From NCBI GenBank assembly GCA_001247695.2, contig LGRX02033451.1, positions 53,761 to 117,760 of the forward strand: a stretch of 64,000 nt of DNA. The letters run 5' to 3'. Both the position numbers and the translations under genes were made by a program. Positions 1 through 64,000 of the stretch are shown piece by piece. This DNA comes from Cymbomonas tetramitiformis (lineage: Eukaryota; Chlorophyta; Pyramimonadophyceae; Pyramimonadales; Pyramimonadaceae). Positions within the stretch are counted from its first letter, which is position 1, and each line of letters begins with the position of its first letter. The notes under the pieces were generated by a model. That model ran no database searches, was not told the DNA's origin, and saw only the letters and a program-made list of their open reading frames with translations.

Positions 1-426
1 CACCTCGGTGCCCGCTTCTGTTTTTTGGTTTCATACGTCTTCCATTGTCAGACCATTGGTTTGCATTCATCGACCAACAGGTTGCGTTCATCGACTGTGA
101 AGCCACCGGGGGGCATGCCGGCAGGATTTGCTCACTCCGATGCCCGGGAATCAACATGCAGAGTCGCGTGAAGTCGCGCAATCTCGCATTTTTGGCAGTG
201 TTTGGCACATACATCCATCTATCCAACTTGCATCGCATTTGGTTTAAGATGTGTGTGCGTCGGTGGTATCTTGGCATCGGTGCGTCGGTGGTTGCTTCTC
301 ACATCCACGGGGATGGTGGTGGTCTGACTTTTGTTGGTGGGCCTCCTGCCGCTCAGTGTGCGTGTGCATGCACAGACATATTTCCATCAGTCTGCAGACC
401 GTGAGATGGCTTGCGTGCTGTGGCAG
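1..426. other. No supported gene
   Basis: Mixed-composition DNA. Short open frames on both strands lack recognisable domains. A splice-acceptor-like TGTGGCAG ends at about 426 and leads into the candidate exon that follows. Confidence 0.4.
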
Positions 427-578
427 GGGACGACCTGACATTCAGCTACGGGCGCGTTATCAACACGGACAACTTCGAGGACCCCTGCAGCGAGCCCTTC
501 AAACTCAGGCACGTCCCAGCAGTGTGGAGGGCCCCGAGGCGCATCTGGAAGCTGCAGTGGCTTCCTCTCCCTCGCCTG
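427..578 (+). CDS. Possible internal exon, unknown protein
   Basis: A short open stretch lies between an acceptor-like TGTGGCAG and a donor-like CT|GTAAGG. One frame reads like ordinary protein, with DDLTFSYGR, INTDNFEDP and IWKLQW, rather than the Arg/Pro-rich shadows in the other frames. I do not recognise the family. No convincing partner exon was found within the first 2 kb, so this could be chance. Function is not inferred. Confidence 0.25.
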
Positions 579-1982
579 TAAGGGTGATGCTGCGAGTCTC
601 GTTGCCACCCTTCTTCTATTGATGCGCCGTGTACGGGCAGGTTGTGCGCACTCGTCGACAGTGGGCGAGGGGTGAGGAGGGCGCTCCCTGCAGTGACAGC
701 TCCGCCGCGTTCTTTGCCACCGGCAACGTAGCACTCAGCCGGCGATGCTTGATGGCAGCGGCGAGAAGCGATGCTACAGCATGTTGTGAAGGCCCTTTCG
801 ACACTGAGTTCAGCGAGTACGGCTGGGAGGTCAGCCAGGCCTCCCCACGTTGCCGATGCCCCTCTCTCCAGCGATCTCCCGGTGCTGTATTTGGACTGGT
901 GGGGGGCGGAGAATAGGATATCAAGTAGGATAGGTGGGCGAGCGGTGATGGCAAGCAAGATCTTGAGCTCCAGGAGCAGAGATGTGGCAGCAGTATGCAC
1001 GCATTCAGTAGGGGAGTTGGTCAGGATCTTGAGCTCGGGGAGAGGCTGCGACAGCAAGGCACCCGAATTGTCCAGTGCCCCACGGCCGCGGTATAGCCTA
1101 GCAGCCACTCCTGGCGGCTTGCTGGGCCCACCTCCGATGCTGCAAAAGTGCTGTCACACGCACGTGGCATGTAATGCACGTGGCGCCTGTCCTTGGAGTA
1201 CCATCTCCTCGGGCACATTCAGTATAGAACATTCGTGGGAGGGACCATCCTGACAGCATACTGGAAGTGGGAGGGCGGGCCCTTGCAGGGTTATCACTAT
1301 CATCCAGCGTTCACGGTGGATCAGATTCCAGCGCTGATATCACAGGTGTGCCCTCCAATTGTGTCCTGGCAGGGCGGTCATCATTGAACCCTCCGTGAAG
1401 TTGTCAATCAATCAGAATTGTTCCTCGCAGCAAGCCGCGCCGAATCAGGTTGCAACGGTTGCAACATATTGGGTGAGCCCTCGTGTATCATTACAGCTTG
1501 GCGATCACCTGCAGGCCGCCAGGTCAGCTTCCATGTCCGCAGTAGTCATAGGCATGTCATGTGTGATGCCGAGCTGCTGTGGAAATGAGTGGCTACCACT
1601 TTGCAAGCGTCCCGGAGCACCGCGCATTCCGTTTCAGATCGCCGTATGCAAGTACGAGGGTGGTTGTGTTCGGAGAGTTGGGCATGCAGATGGAGATGAG
1701 GATGGAGATAGGGATGGGGGAGGAGATTGTGAGGGTTGCGGGGGCGGGAACGTGCACAGGAACGGCAAAGGGGGCGAAACGGAGCTCGTTTTTTTCTAAA
1801 GGTGGAGCATGGGCCCCACCCGCAGCACCCTCGTGATACTCCAAGCTCCCAAGCATAGCATTGCGAGGCTTCATCGTCTTGTCAATTTCGTTTACCTTTA
1901 TCGTTCCCGCGAGTGGTCACCTTGCCTTCACCCTAGATACCTGACTTGAAAATAAGTTTGCTGGACCCATGCATCATCTGGC
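579..1982. other. No supported gene
   Basis: Several overlapping open frames of 60-220 codons exist on both strands, but all are rich in Arg, Pro and Ser, lack recognisable motifs and contradict each other. Nothing firm is seen. Confidence 0.4.
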
Positions 1983-2290
1983 CGATGCATCCGACGTTGG
2001 CCTGCGAGGGGTATGCTTTTATGACACTGCATCCGACGTTGGCCTGCGAGGGTATGCTTTTATGACACTGCATCAGACATTGGCCTGCGAGGGGTTATGC
2101 TTTTATGACACTGCATCCGACGTTGGCCTGCGAGGGTATGCTTTTATGACACTGCATCCGACGTTGGCCTGTATGCTTTTATGACACTGCATCCGACGTT
2201 GGCCTGCGAGGGGTATGCTTTTAGGACACTGCATCAGATGTTGGCCTGCGAGGGGTATGCTTTTATGACACTGCATCCGACGTTGGCATA
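1983..2290. repeat. 42-bp minisatellite
   Basis: About seven to eight direct copies of a ~42-bp unit containing GCATCCGACGTTGGCC and GCTTTTATGACACT. Copies differ by a few substitutions (CCGACG/CAGATG) and one shortened unit near 2160-2180. The open frames across it come from the repeat and are not treated as genes. Confidence 0.85.
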
Positions 2291-5200
2291 TCTGCAAAAT
2301 GCGTTATGACACGGCATCCGACAATTGGCTCCTTAGATTATGCTTGTGACTGCTCCGGACTGCTCATCAGCATGGATTTGCTCACCTCCAAGTTCCAGAG
2401 GTTGAAGCACTGCCCTTTAGTGTATGCCAAATCATTATGTGGTATACATTGCTTCCTTCAGTACTTCTCTTCCTTCTGCTACTCTCTCGGCGATCCTTCC
2501 CTCTCAGTTGATGGATGGAGGTCTGCTTTTTGTAGTGGATGTAATCGTTTCACGCCTCAGGCAGCGCTTGTCCAAACTTACTGAGCGGGAGGGTAGTGGT
2601 TTTTGCTGTGGGCATCGCACTTGGAACGACACCTCTTGCGTGCGGCACCTCGTCTTCTTACTTACCGGTTCGGCAGCATCCCAATTTAGGGGTCCGGCTT
2701 ATGGTGCAGCTGACGCCACTACATTACGGGCTGTGGTTCCTGCTGACTCTCGGCGGGCTACTCAACGAGGACGTGTGGCGGCCACTTGTGGGTGCGTTGG
2801 TGCGCATCGGGCGGCCACGGGCAGCGCAAGGAGTGCTCAGTCCCATCCTCAACTGGCACTGCGTGTGTGCTGTCCGAAGTGAAGCCCGTGCATTGGGCAT
2901 TTTTACTTAGTCCTGTCTAACGCACGGTGTGAATAAGGCAGAGGTCCTTGGTATTATGCACGTTCCTGTGGCCAGCACTCACAAATTTGTAGCCCTTGCT
3001 GACGAATGATTATCAGTATTCAACATCAATACATGAAACAGTCTCGACACATACCTGACCATAAAACAGGACGGTGCTATTGGAATCGTATTCATCAAGG
3101 GCCTTCAATATTATATTGGCAATACACACCTTTCCCCTCAGCGTGTAGGCTTGCTCAATTGGCACCAGCGACATGCTTTGTTGCTGGCAATGAGGGGTCC
3201 ATGTGTAATTTGTAGCTGTGACATGCTTTATAGGTACATATATAATGTGAGGTATGTCACTTGATCTTAATATGCCCACATGCATGTATTCGCAACACGA
3301 AATTTGGTATGCGTGTACATGAGCATATTTCGTGATGCATGATACTATGATATTAATATGAAGCGACCTTCCTGCATACCTATGTGGGTTTCACACGGCT
3401 GTAAATCGCTTCTTGTGTAGCCTTGTATGCCCCGTTGCCGGGACATGCGTCGTGATTATCACGGTCTGATTTAATTATTGGATGCATCTGTTGCTTGGTA
3501 CAAATTGCACAATGCGTGGTGGTAAGCCAGAGTGAATGATAACAATCACTTGATCTTAATATCGGTGGCCCCTGATCACCGATCTCTTTTGGATCGATAG
3601 CACAGAAAATGCGCCAGTGATGTTCTTTATTGTAACTGTGGATTGTCATATTATAGCAGACGAAGATCCGCGTCACATTAGTAAAATATGTGATCCAAAG
3701 CCACAAACATAGCGATGAACACGCTTAATCATGTTCGGTTGATAGTCAGCATCCGAGCCTATATGAAATTCTATACGTAAATCTGTCAATGAAGATGATC
3801 ATGTATGAAATGCCCAACATTCGATGCACAGTTACCTGGCGCAACCATTCATGAATCTATGGCCAACGAGTTAAAAAATTTGCATGCTCTATCTATATGT
3901 GTTGCTCTTCTGGCAGCAAGAGATATATTCGCAATTGTAGACGAACTGGTGCGGTGCTTTCACTAATTATCTAAAAGATTTCGGGCAAAATACATGAGAA
4001 AGTGTAAGGTGGTCATCAAAGAATTTACTCGGCGCTCTCTTTTCTCGCTCGTGCTGTGCCATGGCCCGAATGAACTCCATTTGCAACTAGGCTAACGTAC
4101 AATGAGGGGAAGCGAGGCTCGCGTCAATGATAGTCATATATGCGAGTGTCCCATCCATCATGGTGAGCAACCATGATGTCAGGCTCAATGTATGTGTCGG
4201 TAACGATGTCGGTTCTCCGGTATTATTATATATATATATCAGGCAAATGTGATGGTGTTTTTGGAGTGATATAATATCTGGTAAACCGGTATGAATCAAT
4301 GCGTTTCACCAGCTACATTATCTTTGCTGACCATTGTACGGATGGGTGAGAGTTCTGAAATAAAGGTGCATTTTCTAGTCGACTAAACTGTATTTATTTC
4401 GCTGGGAGCGCGACTTGCTTTGTGTGATGCTCGCTAACCACGGTTAGGCTAGTGCACATGCGGGCTAAGATCCGTTTCAAACATATGCAGCACGGTTCCT
4501 TAAGAGTTCCTCATCGTCACTTTTCTTCTGCCATGGTCACCGACAAGTGTCCATCGTGTGTGCAGGCACGCCAACTCTGCGGTGCAACTGCAGACTCGGA
4601 TGTTGATACGATGTGAGGTGTAACGAGTGATTAAATACGGTGGGTTGCTGCTATTAGTTACAACTGAATGTTGTACAGGCAATCCTCACTTTTAACATCT
4701 CTGCAACCAGTGATCCGACTTTCAAAAGCTGCTCCAACGATTAATGGCTGTTCCACTTCTTTCTGTAGCGTAAAGGCTTAAAGGGATACCCAAATTTGGG
4801 GAATATTTTTGGGGGAAATGTTTTAAGATTGAGAATGTTTTGATATGGATGGCTTCAGTTTGATGCAACTTTGCGAAAACGAAATTTGCGAAAAACGAAA
4901 TTGGCAAAAATAAATTGTGTGAGCTCTATCCCAGTTTTCGGAATGAATATTTGGTAACATAAATTATGTTCGTACCAGTAATTACGACGAGTGATGACTT
5001 CTAGTCTGTGTGGCATGCAATAGATGCAGTCGAATCGCGTGACCATGAGCATTCCGTGTCACAGTCGAGCAAGTGTCGAGCGTAGACTCGCGATGCGACT
5101 CAGATTCCGCTTTGTGGGTCTCGGTCTGCTGGGTGTGTGATGTTGCGTTGGTGTATGATATGCTGGTATTGGTAGTTTTTATGTTTGTAGTTTATTTGAC

Positions 5201-5363
5201 TTTGTGCTCTGACTGTTTACCCGGGGGTGGTGCTTAGTTACCATCGCAAGCGCTGCGTTTCAATTTCGGTAAAAGCGCGCTGGACGGTGGCTGTCTAACC
5301 CGCATCCTTGAGCATTTTACTTTCACCTCACCAGCATGTACATGTTTGCTAATTTGATCATAT
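2291..5363. other. No supported gene
   Basis: At 2596-2910 (+) an open frame of about 104 codons has a hydrophobic centre (LHYGLWFLLTLGGLL) and could be an exon, but nothing identifies it. From 3 kb on the DNA is AT-rich with only short frames. The phrase CACTTGATCTTAATAT occurs at about 3258 and 3547. No RNA gene, TIR or LTR was recognised. Confidence 0.35.
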
Positions 5364-5511
5364 CGCGCGACTGGGACTTGTCCCTATCGGGACCCGCTTT
5401 CGGCCTTTGCCGACCATGCTGTTGACGTTTTACTTCTTCATCCAAAAAGTAGCAGAGCGACTGGAGCTTGTCCCTGGCGGGATCGTTCCTCGGTCTTTGC
5501 CGACCATACTA
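5364..5511. repeat. Two-copy direct duplication
   Basis: A ~60-bp segment occurs twice with substitutions (about 5364-5424 and 5455-5511). Both copies share GCGACTGG, CTTGTCCCT and CTTTGCCGACCAT. Small local duplication of unknown meaning. Confidence 0.55.
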
Positions 5512-7438
5512 TGGAAAGGTGAGATGTGTTTGTAAGGGGTCCGAAGCTTATTTAGTTCGCTGAACTGTCCGTAATTTGCAGGTTGGACGTCTGCTTTTTG
5601 TGCCTCAAGCAACCGCAGAATCGGAGTGTCCCGTGGGATTCGCGGAACTCTTCATTTCAAGGTGCGTGTGTCGTCTTGTGTGGCAGATCGTTTTCCACCT
5701 CTTTTCTAGAAAGTCTATCAATGATTTTGCTTCGTTACTGATAAGGTTTTGCTTTGGTGTGCGCAGACATCACGCGCCACTCGTGACACAGCAGAAGTGA
5801 GCATCGTTAAAACATAGTGGTTTAGCGTAGCCTAGAATCGCGCTGTGAAAGCACGGGCAAGATCATGTAGTGATCGGTAAATTTTAAGAGGAGATCGTGA
5901 TAGAGTATTATTTAGAGTAGATCAGAGTCGCCTCTAGGAAGTATTGATTTTAAGTAATAGCCTGCAGTGCTGCAGGCCTGCAGCCGTAATAACTTTCATA
6001 AATACTGGTGGAATACTAGCGATGGTAACCTGCATGTGTTGCTTGAAAATGGTGTCGCTGCTCCTACGAGGCCGTGGCTGTTGTAGGTTTTCGGTAGCTT
6101 CGGATAATCCACAGTGAAAATACCAAATATGCGCCGTGTTCTAGGCGTTACATACATCAAATGTGGAAATATTTTATTATCAAGTGATCAATATATCAGA
6201 GTGATGGGACTCCTGCATTAAGCAATAGCAAAAAGGACATATTGCTTCGATCCAGGAATTGCTTTCGTCGTAAAATACCTACAAGAACTTACAAGCATTT
6301 GGAGTGAAATTGATAACATTATTCGTGCGCTGATGTTCCAATAGCATTTAGGTCATTGCAAATGTGTACGATCAGAAGTCGTGTTAGACATCGATGCTTT
6401 GGAGTCCTTGTATGACACCGTTGACACAATATGCATGCATTCCATGTGTAAACCCTGAGCTCACCGACCCCTCCAACTTACCTGCTCACAGTGATACTGA
6501 ATGGAATAATTAATCCTGAAGCAAATGATTTCCCCCGGATCAGATTTTGTCCCAAATAAAAGAATATTGTTGGAATTGTAACCGTAAAATAAAATACCCT
6601 GAGGGACCCTGTTTCATGTTCACAAAAATGGGATTCACATACAGCGTGACAGTTCCCAGGACACCGTGTCCTTCGTGGTTTCCAGTGCATGGTTGCTCCT
6701 AGCACAACATGGTTCCTGTAGTCATCTGACTTTTCAAACCTAGATCACACCACAAAAAGCGCAGCTTGAGCAGAGCTCGGCTATTCTTCAGCACGTCAGA
6801 TAAATCATTTGGCAGTGTCTGAAGACATCCGTGATTCTCTTGTTCATCTTATCGCAGATTCCAATTCCGATCATTGCCAGATCATGATATTCCAATCGTG
6901 GCGTGCAACGCACTTGACGTTCATCCAGACTTTGCTGCGAACAAATGCTGACAGCCTTGATCCGAGTGCCCTTCTCCCTATATTGTAGCAAAAAAGTAAT
7001 ACAGAAATCCAGAATGCTGATGACCGGAGGGTTCAAACATTTTACATTTTGGAATTCGTCTTCTTTGCGTCACCGCATATCGTCAGGTTTAGCGGTCCCA
7101 TCCCTCCCCTTTCCACTTCACGACATCGTGAAGGAACTCGTTGACAGCCTGCAGGGCATATATCCAGGAAATTCTCATACTTTCTCGTAGCCAGCACTTG
7201 AGGATGCGGAATCGCCCGTCTAAATTGTGCCGGCGTGCGCATCACAGAATACGGAAGAAGAAGATGAGGCGCATAAGAAATTGCAAGGTTGGCGTGGCGG
7301 ACTGCGAACATGGACACGCCGGTACAAGATGGAGCTGAGACACGCTTTTCATGATGCCGTCACGGTGCATTGTGCACCAGAAGAATGCGACCAAGCATGG
7401 GAGGGAGGCACATGCTACAGTCGGACTTGAAACGCGCC
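5512..7438. other. No supported gene; downstream flank of ChAPs gene
   Basis: AT-rich DNA with only short open frames, none recognised. It lies 3' of the minus-strand ChAPs gene that ends at 7439, so the proximal part probably holds its 3' UTR; no clear polyadenylation signal was identified. Confidence 0.35.
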
Positions 7439-7791
7439 TCATCCACCCGCACTCCCTGGAGGGCGGCGCACCTTGTGAGGGGGGCCAAGAGCATCCTGCG
7501 CGGAGCGGACATCCTGCAGCCCGCAGTTGGAGACAAGCGTGTGCAGGTGGCTCAGCATGAGTTCCGGCACTCTCTTGTGGACAGCAAAGTCCTGCACGAG
7601 GTCCATGTGTGTGAGGATCTGCGCGCAGGACATCAGAGCCTCGGATGGCCAGCCCCACACGGAATACACTCGCAGAAGCCCCATAAAACAGGTCATATTG
7701 TACTCCTCGTTCACGCCCGCTCGGTAAGCCCGCTCCGCGTCCTCCAGGTGCAGCAGGCGCTCGCTCAGCAAGCCTCTCTTCAGCCAGTCGC
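7439..7791 (-). CDS. ChAPs last exon
   Basis: Acceptor CTTTTTCAG precedes 7791. The exon starts two bases into a codon and restores the GGC shared with the 9478-9394 exon. It encodes DWLKRGLLSERLLHLEDAER followed by AYRAGV, a TPR-like pair corresponding to the C-terminal TPR of ChAPs proteins. It ends at TGA (7441-7439) after a basic, Pro-rich tail. Confidence 0.75.
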
Positions 7792-10700
7792 CTGAAAAAG
7801 GAAGGGGAAACCGTTTAAATTGGTTGCCCTGAGAGCGCCGAGCCTCCCGAAACAGCACGCACCAAAGCATGGACGGGGGAAGAAGCACCTGCCGTCAACG
7901 GAGGCCCAGGTGTGACCACCTGACCTGGGTCCTCATCTGAATCGTAGTCCTCATCGTCCATCTCGTCCTCGTCATCCTCGTCATCCTCGTCAAGACCTAA
8001 ATCTCCGCAACAACCGCTCAACGTTGCGCACTGCTGTGGCATGCCATGATCTTACACCCCCCGATGACGTGCCATGGTGTTGCATCCCGCGATGGCACCC
8101 TAATGATGCCCCGCAATCGTGGCACCCTCATCGCGCCGCACAACCGTGGCACCCTAATGACGTCCCGCCACCGTGGCACCCTAAAAGCGCCGCACAACTG
8201 TGGCACCCTGACGACATTCCGCCACCATGGCACCCTAAAAGCGCCGCACAACCGTGGCACCCTGATGACGTTCCGCCACGGTGGCACCCTAATCGCGCCG
8301 CACAATCGTGGCACCCTGATGACGTCCCGCCACCGTGGCACCCTACTCGCGCCATACGGCGCAATTTATGCGTAAGGAACACTGTTTAATATGAGACGGA
8401 AGATACTCGGCAGATCTTCATTTTGCATCATATTTAATTTATGACGATCGCGAATGACATGCTGATCTATGTCACATGGTAATTTAAAGTTTTAATCCGT
8501 ACCGCTCAGAAAAGCTACTAGCTTCAATAAATACAGCAGAGCCGCGCGATTGGCATCTCAGAAGAATCTCGAGCGTAATACCGTATTTAATAACCTTGTA
8601 AATTTTACACGAGTAATTAGTTTTGAGGAAACCGGTCGATCGGGAGGGTTTTTCACATAACTCGATATACACGTGGCAAAGCCTATGTTACTTAGGGATG
8701 TCGTATATTTCCCACGTGTATGTATGGATATATAGAAAACCCTCCCGACAGGTTGATGCACCTTCTAAAAAAATTGTACTCCAGCACCCCACGTTCATAT
8801 TTCTAATGAAAGTATGCCGTTCAACTAACTAAATAAGGATTCACTGTCATACTGTAATCCTGGGGTTGTCTGTACTGTTCATTTCTTTCAGTGCGATATA
8901 TACCGTAGAGATTAATGATGCTGACGAGTTTATATATTGATGACTCGAAGAATAAAATAAATAATATATGGAGACAAAACGGCGTATGCCGCACAACCGT
9001 GGCACCCTGATGACGTCCCGCCACTGTGGCACCCTAAAAGCGCCCCGAATGGCGCCACACAACTGTGGCACCCTGATGACGCTCTGCAATCGTGGCAGCC
9101 TCCAGCGAATTCCTGAGATGCTGCATAATCTCCACTCATGGTCGCTGGTGGATGATCCTTCATTCACTGCACGCACACTCTCGCGTGTTTCCAGGCTTCT
9201 GAGACTGAAGAGGAGACGCTCAAATGACCACTGAAAGCTGCACGCTGTGAATTGCGCCCGCCCAAGCTGCCCATGCTTGCTGGCAAACACCTGGCAGTCG
9301 ATCAGAGTGGCCGGCACTGGACACATCCAGACGGGGGCAGCACCCCAGCGACTTGCGCCACGGGATGCTACAGCGATGCGGCACTTGGCTCACCTTTCAT
9401 CAGCCTCTTCTGGCGACGCTTCACCTTCCACTCGCTGTAGCGCCAGTCCATGTATACTGCGAGGTCCTCGTAGATGGCCTGCAACACCCCGGGTGCGAGC
9501 ACACTCGAAATTCTTCCCAGGTTTCTGGCCACATCCAGCCCGGGGATGCCCATCCCGTGGGTACCAAAACACACAAAGCAGAGAAAGGCCAGGGTACAAA
9601 GGCGAAAGCACAGAGAAGGCACGCACTGAGGCCGGCAGCAGCGCAAGCGGAGGGGGCTGAGGAGGCTAAGTCAGAGGACACACCTGAATGATCTCGTCCA
9701 GCCACACCGCGCAGATGCCCTTGTGGGTTGGCAGCTGCCCCAGGTTCACCACAGCGTTGTAGATCTGCATCTTCCTGGCAAGTGCCGGGGACGTGCCCGG
9801 AGGCAAGGCTGGCTGCTGTTGCTGCTCTCGCTGCGGCGGCGGCGGCCCTGCACCTTCTGTGCTCTTCGCTTCTGCGCCCACTCCCCCGCCCAGCATCCGC
9901 TCGGAACCTTGACACCACCATCGCCGTGTTCAACCTGCTGGTGACCTGATCACAGCCGGCTTAAACAAAGCCCCTGCCAAAGTGAACCCAGCTCCCAGCC
10001 GTGGGTACGCCCTGTCAAAGGGCTGCCCAAATCAACCGCGGCGCCTCGGCCCTCCATTCCTTTCCTCTCCCCTCTCGTTTCCACTCACTCCTTTCTGCCG
10101 CTGGTGCTCGGAGCAGAATCGTGCGGGGGCTCACCTCCAGCGCCCTCAGCGTCATCGCTGCTGGAGACATCAAGCGCTTCCTGTGGCACCTGTTTCTGAA
10201 GCCCGGCCCCTCCGGCGCCCGGCTCCCTGCCTGCCTTGGTCCCGGTCACGCTGTCCTCAGTCAGCGCCGCGGGGTCGGCAGCATCGCCGGGCCTCTCTGC
10301 CTCAGACAGCGCGCCACCCTCCCTGTCGCCCTCGTAGCCTGCCCCCCGAGCCCTCCCCCATCCCCATCCACCTCACTACCTTCACCAGTGCATGCACGGC
10401 TACCTTCTCGGATGACGCTACGGATGCACGCAGCCTCCGCCTTCTCGGATGACGCTGCAGATGCACGCAGCCTCCGCCTTCTCGGATGACGCTGCGGATG
10501 CACACAGCCTCCGCCTTCTCGGATGACGCTGCGGATGACGCTGCCTCCGCCTTCTCAGATGACGCTGCGGATGCACGCAGCCTCCGCCTTCTCAGATGAT
10601 GCTGCGGATGCACGCAGCCTCCGCCTTCTCAGATGACGCTGCGGATGCAGCCTCCCGCCTTCTCGCTGCGGATGCACGCAGCCTCCGCCTTCTCGGATGA

Positions 10701-13700
10701 CGCTGCGGATGCACGCAGCCTCCGCCTTCTCGGATGAGCTGTGGATGCACGCAGCCTCCGCCTTCTCGGATGACGCTGCAGATGCACGCAGCCTCCGCCT
10801 TCGGATGACGCTGCGGATGCACGCAGCCTCCGCCTTCTCGGATAATGCTGCGGATGTATGCAGCCTCCGCCTTCTCAGATGATGCTGCGGATGCACGCAG
10901 CCTCCGCCTTCTCAGATGATGCTGCGGATGCACGCAGCCTCCGCCTTCTCGGATGATGCTGCGGATGCACGCAGCCTCCGCCGATCGCCTCCGATAGGAC
11001 TGCATCACCTCTCCACTTCCTCGGAGATCCCTTAAATTGGGCTCTCGTTCCGCCCATCCCGCTACAACCCCGCAACAGCTCCACTCGGCAGATGGCGCAG
11101 CTGTGAGGCCCCCCTGGAGGTTCCAATCATCCGTGTGGCCCCCCTCCCTCGAGTGGCTGTGCGCCTATCCCTGGGTCCTGGAGCTACCACGAGCACTGCT
11201 GCCAGACAGGATCACTCTACGCGCTGCACGGACAACCTGAACCGTGCGCCCATCGCAGGAATCAGTGAGGACAGCAGTTCTAGTCCCTCGTCCAGATCCG
11301 GATCCGTCCGATAGTCACCCTGAACGGGCCCGAGCTGTGTGAGTGAGATCGCGAGCTGTGGCTGCACACATCGAAATGTCGGCTCGTTTTTATCACCCGT
11401 TGCCCCTCAGAAAATCAGCTGTTTCTCCCACCTTTACTGACGGAAATCATCAGCTTTTATGCCTGATCATTCGACCGACGCGAGCCTGACTTGGTGGGAC
11501 ATCTGCACGCTAACACTTACAAGCTAACACTGCCCCGCAGCGACGATCCGAATCAAAGCTAACCCGGCAGCGACAGTCCGGAACCGATGCCTGCACTGGC
11601 AAGAATGCTCCGCAGGTACGCGGCATACCCCGTCCCGTGTGACGCCGAAAGGGGGGCTTGTGGTGGCACCTGCAGGCTCGCTGCTGGAGCCGTCCATCTC
11701 TTCTGGGGCGGCCCCGGGCCCGGCCTCCGGCGCCTTGCCCTTCAAGGCGCGGTGCATGTCTTGCAGGGAGCCCGCGGAGGAGGCCGACTCGCAAACCGCG
11801 CCCGCCCCGCCTACGCCCGCTTCGCAGGCGCCCACGTGCACCGCCGACATCTGCTGCGAGGCGTGCCGCTCCTGCGCGGACACCACGCTCGCGCCGCCCC
11901 CGGCTTTGAGCGCAGCGTGCAGCTCCCGCAGCGACATCGAACCGTGCTTCACCTCGCATACCGGGCCTGGCTGCGCGGCCACAGCATGCTGCTGCCGGAG
12001 GGACATCGGCGTGGAGCTGGTCTTCGCCTCGGACACCGGGCCGGCTGTGCTCGCGGGCTTGCTGACAGGAGACTCCTCCACAGCCGTCAGGATAGGCGAG
12101 GCGGGCAAGGGAGGCTTCGCAGCAGGCTGCACCACGGGCCCCGCAGCCCCCCCTCGGGTCAGTGCCATGCAGCCCTTAGGACTACTGAGGCGCAATCGGA
12201 AAATGAAATCGTGCGCGGCGGTCCAGATCCGAGGTGAAGCAGAGGATCCACTCAGACGGGCTCGCAGCCGCAGCCGCAGCCCGCACGCACAGACACCGCC
12301 ACTCCGGTTGCCAGGGCTGCTCAGCGTGGACATGCCGGTTTGCCAGGCCCCCGGGCAGGGCCCTGCTGGTCCGTGAGGGTGCCAGGGGCCGCCAGCGTGC
12401 TGAGCATGCTGCCTGTGGCCAGGCTGGGTGGTGGGACTACCAAGCGCCGGCAAGGTGATTAGTGCGATTATGCTGGTTGCGGCCGTGGACGCCCAGGAGA
12501 TACCTTCACAGCTGGAGCATCTTGCTTGCCCTGCTCTGCCTCCTCCTCCTCCTCCTCCTCCTCCTCCTCATCATCATCATATTCACCGCTCTCATAATCC
12601 TCCTCGTCCTCCTGTAGCATGCCCCACAGCTCCCTCGTCTTCCACTTGTCCCGCAAGCCAGGCAAATGCGCATAAGTGTCCCGAAGTGAGTGCTGAATCC
12701 TTTGATCCCCGGCGTGGGTACATAGTGCAGCTGACTCACTATACAGTGGTTTGGAGACTTGGAGTTGTCCAAGAAATCGGTCCAAAGATGAGACACACAC
12801 GGGCTGCTCTTCCGGCGCCCTCACAGCTCAGAGGCAACTCGGGCACCCACCTCTCCAGTGTACTCCCCTGAGGCATCGCCTGGGTCGACGTCGTCATCAC
12901 TGTATGCCACGTCAGCATCCATGATGAAGAGCTCGCTTCGCAACTGAGACAATTCCCCCGGCAACATCCCGCAGGCGCCACGTCAGCACAGCTTGCCTCC
13001 AGCGGTGGCTCCACCGAATGCCACCTGGCATCCGCGTGGGGCAACAGGCACGCGCGCCCCGGCGCACCCGCGGTTGCTCTACCAGAGATGCCTAGCAACG
13101 GCAGCGCAAGGTGTGTGACAAGCCGGCGGCAAACTGCCAGAGCTTGCACCTGCAGGAATTTGTCCCAGCTGAGCTGGTCGATGATGTCGACGAGCAGGCC
13201 GTAAGCGATCGTGCGGCTCCAAACAAATGCATTCTGCCGTGCGGGAACCTGCTGCTGAGAGGCCACCAGCGAGGCTCCCGGCAGATCCCCCAAGTCCACC
13301 TTTCCTTCCAAAGTCGTCTCCTCCACACACTTCAGCTCCACCTCCAGGTCTGCAGAGCAAACCCCCAGTGGCACACACTTCAGCCTCCACCTCCAGGTCT
13401 GCAGAGCAAACCCCCAGTGGCCACCATCACGTGTTCATGACGTCTTCAGAGGGAACCTCTCAGCGGCGAGCCCCCACGGGCAGGTGTAGCCAGAATATTG
13501 CTGCAGCAAGACATGTGCCACGTCACACCGCTACAGCGAGAAACACAGCACACCACTGCAGCAAGAAACACAGCACACCGCTGCAGTAACACGCATGCCA
13601 CAACACATCGCTACAGCGAGAAATACGGCACACCGCTGCAGCAAGAAACACGTTTTGACGCACTGCTGTGGCAGGAGCCACGCCACAACACATCGGCAGC

Positions 13701-16700
13701 AAGAAGCACGCAACAACACACACCGCTGCAGCGAGAGACGTGCAATAGGACGACCATGCAACAACAAAACTGCAACAAGAGATGGGTTACGACACATCAC
13801 TGTGGCGAGAATCGCACAGCACACACCGCTGCAGCGAGAATCCGGCCAGGACACACCACTGCAGCAAGAAACACGCGACAACACACACCACTGCAGCAAG
13901 AAACACGCAACAGCACACACCACTGCAGCAAGAAACACGCAACAGCACACACCACTGCGGCGAAAGAGACTACAAGACACCACGCTGCAGCGGGAGACGC
14001 ACGACATATCACTGCAGCGAAAACCACACCCCAACACACGGCAAAGTCGCGTCATTAAAAACATAACTGCAGCGAGAACCGCACCAACACACGCTCCAGG
14101 GAGAAATACGCCAGGTCACACCGATGCCGGAGCGAATGCGCTAAGATACGCTCCAGGGAGAAATACGCCACGTCACACCGATGCCGGGGCGAATGCGCTA
14201 AGATACGCTCCAGGGAGAAATACGCCACGTCACACCGGTCTCGGAGCGAATGCGCTAAGATGCGCTCCAGGAGAAATACGCCACGTCACACCGATGCCGG
14301 GCGAATGCGCTAGAATCGCTCCAGGGAGAAATACGCCACGTCACACCGGTACGGAGTAGATGCGCTAAGATACGCTCCAGGGAAAAATATCGCCACGTCA
14401 CACCGATGCCGGAGCGAATGCGCTAAGATAGGCTGCAGAGAAATACGCCACGTCACACCGATACCGGAGTGAATGCGCTAAGATAGGCTGCAGAGAGAAT
14501 CACGCCACGTCACACCGATGCCGGGGCGAATGCGCTAAGATGCATCACTGCAGAGAGAAACACGCCACGTCAACCCAATGACGGGGTGAATACGCTAAGA
14601 TACATCGCTGCAGGGAGACACGCCACGTCACACCGCGGATGGGGCGAATGTGTTGAGATGCATCGCTGCAGAGAGGCGGCTCCAACCGCATTCGACCCGG
14701 GAATGTTGCCTCGAGCGAGCACTACAGACACGAGCAGCAGGCACTGGCATCGGCTGGTGTGCAAAGAGGGAAGGGGTCTGAAAGTTCACCTGGGTCGAGC
14801 AGAACCTCGTTTGGCTGCGTTTGTGCACCCGGAGCTGGCGGCAGAATGACATGTATCAGCTCAGCTTCGTCACTTTCCTGCACCACACAGAGCCGTCGCT
14901 GATGGAAAACCTTCGAGCAAGCTCCTCCATGCAGGCTACTTTTGGCCCTTGCTACGGAGACGAGACGCCCTAAATCGTGGTTGACTGAAAGGCGCCTCGA
15001 GGCAGGCTTTTGCCAACATGTAGGGACAGGCGAGCCTCCAGGTGACATCCGTGCACTCCACACACACAAGGCAGATGGGCTCTCCTGAACAGTGCGAGGG
15101 GCGGGGGCATCCTGCTCAGTGCAATGAGTGCAAGAGGGGGCACCTTGGCTGGTGGCGGGGGCATCCTGCTCAGTGCAATGAGTGCAAGAGGGGGCACCTT
15201 GGCTGGTGGTGGGGGCATCCTGCTCAGTGCAATGAGTGCAAGAGGGGGCACCTTGGCTGGTGGCGGAGGCATCTGCTCAGTGCAATGAGTGCAAGAGGGG
15301 GCACCTTGGCTGGTGGTGGGGGCATCCTGCTCAGTGCAAATGAGTGCAGAGGGGGCACCTTGGCTGGTGGCGGGGGCATCCTGCTCAGCGCAATGAGCGC
15401 AAGAGGGGCACCTTGGCTGGTGGCGGGGCATCATGTTCAGTGCAATGAGTGCAAGAGGGGGCACCTTGGCTGGTGGCGGCGCCATCATGTTCAGCGCAAT
15501 GAGCGCAAGAGGGGTCTGCCCCACAGCGAGGTACGCCCTCACCAACACCATCCAAGCACGAGCGCCTTTCACATTAAATGACACCTGCGATGACCTCCCC
15601 ACACCGATCACCCCGAAGCATCGGCCAGCCTTGCAACACTCAGCCTCCATCGAGAGCTCCAGCGCCAGTGCCCCGATTCCCTGGGTAGCAGCTGTATAGG
15701 AACGCTCCTACCGGAATTCAAGGGCTACTGTGAACCTTTTATTCATTTTACGAATAATTATTTATTTGCTCGATATAATCTACGTGGCGCTTACATGGTC
15801 CGACGTGGATATGACGGGTCACAACTTTTATTTTGTTAATTATTTTTCAAACCTCATTTTGGAATTAAAATCAATAAAAGGTCTACAGTAAGTGGGCGGG
15901 CGACCCTCGAAAGGTGGCAGTAAAACCAGAATGTGCTCAAAGGGTGGGAGAAGAGGTGTCAGGAAGATCGCTGACTGGACTACAACAATAGTAGTGCTGG
16001 GAACGGGCGGACCAGCGGGAAGCGGTGACGTCAGGAGCGCCTTACCGCATCACGCGCTGCACCGATGGCCGCCTGGTACTCCTTCATGTCCATGAAAGTC
16101 TCCGCAAGCGCCGTCAGCACCGGCACCGAGCGCGCATTCACTGCGCATCCCCCCCGCCCCGCTGAGCCACTTCCTTGGCCCTCAGAGGTGACCCTTGCGC
16201 GGGAAAGCACACGCAGCGCCCAGACAGCTGCCCTCAGAGGTGACCTGTTGCACAACACCCTACACGAGGCGCGGCCGTTCCTGGCACAGCACCTAGCAAG
16301 AGCCCTCGCAACGCAACAAAAGTGGCACTTGCTAAGCCAGCCCCAAACGCAGCTACAACCTGGGAGGGATTGAGGGTATTGCGCTGGTGCAGGTGCGGGA
16401 GGAAAGCATCAGCACCCTTGAGTGCCGCCTCGAGCGCCTGGAGGGCGTCATCAAAGAGACGGAGGTTACGCAAAGCCTGCACCAACGGCACCACCGCCTC
16501 GAACTGGTACTCCGCCACGGTACGGAAGAACTCCACCGCCTGTTGCAGATCGCCCCCCGCTGCTCTCTCAGGCGATCCTCCTTCCTTCTGGCGGCCCTCT
16601 GCTGGATCCACCACCTGCCCACCAGTCTGGAGCCTGACAGCCCGAGCCGGGCTCTCAGGAGCAGACGCTGGAACAGACGGCGTCGACGCGCGGTGCATCA

Positions 16701-19538
16701 AGGTGCACTCCTCGAAACCTGCGGAAAGTCTCAGGCAGGCGGTTTCGCCGGTTGCCGCTGCCCTCTCCTGGAAGCTGAATGCTCGAGGTATATTGAGACG
16801 GGAGAAGCCAGCGGAGGGGGTCGTATCCCACGAAGTGGTAGAGCTGAGCACGCCGCACCTGCGCTTGGCGCTGACGAGACTCGAAGTGGAGCAGCACGGT
16901 GTCGAGAAGGACGTCAGACCCTGGGGCATTGTAGATTATTCTGTGCACAACACACTCCACCTTTAGAGACCTGCCCCGAAAATGCTTGTGGGCTCCGGGC
17001 TTCTGGAAAGGGCGGAGATCCGCTGGTGAAAGCAGCTGGGGGCTCTCAGGCAGTGCCGAGAAAAGTCCAGCCGCGGCACCACAAGTTTCCCCAGCCCCTT
17101 ATCCCAACTTAACCCTCTCCCCTTCACCTCGCAACGGCCTATCCTAATAACAAGGCTCCGTGGCAAACCCCCTCCCGATAACACGGCCCACCGCAGCCCC
17201 ACCCAGACACAAGGCCGGGATGCATCGATCGCGATGTTAATACCCGTTCACGGTCACGTCCAATACACAAGAAGAGTTGCACTAGGGATGTGAAAGAGAT
17301 GGAGTAGCACCCTTCTTGCGTGATCGTCTGCAGCAAAGGGGCGACCGTGGTGGCGACACCCTCCGCATAAAGCTCGAGCACCGTCGCTAGAATCGTCCTG
17401 CGGCCCCAGATACCGATCAGAGACTCGCACCTCCCCGAGGCCCCGCTCCCCACGTCAGCCATCTGCCCTCTGTGCGGTCCGCAATCCCGTCAGAGACTAG
17501 CACTTCCCTTAACGGCCCGCACGATCCCTCGTGAAGCCTTCTCTGTGTACAGAGAAATTAGCTAAACCTACGTGCTTGAACTGTAGATAAAGCTATTGGT
17601 TTATCCTGGAAGGCAGAAAACACAGGCAAAGCACAAACGAGCCAGCCAAATATCGTTGTCCATGTTCTAGAACTTGTATTGTTACGATAAGGACGAGATT
17701 CCTGAGTAGAAGAACACAGCCAGAAGGGTGCTCCCCTTTGGCACATCCCTTCGCCTCTTCGCTGAAGTGTCCACACAGGTGCTGTCAGACCGCGCGGGCT
17801 CGCAAGCTGAAGTCTCCACGTGAGTGTGGTCAGGCCGCACTCAGGCCGCATTGAACAGTACGCCGAGTGCAACCAAAGGGCTGCACACTGACACAGAGTC
17901 GAGGCCTGCGTGAAGAAGGAGCTTGTCCTTTCGGGAAATGCAACGGCGAGAGAAAGCGGGGAGCGCACTTTTCTGTTTGCATCGACACGAGCTGGTCGAG
18001 GCGCCGGACGCAGCCAGTGCGGAGGAGCACGGAGGGCGGGATGCGGACGTTGCGTAGGAACGCGGAAACGAGTGCGCCCTTCCACATTTGCTCATCGACC
18101 TCGTAGTTCTCGCCCTCGCCGTCAGACTGCCCTCCACCCGCCGCTCCCGCGCCTGTTGTGAGATATCTGCCCTAGCGGTTGCGATGGGTGGAGCTGTCCG
18201 CATACGTTCGTTCACGTGTGCTTGGATGGAAATATCTTGTGTTTAGTCGAGGAGTTGCAACGAGCGCCACAAAATATGCGTACCAGAAGACAAGTTCGAG
18301 GACTTTGACGCGAGCACGGAGCCGGGAGAACTTGTGAACCATGGCCTCGAAGTGCGCGGTATGACTTCGACTTTGAGAGCGCGCAACGCTGAGGAACGGA
18401 ATAGGTCCGATCCAATCCAGAAGTCTCATTTTTCCACAACAGTGAAACCTTTGAGGCTAGGGCTGAAACGGACGAACAAAAAAGCATCCCCGAAAGGCCC
18501 ACAAATGCGAGAGGTAATAACGAATAGCTGTGGGACCTGACACACAGAAGACTTCACCCGGAGGCCCCAGAGATCCAAACGTGAGCAGGACTCCGACCAG
18601 CAGAACAACACCAGCAGCATCTCCTCACAGCTGTTGGTCGCAGTTTCAGAAGTGTGTTGGCTTATGCAAGGCGATCTAAGTAATATTATTGGCTGTTGGT
18701 TGTTGCGAAGGAGATATTGAAGGGCACAAATCGTCTGGGCTCTCGGGGATGCTGCGCCTCATCCCTTGTCTTTGAAAAAAAATGTGAAAAAAACCCCAAA
18801 ACAGATACTTCGGTGACCACCTGATATGAGACATAGAGCACGGAAACTGCCGGAAGGAAAAAGGGGCATCGATGGTTACCACTTGGGGGGAACGAGGTGC
18901 GGGTAGCTGCATGCAGATCCTAAGACAAGAAAATTTTATGGTTGTGGCTTGAATTTTCTTCGTTTCCATGTCGAAGGACCAACAACACGAACGATGAGGT
19001 GAAAACACTCCACACTTCAAAGGTAACACGCATGTCTCCGCGGGAGATAACGTCCTTCACCTTGAGGGAAACTCTGGCCAGCAATGCGATTGATTACATA
19101 TTTGGGGGGATATTGGAATCTCACCGCGTATGCAGTAACGCCACCTGGAACTGTAAGTTCACAACGAATGTCTAGTCGTGAGAAGGCGTCGTAGCAGCAG
19201 TATAAGCCTCCCTCCACGCGTACGTTCTTGTTGCCTCGGAAAAACGATCGCAGGAAAGTCCGATTCTCCAGTCCAGACTCCAGACTTGCAAAATATGCGG
19301 CAATAGAGGCTTGCGAAGACGTGTCGAGTCCGAGAACCCAGTGATAACCACCTGTGGCCAAGTCATCAGTATCCTCGTCCTCGCTCACTCCGCGTGGTCC
19401 CTTGCGCAGCCAACACAGATCGGGTGGCCCTATCCCTCCCCGTGCCGTAAGCGTCGCGACAGCCTCGTCACGGGCAATAACCGCTTCCCCTAAAGTGGTC
19501 TCGCAGTGCTCTGGTGTGTGCTTGATCGCCACCTCCAT
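7439..19538 (-). CDS. ChAPs-family TPR protein gene (BUD7/BCH1-like), multi-exon
   Basis: Exons read right to left encode a protein colinear with the ChAPs family: an N-terminal block with GPPDLCWL, YHWVLGLDTSS and FSRLDIR; TPR-like helices; the AYGLLVDIIDQLSWDKFL block; WLDEIIQ joined to AIYEDLAVYMDW; and a final TPR-like exon. In yeast ChAPs bind Arf1 and Chs5 (exomer) and sort membrane cargo from the trans-Golgi; a similar role here is inference. Two runs of exons have matching splice phases: 16718-16416, 16140-16046, 15584-15465, 14877-14790, 13349-13150, 12692-12504, and then the run ending at 9685, 9478-9394, 7791-7439. Exons between 19061 and 16718 and between 12504 and 9896 are only partly resolved. 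Start chosen at the ATG at 19538. Introns are full of minisatellites. No stop interrupts the resolved exons. Confidence 0.72.
8046..8350. repeat. GTGGCACCCT minisatellite in a ChAPs intron
   Basis: About ten copies of a ~27-bp unit, alternating as a ~54-bp higher unit, each with GTGGCACCCTAA followed by TGACGTCCCGCCACC or AAGCGCCGCACAAC. It lies inside the 9393-7792 intron. Long frames across it on both strands are repeat artefacts. Confidence 0.85.
8990..9095. repeat. Second block of the GTGGCACCCT repeat
   Basis: Three to four copies of the same GTGGCACCCTGATGACG-type unit in the same orientation, about 640 bp from the larger block and in the same intron. The AT-rich DNA between the blocks shows no gene. 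Confidence 0.75.
9394..9478 (-). CDS. ChAPs exon (AIYEDLAVYMDW)
   Basis: 85-bp exon between GGTGTTGCAG and AAAG|GTGAGCC. It encodes AIYEDLAVYMDWRYSEWK and KRRQKRLMK. Joined to the preceding exon it gives WLDEIIQ-AIYEDLAVYMDW, which parallels the ChAPs block in which a WLD motif is followed by a YEDLRVY motif. Phase 0 in, phase 1 out, matching both neighbours. Confidence 0.78.
9685..9896 (-). CDS. ChAPs exon ending in WLDEIIQ
   Basis: The frame runs from a Pro/Gln-rich linker (PPPPQREQQQQP) into ARKMQIYNAVVNLG and KGICAVWLDEIIQ, ending at the donor CAG|GTGTGT. The right (5') edge is not fixed: several AG acceptors are possible near 9800-9940. Confidence 0.65.
10105..10300 (-). CDS. Possible ChAPs exon, disordered linker
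   Basis: The minus-strand frame encodes a Gly/Ser/Glu-rich stretch (QKQVPQEALDVSSSDDAEGA) followed by GAG|GTGAGCC, a good donor. It lies in the right order for an extra disordered linker exon of the ChAPs gene. No homology is claimed. Confidence 0.3.
10400..10985. repeat. 36-bp minisatellite (GGATGCACGCAGCCTCCG)
   Basis: About 15 copies of a ~36-bp unit with GCGGATGCACGCAGCCTCCG, CCTTCTC and GATGACGCT. Some copies are shortened. It is open on both strands (Ser/Ala/Arg repeats), so frames here are artefacts. It sits in the central part of the ChAPs gene, presumably intronic. Confidence 0.85.
11640..12200 (-). CDS. Possible ChAPs exon with repeated helical motif
   Basis: A minus-strand frame encodes an Ala/Gly/Ser/Pro-rich region with three spaced copies of a short motif: MSLRQQHAV, MSLRELHAALK and GSLQDMHRALKGK. 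This internal repetition in one frame only argues for coding. Edges are uncertain. It lies between firm exons at 12692-12504 and 9896-9685, so a lineage-specific insert in the ChAPs protein is the simplest reading. Confidence 0.4.
12504..12692 (-). CDS. ChAPs exon with acidic run
   Basis: Acceptor GGATTCAG and donor AAG|GTATCTCC bound exactly 63 codons (phase 0/0): HSLRDTYAHLPGLRDKWKTR, then ELWGMLQ, then a Glu/Asp tract encoded by a CTC/ATC-type trinucleotide run at about 12538-12585. The acidic run is probably a disordered, length-variable linker. Confidence 0.65.
13150..13349 (-). CDS. ChAPs exon (LVDIIDQLSWDKFL block)
   Basis: 200-bp exon from CTCTGCAG to CAG|GTGCAAG, phase 1 in and 0 out. 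Encodes DLEVELKCVEE, a middle stretch with LPGASLV and QNAFVWSR, and IAYGLLVDIIDQLSWDKFLQ. The last part corresponds to the conserved ChAPs block before the C-terminal domain. The acceptor region is locally duplicated (13327-13372 and 13380-13425). Confidence 0.72.
13505..14045. repeat. ~32-bp CACTGCAGCAAGAAACACG minisatellite
   Basis: Degenerate tandem copies of a ~32-bp unit with CACTGCAGCAAGAAACACG and CACACAC, in the ChAPs intron 14789-13350. It gives misleading His/Thr-rich and Cys/Val-rich frames. Confidence 0.8.
14080..14690. repeat. ~57-bp minisatellite in the same ChAPs intron
   Basis: About ten copies of a ~57-bp unit: GCTCCAGGGAGAAATACGCC, ACGTCACACCGATGCCGG, GCGAATGCGCTAAGAT. Later copies drift to CTGCAGAGAGAAACACG. 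A second, distinct array next to the ~32-bp one. Confidence 0.85.
14790..14877 (-). CDS. ChAPs exon (ELIHVILPPAP)
   Basis: 88-bp exon between TGTGGTGCAG and CCAG|GTGAAC. Encodes ESDEAELIHVILPPAPG and a stretch ending NEVLLDP. Phase 0 in, phase 1 out: the hanging G joins AC of the next exon (13349) to give Asp. It resembles the ChAPs RVHLPLP-type segment after the TPRs. Confidence 0.68.
15090..15465. repeat. 54/55-bp minisatellite built from a TPR exon edge
   Basis: About seven tandem copies of a ~54-bp unit (GTGCAATGAGTGCAAGAGGG, GGCACCTTGGCTGGTGG). Read on the minus strand, units encode PLALIALSRMPPPPAK-type sequence including the AAG|GTGCCC donor of the exon at 15584-15465. Three copies stay in frame. 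Confidence 0.85.
15465..15584 (-). CDS. ChAPs TPR exon
   Basis: Exactly 40 codons (phase 0/0) from CATCGCAG to CCAAG|GTGCCC. Encodes VSFNVKGARAWMVLVRAYLA and VGQTPLALIALN, a TPR-like helix pair that continues the previous exon. The donor-side sequence has been amplified into the minisatellite just downstream. Confidence 0.75.
16046..16140 (-). CDS. ChAPs TPR exon
   Basis: 95-bp exon, phase 1 in and 0 out, acceptor GGATGCGCAG and donor GCG|GTAAGG. Encodes NARSVPVLTALAETFMDMKE and YQAAIGAARDA, a TPR-like segment that joins smoothly to VSFNVKGARAW in the next exon. Confidence 0.7.
16416..16718 (-). CDS. ChAPs TPR exon
   Basis: 303-bp exon from TTTCCGCAG to AAGG|GTGCTG. Encodes a Ser/Pro/Gly-rich start, then DLQQAVEFFRTVAEYQFEA and LRNLRLFDDALQALEAALK, a TPR. 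Its phase-1 end joins the exon at 16140. The acceptor choice is less certain than the donor. Confidence 0.6.
16810..16975 (-). CDS. Probable ChAPs exon (VLLDTVLLHFESR)
   Basis: After the acceptor CTCTAAAG the frame encodes VECVVHRIIYNAPGSDVLLD, then TVLLHFESRQRQ and LYHFVGYDPLRWLLP. It looks like real protein and is in the right order, but no donor in the right phase for the next exon was found. Either the boundary differs or a short exon is missing. Confidence 0.5.
17240..18430 (-). CDS. Region of probable ChAPs middle exons
   Basis: Three protein-like stretches occur in order on the minus strand: HFEAMVHKFSRLRARVK then VLELVFW before GTACGC (about 18350-18280); MWKGALVSAFLRNVRIPPSV and LRTGCVRRLDQLVSMQTEK (about 18090-17970); RTILATVLELYAEGVATTV and APLLQTITQEG (about 17410-17290). 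They sit between the N-terminal exon and the TPR exons, so they probably belong to the same gene. Exact edges were not resolved. Confidence 0.4.
19061..19538 (-). CDS. ChAPs N-terminal exon
   Basis: Start ATG at 19538-19536; an upstream in-frame start at 19625 would only add a hydrophobic stretch unlike the family. The exon encodes GIGPPDLCWLRKGPRGV, an acidic loop, YHWVLGLDTSSQASIAAYF, VEGGLYCCYDAFSRLDIRCE, LTVPGGVTAYAVRFQYPPK, ending near the donor CAAG|GTGAAGG. This is the part most clearly matching ChAPs proteins (GPPDL, GVD-SS, FSRLD-R and PPK motifs). Confidence 0.75.
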
Positions 19539-20211
19539 ATTGCTCGAAAAAGCTTTCCTCCTATGTGAAATAACTAGAAGCCACAAAAAAAAGTTTACAC
19601 TAGCATTTTCAACCACATTTGGCAAGAATTGTCAATCGAAGTCAAACCGCTAGGAATTCCTACAGATAAATATACGTCTAGATTTCTCGTTTGGTTGGAA
19701 GGCTTGCTGCTCAAACGTCTTTTTGCAGCGAAGTATCATTGACCATATTTGTTTCGTGTCACGAATATCATATTCCCATCTTTTATATCTTTAACTCTAT
19801 GACGGTTTGCCCTCCAATTCTGGAGGGAACCCCAGCCCCAGCAGGGGCAGTGATTCAGCTGCATTGTGCGAGCTGTAGCGTAGGGCCCATAGCCATATTT
19901 CGGTGCACAGGGGTCGAGTAGGTCCCTTGGGATAATTTGTACCGCCGTGGGGCTAAGGGGGGCGAGAAAAACCTGCAAAAAGTTTGCAGAATTTCTGGGG
20001 TCAAGTCATAGAAGTCCGGAGGGGGTAATCAGTGTGGTGGGTGGGTGAACTGAAGGTGGGCTGTCGAGTGATTCCCTTGATGGCTAAGGGCGTGCGAGCT
20101 ACTCGGATACTCCACAAGACATGCTTATAAGTCCCCTGAGGGGTGGAGGGTGGAGGGGTGGGAGAATAGTGGGATGACAGCCCGTGGCTGGCAGTCGTGA
20201 GAGGTCTACGT
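19539..20211. other. Upstream flank of ChAPs gene
   Basis: Presumed promoter and 5' UTR of the minus-strand ChAPs gene followed by unassigned DNA up to the first LTR copy. No clear TATA box or other gene was recognised. Confidence 0.35.
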
Positions 20212-20377
20212 TGTCGCAAACGCGTGCATATGATGGGACAAATACTGATAGTCCCGAGTAACTTCGATGCTCGCATGTATATATCTGGCATATTCTCAAC
20301 GTACACATAAGTCTGTAATAATCCAGGCATGTTCCAGCATAACACACGATCGTAGAGCTACAAAAATTTTGAAATTC

Positions 20378-20620
20378 TGCGAGAACAGGTGTTCCGCTCG
20401 GTGAAAACGAACTGGCTAACGAGCTGAGCTCCATAAACAGTCCGGCCGAGTGCTTTTATCATGCATCTCGGAAACCCGGATAATACGAAATAATGACTGA
20501 CAGTACAGTACTACTGTACTGTCATCCTAGCTACTAGCGGAGTCACGGTTCCGATCAGAGACAGGTCAGGCTAGGGGCTATCAGAGCCCATAATAATAAC
20601 CCTGAACCTAAAGTCTAGCA
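20378..20620 (-). repeat. 3' LTR of element C
   Basis: Begins TGCGAGAACAGG and ends AAGTCTAGCA on the plus strand (TGCTAGACTT...TCTCGCA in element sense). Contains a TACAGTACTACTGTACTGT palindromic stretch. CACCACC follows at the internal edge. Confidence 0.9.
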
Positions 20621-20804
20621 CACCACCCGGAGCTGTGACTGTAGCTAATAGGGCTAGGCAAGCGGAGCAAACTAAACAGATAACAAACAACTACTTCACT
20701 GGAAACAGATATACTTCTAGCTGGGTGCCCGGGGACTTGTCCCGGCACAACCCACCACTGCGGCTAAGGCTAATCACACCTCCAGGATTTGAAATAAGCA
20801 GACT

Positions 20805-21119
20805 CTAGCCACTGTAAAGCTGGTCGGCAGAGCCGAGTTCAGGTGACGGATTCCAATCAAGAAAAGCATCCGAAGTCAATTGAGAAGAGACACCATAAAT
20901 GTTGACACCACCAGACCCAAGCGGGTCAGGCGGATCCCAGAGTGGAGTGGCAAAACCATCAGACTGGTAAGTAGCCGAGGTCGATTGAGAAAAGAACCGC
21001 GGCACATCATGCAGCGGCAATGACGAAACAGCAGGCACCGTAGGCGGGTTAAGAGAATCCAGTAGTGCTTCATGGGACCGTAGTGAATCGTAGCCGTAAG
21101 TGGCTCCGGGCTCAACCAG
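20805..21119 (-). pseudogene. GAG C-terminal fragment of element C
   Basis: The last ~104 codons of element C's GAG, beginning at LVEPGATYGYDSL and ending ELGSADQLYSG before a stop at 20805. It corresponds to the LVEPGATV...PADQPQSG tail of element D. It was cut from the N-terminal part (38400-40276) by the G insertion, so it is not translated with it now. Confidence 0.85.
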
Positions 21120-21437
21120 TGTCAGGGTCATGACCGATGACATATGTGTCATACATGTCATACGTGTCATACCTGTCAGACATGTCATACCATGTCATGT
21201 CATGTCAATCGGTCGCGTCATATATTTATGACAATCGACAGTATGGTCGACCATGACTGTACATGTCGAGTCGCGTCATATATTGATATGACATTCGTCA
21301 GTACGGTCGACGATGACTGTACAGGTCGCCAGATGATAATGTCATATTATCAGGCATCCCTGTCATCGAGAGTTCGTAAGTCGAACTCGATGATGGCAAA
21401 GCGAAGATACATCTTGAATAACAAACAAGAACCATCT

Positions 21438-21693
21438 TACCGGAATATCCTAGTTCACAAGATATCAGAGGGTCTCGAACTGTGTGTGGATAAACTCTCT
21501 TAATAATATAAACCCTAAGCTATATATACCCCGAACGGTCTCGCAACGGTAACGGAGTCTAGCCTACCTGTGACACAGCGTATGTCACAGCACGAGCCTA
21601 CAGATCAGTCAGCAGTCCAGTGTTGGCCTAGGGGTCTGTCATAGGGGCCTGCACCGGGACTCCCAGTCAGGGCTGCCTATACAGATTCCAGCA
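21438..21693 (-). repeat. 3' LTR of element A
   Basis: 256 bp, identical by eye to 24779-25034. Contains AAGCTATATATACC, a TATA-like stretch. GGTGGTG precedes TGCTGG in element sense. Confidence 0.92.
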
Positions 21694-22021
21694 CACCACC
21701 CCAGCAATGTGGGTGGTGACTGGCTAGGAGAGTCAGAAGTGTAAGTTGTCAGGGCAGGAGCTAGGGTGACAGGTCCTAACTGCTAATCCAACTGTGCCAT
21801 TCTGATACACAAATCGGAACCCTCTAGCTAGTACAAGAGCAAAAGCATACAGGCAATGAGTGTCCTGCTAAACTACTGAAAAGGTCTGCACCAGCAAGTC
21901 AGATTGAAGAATATAAAGTTGTCAAAGCAAAAGCATAAACCAGATTGAAGACCAAGTTGAGGTCAAAGTACATCTCAGCACACCACTAGAAAAGTGGTGT
22001 ACTGCCAGAACCAGAAGTAAA

Positions 22022-24385
22022 CTACTCGGGGTCAAAGGTCAGAGGAGCACCGTCACCACAATGCCCACCGTGGCCGATTGCAGTACTGCACTCCAGTGGG
22101 TCAGGCGGCCGGTGAGCCACCGTCGCGGCACCCAGAGAGTGCAGCACCGCATCCAGAGTGACGGGGTCCAGCTCCGCGATACCAGAGTAGATACATAAAT
22201 CACCCCTGCACAGCACAGGCTGCGGTGCAGCCCGACCCGATACCTGCACAAGGTCGATCTCATTGGCCGCCGTGTAGGCGGCAGCTCCCACTCCCATGAC
22301 AGAAATCAAGAGAAGGAAGGAAAGAAGGAAGGGCATCCCCCACAAACCCGGCTGAGCGGGGAAGCCCCATGGCGGCTTGCCGCAACCGTAGGTGCGGTGA
22401 GCACCGTCACCCCAATCCCCCAGAGCACCACCAGAGTGAGGTGCCTGGGCTGCAGGCTCCGACGCATGATTTGCCGAAATGGCAGGAGCCCGCGGCTTTA
22501 GCCGGAAGCTACCGTCAGCGAAGTCTTCGTAATCGTCCGTGTCGTAGCCAGTCAGATCGACCGGCACAACCGCGGCGTGGTTGACATTTTCCACAGCGCC
22601 CTTGAACTCACCGTCCGTGCCCGCCGTAGTGGTCACCCGTGTCGATTGAAGGGACACGGGTTCGCTGTAGCCGTAGAGCTTCAGGAGCTCCTCCTCGTCC
22701 GTCAAGACAGGCATAGCAGGGGCCGGCACGGCGGATGCCGATGCCGCCGCACCACCTGCCGGAACCTGCTCCTCCGGTGTGTCACCTGCCTCGGCAGAGT
22801 CACACACCAGAGCCGAAGCCTGCGCGTCAACACCCCCAGACGGCAGGAAGGAGGCGTGAGTGTAGTGTACCTTAGGCTCAACGGCCGCGTTGACCTCCGC
22901 CGCGAGGTCGTCCAGCCGTCGGAGGATGTCCTCACCGGGCGTCCCCGTCACCGGTGGCTCCGCGTCCACGGAGAAGCCGTAGGCGGACACGTCAATGCCC
23001 CCCACAACGCCCCCGCAAAGCACCGCTGGCGGGCCGTACACCGTCGCCGCACGGGCAAAGGCGTCCGCCCCCTCATCCGCTGCTTCCTGGAACACGGCAC
23101 ACATGGCGAGGGCGTGCACGCCCTCCGCATCCTCGTCGTCGATGGGAATGCAGAAAGCCGCGGCCGTGCCAGGGGAATGTTGGCGACCGCCAAGAGGGCA
23201 GTCGCGGTAGAAATGATAGAGTTCCTTACCGGACTTTTTGCAGCGAACACAGAGCGGTTTCGCCCGCTGCTCGTCGCGATCGAAGCCCACGGCGGGTGGG
23301 TTGTTCACACCCATGCGAAAGCCCCGCTGGGGCTGCCCCTGCCGCTGCGGCTGGCGTCCCTGCGGCGGTCGCTGCCCGTGCTGCCGCTGCGGCGGATCCC
23401 GCTGCCGCTGCACCACCGGCTGAGCCGCCCCGCACTGCCGCTGCACCAGCTCAGTCAACTCCTGGATCTTGCCGAGGAGCACCTGGTGCTCGTCGCTTGA
23501 GAGTAAAGCAGACGCGCCACCAGAAGAGGGGCTGGTCAAGGCAGCCTTCCCGGCCTCCGTCGCCGCCCATGCCTGGTAAATCTCAACCACCAGAGAGCGA
23601 AGGTCACTGAGGGAAACCGTCGCAAGATCGGCCACCATGGGATAGCGCACCTTAACCGCGGCGTAGAACACCGGGTCAAGTCGGGTGTACAGGCTGAGCT
23701 TCCTGGTGGCTTCGGTGGGCGTCCAGTCAGCTGCCTTGTTGTCCCGCACCAAACGCTGCTCTCGAGCCAGAACGGGTTGCGGGTCAACGTTGGCGGGATA
23801 GCTGAGAGCCGCATGCTCCTGCTGGAAAGACTCCCGTAACGCCACCGGAACGCAGCGCTTGATGACGTCCACCAGAGCACGCCGTCCATCTCGGTCAGCA
23901 GACGCGTCCGTTCCCGTAAGCCAAACGTGGGCGTTGCTGTGCTTTTCGATGACCAGCTGGAGCACGTCGTAGAGCAAGCCGTTGACTTTGCTCACCACCA
24001 GAGCCATAGGCTCGTCCAGATCGAACGAGGCCAGCTCCAGCCCAGCGGACGCGAACTCCGTACGAAGCTGCACCACCATGTCGGAGAGCAGGTTCGCGTC
24101 AGTCGTGCCGCTGAAATAATGCTTCTTGTCCCCAAGGATATCCTCGCGGATACCCTTGGCCCAAGACCGATGCAGCCGCTGCTTGTAGATCTCGTCAACG
24201 AGCTTGGACTGCTCCTGCAAATACTTCCTGGTGGCAACGTCGGCGTCCTCGTTGGAAGTAGGTGCGGGATACGCAAAATTCGGGGTTTTGACCGTCGGCG
24301 TGTTGCGCACCGCGTCGGTCAGCCTCAAGGAGGCATCGATGTCGGAGTCCCTCATAAGGGACTTTCTGGATCTTGTAGAAACCAT
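22022..24385 (-). CDS. GAG polyprotein of element A
   Basis: 787-residue uninterrupted frame. Start chosen at the ATG encoding MVSTRSRKSL because the other family members start at the same place; upstream codons to 24631 belong to the leader. Features in order: N-terminal basic stretch, capsid-like helical region, a Gln/Arg/Pro-rich basic segment, a zinc knuckle C-x2-C-x8-H-x4-C (LCVRC...HFYRDC), a long acidic/Ser-rich region, and near residues 680-705 a strongly hydrophobic helix (FLLSFLLLISVMGVGA) before a ~90-residue tail. No protease, RT or integrase is visible. It presumably packages element RNA with pol supplied in trans (inference). Confidence 0.88.
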   Translation of the reverse strand: MVSTRSRKSLMRDSDIDASLRLTDAVRNTPTVKTPNFAYPAPTSNEDADVATRKYLQEQSKLVDEIYKQRLHRSWAKGIREDILGDKKHYFSGTTDANLLSDMVVQLRTEFASAGLELASFDLDEPMALVVSKVNGLLYDVLQLVIEKHSNAHVWLTGTDASADRDGRRALVDVIKRCVPVALRESFQQEHAALSYPANVDPQPVLAREQRLVRDNKAADWTPTEATRKLSLYTRLDPVFYAAVKVRYPMVADLATVSLSDLRSLVVEIYQAWAATEAGKAALTSPSSGGASALLSSDEHQVLLGKIQELTELVQRQCGAAQPVVQRQRDPPQRQHGQRPPQGRQPQRQGQPQRGFRMGVNNPPAVGFDRDEQRAKPLCVRCKKSGKELYHFYRDCPLGGRQHSPGTAAAFCIPIDDEDAEGVHALAMCAVFQEAADEGADAFARAATVYGPPAVLCGGVVGGIDVSAYGFSVDAEPPVTGTPGEDILRRLDDLAAEVNAAVEPKVHYTHASFLPSGGVDAQASALVCDSAEAGDTPEEQVPAGGAAASASAVPAPAMPVLTDEEELLKLYGYSEPVSLQSTRVTTTAGTDGEFKGAVENVNHAAVVPVDLTGYDTDDYEDFADGSFRLKPRAPAISANHASEPAAQAPHSGGALGDWGDGAHRTYGCGKPPWGFPAQPGLWGMPFLLSFLLLISVMGVGAAAYTAANEIDLVQVSGRAAPQPVLCRGDLCIYSGIAELDPVTLDAVLHSLGAATVAHRPPDPLECSTAIGHGGHCGDGAPLTFDPE

Positions 24386-24760
24386 CACGTAGAGAGCCTG
24401 ATGGGAGGTGGTACGCTGGGGCGCGTAAGGGTAGCGGCGTAGGGAGAACGCGAGTAAACAGCCATGCGAAGAGCGGTAAAACCATGGCAGCGAGGGGCAC
24501 TGGAAGACGAAGTCGAGGTCGAAGGCGCTGCAGTCACCAGCCCAAGAAACGGTAGATTGCTGGATCAAGGCAAAGAGAAAACCGTACAAGGACATTGCGT
24601 CGACAAAGTCCGATCCAGGTCGAACCCCCATAGCCGCCGATCAAACACTCAAAAGCTGCTCATCCCAAGTTCCCCACGCGCACCCAAACGCGCCGGTGCG
24701 CACCACCTACCAAAGCGGCTGTTTTAGCCAATCATGGCCAAAAGCAATGTGGAATATAGC

Positions 24761-24778
24761 GTGGATGGGGCCACGACC
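24761..24778 (-). promoter_or_regulatory. Primer-binding site of element A
   Basis: Directly inside the 5' LTR, element sense GGTCGTGGCCCCATCC. It aligns with the GGTTATGGGCCC type site of the sister elements, which is complementary to the anticodon-loop half of initiator tRNA-Met. More diverged than in B or D. Confidence 0.5.
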
Positions 24779-25034
24779 TACCGGAATATCCTAGTTCACA
24801 AGATATCAGAGGGTCTCGAACTGTGTGTGGATAAACTCTCTTAATAATATAAACCCTAAGCTATATATACCCCGAACGGTCTCGCAACGGTAACGGAGTC
24901 TAGCCTACCTGTGACACAGCGTATGTCACAGCACGAGCCTACAGATCAGTCAGCAGTCCAGTGTTGGCCTAGGGGTCTGTCATAGGGGCCTGCACCGGGA
25001 CTCCCAGTCAGGGCTGCCTATACAGATTCCAGCA
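24779..25034 (-). repeat. 5' LTR of element A
   Basis: 256-bp LTR, element sense TGCTGGAATCTG...TATTCCGGTA, flanked on the outside by the target duplication CATCT. Confidence 0.92.
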
Positions 25035-25389
25035 CATCTTGGCTTTTAGCATGCGCGGAACTCGCATGCGCAGCATGAACGAACTAGTCGTTTCCACAAT
25101 GCTGGTCGTTCAACCTACGTCTCGGGTTCACAACCCAATGGCGGTACCATCTAAGATGATGGGAGACGTATGGTACTTAAGTGAGGAAGCGTTGTGCTTC
25201 AGCAGATCTTCTTACAGAGACTGCACTCACAAACCCGCTCATCCGTTCACTTGCATTGCTGTCCAACTTTGCAGTGTTTCTTTGTATACTGATAATATAT
25301 TCACGGCGCCTGTATATACAGCCGTATCAGTGTATATACAGCCGTATCAGTGTATATACAGCCGTATCAGTGTATATACAGCCGTATCA

Positions 25390-28300
25390 GTGGTATTCTC
25401 GTCCAGGCGAAGAACTGAGGACGCATAAAGTGTGAGTGCAGTAGTAGGATATCGAATTTTGTGTGCGCAGGTTGCGGAGCTTAATCACATAAGGCGACGC
25501 ACTCGCATAAATCGAATATTTGATATATACGCTGCAATAGCGAATACAGCGTGCGAGAAAATTGTTGCGTTCGCAGAAGCGCACTCGCAGGAAACAGCTG
25601 ATCGCACATATACGCGATAAGGTGTGCATATGGCATATATCGGCGCAGCAATGAAATGTACACGATAAATGGTTCGCGGATATATGCATGTTCGCAGATG
25701 CGATAAATCATCGGCAAAATCGTTTCCGCGCGGAAAATCATCAGCGCAGTATCGCAATTTTCATGATTGCGCTGAATTGCTTTTTGTACGGCTTCATATA
25801 TGTTGATGCGCGATGGTCACTAATTTGTAGATTGCAGCATGCGCGATGGTCGCATACTGCGCGATGGTCACTAATTTGCAGATGGCAGCATGCGCGATGG
25901 TCGCATACTGCGCGATGGACACATATTTTGCAGAAGTGGATCGCAGCATGCGCGCGCTTGCATGAATCACGTTCGAAAATTGTCCAGAATGATATATGAC
26001 ATAGTGGTCATCGACAGAATTTTGATTTGTATACATGTCAGCGCTCGTATCATGTGCTGATGAATGGCGACGACAATACATACTTTTCATCAGCAGCGCG
26101 CTCGCATTTGTATACAACGTACATCAGCGATTTTTGCAAATCATCTCTACGCACTGTTTACAATCACTGCGTGCAATGATTTATGGCCTGTCAGCATAAT
26201 ATACACCTTTCATGATTTCATAAGATGCGAGGAATGCTCGATTTTAGCACGTACAGTTTTGATGTGTCTACACGCAGTGAGAAGCACACATGTGTACGCG
26301 CGATGAAATCATATGCAGAATGATTGTATATATGCAGGAATGCTGGGAGCACATAATCGTTATGTTGTGGATACATACTGCTGTGAATGCATTATTATCA
26401 TACTGCAGCAGATTCCAATGTTCTGATGACCACACAAATACTTTTGATCATCAGCATTATACTTATCAGCAGCACAATGGTCTGTGCACAACATGTGTGT
26501 GCAGATCAGCACACACACACACACATACACTCATTTCACTTACAGCAATCATCAATATACAGTGCATATACTTCTATATCATGCACACATCTTATGCTGA
26601 ATGATTGCAATGTTGTGAATGGTACATACTTTATTATACTGTACAGCTTGATCACGATAACAGCTGTAGTACATAGAGCACAAGCATATTGCAGTGAATG
26701 CTAGTCTATATTCGAAACCATGTTGCAAAGGGTGCCTGAAAGTAATCTCAACACCATAATTAGTTTGCCGTGTCCTGGTGGAGCCGAGATGCTCTCCAGG
26801 TAACATGTACATTCTATGGTGGATTACTTGAAGGAATGCTCACCTGAGCTTCATGTAAAATCTATCAGCAACTCATTTCGTAATGAGATTATCATGGAAT
26901 TACAACAATCCCTAAACTATATATATCATGTTAGATGTAATCAGTACGTGGTATGCTGGCTGTCTGCATGATAAATTGTTAGGATATTGTGATATCCATA
27001 AAGATCCTGCAAAGTGTGTACAAGTAAACACACACACACACACACACTAGTACTAATCAGCAGTACTATACACTGCACAAACACTAGCATTCATTATACA
27101 TTTTGAGATTCACTGACTCAAAGTGAATATATCAATTATACTGTATATGGTAATGTGGATACCACTTTCCGAACACATGTGCGTGGAAAGTGTCAGCGAT
27201 GGTGATAGTAATGGTAAACTGGATAAGACACCATGCTGAAGGGCTGGATGGAGTTATCTCCAGACCCGAAGGCTAAATACTGCACCCAAAAACAGCTGGT
27301 AACTGTTGGGTGCAGTCCATGCGTCTCATCTCACATATCATCGCTGGAGCAACTACAAAAACTACTCTGCATATTGACAATTGAATCAGACTTGATCAGA
27401 TCAATATTGCATGCAACTCTCAGATCAGCTTACATGATATCTGACATAGTTATCAAGGACAAAACACACACATAAATATGCTGTGTGAAGTTGCTGTGAT
27501 TGTATCCAGCAAAAGTCCAGATTTGTTCTAAATAAGATATATCACTTTGATAAATCTTAAGAGCACAGACCTATGCTCAGAACAAATCATAGGTTGATAT
27601 ATATCAATAAAGTGGGTGTTTCCACTTAAATCAATAAATATACATAATCAGAAAAGTATATTTGCTGTACATGGGTTTGAATCAGAAAAACCCAGAATGC
27701 TATCAACCATAAAATGTTGATATACAGCACAACTCACTTAATTGCTATGAAACTTATCATATGCAACAGTGAAGTTCCTTACAGCGATTCTGTACTTTAT
27801 ATTCCACATATACACTGAGATATGTCATCGAAGATAGCTAAAAAAAAGCTATAAAATGGGTAAAAATGCTCCACGCATGATTTCAAAATGAAAAATGTGT
27901 GCCCATTTTATATGAAATTATGATTTTATACCTATTAAGGTATCAGGAAATCATAATGACATATGTCATATCTCGTGTAACGCCCTAGATATTAGGTGTT
28001 GAATATATAGGGGTAACGCTATTGCTGTAACGATAAATCGCTCAAAATGCTGTACGTAAAACACATTTTGAAAATTTCGGATTGATTTTTTTTGCTGAAA
28101 TGAATGTTTATATATCAAATAACAATCCCTGATTTATGCAGCATGTGTAACGCCCTGTAACAACCCTAAAATTAAATGTGTGTAACAGGGGTGTAACGTA
28201 CCTCCTGAAAACCACCTTACATTTATGTAGGTATTAAATGCAGTTTTGCTTAAAAATCTTTGCAAAAACATTATACTGCTTATTTTTTACCTGTATTAGG

Positions 28301-29345
28301 GTTACTGATATCATGTAACACCCTAATCACTATATTGGGTAATGGGGTCACTGTAACGTTACATACCCTAAATGCCACCTATTTATTGGATACACTTTGT
28401 GTTTGGCAGATATATATCATGCTGTAATCAGCACGGACATGATAATATTCAAGCAACAACCCAAGAACTGTTAAGCAACAACCCTAAAACTGTATGAGCT
28501 ACTTGCAAGCTATAAGCTATAAGCTATAAGCTGTAAACTTTGAGCTATACGATATATAGGCAACTGACTGCCTATGTGTTCACACTTCCTCAAGGGGGAA
28601 GAAGGTGGATAGGATTACACACATATCCATTTATATTCCGATCTGGTGATTTCTGATGGATTGCTTTTGATAAAATCACTGCATCCACAAGTAACGTTGA
28701 AATCTGTACAACGTTAAATCCACCATCACTAATAAAGTGTAAACTTGGATGGGAAACTATATCCCAATGACTATAAGTTGACTATTGCTCAGCATTTACA
28801 TCCTCGAGTAAGTTCGGAATGCTGAACTATATACATAATATATACCTGATACCATGCTTAATTGCATATCCTGGATCAGAAGATGATATTTATATAATGT
28901 ATATATATATCCCATCTAAATACACTTGGCATTATAGCCGTACATAAGAGTGGGAAGGACAAGTAGTGCATCGCTGTGAGACTGATTGATATAGTCCCAG
29001 TGCGGAAGGCAGAATTTGGCACCCGAATAACAGCCGATAACTGTTGGTGACCACCATGTAAGACCTTCCAAGCGTAACACCTTTGTCCTGAGATGCAAGT
29101 GAATTGTTCATAATATGTTAACATCACGTAAAAGCATTCTGATAAAACCCTATATATTCATATGAGTTGTCATTATCACAAATGACATGGGTTTCGAATC
29201 ATCGAAATGAGTATAACTCCGATGCATTCATTAATACAAAATAGCTGTTGAGATTATTCCTCCGGCTGGATTGCAATCATTCACAATCCCTGTACATTCC
29301 GGTGACAAAATATTGCACTGGACTGATCACCACATTGGCATAATC
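25390..29345 (+). other. Non-coding interior of G, left part
   Basis: AT-rich, no frame above about 107 codons. Contains a primer-site candidate at 25391 (TGGTATTCTCGTCC), a small tandem block at 25808-25930 (GCATGCGCGATGGTCGCATA), CA repeats near 26510 and 27030, repeated GTAACGCCCTA phrases at 27980-28360, and a purine tract AAGGGGGAAGAAGG near 28594. No domain was recognised. Confidence 0.6.
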
Positions 29346-29588
29346 TGCTGGACTTCGGGTTTAGGCTTAGTCATTATGGGCTCTGACTAGCCCCTAGCCT
29401 GACCCTGCTTCCGTCTCGTGTCCGTGACATCCTAGCACTGTACTGTACAGTAGTACAGTACAGTTGTACAGTCATCGTTTCACTGTCTGGGTTTCCGAGA
29501 GCATAAAGCTTCGGCCAGACACAAGTTATAGGATTATCAGTTTGTCTCCTAGCAAGCTTAGCCGGACAGCGTATCTGTCTTCCTCGCA
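29346..29588 (+). repeat. 5' LTR of element B
   Basis: TGCTGGACTTCGGG...CTTCCTCGCA. Contains an ACTGTACTGTACAGTAGTACAG palindromic tract, here ending in TTGTACAG where the 3' LTR has TAGTACAG. Confidence 0.93.
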
Positions 29589-29606
29589 GGTTATAGGCCG
29601 CACCGG
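29589..29606 (+). promoter_or_regulatory. Primer-binding site of element B
   Basis: GGTTATAGGCCGCACCGG directly abuts the 5' LTR. It is close to the complement of the anticodon-arm half of initiator tRNA-Met (GGTTATGGGCCC), the priming mode known for Ty1/copia-type elements. Confidence 0.65.
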
Positions 29607-30023
29607 CTTTCCGGTGATTCTGATGATGGCGCAGCGCCTTGCTGTTGCCATGTTCGGCTAAGTAGGACGTAGGAGGGGTTGAGCGCCCACTTGGGCGGTG
29701 GTGTATCATTCTCGCGGTATGGCCTTTTGACATGGCGGTGATGGCGGCACGCGTTGTGCCCGCCTTCGCTGCGCAGGAGATCGGTTTGTGACGGATTGTT
29801 TTTATTTTACGGCAGTATCGTCGCAGCGAGAGTTGATTTGCATCGTGCGCCACTGGCCCTGGCGAGGACGCTCCACACGTTGTGCATTTTGGCCGCTCTC
29901 ATTTTCCGCTCACGACCTGTGAATCTCGATCTGTTGTACTGAGGCTTCTACGGGTTATCTGGCCGCCGTGAAAATTTTGTACCACCACCCTTGCTTAGCT
30001 CAACCTTCCGCTGTCTCTCTATC

Positions 30024-32229
30024 ATGGTTACCACAGCAAATAGAATGACGCGGTCACGCGTCCGTAGATTAGAGACGATTTTTGATGATGTGGGTGCGCA
30101 ACACGCTGCGACACCACACACCCCGCAGCTGCCAGCTCCGTCCACCGCGGCTGCGAGGGAGCTCCTCGACAAATGTCAACAGCTTGCTCGCGACAATTTT
30201 GACAGGAAGGTTGCGAAAATCGTTGCCACGAAAATTCTCGGAGAAATCGGACCGCTTCGCTGGTACGGAGTCCGACGCAGTCGACATTTTTTCACAAATC
30301 ATGCATGAGCTTCGGACACAGTTTCTTCTGCAGTCGCAGGCGCTTGCTCCCCTCTTTGACCTGACTGACATGACTGTTGCGGCTAGGCATGAGGGCAACG
30401 AGTTGCTGCTTTCGGCTCTGACGTTTCTGGCTCGCCCTGGCTCGCCTGCTCGTGACTGGCTTGAGGCCTCTGGGTCTGACGTTCCTGGAGATGGCAAGCG
30501 CGCTGCCCTTGAGGTGGTGCGCATGCTCCAGGAACGCTCAGAACCCTTTGACTCTTTTGAGTCGCTGCTGGCGGTTCGCATCCCCAGCAGCGAAGATCCT
30601 GACCGTGGCATCCGTGAGTTCAATGGCCTGTTGCGGGACGTTCAGCGTTCCCACAACTTGCCAGAGGACGCGGTGAAGCGGCAGTTTCTCAAGGCTCTCG
30701 GCAATGCGGCTCTATACCGTGACTTGGCTAATTCCTTGGCTCGAGCTGACCAGCGGCAGGGCGTGTCTCTTCTGACTATTCAGGCTCGTGTGCGGGAGCA
30801 GTTCCGCCACGGCCTGAAAGTCTCTGGCACCCCTATTTCGGCTCTGTCATTCGGCGATGGCGCGTCTGACCTGGCTGCGGCGTTGTCCAGTCTGCAGAAG
30901 CAGCTGGAGCGCATGCAACAGGACATTCGTGACCTAAAGCGGCAGAGACGGGAGGAGCCTCCGCCTGCGGGCAAGCACCTTACCCGCTCTGCTGCCAAGC
31001 ATCATCGTGCTGGTGTTAAGCCACTTGGCACCGCTCCTCCTGTCTCGTTTGACAAGAAGAGTGGTGCCTTCGTGCCCCGCTGCAAGAATGCGGTGTGTGC
31101 ACAAAGTGGTTTGAAGCACTGGCATGCTGAATGCCCCAACGGCGGTCTTCACTCTGCCCACTATTGTAGTGCGGTTGAGGACTACGAGGCTGACTGCTTG
31201 GCTGTTCGTTTCCAGCGGTTCTATGACGCTGGGGATGCACATGCCTTCGAGTCGCTCTGCGCGATGGAGGGTCGCCCGGAGGTGTGCGAGCTGTCGGCGC
31301 ATTCTTTTGTGACGGCTGAGCCCACGTCTCTGCGGCACTTTCAGGATGCGGTGGCTTCCGCTCATGATGCGGCAGCTGACGATGACGGCGTGGCTCACTT
31401 TCCTCTAGCCACATTCCACTCGGATGCACGGGGTTCGATTCCGCCACCGCCTGCGGTTCGGGATCCCTCTGCGCTCGTGGCTGGTGGTGTGCCTACGGCT
31501 CATGACCCACCAGTGGCTGTCCCTGGCTCTCTCGGCTTGCCTGGTTCTGTCCCATCGCTCCAGCTTGGCGGCTCTGCACCGGCTCCGCTGTTTGCTGGCA
31601 TGACGATTGAGGCTTCTGACATTGGCTCTGAAATCTCTGACAACGACCAAGGCTCTGACAATGACTCTGACGGCGGGCAGCAAGTGGCTTTTGACTCCTT
31701 CGGCACTCTTGAGCATGACTCTGACAGGGGGGCATCGCCACTAGCAGCTCCGATGTACCGTCCACGGGCGCCGCCGAGTTTTCTCCGGTGTGCATTAATG
31801 TCATCGGTGCTCTGTTGCTCTCTACTGGCCAGTGCTACGGCATCTCTGGTTGCCGTGGGCGGTGGTGACAGGGGCCTGGTTGAGCCCGGAGTCACCGTCC
31901 ATCGGTCCACTGGAGGTATCTTTGCTTCGGATCCGCCACTTGGCTCTCTGGACATCCGTGATTGGCCGCCTGACGGTCGAGTTCTTTCATCTCTTTCTTC
32001 GATGTTCAAACCGCCATGGGGATCTGCTCGTATTGGTTCTTCAGTTTATTCACTTTCTGCTGTGGAACCGCCTTGCCCACTTGGGCCTGGTGGTGCTCAA
32101 TTTCAAAAAGACAGTCTGCAATTCACTTCGGATTTACTCTGTGTTTACATCCCAACCGCTGAACTCAGCTCTGCTGACCAGCTTCAAAGTGGCCGAGTTT
32201 CTGGTCAATCATCCTGGCAGCTTGATTAG
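30024..32229 (+). pseudogene. GAG gene of element B, one frameshift
   Basis: Starts at ATG 30024 (MVTTANRMTRSRVRRLET) and ends at 32229. Near 30242 one base is missing compared with element D, so the first ~72 codons lie in another frame from the rest. Otherwise it closely matches D: capsid-like core with LARPGSPARDWLEASG and DAVKRQFLKALG, a coiled region, zinc knuckle C-x4-C-x6-H-x4-C (about 31080-31135), and a hydrophobic segment CALMSSVLCCSLLASATASL at about 31790-31850. The tail ends PTAELSSADQL. No pol domains. Confidence 0.85.
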
Positions 32230-32381
32230 CTTTAGCCCAGTAGTGGGATAACCGGGTCAAGACCCCGGCACCCAGCTAGAAGTGATCGGTTTCCACCGAG
32301 TTGCACGTAGGTGTTTGTTTGTTATCACGTGGCTGTATACCCTGTACCTGCCTTGCTAGGTAGTCACACCCACGGGTGGTG

Positions 32382-32624
32382 TGCTGGACTTCGGGTTTAG
32401 GCTTAGTTATTATGGGCTCTGACTAGCCCCTAGCTTGACCCTGCTTCCGTCTCGTGTCCGTGACATCCTAGCACTGTACTGTACAGTAGTACAGTACAGT
32501 AGTACAGTCATCGTTTCACTGTCTGGGTTTCCGAGAGCATAAAGCTTCGGCCAGACACAAGTTATAGGATTATCAGTTTGTCTCCTAGCAAGCTTAGCCG
32601 GACAGCGTATCTGTCTTCCTCGCA
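32382..32624 (+). repeat. 3' LTR of element B
   Basis: 243-bp copy of the LTR, followed by the TAATC duplication. CACCCACGGGTGGTG forms a small hairpin and G-rich tract just before it. Confidence 0.93.
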
Positions 32625-32629
32625 TAATC

Positions 32630-35600
32630 TGTGATATATAAGTCACCAGAGAAAGCATTGCAATCAGCACAATGCTGTCTAGACTCACAAAGATGAGTAA
32701 TATATATTGGAGGCACAATGTGACCTACGCTAAAATCGCGTATGCTCGGGCACTGTATTGTGACCTGCGCTAAGATCGTGTATGCATGGACACAACATGA
32801 CTTGTGCCAATGACGTGGACATATTTTATGCCACGACATCACATCTAAATCAATAAATCGCTCAGAGAGAAGGTGTTGACATTAGTGTAGCACCATTATA
32901 TATATAGTCATGAGGATTTTAAGGAAGACACAGTCTCTCCGATATTGACAAACATGGTACACATATTACCATGCTCTCTGATCATATATTGATATCCCAC
33001 AGCATACGATGATGGTAATAGCAAACCACTTCGCCGCTGAAGGGTAGTGTTATATATATACACCACATGCTTGGGCATTATATGACCCACGCTAATGACG
33101 TGGATTCGGGCTGCATCCCAATAACTGCAATGTACCTTTGGTGCAATGGGCTGCAACCCGAGAACTGCTTTCCAGCTTCATAGAAAGCTTCCACGTCATC
33201 ACATAGAGGTCGGACCTCTGTTGTATTTGAACGGCGCTTGACAACCGCCTAGCAATACACTTCCTTGAGGGGGGAAGAAGGTAAGCTAGAAATACAACTA
33301 AAAACCAAATAAATAATAAAGACAAATAATAAAACAAGTAAGTTGCATCATTGTTTTTGTTTTGGTAAGCCTGACTGTATACAGTCAAACCATGCAGAAC
33401 TCCATGAAGTAGACACATACATCAGCCATGACATACATATGAGCTTGATTTTGAAGACCTAGACATTGTATACATCTGGTCTAGCATATATCCAGACTAG
33501 AATTGTATACTGACACGGTGCAAGCACTATAGCCTCTGCCACCGATGATCATTGAAAAGGGCAACCATTCTTGATATTTCATACATATCATCTGATTGTA
33601 TCATTAAAGGTGTCAAGAGTACTCAATGCAATATGCAGGCCACGGTCTGAGTACAACACCTAGAAAGGTCAAAGCCACTGAGCTGACCAATGCAGCATAA
33701 ATGCTAGCTGCCTCGAAGGCTATACAATAAGCCTATTGCCCTTATGTCTTGATATGTATCCGTGTATTGGCATCTCTTTGAGGTAATTATGCCTACTTAA
33801 TGAGCCATACCAACCATCTTGTCTTCATTGATCATTACATATCTGATCATATCGCCATTGAGCAATGCCTATTCTGTGAGATTATATATCACAAGGCATT
33901 TCATTAGTGCACATTAAACAATTGTAGTGCAACAAGAATCATCAGCTCTTAATCATACCAAAAGGTTGAGTTGTTGTCAATTGGTTTTTCAGACACCATT
34001 TCTCAGAGGTCTATTCATCATGAAAGACAGAGTCTGTGCAATCATGGCTATTCAGCCTCCGACATAGCTGGCATAGCTATTTAGCTTATGACCCAACCGT
34101 TGTTAAGCAGCCTCCACATGGCTGAAAAATGGCAAGCAATCTTCGGTCATTCTTGGGCATAGAGCAATAAAGCACAGCCAGTCCAGGATGTTTATCCCTA
34201 AATTCTCCAAGAGTTATTCATGTTTTTCATGTGTCATATGAAAACAGCTAATATACCGCCCTATGATGGGAGTCATCTCCTTCAGCAAGGGGAAGTGGTT
34301 ATGCTGTAAAGTTGACCAATCTGATCATCATAAAAGTGACAGACAGATTTGAAAAAATCGATTGAAACTTGTATTGAAATGACTATTCCTTAAGATAAGG
34401 TATTGCACCTAAGGGAATAAAGGTTTCATCCTCTGAAATAGGAAAGGAGTTTTTCATTGACTCTAGTTCCTGAATCCAGAATCACATAGAAAATATATTC
34501 TATCCTGTACATATACAAGTACATTAGATTCAGATTCTGAGCATACAAGTGGATTTGAATGCACTCAGGTATGTACTGAGTTGCAATTGTCCAAAGTTTT
34601 CACTCTGACATCATTACTTATTTGTGGAATAGCATATAATGGTATAAACCATCCACATATTGATTGACATCATACTTGTGGTTCATATCATTCTGGCACA
34701 TAAGACACGCATGCTTCATTGAGGAATCATGACTCTCTGAAAGTTCATTCTGGAATGCTTTGAAATTTGTTGTCTCGACCATTAGGCCACGAAGTCTTGG
34801 GAAAAGCCAGACTTCCGCAATCTGCAGCTGGTTTCCAAGCGCAGTTCATCCTCATTCTGGAAAGTGACAGAAATTTTATAGTCATAAAACAAGTCACAAC
34901 TCTATCGGATTGAAATGACACATTCATCATTCATACTTCTTTATCATAACAAGTCTCTGAATAGTGTTTGCCCAAAAATAAAATGGGCACCATTTAGATA
35001 AGTGATCATGTGCTGAAGAATATACACATATCACTAGGCAATGCCATGTTCTATTCATAATGAAATGACATGTCAGCCATCCATCAACTACGAAAATACA
35101 ACTCGTAGTAAGTTGTTGTCATTACGGACACTTCTTGATTGACTCCCCATTAGCTTCGATACCAAAGTTAGCTTCGGTACCATCACTGATTTCTTTGTTC
35201 ATCATGACAATCATTTTCCAAAACCATCGATTGTCTAAAGTTGGGCACACTATAGTGACCCTGAATTGACAAATGTATGTGGGCTGCAACCCAACAACTG
35301 CATTTGACATCATCTAGCAATTCCCACATTTAAAATCGACAGGCATATTGCCAATATGACGTAGAAGGAATCAATGTTCAGATTGACATTGTTACCTCTA
35401 AAGCATTCGATGAGAATCTCAGTCTGATTCTCTATCAAACCATTTTTTCACATAACATAATGATTGAATAACATCCTCCGTCACCATCTGATTGGTTTGA
35501 TACATCTCTTTTTGCGAGGGGGAGGAAGAGTATAGATTCATTCATTTTCATACAGCTGCCACACCTTACATCATTGTGATTTTGCTTGGAAAATTAAAGA

Positions 35601-37751
35601 TCTTATCAAAAGTTCCAGCATCTGTGTATAGCAGCCATAAAGTTGATGACACGGTACATCATGCCGATTGAAACATCAAATGAAGTCTTATTTAACTTAT
35701 TGACACATAAAGTTCATTATGAAGAAATCATAGATGCATATTTCTCCTGCTCTATCATATTATATGAAGGGCACTGACATAGGAGAACGATGGTTTTTCA
35801 AATGTGAATAAGCTATATTGTAAGCTTACGACCATCACTTTGACGTCAACAGCCTGAGATGCTGATTATCGAAATTCAAGAGTTGAAGGATTTGATGAAT
35901 CAACCTTGATACATGTGTTTTGATTGGTGAATTGTCGATCCATGGTTTCTCCCCAAATCTAGAGAAGCTGGCACACAAGTTGTTGCCAATGTCTTAAGGA
36001 AAGCATCTGAGCAAAGGATTGCCAGTTGTGCCATCAGGCATCGAATTTCATAGACAGCAAAGCCGAGTGAGTAAATCCGCCACTCTAGCTATTTGCCCGT
36101 CATTCCTTCCAGGTTCATGACAAGAGACAATTCATCAAAGTCATACACCAATGCATAAGTCGCATGCATGGTTGCACAGTTTGTATCCGAATGCCATTCC
36201 ATCAAGGTTAAGCATCTTGACAGTAACTCTGGCCAACCAAAAGCCTTCATGTCTTCGGATATCTTGAGCGTTCTCATTTCCAGCTCCATTATGGACTAGG
36301 AAGCATCATGACTGTGCCTCGCCAGGACGCTAATCCTCAAAGCCGCAACCTTGAGGGGAGCCTTATGAGACAGTGACCTTTGGCTTGTGGGGCGTCAACC
36401 CCTTATCAAATCAGTGAACACTTGTTAACACCTGGATAAATTTATCATGATGCAACTTAAGTGGGATTATAAGTTCCATATAATCATATTGTCTACGTGT
36501 GCTGAAGGCATAACTGCCGCATATGATTACAATAGGTCGCAGCTTCTATAACATTGTGGCTTCTGAGTCAAAAGCTGATAGCCAATGACTTTTGCCAATA
36601 ATTGCCGACCAAATAATAATCAGACCGTGGAAACATGTACCCAAGAGGTTTTCGTCCATCGGTCACATATATATAACAGGGCTGCATCCCAAGAACTGCA
36701 GGGCTGCATCCCAAGAACTGCAGGGCTGCATCCCAAAGACTGCGATGCACCTTCGGTGCAATGGGCTGCAACCCGAGAACTGCAGGGTTATATCCCTAAC
36801 ATTTTTTTTACCCTGCATCAAATTGATATGACAGGAGCAGGAATTGATCCTTCCTTGCTAAGGTGTAGTGAGCCTTGTATAAATCATACCCTTACACAGA
36901 TACGCATATGCGGGTACCAATATCTGTGAAAAAACTGCTAATGCTACCTTTGCCAAGACCGTGGTTTGTCATCGGATTCTGTGACCAGTAAATCCGCGCT
37001 ACCGGATAACTGAGGTGGACGGAGTTGTGATCCTGAGTTATGCTTGACACACATAACTAAAACGAATTTCACATTAGTACGTGGCGAATCCATTCTCACT
37101 CATCGCGACAGATGTTCGTCAAAGCGTGCGTACTGGACCATAAAAGGAGTTTGGCAGACGGGTGAGGATTTAAAGTGGACTTATAAAGACCCTCCGATAT
37201 CTCGTAAGCAGGGCCTTCTCCGTTTGCATTAAAACAAGCCCCAAAAATCGGGCTCCCCATCGCTACCTGTGAACCTCCATAGTAGCTTCAGGAGGGGAGG
37301 AAGGGTTGGGTGCACTATATCAGGCCGAGAATCGTTCGATTATAAATTGTTAAATCGTGGGATCATCGATCGCGCAAAGCGACGACGGCTAGCGCAAATA
37401 ATCCGTAACGTATACTTCGGATGCTTTGAATCGTCACTCTGACGCACGATACGTATGGATCAATCAGTAATCCAGCGTCAATCTGCATCACGAAACGCAA
37501 TTCATTGAACCTTGAAACGTCACTCTGAAATACGATACGATTTCCAGAAAGGTGGGCTACATCCTAAGAACTGTAAGGTGAGGGACTAAAGTGGACTCAG
37601 TTCCCCCCAATAACCTAAAAACACCATGAGGGACGCCTCAAATCGGTGTAAGAAGACTGGTACCAGCAAGAAGCGACAACAACAAAGACATCATAGACAT
37701 ATACAAAGGTATGCCCGTTGTGAGGTCACAACGCTTTTAAGAGGGGAGATC
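32630..37751 (+). other. Non-coding interior of G, right part
   Basis: AT-rich with frames below ~115 codons and no domain recognised. Holds two or three copies of a ~42-bp GTGACCT-CGCTAA-ATCG phrase (32720-32800), dispersed GGGCTGCATCCC/AGAACTGC units (33110-33165, 35281, 36680-36800, 37552), three purine-rich tracts (near 33263, 35515, 37293) and a terminal AAGAGGGGAGAT polypurine tract at 37739-37750. Confidence 0.6.
36680..36800 (+). repeat. Tandem GGGCTGCATCCCAAGAACTGC units
   Basis: Three adjacent 22-bp copies and then two diverged ones (CCCAAAGACTGC, CAACCCGAGAACTGC) separated by a short hairpin GCACCTTCGGTGC. Single copies recur elsewhere in G. Confidence 0.75.
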
Positions 37752-38399
37752 TGTCAGGGTCATGACCGATGACATATGTGTCATACATGTCATACCTGTC
37801 ATACCTGTCAGACATGTCATACCATGTCATGTCATGTCAGTCGGTCGCGTCATATATTTATGACAGTCGACAGTATGGTCGACCATGACTGTACATGTCG
37901 AGTCGCGTCATATATTGATATGACATTCGTCAGTACGGTCGACGATGACTGTACAGGTCGCCAGATGATAATGTCATATTATCAGGCATCCCTGTCATCG
38001 AGAGTTCGTAAGTCGAACTCGATGATGGCAAAGCAAAGATACATCTTGAATAACAAACAAGAACCATCTTGGCTTTTAGCATGCGCGGAACTCGCATGCG
38101 CAGCATGAACGAACTAGTCGTTTCCACAATGCTGGTCGTTCAACCTACGTCTCGGGTTCACAACCCAATGGCGGTACCATCTAAGATGATGGGAGACGTA
38201 TGGTACTTAAGTGAGGAAGCGTTGTGCTTCAGCAGATCTTCTTACAGAGACTGCACTCACAAACCCGCTCATCCGTTCACTTGCATTGCTGTCCAACTTT
38301 GCAGTGTTTCTTTGTATACTGATAATATATTCACGGCGCCTGTATATACAGCCGTATCAGTGTATATACAGCCGTATCAGTGTATATACAGCCGTATCA
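37752..38399 (+). repeat. 3' LTR of element G
   Basis: 648 bp, uninterrupted. Differs from the 5' copy by a handful of substitutions and by having three rather than four copies of the terminal 20-bp unit. Confidence 0.9.
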
Positions 38400-40276
38400 A
38401 CCAGGCCCCTGACACCACCGCCGACCACGAGGGTCGGCATCGCCGTAGCACTGAACAGAAACGTAGCCACCATGAAAAGAGTGAGTGCAAATTCACCGAT
38501 GCCAAATGGCCTGGAGCCTCTGGGGACTCCGAACCGCCGAAACGCTGCAGTCGTCGGCGGTGCACCCCCCTCAATTTCAGTCAGGCAGACACCAGGAGGG
38601 TAGTTGGAGCCCTCCCCATCATCATCGGAGTCACAGACATCAACAGGCTCAGGGTCAATGTCAAACCAGTCAGGGTGGACAGTGTTGAATGTTTTGAAAG
38701 AACTGCCAGCAGGAGCCATCGGGCCGAGAGACAGAGAGGCAGACGGCGGCACAAAGGTGGCACGGTTGACTTCATGCAAGTCAACCGGCTCACCATGCAC
38801 AGGTGCAGAGGCCTTCGGCAGCAGCTGCTTGTCAGTGGTCGGCTCAGCAACACCACCAGCAAGCGGACCGCTGACCGCAGCAAATGCAACACGGCCAATA
38901 GAGAGATGCTCGGCAGGTGCAGACTCAGCAGAGGCAGCAGCATCCTGGAACTGCTTGACAGAGCCGTAGGTTTTGGAGCAAAGGAGTGTGCACTGTGCAG
39001 ACAGTTCACAGATTTCGGGTTGCCCCACGAGAGCACACAAGTGCTCCATAGACCCTTCATCCCCAGCGTCATAATACCGCTGAAAACGAAGGGTAAGCAC
39101 GTCGGAGTCATAAGACTCGACGGCTCGGCAGTAGGATGCCGAGATGGACAACGGGTGAGTGTCCTTGTGAGGACACTCACTGAGCCAATGCTTTGACCCA
39201 ACGGCGCGGCACTTCTCGTGCCTGCACGTTGGGACAAAGGTGCCAGACCGCTTGTCAAAAGCCACCTCCTTAGAGGCGGAATGAGCAAGTGGTTGCACTC
39301 CAGGTCGGTGGAAATTGCGCGGAGTGTGCTTCCCAGGGGGCGGCTTGGAGCCATCCCTCTTAAGGGAATCCACATCCCGCTGCAACTTGACCAACTGAGA
39401 ACTGAGCCGCTCAATGGCCGAAGCCAGGCCAGTGTCAGTGGTGCAAGATGCTACAGACATGGGGCGCCCTGCAGTGCGCTTGCCCGAGAGCCGCCCGCAG
39501 CGGTACTGCTCGCGCACGCGTGCCTGCAGGGTGAGCAGAGTCACAGCCGCACGCTGGTCAGCTCGAGCAAACGAGTCAACCAGCGTGGCGTAAGCCGGCC
39601 CAGATAGAGCAGAGAGGAATTGTCTCTTAACAGCGTCTTCGGGCAGCGTCTGCAGACGCTGTGCATCCCGAAGACAACTGTTAAAAAGACGAATGCCAGA
39701 GTCAGGGTCATGCTCATCCGAGATTCTCACCTCAAGCAGCTCAGCAAAAGACTCGAATGGAGTCGAATCATCAGCAAGCATACGCACCACCTCGAGGGTG
39801 GCACGTTTGCCATCAGCAGGAACATCGGCTCCAGAAGCCTCTACCCAATTACGGGCAGGAGACCCTGGCGCAGTCAGCAGCAACAGCACAGAGTACAGGA
39901 GCTCATTGGCAGCAGGCATGACAGGGACATCAGCAGCAGTCAGCTCAAACAGGGGTGCAAATGCCTGTGACTGCAGCTTGAAAAGCTGCTGAATTTCGGA
40001 GATCAGTTGTGAAAAAATGTCCGAAGCCGACGATTCATTGCCACGAAATTTTGCCGTCTTGTCTCCCAAAACCTTAGTTGCTGCTGTCTTCGCGCACTGC
40101 ACATCAAAGGAATATTTCCGTAACCGCTGCACGAGCGTCGCAGCCGCAGCTGACTCGTCAGATGTAGACAAATGCGGTGTTGTGGGGGTAGCCGAGTTTA
40201 ATGCCCCAACATCATCGAAAATAGTTGCTAATTTACGCGCCCTAGCGCGTGTACGTGGCCTCTGCGGTGTATCCAT
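38400..40276 (-). pseudogene. GAG N-terminal part of element C, cut by G
   Basis: Starts at ATG 40276 (MDTPQRPRTRARARKLATIF, the family start). Contains the capsid-like core (LTAPGSPARNWVEASG, EDAVKRQFLSALSG), zinc knuckle C-x4-C-x6-H-x4-C (TCRHEKC...HWLSEC), and the hydrophobic helix FALTLFMVATFLFSATAMP at about residues 593-612. The frame then runs into element G at 38399. The remaining C-terminus is at 20805-21119. Uninterrupted by other stops, so the gene was intact when G inserted. Confidence 0.87.
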
Positions 40277-40654
40277 TTCCAAAATGACGGTGAGATCGGG
40301 AGCGTGGGCTAGTGTGGCGGCAGTAGAGAAACCAGCGGATGCAGCGGCCAATTCCTGCAGAAGTCTCAGCAATAAAAACAACATCAAACAGGTCATGAGC
40401 CGATTGGCTAAAAGTGGTTGCGACCCACAATACGCGGAATGCCCTCTCCACCGGCCAGGTGAAACGTAAAAAGAAGCCATAGCGAGCGACGATACTGCTG
40501 CCGAAAAATGTCCCAAACTGATCTCCACCTCAAGGAGAGGCCATACCGCGGAAAGGTCAACTACTGCCTAAGGGGGCGCCCACCCCATCTCTGTGTCAAA
40601 ACTTAGCCAAGCATGGCAACAGCTAGGCGCTGTGCCATCAGAATTACCGGGAAA

Positions 40655-40672
40655 GTGGTGACGCGCATAACC
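40655..40672 (-). promoter_or_regulatory. Primer-binding site of element C
   Basis: Element sense GGTTATGCGCGTCACCAC next to the 5' LTR; matches the initiator tRNA-Met half-molecule site in GGTTATG and CACCAC. Confidence 0.6.
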
Positions 40673-40907
40673 TGCGAGAACAGGTGTTCCGCTCGGTGAA
40701 AACGAACTGGCTAAGCTCCATAAACAGTCCGGCCGAGTGCTTTTATCATGCATCTCGGAAACCCGGATAATACGAAATAATGACTGACTGTACAGTACTA
40801 CTGTACTGTCATCCTAGCTACTAGCGGAGTCACGGTTCCGATCAGAGACAGGTCAGGCTAGGGGCTATCAGAGCCCATAATAATAACCCTGAACCTAAAG
40901 TCTAGCA
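40673..40907 (-). repeat. 5' LTR of element C
   Basis: 235 bp, TGCTAGACTT...TCTCGCA in element sense, followed outside by AATTC. Confidence 0.9.
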
Positions 40908-40966
40908 AATTCTGATATTCTAGAAACACGTGCCAGGCTCTCACGTACAAGCCCAAATTTCTAACA

Positions 40967-41498
40967 TGTAAAAGATAAAAACACCAGTATAATATATTCA
41001 TCAAAAGATTAACAAAATCACCAAAAGTACGAATTATTGTACAAAACTGTGAGCAGAGCCGTCTTAGCAATCTAGCACTTGGCACGCGAACAGCCACCTA
41101 GCACTTGCGAAGGCAAAACAATAATGAGTCCACTAGTCCTGACCTGCGGTCAGAGCCTACTTATTCTCCAGTCAATGTCACATCTGTAAAAACTTGTAAC
41201 ACGCTTCCGCCCTGAAATCTTCATCTACCAATAGGATGTCACTATTCTATGCCAGCTTTAATGATGCAGGTTACCACTCCCCATCTTCTGACTGACACGT
41301 CAGTGACAGTATTGTAGCTGGCATATCTTCTTATCACTTCACAGTCATCCTACAATGACCATATCTTCTTACCCAAGCCTGCTACCCTCAAGCAGTTGTA
41401 ACGCGCGAGGTTTGTCATACTCGTCATGATTGTCACGCTTGTCACCAGTTGGACAACCCCGGCTTCGGTACCACGAGAAGCCGGCGTTTGTTACAGCT
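40967..41498. other. Spacer between the two F LTR copies
   Basis: 532 bp of AT-rich DNA with no gene. It has no polypurine tract or primer site at the LTR edges, so it does not look like the interior of an F element. A short hairpin CCCCGGCTTC/GAAGCCGG is near 41457-41484. Confidence 0.5.
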
Positions 41499-41572
41499 GT
41501 CGCAAACGCGTGCATATGATGGGACAAATATTGATAGTCCCGAGTAACTTCGATGCTCGCATGTATATATTT

Positions 41573-41754
41573 TGTTGGATATACCCCTAGGACCCGGGAT
41601 ATATTCACTCAATGATAGGTTTTCTCAGAATGTAATAAAGTTGATAAGTTAACCCGATATAACGGGCATAAACAGTTAGGGTTCAGGTTCGGGTGACAGT
41701 CATACACACTACTATAGGAAGAGTCACAAAGTAAGCGGTGTGACCATTCCAGCA
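41573..41754 (-). repeat. 3' LTR of element E
   Basis: 182 bp, plus-strand TGTTGGATATACC...CCATTCCAGCA. CACCACC follows at the internal edge, as in the other family members. Confidence 0.9.
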
Positions 41755-41864
41755 CACCACCTAGTGTGGTGATTGGCCAGCCGAAGTGGAAACCTGCGAA
41801 CAAACACCATCTACAGCGGTGGAAACTGAGTACTAAGGGAAGGCCTGTCCTTTCTGGCAGGGCT

Positions 41865-42119
41865 TGCGAGAAAGACAGATCCGCTGTCCGGCTAAGCTCG
41901 CTGAGCATCAAACTGATAATCACATAAACAGTGTCTGGCCGAGGCTTTATGCTCTCGGAAACCCAGACAGTGAAGCAAGACTGTACTACTGTACTGTACT
42001 ACTGTACTGTACTACTGTACAGTACAGTGCTAGGATGTCACGGACACGATACGGAAGCAGGGTCAGGCTAGGGGCTAGTCAGAGCCCATAATAACTAAGC
42101 CTAAACCCGAAGTCCAGCA
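41865..42119 (-). repeat. 3' LTR of element D
   Basis: Plus-strand TGCGAGAAAGAC...AAGTCCAGCA with a longer ACTGTACTACTGT tract than the 5' copy. Confidence 0.92.
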
Positions 42120-42304
42120 CACCACCCGTGGGTGTGACTACCTAGCAAAGCAGGTACAGGATATACAGCCACGAGATAATAAACAAACACCTAACATTCA
42201 CTTCGGTGGAAACCGATCACTTCTAGCTGGGTGCCGGGGTCTTGACCCGGTCATCCCACTACTGGGCTAAAGCTAATCAAGCTGCCAGGATAATCGAAGT
42301 AAAC

Positions 42305-44485
42305 TCAGCCACTTTGAGGCTGGTCAGCAGGGCTGAGTTCAGCGGTCGGGATGTAAGCACAGAAGAATCCCGAAGTGAATTGCAAGCTGTCTGTTCCAAA
42401 TTGAGCACCACCAAACCCAAGCGGGCAAGGTGGATCCACAGCAGAATGTAAAGTAACCGAAGACTGTAAAGACTCCAAAAACACTGAAGAACTTAAACAA
42501 GTAGACTCCCACGGCGGTTTGAGCATCGAAGAGGAACACAGAAGAACTCCACCATCTGGCGGCCAATCACGGATGCCTGCAGCACCAAGTGGTGGATCCG
42601 AAGCAAAGAGATCTCCAGTAGACCGACGGACGGTGGCTCCGGGCTCAACCAGGCCCCTGTCACCACCGCCCACGGTAACCAGAGACGCCGTAGAGCTGGC
42701 CAGCAAGGAACAACAGAGCACAGATGCCATTAGTGCACACCGGAGAAAACTCGGCGGAGTCCGCGGACGGTACACCGGAGCTGCTACTGGCGATGCTCCC
42801 CTGTCAGAGTCATGCTCAAGAGTGCCGAAGGAGCCAAAAGCCACTTGCCGCCCGCCGTCAGAGTCATTGTCAGAGCCTTGGTCGTTGTCAGAGACCTCAG
42901 AGCCAATGTCAGGAGTCTCAATCCTCATGCCAGCAAACAGCGGAGCCGGTGCAGAGTCGCCAAGCTGGAGCGACGGGACAGAGCCAGGCAAGCCGAGAGA
43001 GCCAGGGATAACCACTGGTGGGTCATGAGCCGCAGGCACACCACCAGCCACGAGTGCAGAGGGATGCCGAACCGCAGGCGGTGGCGGAATCGAGCCCCGT
43101 GCACCCGAGTGGAATGTGGCCAGACCAAACTGAGCCATGCCGTCATCGTCAGCCGCCGCATCCTGAAAGTGCCGCAGAGATGTGGGCTCAGCCGTCGCAA
43201 AAGAATGTGCCGACAGCTCGACCACCTCTGGGCGACCCTCCATCGTGCAGAGCGACTCGAAGGCATGCTCATCCCCAGCGTCATGGAACCGCTGGAAACG
43301 AACAGCCAGGCAGTCAGTCTCATAGTTCTCAACTGCACCACAATAGTGGGCAGAGTGAGGACCGCCGTTGGGGCATTCAGCATGCCAGTGCTTCAAACCA
43401 CTTTGTGCACACTCCGCATTTCTGCAGTGGGGCACGAAGGCACCGCTCTTCTTGTCAAATGAGACAGGAGGAGCGGTGCCAAGTGGCTTAACACCAGTAC
43501 GATGATGCTTAGCGGCAGAGCGGGTAAGGTGCTTGCCCGCAGGCGGTGCCCCTTCCCGCTTCTGCCGCTTTAGGTCACGAATGTCCTGCTGCATGCGCTC
43601 CAGCTGCTTCTGCAGACTGGACAACGCCGCAGCTAGGTCAGACGCGCCATCGCCGAATGACAGAGCAGAAATAGGGGTGCCAGAGACCTTCAGGCCGTGG
43701 CGGAACTGCTCCCGCACACGAGCCTGAATAGTCAAAAGAGACACGCCCTGCCGCTGGTCAGCTCGAGCCAAGGAATTAGCCAAGTCACGGTATAGAGCCG
43801 AATTGCCGAGAGCCTTGAGAAACTGCCGCTTCACCGCGTCCTCTGGCAAGTCGTGGGAACGCTGAACGTCCCGCAACAGGCCATTGAACTCACGGATGCC
43901 ACGGTCAGGATCTTCGCTGCTGGGGATGCGAACCGCCAGCAGCGACTCAAAAGAGTCAAAGGGCTCTGAGCGTTCCTGGAGCATGCGTACCACCTCAAGG
44001 GCAGCACGCTTGCCATCTCCAGGAACGTCAGACCCAGAGGCCTCAAGCCAGTCACGAGCAGGCGAGCCAGGGCGAGCCAGAAACGTCAGAGCCGAAAGCA
44101 GCAACTCGTTGCCCTCATGCCTAGCCGCAACAGTCATGTCAGTCAGGTCAAAGAGGGGAGCAAATGCCTGCGACTGGAGAAGAAACTGTGCTCGAAGCTC
44201 ATGCATGATCTGTGAAAAAATGTCGACTGCGTCGGACTCCGTACCAGCGAAGCGGTCCGATTTGTCCCCAAGAATTTTCGTGGCAACGATTTTCGCAACC
44301 TTTCTGTCAAAATTGTCGCGAGCAAGCTGTTGACATTTGTCGAGAATCTCCCTCGCAGCTGCGGTGGTCGGAGCTGGCAGCTGCGGGGTGTGTGGTGTCG
44401 CAGTGTGCTGCGCACCCACATCATCAAAAATCGTCTCTAATCTACGGACGCGAGACCGCGTCATGCTATTTGCTGTGGTAACCAT
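42305..44485 (-). CDS. GAG polyprotein of element D
   Basis: 726 residues, uninterrupted, from MVTTANSMTRSRVRRLET (family start) to PADQPQSG. In order: basic N-terminus with RRLETIFDDVGA, capsid-like helical core (FAGTESDAVDIFSQ, ARPGSPARDWLEASG, EDAVKRQFLKALG), a short coiled region (LAAALSSLQKQLERMQQDIR) and KRQKR, zinc knuckle C-x4-C-x6-H-x4-C at about residues 353-371, acidic Ser-rich region, hydrophobic helix RCALMASVLCCSLLASSTAS at about 578-600, then a ~125-residue tail. No protease or pol domain. Likely to form particles for its own RNA and depend on an autonomous partner (inference). Confidence 0.9.
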   Translation of the reverse strand: MVTTANSMTRSRVRRLETIFDDVGAQHTATPHTPQLPAPTTAAAREILDKCQQLARDNFDRKVAKIVATKILGDKSDRFAGTESDAVDIFSQIMHELRAQFLLQSQAFAPLFDLTDMTVAARHEGNELLLSALTFLARPGSPARDWLEASGSDVPGDGKRAALEVVRMLQERSEPFDSFESLLAVRIPSSEDPDRGIREFNGLLRDVQRSHDLPEDAVKRQFLKALGNSALYRDLANSLARADQRQGVSLLTIQARVREQFRHGLKVSGTPISALSFGDGASDLAAALSSLQKQLERMQQDIRDLKRQKREGAPPAGKHLTRSAAKHHRTGVKPLGTAPPVSFDKKSGAFVPHCRNAECAQSGLKHWHAECPNGGPHSAHYCGAVENYETDCLAVRFQRFHDAGDEHAFESLCTMEGRPEVVELSAHSFATAEPTSLRHFQDAAADDDGMAQFGLATFHSGARGSIPPPPAVRHPSALVAGGVPAAHDPPVVIPGSLGLPGSVPSLQLGDSAPAPLFAGMRIETPDIGSEVSDNDQGSDNDSDGGRQVAFGSFGTLEHDSDRGASPVAAPVYRPRTPPSFLRCALMASVLCCSLLASSTASLVTVGGGDRGLVEPGATVRRSTGDLFASDPPLGAAGIRDWPPDGGVLLCSSSMLKPPWESTCLSSSVFLESLQSSVTLHSAVDPPCPLGFGGAQFGTDSLQFTSGFFCAYIPTAELSPADQPQSG

Positions 44486-44903
44486 GATAGAGAGACAGGG
44501 GAGAGGTCGAGCTAAGCAGGGCGATGGTGTAAGAACTGTCACAGCGGCCAGATACTTCGTAGAAGTCTCAGCAGAACAGACTGAAAATTACAGGTCGTAA
44601 GCGGAAGATTGAGAGCGGCCAAAATTCACAACGTGTGGAGCGTCCTCGCCAGGGCCAGTGGCGCACGATGCAGATCAACTCTCGCTGCGACGATACTGCC
44701 GTAAAATAAAAACAATCCGCCACAAACTGATCTCCTGCGCAGCGAAGGCGAACACAACGCGTGCCGCCATCACTGCCTTGCAAAAGGCCATACCGCGAGA
44801 ATGATACACCACCGCCCAAGTGGGCGCTCAACCCCTCCTACGTCCTACTTAGCCGAACATGGCAACAGCAAGGCGCTGCGCCATCATCAGAATCACCGGA
44901 AAG

Positions 44904-44921
44904 CCGGTGCGGGCCATAACC
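44904..44921 (-). promoter_or_regulatory. Primer-binding site of element D
   Basis: Element sense GGTTATGGCCCGCACCGG next to the 5' LTR. GGTTATGG and CCC match the complement of the initiator tRNA-Met anticodon arm. Confidence 0.65.
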
Positions 44922-45163
44922 TGCGAGAAAGACAGATCCGCTGTCCGGCTAAGCTCGCTGAGCATCAAACTGATAATCACATAAACAGTGTCTGGCCGAG
45001 GCTTTATGCTCTCGGAAACCCAGACAGTGAAGCAAGACTGTACTACTGTACTGTACTACTGTACAGTACAGTGCTAGGATGTCACGGACACGATACGGAA
45101 GCAGGGTCAGGCTAGGGGCTAGTCAGAGCCCATAATAACTAAGCCTAAACCCGAAGTCCAGCA
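44922..45163 (-). repeat. 5' LTR of element D
   Basis: 242 bp, TGCTGGACTTCGGG...TTTCTCGCA in element sense, bounded by GGGCT. Confidence 0.92.
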
Positions 45164-45345
45164 GGGCTGTTCCCAGTCAAGAGTTGCAAATCTGAAATCG
45201 GTCCGTGATCGGACCCCTCTGCACATACAGCTACGGTCAATCTCACTGTGCAGGAGCGGCATGATTAACTTCCTAGCCACTAGTTGGCGGTGGCACTGTT
45301 TGGCTACTGCCCCGCAGTCCTTGTGGTAGGACTAAATCGACGATT

Positions 45346-46359
45346 TGGTCCTACCACAAGGACCATTGTCCCGATAATTTAATTGGCCACCTCCCGTGAT
45401 TTGTGGTGTCTAACCAATGAAAGGTGGTATATATAGGTCCTATATTAATTTATTTGAACGCTGGTTTGGCCTATATCCATCCCATATATCCATGACGAAC
45501 GCATTTCAAACCTCTACACTCAAATTTTTCAAAACGGATTTTTTGGAACATTCAAAATGTGGCAAATTAGTGACTCATCTTCAATATTTTTTTACCAATC
45601 ATATATCAACACCACACCTGCGCGGGTACCATCAAATTGAACCTATACATATGTCCCAATCATATTTGGGCGGTAGGCCCGGTTGGAATGCATATATTGG
45701 CTCGTTGGCTCGTTGGCTTCCCCTCTAATATATTGGCTCGTTGGTTTCCCCCCTAAAATAGTGGTCACGCGAGCTGACCAGCCAGCCATCATAATTGCTT
45801 GCTAGAGGGCATATATCGCAAGGTTGGTGTGTGCGGCACATTAAATCTTCAAGTATATATGTATTGCGAATTTCTGAAAGTCTAGCATCATCCAAATATC
45901 TTATTTTTCGACTGGCGTGTACATTTTAGAATGGATGAATGCCAATTTCTAAAGTCCGAAATTCACTAAATTCGGAATTTGCATTGTGTTGAACATGCGC
46001 CATGCTGAAATAGAGCGGAAATGATGATGAGGGTGCGAAGTAACCGATTCACTTATCTTATTTGGTCATAAACTCAAGATGTATAACCATGAGCATCACC
46101 GTGAGCCCCGCATGTGACTCCTAATACTCAAAATACGGTGGTCCTCGTGGTAGGACCACCATTTTCTTCAAGCTTTTGGTGAAATTACACCCCTAAAGCG
46201 TGTCGTTCAACCACACACCTAAAGTCTCATGGGAGCCGCCGCTATAAGAAATAAAATTCATTTAACTCATAAATATCATGTGCAAATGTTACCTGTGCCT
46301 CAAATAGTCGATTTAGTGATCGAAACCGCAATTGCCCATTGGTCCTTGTGGTAGGACCA
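45346..46359. mobile_element. ~1-kb TIR (MITE-like) element inside E
   Basis: Ends are perfect 20-bp inverted repeats TGGTCCTACCACAAGGACCA. Interior is AT-rich with one 103-codon frame at 45417-45728 and no recognised transposase. A further inverted copy of the end motif lies just outside (45317-45334) and a diverged one at 46143-46160, so the boundaries are provisional. No clear target duplication was found. Confidence 0.5.
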
Positions 46360-48685
46360 TGAATTTGGGTAGTAGCCATGTTGCGCCAGCCCGCAGCACA
46401 GTCATGGTGCCGTGAATTGAAGATGTCGATGCCGTGATTGAATCACTCGTAGAGCCACAGAAGAAATCCGAAAGGTCTCGATCGTCGTGCGAGGGTTCTT
46501 CCCCCTCCTCCTCGTCTGCAGTCGGGCCCGGTGAGTAGTCCGGTGACGGTGGGGCATCCCAGTACAGCGGTGGAGGGGGCGGGTGTACCGGGATATAAAG
46601 CCCGATCGGTGCATTGCGAAGCCCCTGCCGGGCACGGTGCCGGCCGTGCCGGCGCGGTGGAATAGCAGCCGGCGCCGCAGAAGTGAATGCAGGCCCGCTG
46701 GCGGTTGCCTCAGCAGCACCACCGACCTCCAGGCCGGTGTGGTCCGGTGCACATGCCTCGCCAAGAGTGGCAGCTGAGAGTGGCGCCGCGGTGGCGCAAA
46801 CACAGAAGAATGCACACACCATCACCGCAATTGCCGAAGAGCGGCCAAACCTCCAAGGCGGTGCACCGCATCCCTGACGAGATGTTGGAGGCTGCGGGAT
46901 CGCATCCTCACCGTCAATAGGGTCATGCCCAGCTGCAGACCCGTCCGCGTCGCCGTCGCAAGATTCGACCTCCGACTCGGCGTGCATGTACCGCATCGCC
47001 AAGTCCTTGCCCTCAGCCGTGATCGAGAGTCCCCCCATCCGCGCGATCCGGTCCGCAAAGCAGAGGTCGGGCTCGTGCGCGTGCATGGGGTCCACCGGCA
47101 TCATGTCACCGACGTCGGACGCCTCCGACTCGTCCGGGTAAACATGCGTGATTGCCGCCGGCGGAGGAGCCGGCGGTGAGTCCACCCGGACATGCGTGCA
47201 TGCGGCAGCCGAGATCCCGCTCTCGACACCACCCACCGTGAAGCCCCCCATGTGGGTGGCAGGCTGGCGGTAGGGCAGGAAGTCATGCAACGCACCACCA
47301 TCTTCCCGCTCCGGCTCGAGCCCGAAGGCACACGCCGAAACGCCGTCGATCATCTCCGGCTTGGGATGCCCCCCGCCAGAAGGCAGAGCGCATCGAACCG
47401 CTCGCCGTCGTGCTCGTCCATGGCCGTCTGAAACTGCTCCGCCAGTAAGTCGTTCTCGATGTCACCGAGGGAGAAGCTGTGGAAGCTTCCCCCAGCGCCG
47501 TGCTTGCCGCCATGCGGGCAGTCGCGGTGCCAGTGCCGCGCCTCGTCCTTCTTGCACGTCGAATTCTGGCAGAACGGAATGAAGTCGCCGCTGCCTTTGT
47601 GAAAGGCAACGCGCTTCCTCCCCTGCGATTGCGACCAGTTCCCCCCCGTCGGGAGGTCACCTGCCGCAAAACGAACACCGGAGCCGCCTCCCCCGTTGCC
47701 GATCTTGTGCTTGTCCGCTCGCGGGGTAAATCCCCGCCCGTTGACCTTGTCCGTGATGACCTTCAGCTGCCGCTTCACGTCGAGGATGATGGCCGTGAGG
47801 TCGGACAGCTGCGAGGTGTCACCGTCAGCGGTCACGGCCGCCGCAGACAGGGTGAACGCGGCGGTGTGCGTACCGGCTGTGACGTGTCGGGCGTAGCACT
47901 CGAGAACCCACTGCTGCATGGTGAGGAGGTCCACGGCCGCCCGCTGCTGGTGCGTGAAGAGCCTCGACACCACCGGCGCGTAGAACCCTGGATCCAGCGC
48001 CGCGAGGACAAGCTCCTTCACCTCGTCATCGTCGAGGGTGTTGCGCCTCTTGGCGGACCGCAAGGCCGCGTTGAAATCCGTGATGGACTCGGACGGGTCG
48101 GTGTAGACCTTGAAACGGACGCCAAGGAGGTCCGATGTCCCTTGAAAGGGTGCACCGGAGTCCAGCAGTCGACGCGCGAGCTCCAGAAGGGCTCGCTTGC
48201 CGTCCAGCGGGTGCAATGTTGCAGAGGCCTCGAGCCAGTCACCCGCCGGAGAGGCGGGACACACGATGAGCTCGAGCGTTGAAAAAAGAAGTTTGTTGGC
48301 CTCGGGACGGACGGCCAACCAGGAGTCCTCCAAGATAGTCGAAAAGAGGTGCAAATAAGGCGTCCTCCGCCTCGAATGCCTCCTGGAGAGCAGGCACCAG
48401 CTTGGAGAGAAGCACCTGCGCATTGGACTCCGTTCCCGTGAATCGGTCATGCTTCTCACGGAAACATTTTCGGATCACGTGCTTCGCCACGCTCTCGTCG
48501 AAGCGCTCACGTGTGAGCGAGCGAACACCCGCCAAGAAAACAGCCTGGGCGGAGTTCGCAGCCGGAACACCAGTAGGTGCCGGCGTAGCCGGCGTGACGG
48601 AGTTACGGGCAGCAGCGGAGTCGAAAATTGTAGCTAAGGAGCGTCGGCGAAACGCCATACTCGAGGTCAATCTAGTCGCAACCAT
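46313..48685 (-). pseudogene. GAG gene of element E, frameshifted
   Basis: Starts at ATG 48685 (MVATRLTSSMAFRRRSLATIF). The frame shifts near 48340, inside the conserved capsid block before LEDSWLAVRPEANKLLF, and again near 47370 at a G6 run. Pieces preserve SPAGDWLEASA, a zinc knuckle C-x4-C-x6-H-x4-C (FCQNSTC...HWHRDC), an acidic region, and the hydrophobic helix SSAIAVMVCAFFCVCATAAP near 46790-46850. The 3' end runs into the TIR element, so the true C-terminus is lost. Non-functional. Confidence 0.85.
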
Positions 48686-49071
48686 GGCGTAGAAGACTGT
48701 AGAGATGATGAAGCGAGGGAAAGTGGGGCGAGGTGCGGAAGGAGGGGCGGAAGGAGGGGCGGCCAAGAGTCGAAATGCGGTTGTCGAGGAATTAAGAGAA
48801 AGCTGCGGCGCACAAAGTTCTCCAAACGTGCATGTGGATCGAATAACGCGGCCAAGGAATGTGGTGTCGGATCCGATCAAAAATCCCAACGTGTACCAAC
48901 GCGTAGTAAGGAAAAATAAGCGGCCACGTGCACGAGTTTCCCGCAAATCCAATCAACCAGTCATCAAACTAGGCCATACCGCTCCGTCGCGCCTCTAGAG
49001 GAGCCCCTCACTCCATCTCAATCGTCGTTGTTTAGCCAGACATGGCCAAACTTCGCAGTGTCTAAATAAAG

Positions 49072-49089
49072 AGTGCGTGGGGCCAAACC
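49072..49089 (-). promoter_or_regulatory. Primer-binding site of element E
   Basis: Element sense GGTTTGGCCCCACGCACT next to the 5' LTR. Resembles the GGTTATGGGCCC sites of the family with a gap. Confidence 0.5.
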
Positions 49090-49271
49090 TGTTGGATATA
49101 CCCCTAGGACCCGGGATATATTCACTCAGTGATAGGTTTTCGCAGAATGTAATAAAGTTGATAAGTTAACCCGATATAACGGGCATAAACAGTTAGGGTT
49201 CAGGTTCGGGTGACAGTCATACACACTACTATAGGAAGAGTCACAAAGTAAGCGGTGTGACCATTCCAACA
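49090..49271 (-). repeat. 5' LTR of element E
   Basis: 182 bp, TGTTGGAATGG...TATCCAACA in element sense, bounded by TATTT. Confidence 0.92.
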
Positions 49272-49458
49272 TATTTGGCATATTCTCAACGTACACATAA
49301 GTCTGTAATAATCCAGGCATGTTCCAGCATAACACACGATCGTAGAGCTACAAAATTTTTGAAATTCTGATATTCTAGAAACACGTGCCAGGCTCTCACG
49401 TACAAGCCCAAATTTCTAACATCCCCCATCTGTAGCTGCTGCCTGCAGTAGCACAGAC

Positions 49459-50040
49459 CTAAATATGGGCTTGTTCGGCATACTGAGTCGTGTCACCATC
49501 TGCCATGAACTTGCCCAAACTGAAGGTGAACATACCAATACCATCGCCTTCACCACCTTGTAACATTTTGGCTCTCACCAGAGGATTCTTAAATACCAAG
49601 AGCCACATACACCTGCGGCCAAGAGGCCCATGCTCCAAGTGTCCAATCACGTGTAAGCGTCCAGCCTGACTCAGTCCCCTGAAGTAAGCTGCTCTGCTCC
49701 CTGTCATGTCTGTCAAATAATACGACGGAACATGCACACATGCTACCAAACGGCTGGCCATAACTGCCAGCGGAAACGCGATATCCAACGCGGCAAACCA
49801 AGGAGACGTAATTACTGCGTCACAGACACCATACTTCTCCTTCCATACACGATAGTTGCCAGGCTGAAGTGCATCACGCGCCTCAGACCAACCCAATTGA
49901 GGGTTCCAGTCATTGTTCATAAACCTCAAATGCGACCACTGTTCCATCATCACCTCGCTGATGACCCCAGTACCCGCCCATGGGTCCCATACGCCATCAA
50001 TGGACTTCCAGTGCACCTCTGTCGCCAAGCGTCTCACCTC
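49459..50040 (-). CDS. Methyltransferase-like domain of the Gypsy element
   Basis: About 190 residues at the 3' end of pol. Counting from a GTG at 50037, VWDPWAGTG (about residues 16-24) resembles SAM-binding motif I (DPFxGxG) and DAVITSPWFAALD (73-85) resembles the catalytic motif IV (S/D/N-P-P-Y/F/W) of DNA amino-methyltransferases; the second Pro is Trp here. Later LGRRCMWLLVFKNP fits the final strands of the fold. It continues in the same frame from the linker upstream but is separated from it by one TAA at 50043-50041. No initiating ATG is evident, so it is probably a domain of the polyprotein. The enzymatic role is inference. Confidence 0.6.
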   Translation of the reverse strand, partial: EVRRLATEVHWKSIDGVWDPWAGTGVISEVMMEQWSHLRFMNNDWNPQLGWSEARDALQPGNYRVWKEKYGVCDAVITSPWFAALDIAFPLAVMASRLVACVHVPSYYLTDMTGSRAAYFRGLSQAGRLHVIGHLEHGPLGRRCMWLLVFKNPLVRAKMLQGGEGDGIGMFTFSLGKFMADGDTTQYAEQAHI

Positions 50041-51860
<1,820 letters not shown>

Positions 51861-52000
51861 GAATAGAAATTCTGTCCATTTCTGGGGAATAGATTATGTG
51901 TCACACGCACATGCGTCTACTATCACCATTGGGAGTGAGATCGTGAGTTTAGGCTTGGTGACAACACGCGAGACAACACTAAGTATTTTCAGACGTGTTC

Positions 52001-52055
52001 CCAAAGTGACCAAAAACCGTTCGATTGGCAATCGAACGGTTTTTGGTCACTTTGG
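52001..52055. repeat. Perfect 27-bp inverted repeat, 1-nt loop
   Basis: Left arm 52001-52027, right arm 52029-52055, arms CCAAAGTGACC...CGATTG. It can fold as a long perfect hairpin; no TSD or gene is tied to it. Confidence 0.9.
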
Positions 52056-52063
52056 TCTCTGGA

Positions 52064-52105
52064 ATTCACGGCCGTGAATATTAAATTCACGGCCGTGAAT
52101 ATTAA
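52064..52105. repeat. Two copies of a palindromic 21-mer
   Basis: ATTCACGGCCGTGAAT (16-bp palindrome) plus ATTAA, repeated directly twice. Confidence 0.85.
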
Positions 52106-52264
52106 ATTAAGGCTTCACTGCACGTCTACCCCACACTGTTTGCGAGTAAATTAGATTAGGAAAACATTTCTACAACGTTCGCAACGCACATAGATATATC
52201 ATTTAGACTCCTAGGAGGTTTTTGAGCTCTTGATTGAGCCGATCCGTGGCCGCATCAGCTCAGT

Positions 52265-53215
52265 TTGCAGTTCGTGTACGATTGTCAAACCCAGCTTTTC
52301 TACAGACAAGAATCAAAAAAAAAACAAAAAAAAATGTCGCCAGCTTTGACAATCGTATTCGATTGTCAAACCCAGCTTTTCTACAGACTCAAGAATTAGA
52401 GTTAAAAAAACGTCGCCAGCTTTGACAATCGTATACGATTGTCAAAGCTGAGTGCGAGCCTGCCGTAGTCGCAAGCTTTGACAATCGTATACGATTGTCA
52501 AAGCTGAGTGCGAGCCTGCCGTATTCGCAAGCTTTGACAATCGTATACGATTGTCAAAGCTGAGTGCGAGCCTGCCGTAGTCGCAAGCTTTGACAATCGT
52601 ATACGATTGTCAAAGCTGAGTCCGAGCCTGCCGTAGTCGCAAGCTTTGACAATCGTATACGATTGTCAAAGCTGAGTCCGAGCCTGCCGTAGTCGCAAGC
52701 TTTGACAATGGTATCGTATACGATTGTCAAAGCTGAGTCCGAGCCTGCCGTAGTCGCAAGCTTTGACAATCGTATACGATTGTCAAAGCTGAGTCCGCGC
52801 GAGCCTGCCGTAGTCGCAAGCTTTGACCGGTCCCCTGACTCACGCGTGACAATCGTATACGATTGTGAAGCTTGGGCACTAGGTCCGGCCCCCTGACTCA
52901 CGCGTGACAATCGTATACGATTGTGAAGCTTGGGCACTAGGTCCGGCCCCCCTGACTCACGCGTGACAATCGTATACGATTGTGAAGCTTGGGCGCTAGG
53001 TCCGGCCCCCTGACTCACGCGTGACAATCGTATGATACGATTGTCAAAGCTGAGTCCGAGCCTGCCGTAGTCGCAAGCTTTGACAATCGTATACGATTGT
53101 CAAAGCTGTGTCCGAGCCTGAGGCCGTAGTAGTCGCCAGCTTTGACAATCGTATACGATTGTTAAAAGCTAGTCCGAACCTGCGGTCGTGGTCAGTTTTG
53201 ACAAACGTGCACGAT
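52265..53215. repeat. 56-bp satellite with 32-bp palindrome
   Basis: Roughly 15 units. The main unit is 56 bp: a perfect 32-bp palindrome centred on ATCGTATACGAT and flanked by TTGAC/GTCAA and AGCTT/AAGCT, plus a spacer GAGCCTGCCGTAGTCGC. At 52845-53030 three units use another spacer (CTAGGTCCGGCCCCCTGACTC). Early units (52265-52440) have CCCAGCTTTTCTACAGAC spacers. Confidence 0.9.
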
Positions 53216-53405
53216 TCTCAAAACTGTGTCCGAGCCTGGCGTAGTCGCTGCCTTGTTTATTCGCACGAGATATCGCAGGATTCGCAGGAAAATCGATGTT
53301 ACGCCAAAACTTGTCAGGCCAGTTCAAAGCCAATTTATAGCCTCTACCGGGCTTTGATGCGCATTCACTCCGACATTGATGCAGTTGTCGTGGAGTTTCC
53401 TTGTA
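53216..53405. other. Diverged satellite edge, no gene
   Basis: Non-coding junction between the satellite and the DNA transposon. A fading palindrome unit ends near 53225. Confidence 0.5.
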
Positions 53406-53879
53406 CAGTAATACCTCACATTTAAGGAAATGCTGGTTAAGGAAACAGCCAGCTTTTCGGGGGGGTGGGGGGTCGGAAAAATGCGAAAAAAGCTGGGCTG
53501 GAAAAAAACATTAAGAAAATGTACCCAAATAAGGAAATGAAGGCTGCCGAATCATTTCGTTAACGGAAATCGGAATGTCATATTAAGGAAACGAAGGCTA
53601 GCTGAACATCAGAAAATTCCATTATTATTAAGGAAATTGTAGCTGAATCTAAGGAAATTATAGTCGATATTTCATGAAATTCTGGAAATTTTCAATGGCA
53701 AATAAAGGCTTTTTCTGCACCGCGTTTATTATTAAGGATTATTGGTTAATGCACGATAGCTACAGTCCTATGTTGCATGATACGCCCCCCCCGCGGGGCG
53801 CAAATTACGCGTAAATTACGTATTTCGGGCCTTGTGAGTTTTACGCGTAACACGTAACACGCCATAGGAATCTCACCCA

Positions 53880-54395
53880 AATATAGGCTGAAATTCAACC
53901 TATATATGAGCTGAAATTCAACCTATATATGAGGCTATATATGAGCTGAAATTCAGCCTATAAATTCAGCCTATATATGAGCTGAAATTCAGCCTATATA
54001 TGAGGCTATATATGAGCTGAAATTCAGCCTATATATGAGGCTATATATGAGCTGAAATTCAGCCTATATATGAGGCTATATATGAGCTGAAATTCAGCCT
54101 ATATATGAGCTGAAATTCAGCCTATATATGAGCTGAAATTCAGCCTATGTATGAGCTGAAATTCAGCCTATATATCACCTGAAATTCAGCCTATATATCA
54201 CCTGAAATTCAGCCTATACATGAGGCTATATATGAGCTGAAATTCAGCCTATATATGAGCTGAAATTCAGCCTATAAATGAGGTGAAATGCAGCCTATAT
54301 ATAAGGATATATATGAGCTGAAATTCAGTCTATATATGAGCTGAAAATTAGCCTATATATGAGCTGAAATTCAGGCTATATATGAGGCTATAGCA
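53880..54395. repeat. ~23-bp minisatellite in the transposon
   Basis: About 20 copies of TATATGAGCTGAAATTCAGCC, some with an extra TATATGAGGCTA. The core GCTGAAATTCAGC is itself palindromic. Confidence 0.88.
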
Positions 54396-54399
54396 GGCA

Positions 54400-54575
54400 T
54401 GCAATATACTCTTAGGAATGCTGAATATTGCAGACAGGATACTCTTAGGAATACTAGGAATATTGCAGGCAGGATACTCTTAGGAATACTGAATATTGCA
54501 GGAAGGAATATTGCATGCAGGATACTCTTAGGAATACTAGGAATATTGCAGGCGAGTTACGTACTCTTTGGAATA
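54400..54575. repeat. GGATACTCTTAGGAATACT repeats
   Basis: Four to five copies of a ~35-45-bp unit GATACTCTTAGGAATACT with GGAATATTGCAGGC. Confidence 0.75.
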
Positions 54576-54640
54576 CTGTATTAGTGTTCAGCGGGATAGA
54601 AAACGGGTATAGCTACTGTAAGTAGCTACTGTAAGTAAGT

Positions 54641-54895
54641 TCAAGCAGAGATGGATTTGAGCAGGCACCAAGTACCAGTCGGCACTTGGTCACCGTGACC
54701 ATAGCTCTTGGGAGTTAAGATGTGATCCCTGCGGTCTACATCTTCATATTTCACCTCAAAGTTGTATCCATGACGGTGGTTCGCATAATACTTTAGCACC
54801 CAGCCGTGGCACCACCCAACACCGCTCCACTTGAACATCACGTGCCATCCCACGACACTACAGTTGAACTGCTCGTCAGGCAGCGCATCCTTCAT
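54641..54895 (-). CDS. Small SH3/Tudor-like protein of the transposon
   Basis: 84 codons. The ATG at 54895 overlaps the stop of the upstream gene (ATGA), so the two may be coupled, or be one frame broken by a shift. The sequence VGWHVMFKWSGVGWCHGWVL, YYANHRHGYNFEVKYEDVDR and ILTPKSYG has the alternating strand pattern of Tudor/Agenet-like barrels, which bind modified histones. This assignment is by pattern only. Confidence 0.45.
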   Translation of the reverse strand: MKDALPDEQFNCSVVGWHVMFKWSGVGWCHGWVLKYYANHRHGYNFEVKYEDVDRRDHILTPKSYGHGDQVPTGTWCLLKSISA

Positions 54896-56184
54896 GAGGG
54901 TGTAACCTTCATGAACAAACCACTTCTGCTCCTCAGCTGCTTGCCACGAACACTGAGAAAACGAGGGCCCACCTTCCTGCCCCTAGCGCGCCTGGAGCGA
55001 ACTTCCTTCGCGATCTCTGCCTCCATAAGTGGATACCTAGCAAGAGATTCCTTACTTTTTGAGGTCACAGTTAAACTCTTCAGCTTACTATCAGCAGCAG
55101 CTTTAAAAATAACATCCCGCCATGGAACCTTGTCAGCGGTTCGCACTCCGTTTGCCCAATTCGACAGGTTCGCAATCGGAATGCCACAGTGCTTGGCTGC
55201 GTACACAAGTGGGGCCCCAACACCTGTAGCCAGGCACTCATCGTAAAAGTGAATGGCATTGGCCTTGTCGTCATTGTCGTAGCGCTTGCGCTTCAAGGCA
55301 CCACCCTGGCGAGGCGCAGGAAGTGGTTTTGAGGTCTCCAGTCCAAGTCCAGTCGACGCTTTGGGGCGTGCAGCCATTAGTGCCAGTGGAGACCGCTTCG
55401 AAATGTCTTGTATCGTGAAGGAAACTGAGCAAAACTCGGCGGTATTGTGAGAGAAACAACTTCGTTGAAGAATAACATCAATATTCACCGAAATGACATA
55501 GCTGTGCTCAAGGACCAAACTCACACTAGGATCCCCGCCGGTTGTAGAGGAGGAGTTCACTTTTAAGGAGGCAAATACATGGCGTCCGCAATCGGCAGCA
55601 AGAACCTCTGTCCGATGAGCAAGCATGGTGCGAGTAGCTGACTCGCTAGCATCCTGTCGCGTGGAACGAGCACACGCCTTCCTGTGGGCTACCAGAGCCG
55701 GCATGTGCTCAAAGCCCTTCATACACGAGTGACATGAATAGCGGGATGCACGGACTACTATCGGATTTTGCGCTACTTGCACCACCTCGTTCCCTTTAGT
55801 CTTCACAAAGCGCGTGAAACCGTGATCGAAGAGACGCGAGGTTTTCCGCTTTTTCGGATCTATTGCTACTTTCGTCGCTAAGGACTTCGCGAATGGAGAA
55901 GGGACTACCGATTCGGAAATAGTGGCACTTGATATTGACTCGCTCCCTATTGGGATATCCATAATTGCGGGAAGGTCCTCATCCGAGTCTTCAACCAACT
56001 CAACCGTGTCACTCTGCATTGATGCATTCTCGGTCTCACCGCTGGGACTCTCATTGAGTGGCGCTTTGGCCTTGATACGCGTGATGACTATCGACTTCAA
56101 GTCGTCGTAGTCTTCCTTACTAATCATCCCACTTTGCAAGTCAGCATGCAATTCTCGCAGTTCCTGGCGACTGCTCGGATCCAT
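54892..56184 (-). CDS. CENP-B-type HTH / zinc finger protein of the transposon
   Basis: 430-codon frame. Residues 1-110 are acidic and Ser-rich; 149-171 form a C2HC zinc finger (C151, C154, H167, C171); 298-347 (KRYDNDDKANAIHFYDE, YAAKHCGIPIANLSNWANG) match a pogo/CENP-B helix-turn-helix; 382-420 (YPLMEAEIAKEVRSRRARG) fit the second CENP-B-type DNA-binding domain. The frame stops where a DDE domain would begin. An internal Met at residue 270 (MAARPKASTG, 55377) may be the true transposase start, with the upstream part a separate exon or intron read-through. It probably binds the transposon ends (inference). Confidence 0.65.
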   Translation of the reverse strand: MDPSSRQELRELHADLQSGMISKEDYDDLKSIVITRIKAKAPLNESPSGETENASMQSDTVELVEDSDEDLPAIMDIPIGSESISSATISESVVPSPFAKSLATKVAIDPKKRKTSRLFDHGFTRFVKTKGNEVVQVAQNPIVVRASRYSCHSCMKGFEHMPALVAHRKACARSTRQDASESATRTMLAHRTEVLAADCGRHVFASLKVNSSSTTGGDPSVSLVLEHSYVISVNIDVILQRSCFSHNTAEFCSVSFTIQDISKRSPLALMAARPKASTGLGLETSKPLPAPRQGGALKRKRYDNDDKANAIHFYDECLATGVGAPLVYAAKHCGIPIANLSNWANGVRTADKVPWRDVIFKAAADSKLKSLTVTSKSKESLARYPLMEAEIAKEVRSRRARGRKVGPRFLSVRGKQLRSRSGLFMKVTPS

Positions 56185-56397
56185 GCTGAATTTAAGAGAA
56201 TGCGCTGGCTGACTGCGCTTTCCAGTCCCTAAAAAGAAATGGATTTAAGAGAAGAGGCTGGCTGACGCTCGAATCGCGTTTCCTATTCGTTAGTAATTTC
56301 GGTAAGAGGCTGACGCTGGCAGGGGGGGGGTCAGAAAAATACGAAAAAAGCTAGGCTGGCTCCAAATTCCTGTTTCCTTAAAGGTGAGGTATTACTG

Positions 56398-56629
56398 CAA
56401 TAGCTAGCAAGTACGAAGCAGACTACTGTGACGGATTATAATTTCTATTTTACTTATAACAATAAGACGAGCTTTTTTTTTGAAAAATCTCGCCCACTTC
56501 CTCTACGACTCCCCCCCCCCTACCGACTTGGACTCGAGTTTGGAAATGAAGTAGGGGCCGGGGGGAGGACTACCAGCTTGTATCTGCAGCTTGTATTATA
56601 ATAGAGGGGTTTTTTTTGAAAAATCTTGC
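56398..56629. other. No gene
   Basis: Contains C-rich and T-rich homopolymer runs (56481-56520, 56600s); nothing else recognised. Confidence 0.5.
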
Positions 56630-56720
56630 CCTGACAATCGTATACGATTGTCACACGTGAGTTTGGGTGTCGGACCTAGTGCACCTGCTTGACAATCGTA
56701 TACGATTGTCACACGTGAGT
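56630..56720. repeat. Two inverted-orientation satellite units
   Basis: Two copies of the ATCGTATACGAT palindrome unit with spacer CACACGTGAG and GTGTCGGACCTAGTGC. The spacer is the reverse complement of the second spacer type in the 52845-53030 block, on the other side of the transposon. Confidence 0.85.
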
Positions 56721-56871
56721 CTGGGTGTCAGGTGTGCTTCACATAGACATATCGGGGCGTCCAAGGTTCAGAGTTTTAGGATATATGTTGGAGGAGTCGT
56801 AACCGGAGGTCATTTGCACACACCTGCGTTCGTCACATAGAACCACAACCCGCACCTTAGACTACCTCACC

Positions 56872-56912
56872 AGTAAAAGAAAAAGAAAAAGAGACACCCT
56901 TGGACAGGGTGT
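56872..56912 (-). other. 3' end of the LINE: stem-loop and short repeats
   Basis: In element sense ACACCCTGTCCAAGGGTGT (a hairpin) is followed by TCTTTTTCTTTTTCTTTTAC. Stem-loop plus short tail repeats is the usual form of LINE 3' ends recognised by their RT. Confidence 0.55.
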
Positions 56913-56952
56913 GGGGCTTTGTGAGTCCCCTTGACTCCTTCTTCTTTGTCCC
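56913..56952 (-). other. LINE 3' UTR
   Basis: Short untranslated stretch between the stop codon at 56953 and the terminal stem-loop. Confidence 0.5.
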
Positions 56953-59900
56953 TTAGTCTGGTTCCTTGTCTACTTTAGTTCTGTATAGTCTGTTTAGGCT
57001 TACTGCAAATCCTGTCGCTAGGTCATGTATTTTCCTGAGTAGGTGTAGGGCTTCCTGTCTGTCGAATCCTAAATGTTTGGTCAGTATTTTCTCCGTGTGT
57101 TCGTATATTGTTCCCGTATTGCCGAATACCATTACGTGTAGCGTTACCTTGTAGCCATATAGTTCTAGTAGTTTTACTAGCGGTGTGTATTTTGTGTACT
57201 TCGTTTTTAGTGCTTCCTCCCAACTCATTTCGTCTGTGTATGTTACCTCTATCAGGTGTATGTGGCCCGCTTCCGTCATTGCCTTTTGGTGTGTGTACCC
57301 AGGCTGCTCATTCCCCTTTTCAGTTCCCTCTAGCATTACTATGTCCACGTAGTGTGGTATGGTGTCCTTTCCGTGTGCTGGTGCCGGTGTGTTTCGTCCG
57401 TCCAGTCTGCATTGCCCCCTTGTGAGGAGGAAGTCTTCTATTGGTCTCCCGTTGTTCATTCCTTCCCCTTTTTTCCCCGCATGGGTTCTTATTACACATC
57501 CTCCTTTCCTGCCTTTGCTAATTGCTTTCGCTATCATTTTGGTGGTCTCATCCGACCTGCTTATTATCATGTTCTTTATCTCCCTCTCTGTGCATCCTCC
57601 CAGCACATGGGCTGTGCGTATGAATCCTCCCGCGTTTACTTGTCTGGGCATCCCGCAGCATTTGCATTTTTGCGACCTTCTCCCTCCTTGCTGCTTCTTG
57701 TATGGTCCTGCTGGTAGTTTGTTCGCCCGGCATCTTAGCAGGACTGTCACGTCTTTCTCGTTTAGGTATTCCGTTCCCTTTTTCCAGTATCCATTAGAGA
57801 GCTTGTGCATGGCTTTATCACCTTTGAGGTGCTGCATGTATTTTTCTGGCTTTTCTTGTGTTGCTGTCAGTATTTTTTCCCTCGAGGACTTTCTCCATTC
57901 CTTCACTTGGTGTACTTCCTTTTGCGCTGCTTCCTGGTCCTGTACCATTTCCTGGAGTGCTCTCCATTCTTCCTGTGCTTCCTCCTGTTGTTGGGCCATT
58001 TCTCTGAGCTCGGCTGCGGTGTCCTGCTGTGTTGTCGTGTCCACATTCTGTGTTTCCGGTAGCTTCAGTTTCTGGGTTGACCCTTGTGCGGTTTCTCCTT
58101 GGGCTTCCCTCGGCCCTTCAGCTTCCCGTAGGGCTGGTTGGTCGGGTTTTGCCTGGCTTTGGGTTCTTCTTCGTTTTTGTCTTTCTCCCTGTTCTAGTGC
58201 CTCCTCTTTCCGTATTGTTCTTGTCTTCCATCCCTGTTCCTTATTCATTTCTACTCCCCGTGTGCTCTCTCGCCCTTGCCCCCTCTTTTGTTTAGCTTGT
58301 TGTGCTGTTTGTACTTGCTGCTCCTGTATTAATGCCTCCTCCTCTAATCGTTCCATCCTCTGGAGTTCCAATTCCTCTTCCTGTTCCTGTTGCCATTCTG
58401 GTTCATCGGGCCAGGTGTCTGCCCAGGCTGTTCCTATTTCAGTAGGCTCCCGGTTTCTTTGTGCGTATTCTGCCTCCTTCCTCTCAATGCGTTGTCTTTT
58501 GGTCTCCCATTCTTCTGGCCCGGTTTCTAGTTTCCTTTTTAGTCTTTGTATTATGTTCGTTTTTCCCGTCATTTTTGCCTCCCTCACCTTTTTTGTTACA
58601 TGGTTGAGTATTGCTTGGTGTCCTTCCAGTTGTCTACCCGTGGCCTCGCATATTGCTAGTAGCATCACTGTATCCGTGTTGTCGTGGTTGAGGCCGTATT
58701 CCCCTTCTTCACAGGCCCTTTTTGCCACCTCGTCCGCCATTTCATTCCCATGTATTCCCACATGCGCTTTAACCTTGTATAGGGCCACTTTTGTTCCCTC
58801 CTTATTTAGCTTTTGTATTTGTTTCATTATTTTCCACAGCAGGTCCCTGTGTACGTGCCTTTCAAGCGTGTGCGGCCTTCTTTTCATGTTTTGTATCTGG
58901 TAGAGGGAGGTCAGACTATCCGTGCATATGCTGACTTTCTCTTCTCCCGAGTTTGAGTCTAGTGTCAGTGCCATATATATGGCAGTGAGCTCCGCCCTGT
59001 TAACAGTTTGGCAGCGTCCGGCCCATCTTTGCATGTGGTTCATTGCCCGTTCCCCTCTTGGGTCCCAGACACCTGCCGCCGTTACTTCCTCGACTTCCCC
59101 GTTTTCCTTTTTGACTTTTCTTTGGCTTCCATCTGTGTAAATCATATTGTTTCTGTTATGCCTCCTTTGGGGCTCTGGGTATCCTTTCCCTTGGTTGTCC
59201 CACTTGCTTTCTGGTGGTGGTTCTGCTTTCTCCTTTTCACCCCTTTCCCACTGCAGCCATTGGTCTCCGTTTATGTGCTCGTCCGTTGTGTCTGGGCCCG
59301 TAAATTGTAATGCCCACCTTCTTAGGGCGTCTCTGTTTATTTCCTCCCTACTCCACGTGGTGTTAGCTCTTAGTACGTCCATAGTCGTTGGCCTCGGCCC
59401 TCTATCCCCTCCTCTGTGCTCCCCTTCTTTTTCCCTGTCTTCCATCCACCGGTCAATTATCTTCTCTGTGTGGTTCTCCAGGTGGCTGCCTGGTAGTGCT
59501 TGCATGACCGGTAGTTCATGGTTCATCCATGGCGCGGAGTCTATGACGCAATCCTTCTCCCATTCTGTAATTGACCTAGGTCGCCTGTCTGCATCCTTGA
59601 GGGTGAGAGGCCTGTGTATGTAGCATGCTCTGCCTATCGTCCTGACTTTGCTTTGCGGGCACTTGAGAAGGGCCTTGCTGAATATGTCGTGGGTTTTGAG
59701 TGCATCCGGGCAGTATTTTCTCCATCCTGCTGCATTCGCTACTACCAGTATTCTCATGTTCCAGTTGCATTGTTTGGGTTTCTGTAGGTTGCCTTGCATC
59801 CAGTGGTCGGGTGGTAAGAAGGTGAACTGCCCTTCCTTTATCTCCAGTAACTCGTGTACCCTGTATCCCATGTGCTTATTCAGCAGTTTTCTATACGGGC

Positions 59901-62652
59901 TTTTGGCGTATGTGGGGTATATTCCTACCCCCAGAACGGGTTCGGCCGTTTTTGTGGAGTTAATTGCCTTTTTCAGTGCCTTGTAGAGGTCCCCTGCTGT
60001 GTACTCTGGGTTGAATTGGTATGACCCCAGTTTTTCCCATTGCTCTTCCCATGCCGAGCCTACAGCCCCAAATACCGAGTCTCGTGGGTATTGCGAGTAG
60101 TACGTTCTGGTGTCTCTGTGTACATTAAGTGGGGAGGCGAATACCTCTGTTTGGACTCCCATGGCTGTGTGTACCGCCTCCATCATTTCCGGAGGGAAGG
60201 TCCAGTGGTTTTGGAGGTTCCTTTTTCTGTGTTTCATCTCCGCTTTGCTGGAGTACCTTATCAGCAGTTGTGCTATTTCCTCCTCAAAAGTGTTTACATG
60301 TATTTTGTGTTCTACACTTAGTTTCAGCCTTTTGGCCAGTTGTTTCTCTGTTGGCCTTTGTGCCGTGCTGTCCCCCACCGCCTCGGCATATCTGTCGTAC
60401 AATTCTCTAGCTTTTACCGTGCTCAGCGTGCCTATAAGGCTTCCCTCCGGCTCATAGCAGTAGGTGGTGTCACCTTCCGTGCGCAGTTGTCTGTCCTTCA
60501 CCCCTGGAATGTGCCTAATGTCCTGGTCCGGGTTCGTTTCCCTTGTGCATATTTCCAGGTGCGTTACTTCTTTCCAGTACCTCTGTTCGCCGTTTGGTTG
60601 TCCTGCCAGTATCTCTGCAGCGGGCTCGCGTTTGGTCCTTTTGTCTCTCTTGTCGTTCTTCCATTCCTCCACTAGGTTTTTCCATCCTTGGTCCGAGGAG
60701 AGGTTGTGTTTGAGCAGGTGTGTTCTTACTGTTTCTTCTGTGCTCCACGTCGTCTGTTCGTTTCCTTCTCCATCGGTCCACCGTATTTCGTACTGCGTTA
60801 CTTTCGAGGTCGAGTCTGTGTAGTTTTGCAGGTACTGTCTCGTTGCCAGTATCCCGGCGGGCGTGTAGTTTCCCTCTTGCCCTAGCATTTCCATTCGGTC
60901 TTCCTGTGTCGACCACTGGCCTCTGTCCTGTTGTCCTGACTTCCTCTTTACTCTCCCCCGCGGGTGTCTGGTTGTCATCACGTCGTCTTCCTCCTTTTCT
61001 TGGTCGGTTTCTATGCCCAGAAGTTCCTTCTCTTGTTCCGTCCACTCTACCTCTGACTGTTCGAAATGCTTCGTTTGGTTGGCTAGCGGGTACATAGACA
61101 CTAGTTGCAGTATGTCCTTCAGACTGTTTCCAGCCTCATGTAGCGCCTTTATTTGTGCCGGCCAGTTGCTTATGTTTTCCATGCTTACCGTACTTTTGGT
61201 GTACCTCTCTAGCTCTCCTGTTTTCCGTTCTTGTATATATTCAGGTTTCAGCCTTCTGTTCCACACATGGTCCCAGTGGTCCCCTGGTTTCTTAATGTCG
61301 TTGGGTTGTGCTTCGCAAATGTATGGGTATAGGTGCAGCATTCCCTGTGCTATCTTTGTTGCCGTTTTGGTGTCGTGTTTCCTTCCACCTGTTGCTTTCA
61401 GTGTTTCTATTGGTATGGCACTTTTCCCGTCTGCCGTGGTTAAGTTCTTGAGGTCCGGGTAGTTTCTGAATAGTGTGAGTAGTTTGGTAAAGTTTATTTG
61501 CTTGGTGGCTTGCTGAGTTTTCGTTTCCTGTATTACATTTACTGTTCCCATTTTTTCAAAGCCTGTCGTCGCAGGCTGCGACTGTGGGTCTCTGTATTCT
61601 GTATCCATTATCCTTTGGTGCTTGGTCGTTCTGGTTGTGCCCTCCATTTCCGCGTTTGTGTATACCCTTTTAGCTTTTCCCAGCTGCCTCATTATAGGTA
61701 GTGTTTCTTTGCCCAGTTCCTGCATGTGGGTTCCCACTCCTTTCACGCGTATTCCATATTCATTCAGAGCATTCATCTTCCTCAGAGTGTTCGTTTGTGT
61801 CTGCAGTCCCATTTTTAGTTTGCTCCTTGTGCTGCTGTGTCCCCTTTCTTCGAAGTGTTTTTCCAGTAGTCCGGCTGTGGACCTGCTAACTTGTGACATT
61901 CTTTGTCTGGTTTGAAGGTTTCTCTCCCTTTTGCCGTATCCCATCTGGGCCCCTTTGTCTTCCTCACTCTGAACGGCGCCTGCCAGTCCCGTGTACACTT
62001 CCTGTGCATATATTGCCTGTAGGGACTGGAGCCCCAGTCCGTATTCCTCTTTTTCCTCCGTGTTTAGTTCATTGGGCGTACCATTCGCGGGAAGTCCATA
62101 TATTCTTTTCATCGCGGCTCCCAGCTGATTTTCGGCCTGTTGTATTTCACCCTGTGTGTATATCCCGAGGTGGAGTCCGTATTTGAATTTCCCCAATATG
62201 GCCGACTTCAGGGAGTACTCTTTTTGTCTTTGTGTGAGGGGGGTTGCCAGTAGTGCGTCTATTCTTCTTTTGAGTTCCCGTAGTGACTTTCTTTTCTCCT
62301 CTTTCCATGTCCCCAGCATATTGAGTAGGACCCCCAGGTACTTGTAGGTATCCCCGGCTTTTAGGACTTTTAGCGTTCGACTTCCGCATTTCACCCCTTG
62401 GTGCCTACTTTCTTTCACGTTTTTGTTGCCATGTTCTACCCCTGTTATCTTTGTTTTGTCCTCGTTTATTCTGAGTCCACTCCAGTCTCCAAATGCCGAG
62501 AGTTTCCTTAGCTGTTGCTCCATGCCTGTCATTAGTTTGGTTAGTATAATTAGGTCGTCCACAAACGCTCCGGAGGAGGTTCTCAGTTCCCCTCTGAGCT
62601 CCCTGTCAGTTGCATACCTGTGCTGGTATCCATGGTCCCCACCTCTAGCCAT
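56953..62652 (-). CDS. LINE polyprotein, RT motif C to endonuclease
   Basis: 1899-codon uninterrupted frame. Residues 29-60: RT motif C (AFVDDLIILTK) and thumb start (GLRINEDKTKITG). About 610-650: chromodomain-like (YEIRWTDGEGNEQTTWSTEE). About 800-985: resembles the PCIF1 cap-adenosine methyltransferase domain (EVFASPLNVHRD, FGAVGSAWEE, SYQFNPEYTAGDLYKALK, PDHWMQGN), with NPEY where PCIF1 has NPPF. About 1165-1310: RNase H with D (IYTDGS), E (NRAELTAIYMAL), D (CTDSLTSL) and KAHVGIHGNEMADEVAKRA. About 1400-1600: Glu/Gln-rich coiled region. About 1658-1690: zinc knuckle (KCKCCG...HVLGGC). About 1765-1860: RLE-like (YVDIVMLEG, IHLIEVTY, KYTKYTPLVKLL, VMVFGNTG). It nicks target DNA, copies its RNA and degrades the hybrid strand (family knowledge); the methyltransferase role is unknown. 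Confidence 0.8.
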   Translation of the reverse strand: MARGGDHGYQHRYATDRELRGELRTSSGAFVDDLIILTKLMTGMEQQLRKLSAFGDWSGLRINEDKTKITGVEHGNKNVKESRHQGVKCGSRTLKVLKAGDTYKYLGVLLNMLGTWKEEKRKSLRELKRRIDALLATPLTQRQKEYSLKSAILGKFKYGLHLGIYTQGEIQQAENQLGAAMKRIYGLPANGTPNELNTEEKEEYGLGLQSLQAIYAQEVYTGLAGAVQSEEDKGAQMGYGKRERNLQTRQRMSQVSRSTAGLLEKHFEERGHSSTRSKLKMGLQTQTNTLRKMNALNEYGIRVKGVGTHMQELGKETLPIMRQLGKAKRVYTNAEMEGTTRTTKHQRIMDTEYRDPQSQPATTGFEKMGTVNVIQETKTQQATKQINFTKLLTLFRNYPDLKNLTTADGKSAIPIETLKATGGRKHDTKTATKIAQGMLHLYPYICEAQPNDIKKPGDHWDHVWNRRLKPEYIQERKTGELERYTKSTVSMENISNWPAQIKALHEAGNSLKDILQLVSMYPLANQTKHFEQSEVEWTEQEKELLGIETDQEKEEDDVMTTRHPRGRVKRKSGQQDRGQWSTQEDRMEMLGQEGNYTPAGILATRQYLQNYTDSTSKVTQYEIRWTDGEGNEQTTWSTEETVRTHLLKHNLSSDQGWKNLVEEWKNDKRDKRTKREPAAEILAGQPNGEQRYWKEVTHLEICTRETNPDQDIRHIPGVKDRQLRTEGDTTYCYEPEGSLIGTLSTVKARELYDRYAEAVGDSTAQRPTEKQLAKRLKLSVEHKIHVNTFEEEIAQLLIRYSSKAEMKHRKRNLQNHWTFPPEMMEAVHTAMGVQTEVFASPLNVHRDTRTYYSQYPRDSVFGAVGSAWEEQWEKLGSYQFNPEYTAGDLYKALKKAINSTKTAEPVLGVGIYPTYAKSPYRKLLNKHMGYRVHELLEIKEGQFTFLPPDHWMQGNLQKPKQCNWNMRILVVANAAGWRKYCPDALKTHDIFSKALLKCPQSKVRTIGRACYIHRPLTLKDADRRPRSITEWEKDCVIDSAPWMNHELPVMQALPGSHLENHTEKIIDRWMEDREKEGEHRGGDRGPRPTTMDVLRANTTWSREEINRDALRRWALQFTGPDTTDEHINGDQWLQWERGEKEKAEPPPESKWDNQGKGYPEPQRRHNRNNMIYTDGSQRKVKKENGEVEEVTAAGVWDPRGERAMNHMQRWAGRCQTVNRAELTAIYMALTLDSNSGEEKVSICTDSLTSLYQIQNMKRRPHTLERHVHRDLLWKIMKQIQKLNKEGTKVALYKVKAHVGIHGNEMADEVAKRACEEGEYGLNHDNTDTVMLLAICEATGRQLEGHQAILNHVTKKVREAKMTGKTNIIQRLKRKLETGPEEWETKRQRIERKEAEYAQRNREPTEIGTAWADTWPDEPEWQQEQEEELELQRMERLEEEALIQEQQVQTAQQAKQKRGQGRESTRGVEMNKEQGWKTRTIRKEEALEQGERQKRRRTQSQAKPDQPALREAEGPREAQGETAQGSTQKLKLPETQNVDTTTQQDTAAELREMAQQQEEAQEEWRALQEMVQDQEAAQKEVHQVKEWRKSSREKILTATQEKPEKYMQHLKGDKAMHKLSNGYWKKGTEYLNEKDVTVLLRCRANKLPAGPYKKQQGGRRSQKCKCCGMPRQVNAGGFIRTAHVLGGCTEREIKNMIISRSDETTKMIAKAISKGRKGGCVIRTHAGKKGEGMNNGRPIEDFLLTRGQCRLDGRNTPAPAHGKDTIPHYVDIVMLEGTEKGNEQPGYTHQKAMTEAGHIHLIEVTYTDEMSWEEALKTKYTKYTPLVKLLELYGYKVTLHVMVFGNTGTIYEHTEKILTKHLGFDRQEALHLLRKIHDLATGFAVSLNRLYRTKVDKEPD

Positions 62653-63128
62653 CTAAGGAGAGGTTCCAGGTATAGTATGAACAGTAGCGGGCTCATGCTG
62701 TCGCCTTGCAGAATCCCCCTTCTTATTGGCACCTCTTCCGAGACCTGGTCCCCTACTTTTGCTCTCATTTGCATGGAGTCCTCCTCGTCTTCGCCCAGTA
62801 TGTCCCTGACAGCTTCGGTAAGTTGTGGTGGCACCCCTAGGTGTTTTAGCGTCGTAATGAGTCTTTCGTGGTCAACCGAGCCATACGCATTTTCGAAATC
62901 CACGTAGGTTGCATGTAGGCTTCGTTTGGAGAGGTTGGCGTCTTCAATGGCATTGGTTACCCTGGTGAGTTGCTTCATTGTGTTGTGGCTTTCCCTTGAG
63001 CCCTCTTGTGCTTCCGAGAGCATGCCGTTTATCTCACAGAAGTCAGCTAGCATTTTTGTGAGTACTGTAGTGTATAATTTGAACAGGCAGTCCAGTAGTG
63101 CTATAGGTCGGTAGTTTTTTTGTTTTGT
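62583..63128 (-). pseudogene. LINE RT fingers/palm segment, frameshifted
   Basis: Carries the RT motifs before motif C: KNYRPIALLDCLFKLY, HATYVDFENAYGSVDHERL (motif A with both Asp positions) and RRGILQGDSMSPLLFILYLE (motif B). The frame is shifted relative to the upstream part at an A6 run near 63165 and relative to the downstream part near 62640. Without the shifts it would be a complete RT palm. Confidence 0.85.
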
Positions 63129-64000
63129 TACTTCTCCTTGCTTGTGGTGGAAGCAGAAGTAGCCTTTTTTCCATGGTAGGGGGTGTGTCTATGCTCCCAC
63201 ATTAATTTCATGAGTTCACACAGTTGGTCGTGGAATCTGTCCGGCATCTGTTTCAGTATTTCATTTTGTATCCCCATGGGCCCGGCTGCTTTGTTGGTTT
63301 TCATTTTCTTCACCGCCTGTCGGTAGGCCTCTTTGTCCACATTTAGGTTTACTTTTGTTTGGTCCGGTCTTTTGCATTGGTTTTCCCTCATGTAGTTCTT
63401 GTACCTTTCGTCAAGCCAGGGTGGCGTATCTTTAAGTCCTTTCTCTGGTTCCTTCATTTTGTATGGTTCCGACCACGCAATGTGTTCTCCCATTGCCTGT
63501 GCCACTTTTTGGTGTCCTACCACTAGCTCTCCTTGCATGGTTTCAATCGCTTGTATTGTTGTAGTTGGTGCCGTTCCGTTTTCTATCTCTTTTTTGTATA
63601 TCAATTTATGGTAGTGCTTTATGTTGCCCCAGTATCCTTCTCTCATTTTCATTCTTGTTTTCTGTTTTCGGTTTGCTTCGTGTTCTTTAATGCACTTCCT
63701 TGCCTCTTTTGTCGCGAGCTTTTTCTGTTCCCGTTCCCATTGTTCCCATTCCCTCATTTCGTTTGTTCGGTTGTCAAAATCTTCCGTCCGTGCTTCCTCG
63801 GTTACTTGTTCTCGTGTTTCTATGTCCTTCTTCCATAGTGCTATGTTCTCACGGCACCTGTTCCTTTCTTTCAGGTGGCCGTCCCTTTCTTTGCGGAGGG
63901 TTTTTGGGAGGTGTAGTCCATGTTGTTGTTCTGGTGCTGCCGCTTGTTTCGGTAAGTTGACATCCATCATTGCCCTGTCTCTTGCTTCCGCCATTATCCT
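63128..64000 (-). pseudogene. LINE pre-RT linker and RT start (continues past the edge)
   Basis: Charged linker (REQVTEEARTEDFDNR, KMREGYWGNIKHYHKLIYKK) leading to the RT N-terminal motif KKMKTNKAAGPMGIQNEILK. This linker normally follows the AP endonuclease, which is not in the window. It ends out of frame at 63128 because of the shift near 63165. Confidence 0.8.

Follow-up and report, generated by a model that had tools for sequence, protein, structure and literature searches.

Introduction

Retroelements that carry methyltransferases are already known, with a Dam enzyme in DIRS and a DNMT in LINEs of Symbiodinium, and they raise the question of why an element carries one. In DIRS1-like elements the pol includes a methyltransferase of adenine type with no role assigned (PMC3266345, PMC5890265); they possess a tyrosine recombinase, and their Dam-like domain follows RNase H. 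In Symbiodinium, SymbioLINE-Dnmt elements are LINEs whose encoded methyltransferase is described as under purifying selection (PMC5890265). Dualen/RandI elements, known from Chlamydomonas and relatives, combine a reverse transcriptase (RT) with AP-like and restriction-like endonucleases and RNase H, reside in green algal hosts and end in a short 3' repeat tail; the word “methyltransferase” is absent from PMC4640811, PMC8226300 and PMC3747384.

The closest described enzyme is PCIF1/CAPAM, with structures from human and zebrafish (PDB 6irv-6is0); it is known to form m6Am. Its WW domain serves for Pol II recruitment. The helical domain recognizes m7G (PMC10544176), and PCIF1 is reported from eukaryotes only (PMC8868631). 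Despite its WW-based name, the Pfam family PCIF1_WW (PF12237) corresponds to the CAPAM methyltransferase itself (PMC7641849).

Here we describe a LINE copy in which a methyltransferase (MTase) domain of the PCIF1/CAPAM family is embedded in the RT polyprotein. It lies in a stretch of 64,000 nucleotides of DNA from the pyramimonadophyte green alga Cymbomonas tetramitiformis, referred to as “the window”. No paper on a PCIF1-type LINE was among the best literature matches listed, and an earlier mention in Kojima and Fujiwara 2005, Iyer et al. 2016 or Boulias et al. 2019 is possible; “methyltransferase” occurs 0 times in PMC10675990 and “PCIF1” 0 times in PMC12695648, while PMC5741210 contains “PCIF1” 0 times and “methyltransferase” twice. 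The last of these reports, for C. tetramitiformis, three scaffolds of >10,000-fold coverage with homology to a chromodomain, RNase H and a cytosine DNA methyltransferase; the alga may therefore harbour further retroelements that carry methyltransferases. The question of carriage becomes testable with a PCIF1-type domain that sits between RT and RNase H, is nearly as conserved as the RT and shows a single fixed change in its active site: such a domain can be expressed by itself, and few candidate substrates pass through a LINE RNP.

The element and its copy in the window

A sequence-only reading of the window had proposed a LINE polyprotein with a PCIF1-family MTase between RT and RNase H, and the Pfam matches to RVT_1, PF12237 and RNase_H agree with it; the ORF coordinates it gave are exact, and both motifs it named, FASPLN and NPEY, are present (Table 1). 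The long ORF covers part of the polyprotein, the copy being split over three frames, with the RT fingers/palm piece out of frame with the long ORF. The 5' part of the copy continues beyond the window end, where its AP-like endonuclease region also lies.

Table 1. Parts of the element copy in the window (residues are those of the long ORF).
Feature	Position	Strand	Content or evidence
Long ORF, 1899 aa (1899 codons)	56953..62652	(-)	RT end, linker, chromo-like stretch, PCIF1-type MTase, RNase H, coil, CCHC and restriction-like endonuclease
Frame pieces of the copy	-1: 64000-63161; -3: 63182-62634; -2: from 62640		
Part between AP-endonuclease and RT, frame -1	63161..64000	(-)	tblastn of P0005 1148-1427, 75% identity
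ORF with the frame -1 part	63128-64000	(-)	Continues 5' past the window
RT fingers/palm, frame -3	62634..63182	(-)	tblastn of P0005 1421-1603, 87% identity
RT C-terminal part, FVDD and thumb, residues 1-230	61963..62652	(-)	RVT_1; R2 RT chain 8gh6
Chromodomain-like stretch, residues about 600-650, weak	60703..60855	(-)	Profile vs CDY1 chromodomain, E 0.19
PCIF1/CAPAM-type MTase domain, residues 718-996 (Pfam core 783-917)	59665..60501	(-)	Pfam, profile, AlphaFold, Foldseek
FASPLN, residues 838-843	60124..60141	(-)	
NPEY in the position of the NPPF catalytic motif, residues 881-884	60001..60012	(-)	Family profile alignment
RNase H, residues 1169-1314	58711..59148	(-)	PF00075, E 5e-18
CCHC-like cysteines/histidine and R2-type restriction-like endonuclease, residues 1600-1899	56956..57855	(-)	
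Short 3' UTR, predicted stem-loop and pyrimidine tail CTCTTTTTCTTTTTCTTTT	56870..56952	(-)	

The RT is of the non-LTR type, as reflected by the RVT_1 score of 102.8 bits in the related protein P0005. In the window copy, RVT_1 (residues 24-108) reaches 25.7 bits against a cut-off of 29.6, since the frame of the long ORF holds the C-terminal part of the RT only; this part carries FVDD at residues 30-33, and its top PDB match by sequence is the R2 RT (chain 8gh6, residues 25-221, E 7.5e-6). At the C-terminus, a resolvase match (6p7b, E 0.3) was dropped in favour of the R2 match. The stem-loop predicted in the 3' UTR (dG -29.0) is modestly more stable than 300 shuffles (z -1.8).

The element is a dual-endonuclease LINE of C. 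tetramitiformis, Dualen-like in its domain content. The C-terminal restriction-like endonuclease and RNase H of Dualen/RandI are found, together with the algal host and the short 3' repeat tail. The AP-like endonuclease PF03372 scores above cut-off in P0005, P0006, P0012, P0018 and P0019 and below it in P0014 (E 0.001), and is absent from the Pfam hits of P0015, P0016 and the shorter P0008 and P0017. A cysteine protease is said to have been described in Dualen/RandI by Kojima and Fujiwara; in our proteins, a Ulp1-like protease is only hinted at by Peptidase_C48 in P0006 (E 0.0038, 17.5 bits, below the cut-off of 20.7), and no protease was among the seven PDB matches of that piece. The chromodomain-like stretch that the first reading had placed before the MTase is weakly supported: the best chromodomain match of the family profile is CDY1 (E 0.19), and Pfam Chromo appears in one of eight members (E 0.15). 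PHD-finger matches below cut-off (E 0.0001-0.002) occur at varied positions in the polyproteins P0016, P0017 and P0018; together with the chromo-like stretch, they are hints of chromatin-reading modules.

The sense strand of the copy is strongly A-rich and T-poor (A 38.5%, T 12.6% over 56956-62652, (-)). At the 770 fourfold-degenerate sites of the long ORF, A reaches 42.3% and T 6.6% (A 54% and T 4% in the restriction-like endonuclease part), and elsewhere in the window fourfold-site T is 25-37% in three other long ORFs and 15% in an integrase ORF. This silent-site U depletion might stem from mutation on first-strand cDNA or from selection on the RNA.

The methyltransferase domain

The domain belongs to the PCIF1/CAPAM family and has a Rossmann MTase fold. 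An HMM search and a structure prediction had been suggested with the first reading, and both point the same way: PF12237 matches residues 783-917 at E 1.4e-15 (57.7 bits, cut-off 31.1), and the AlphaFold model of residues 718-996 matches human PCIF1 residues 416 to 668, so that the range first claimed for the MTase, about residues 800-985, was right. PCIF1 is by far the best match in both structure and sequence (Foldseek and VIA placing it far ahead), PF12237 is above cut-off in all ten relatives scanned whole, and a chance pattern match is ruled out by the Pfam, profile and structure matches. FASPLN and DxxFG are shared with PCIF1/CAPAM, and a degenerate DNA pattern for FASPLN occurs once in the window, where 0.01 occurrences would be expected.

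An alternative is a Dam-type DNA adenine methyltransferase as in phages, comparable to the DIRS domain, that would mark the new cDNA. It would share a substrate with the explanation preferred below and differ from it in family, and we regard it as improbable. Among domain pieces, PF12237 is found in 8/8 members and Dam, weakly, in 2/8; in whole-protein scans, P0014 and P0015 match PF12237 at E 2.7e-14 and 6e-14 and Dam (PF05869) at E 0.0065 and 0.033 (16.6 and 14.3 bits, cut-off 28.1), and Dam is found in none of the other nine proteins scanned. The P0014 domain is also without a phage match at E 0.1 (tblastn). The arrangement differs from that of DIRS as well: in all 11 proteins scanned the MTase precedes RNase H, and their Pfam hits show endonucleases and no recombinase. 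SymbioLINE-Dnmt differs in being a cytosine-C5 enzyme of an unrelated family, encoded in a separate upstream ORF.

The resemblance to PCIF1 would allow for a true cap m6Am writer, by which the element, in the manner of host PCIF1, would methylate its capped RNA at the first adenosine, and the family match and the known PCIF1 product speak for it. Several differences make it unlikely. No WW domain is among the Pfam hits of P0001, P0005, P0006 and P0014 (E up to 1) or of P0008, P0012 and P0015-P0019 (E up to 0.05). The human-side match starts at residue 416, the model upstream of it being of low confidence, and most of the m7G-recognizing helical domain is unmatched. The LINE loop reads NPEY instead of NPPF, and the MTase family is also found in other settings, namely giant-virus proteins and choanoflagellate fusions (PMC7641849). 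The failure to find a WW domain and the largely unmatched helical domain argue against an exact copy of PCIF1's job, and the substrate is thus probably not located in PCIF1's way; PCIF1-like cap recognition is the less likely option.

Relatives, conservation and trees

Three protein searches kept 13 of 932, 6 of 2416 (one being the query) and 17 of 4758 candidates, 35 proteins in total, from C. tetramitiformis, EukProt, ENA, JGI and Logan; the 17 of the third search come from C. tetramitiformis, EukProt and ENA. Over residues 760-1100 the nearest match is the C. tetramitiformis protein CYMTET_3361 (97%). Automatic protein records already carry the Pfam label. Sister copies keep the MTase segment; all searches were seeded on the MTase domain and sister LINEs devoid of it are invisible to them. 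The presence of the domain in the relatives is therefore by construction; its invariable position, after RT and before RNase H, does not follow from the search design. Many relatives are near copies from one genome, and the loop and motif counts given below are therefore not independent.

A gene-model fusion, or a host gene fragment captured in one copy with no role in the element, would be consistent with the broken upstream part of the window copy, and such captures do occur in transposons. We consider this very improbable, since proteins from different sources, 25-35% identical, have the same order RT-MTase-RNase H, and the MTase has diverged much as the RT has: identities to P0005 (MTase/RT) are 62/59, 34/37, 33/36, 35/40 and 31/34% for five relatives, with P0019 at 25/37%, the gap being at most 5 points in five of six. 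RNase H shows 46, 26, 25, 33, 30 and 30% in the six relatives, under the MTase in five of them (by one or two points in two), and the linker shows 29-41% in P0006 and 12-25% in the rest. In trees of nine proteins, the supported shallow splits of RT and MTase agree and the deep ones conflict; P0018 groups with algal proteins in the MTase tree (77/93) and with P0019 in the RT tree (100/98), both being long branches. Common descent of MTase and RT from the root is hence likely, not proved.

The active-site loop

In the family profile, NPEY is aligned with the catalytic NPPF of human and zebrafish PCIF1. Loops were counted over 36 proteins (the window's and its 35 relatives), of which P0035 does not cover the loop, leaving 35 scored. 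NPEY is present in 30/35, in line with the first reading, which had placed it at the catalytic site; the variants are NPAY (P0027), SPEY (P0033), NLEY (P0034), HPEG (P0019) and NPAEY (P0036). NPP with F, Y, W or H as the next residue occurs in 0/36, and the second proline of the m6A-enzyme consensus [DNSH]PP[YFW] (PMC7927073) is replaced in every protein scored. Decay of the window copy as the source of NPEY is ruled out, as the loop recurs in relatives whose domains are 31-35% identical to that of P0005; being common to several lineages, it is a fixed feature.

These counts fit a catalytically dead PCIF1-fold module, fixed in a non-catalytic state by NPEY, which would bind nucleic acid and so provide the RNP with RNA or hybrid binding, or would sense SAM. 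METTL14, the partner of METTL3, offers an analogue of such a dead binder. The double change PP to AA abolishes methylation by METTL16 (PMC7927073); the Drosophila enzyme has NPPF altered from F to H and no m6Am is detected in flies, while bees, with NPPY, lack it likewise (PMC9479742). On the other hand, the asparagine and the aromatic residue, positions altered in dead PCIF1 mutants (PMC10544176), are kept in 30/35 proteins; FASPLN is found in 30 of the 33 rows in which its site is visible, and the DxxFG Asp is nearly invariant. An invariant loop with a fixed Glu is not obviously needed by a pure binder, and we consider the dead module the main rival, with the odds against it. The most divergent relative, P0019, has an HPEG loop devoid of the aromatic residue and an MTase less conserved than its RT; its lineage may have lost methyltransferase activity.

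Proposed explanation

Our preferred explanation, to which we assign a probability of about 0.5, is that the window holds a copy, frame-broken in the RT region, of a Dualen-like LINE that captured a PCIF1/CAPAM MTase acting in cis. The domain would bind SAM, as suggested by its FASPLN and DxxFG, which we take as cofactor-pocket motifs, and would methylate N6 of adenine either on RNA of the same element within the RNP or on the nascent cDNA or RNA:DNA hybrid supplied by the adjoining RT. The mark could aid translation, packaging or tolerance of the element RNA, or shield newly made DNA from silencing by the host. Fixation of NPEY suggests an active site modified to suit another substrate or product. 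Counting against this explanation are the loss of the second proline in every protein seen, given the fate of METTL16, the HPEG loop and weaker MTase conservation of P0019, and the conflicting deep splits. We advance more tentatively, at rather less than even odds, the broader proposal that in a clade of dual-endonuclease LINEs from several hosts the PCIF1 fold has become a retroelement enzyme, with NPEY as a new active-site signature, and methylates the RNA of its element, or the cDNA as it is made, in the course of target-primed reverse transcription. As the rival readings overlap, the confidence placed in each need not sum to one. If true, a LINE would write its own adenine mark, a second use of the cap-methylase fold would be established, and the second proline of the N6-MTase motif would prove exchangeable as a rule in a whole lineage.

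Origin of the domain and other features of the window

Giant-virus PCIF1 proteins share the fold (Pithovirus LCPAC101, Hokovirus HKV1, Tetraselmis virus 1 and Bodo saltans virus, E 7e-13 to 2e-8) and differ in having no RT fusion, as far as listed. A viral or bacterial origin of the domain was rejected, as no relative of the LINE domain was found in IMG/VR (10 and 43 pattern stretches, 0 confirmed), GTDB contigs (52 stretches, 0 confirmed) or phages, and probing viral contigs with zebrafish PCIF1 gave two pattern stretches and no relative; since giant viruses carry PCIF1 folds, descent from them is conceivable. The DNA pattern FASP-N...NPP[YF] retrieved four viral stretches (L001-L004), and its TTC form 0. 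L002-L004 were discarded, with the FASPLN run alone in a 64-residue open frame. L001, at 6172-7224 (-) of a 79-kb IMG/VR contig, is a 351-residue open frame with a weak PCIF1-like match (profile 15.2 bits) reading FASPFN...DxxFG...NPPF, with NPPF retained.

Elsewhere in the window, three related long ORFs at 30082-32229 (+), 38357-40528 (-) and 42305-44542 (-) have in common the stretch QSQA[LF]APLF[DE]LT and read as putatively gag-like; the two of them scanned gave no Pfam match at E 0.01. The ORF at 50825-51910 (-) is the integrase of an LTR-type retrotransposon, with an H2C2 zinc finger and an rve core.
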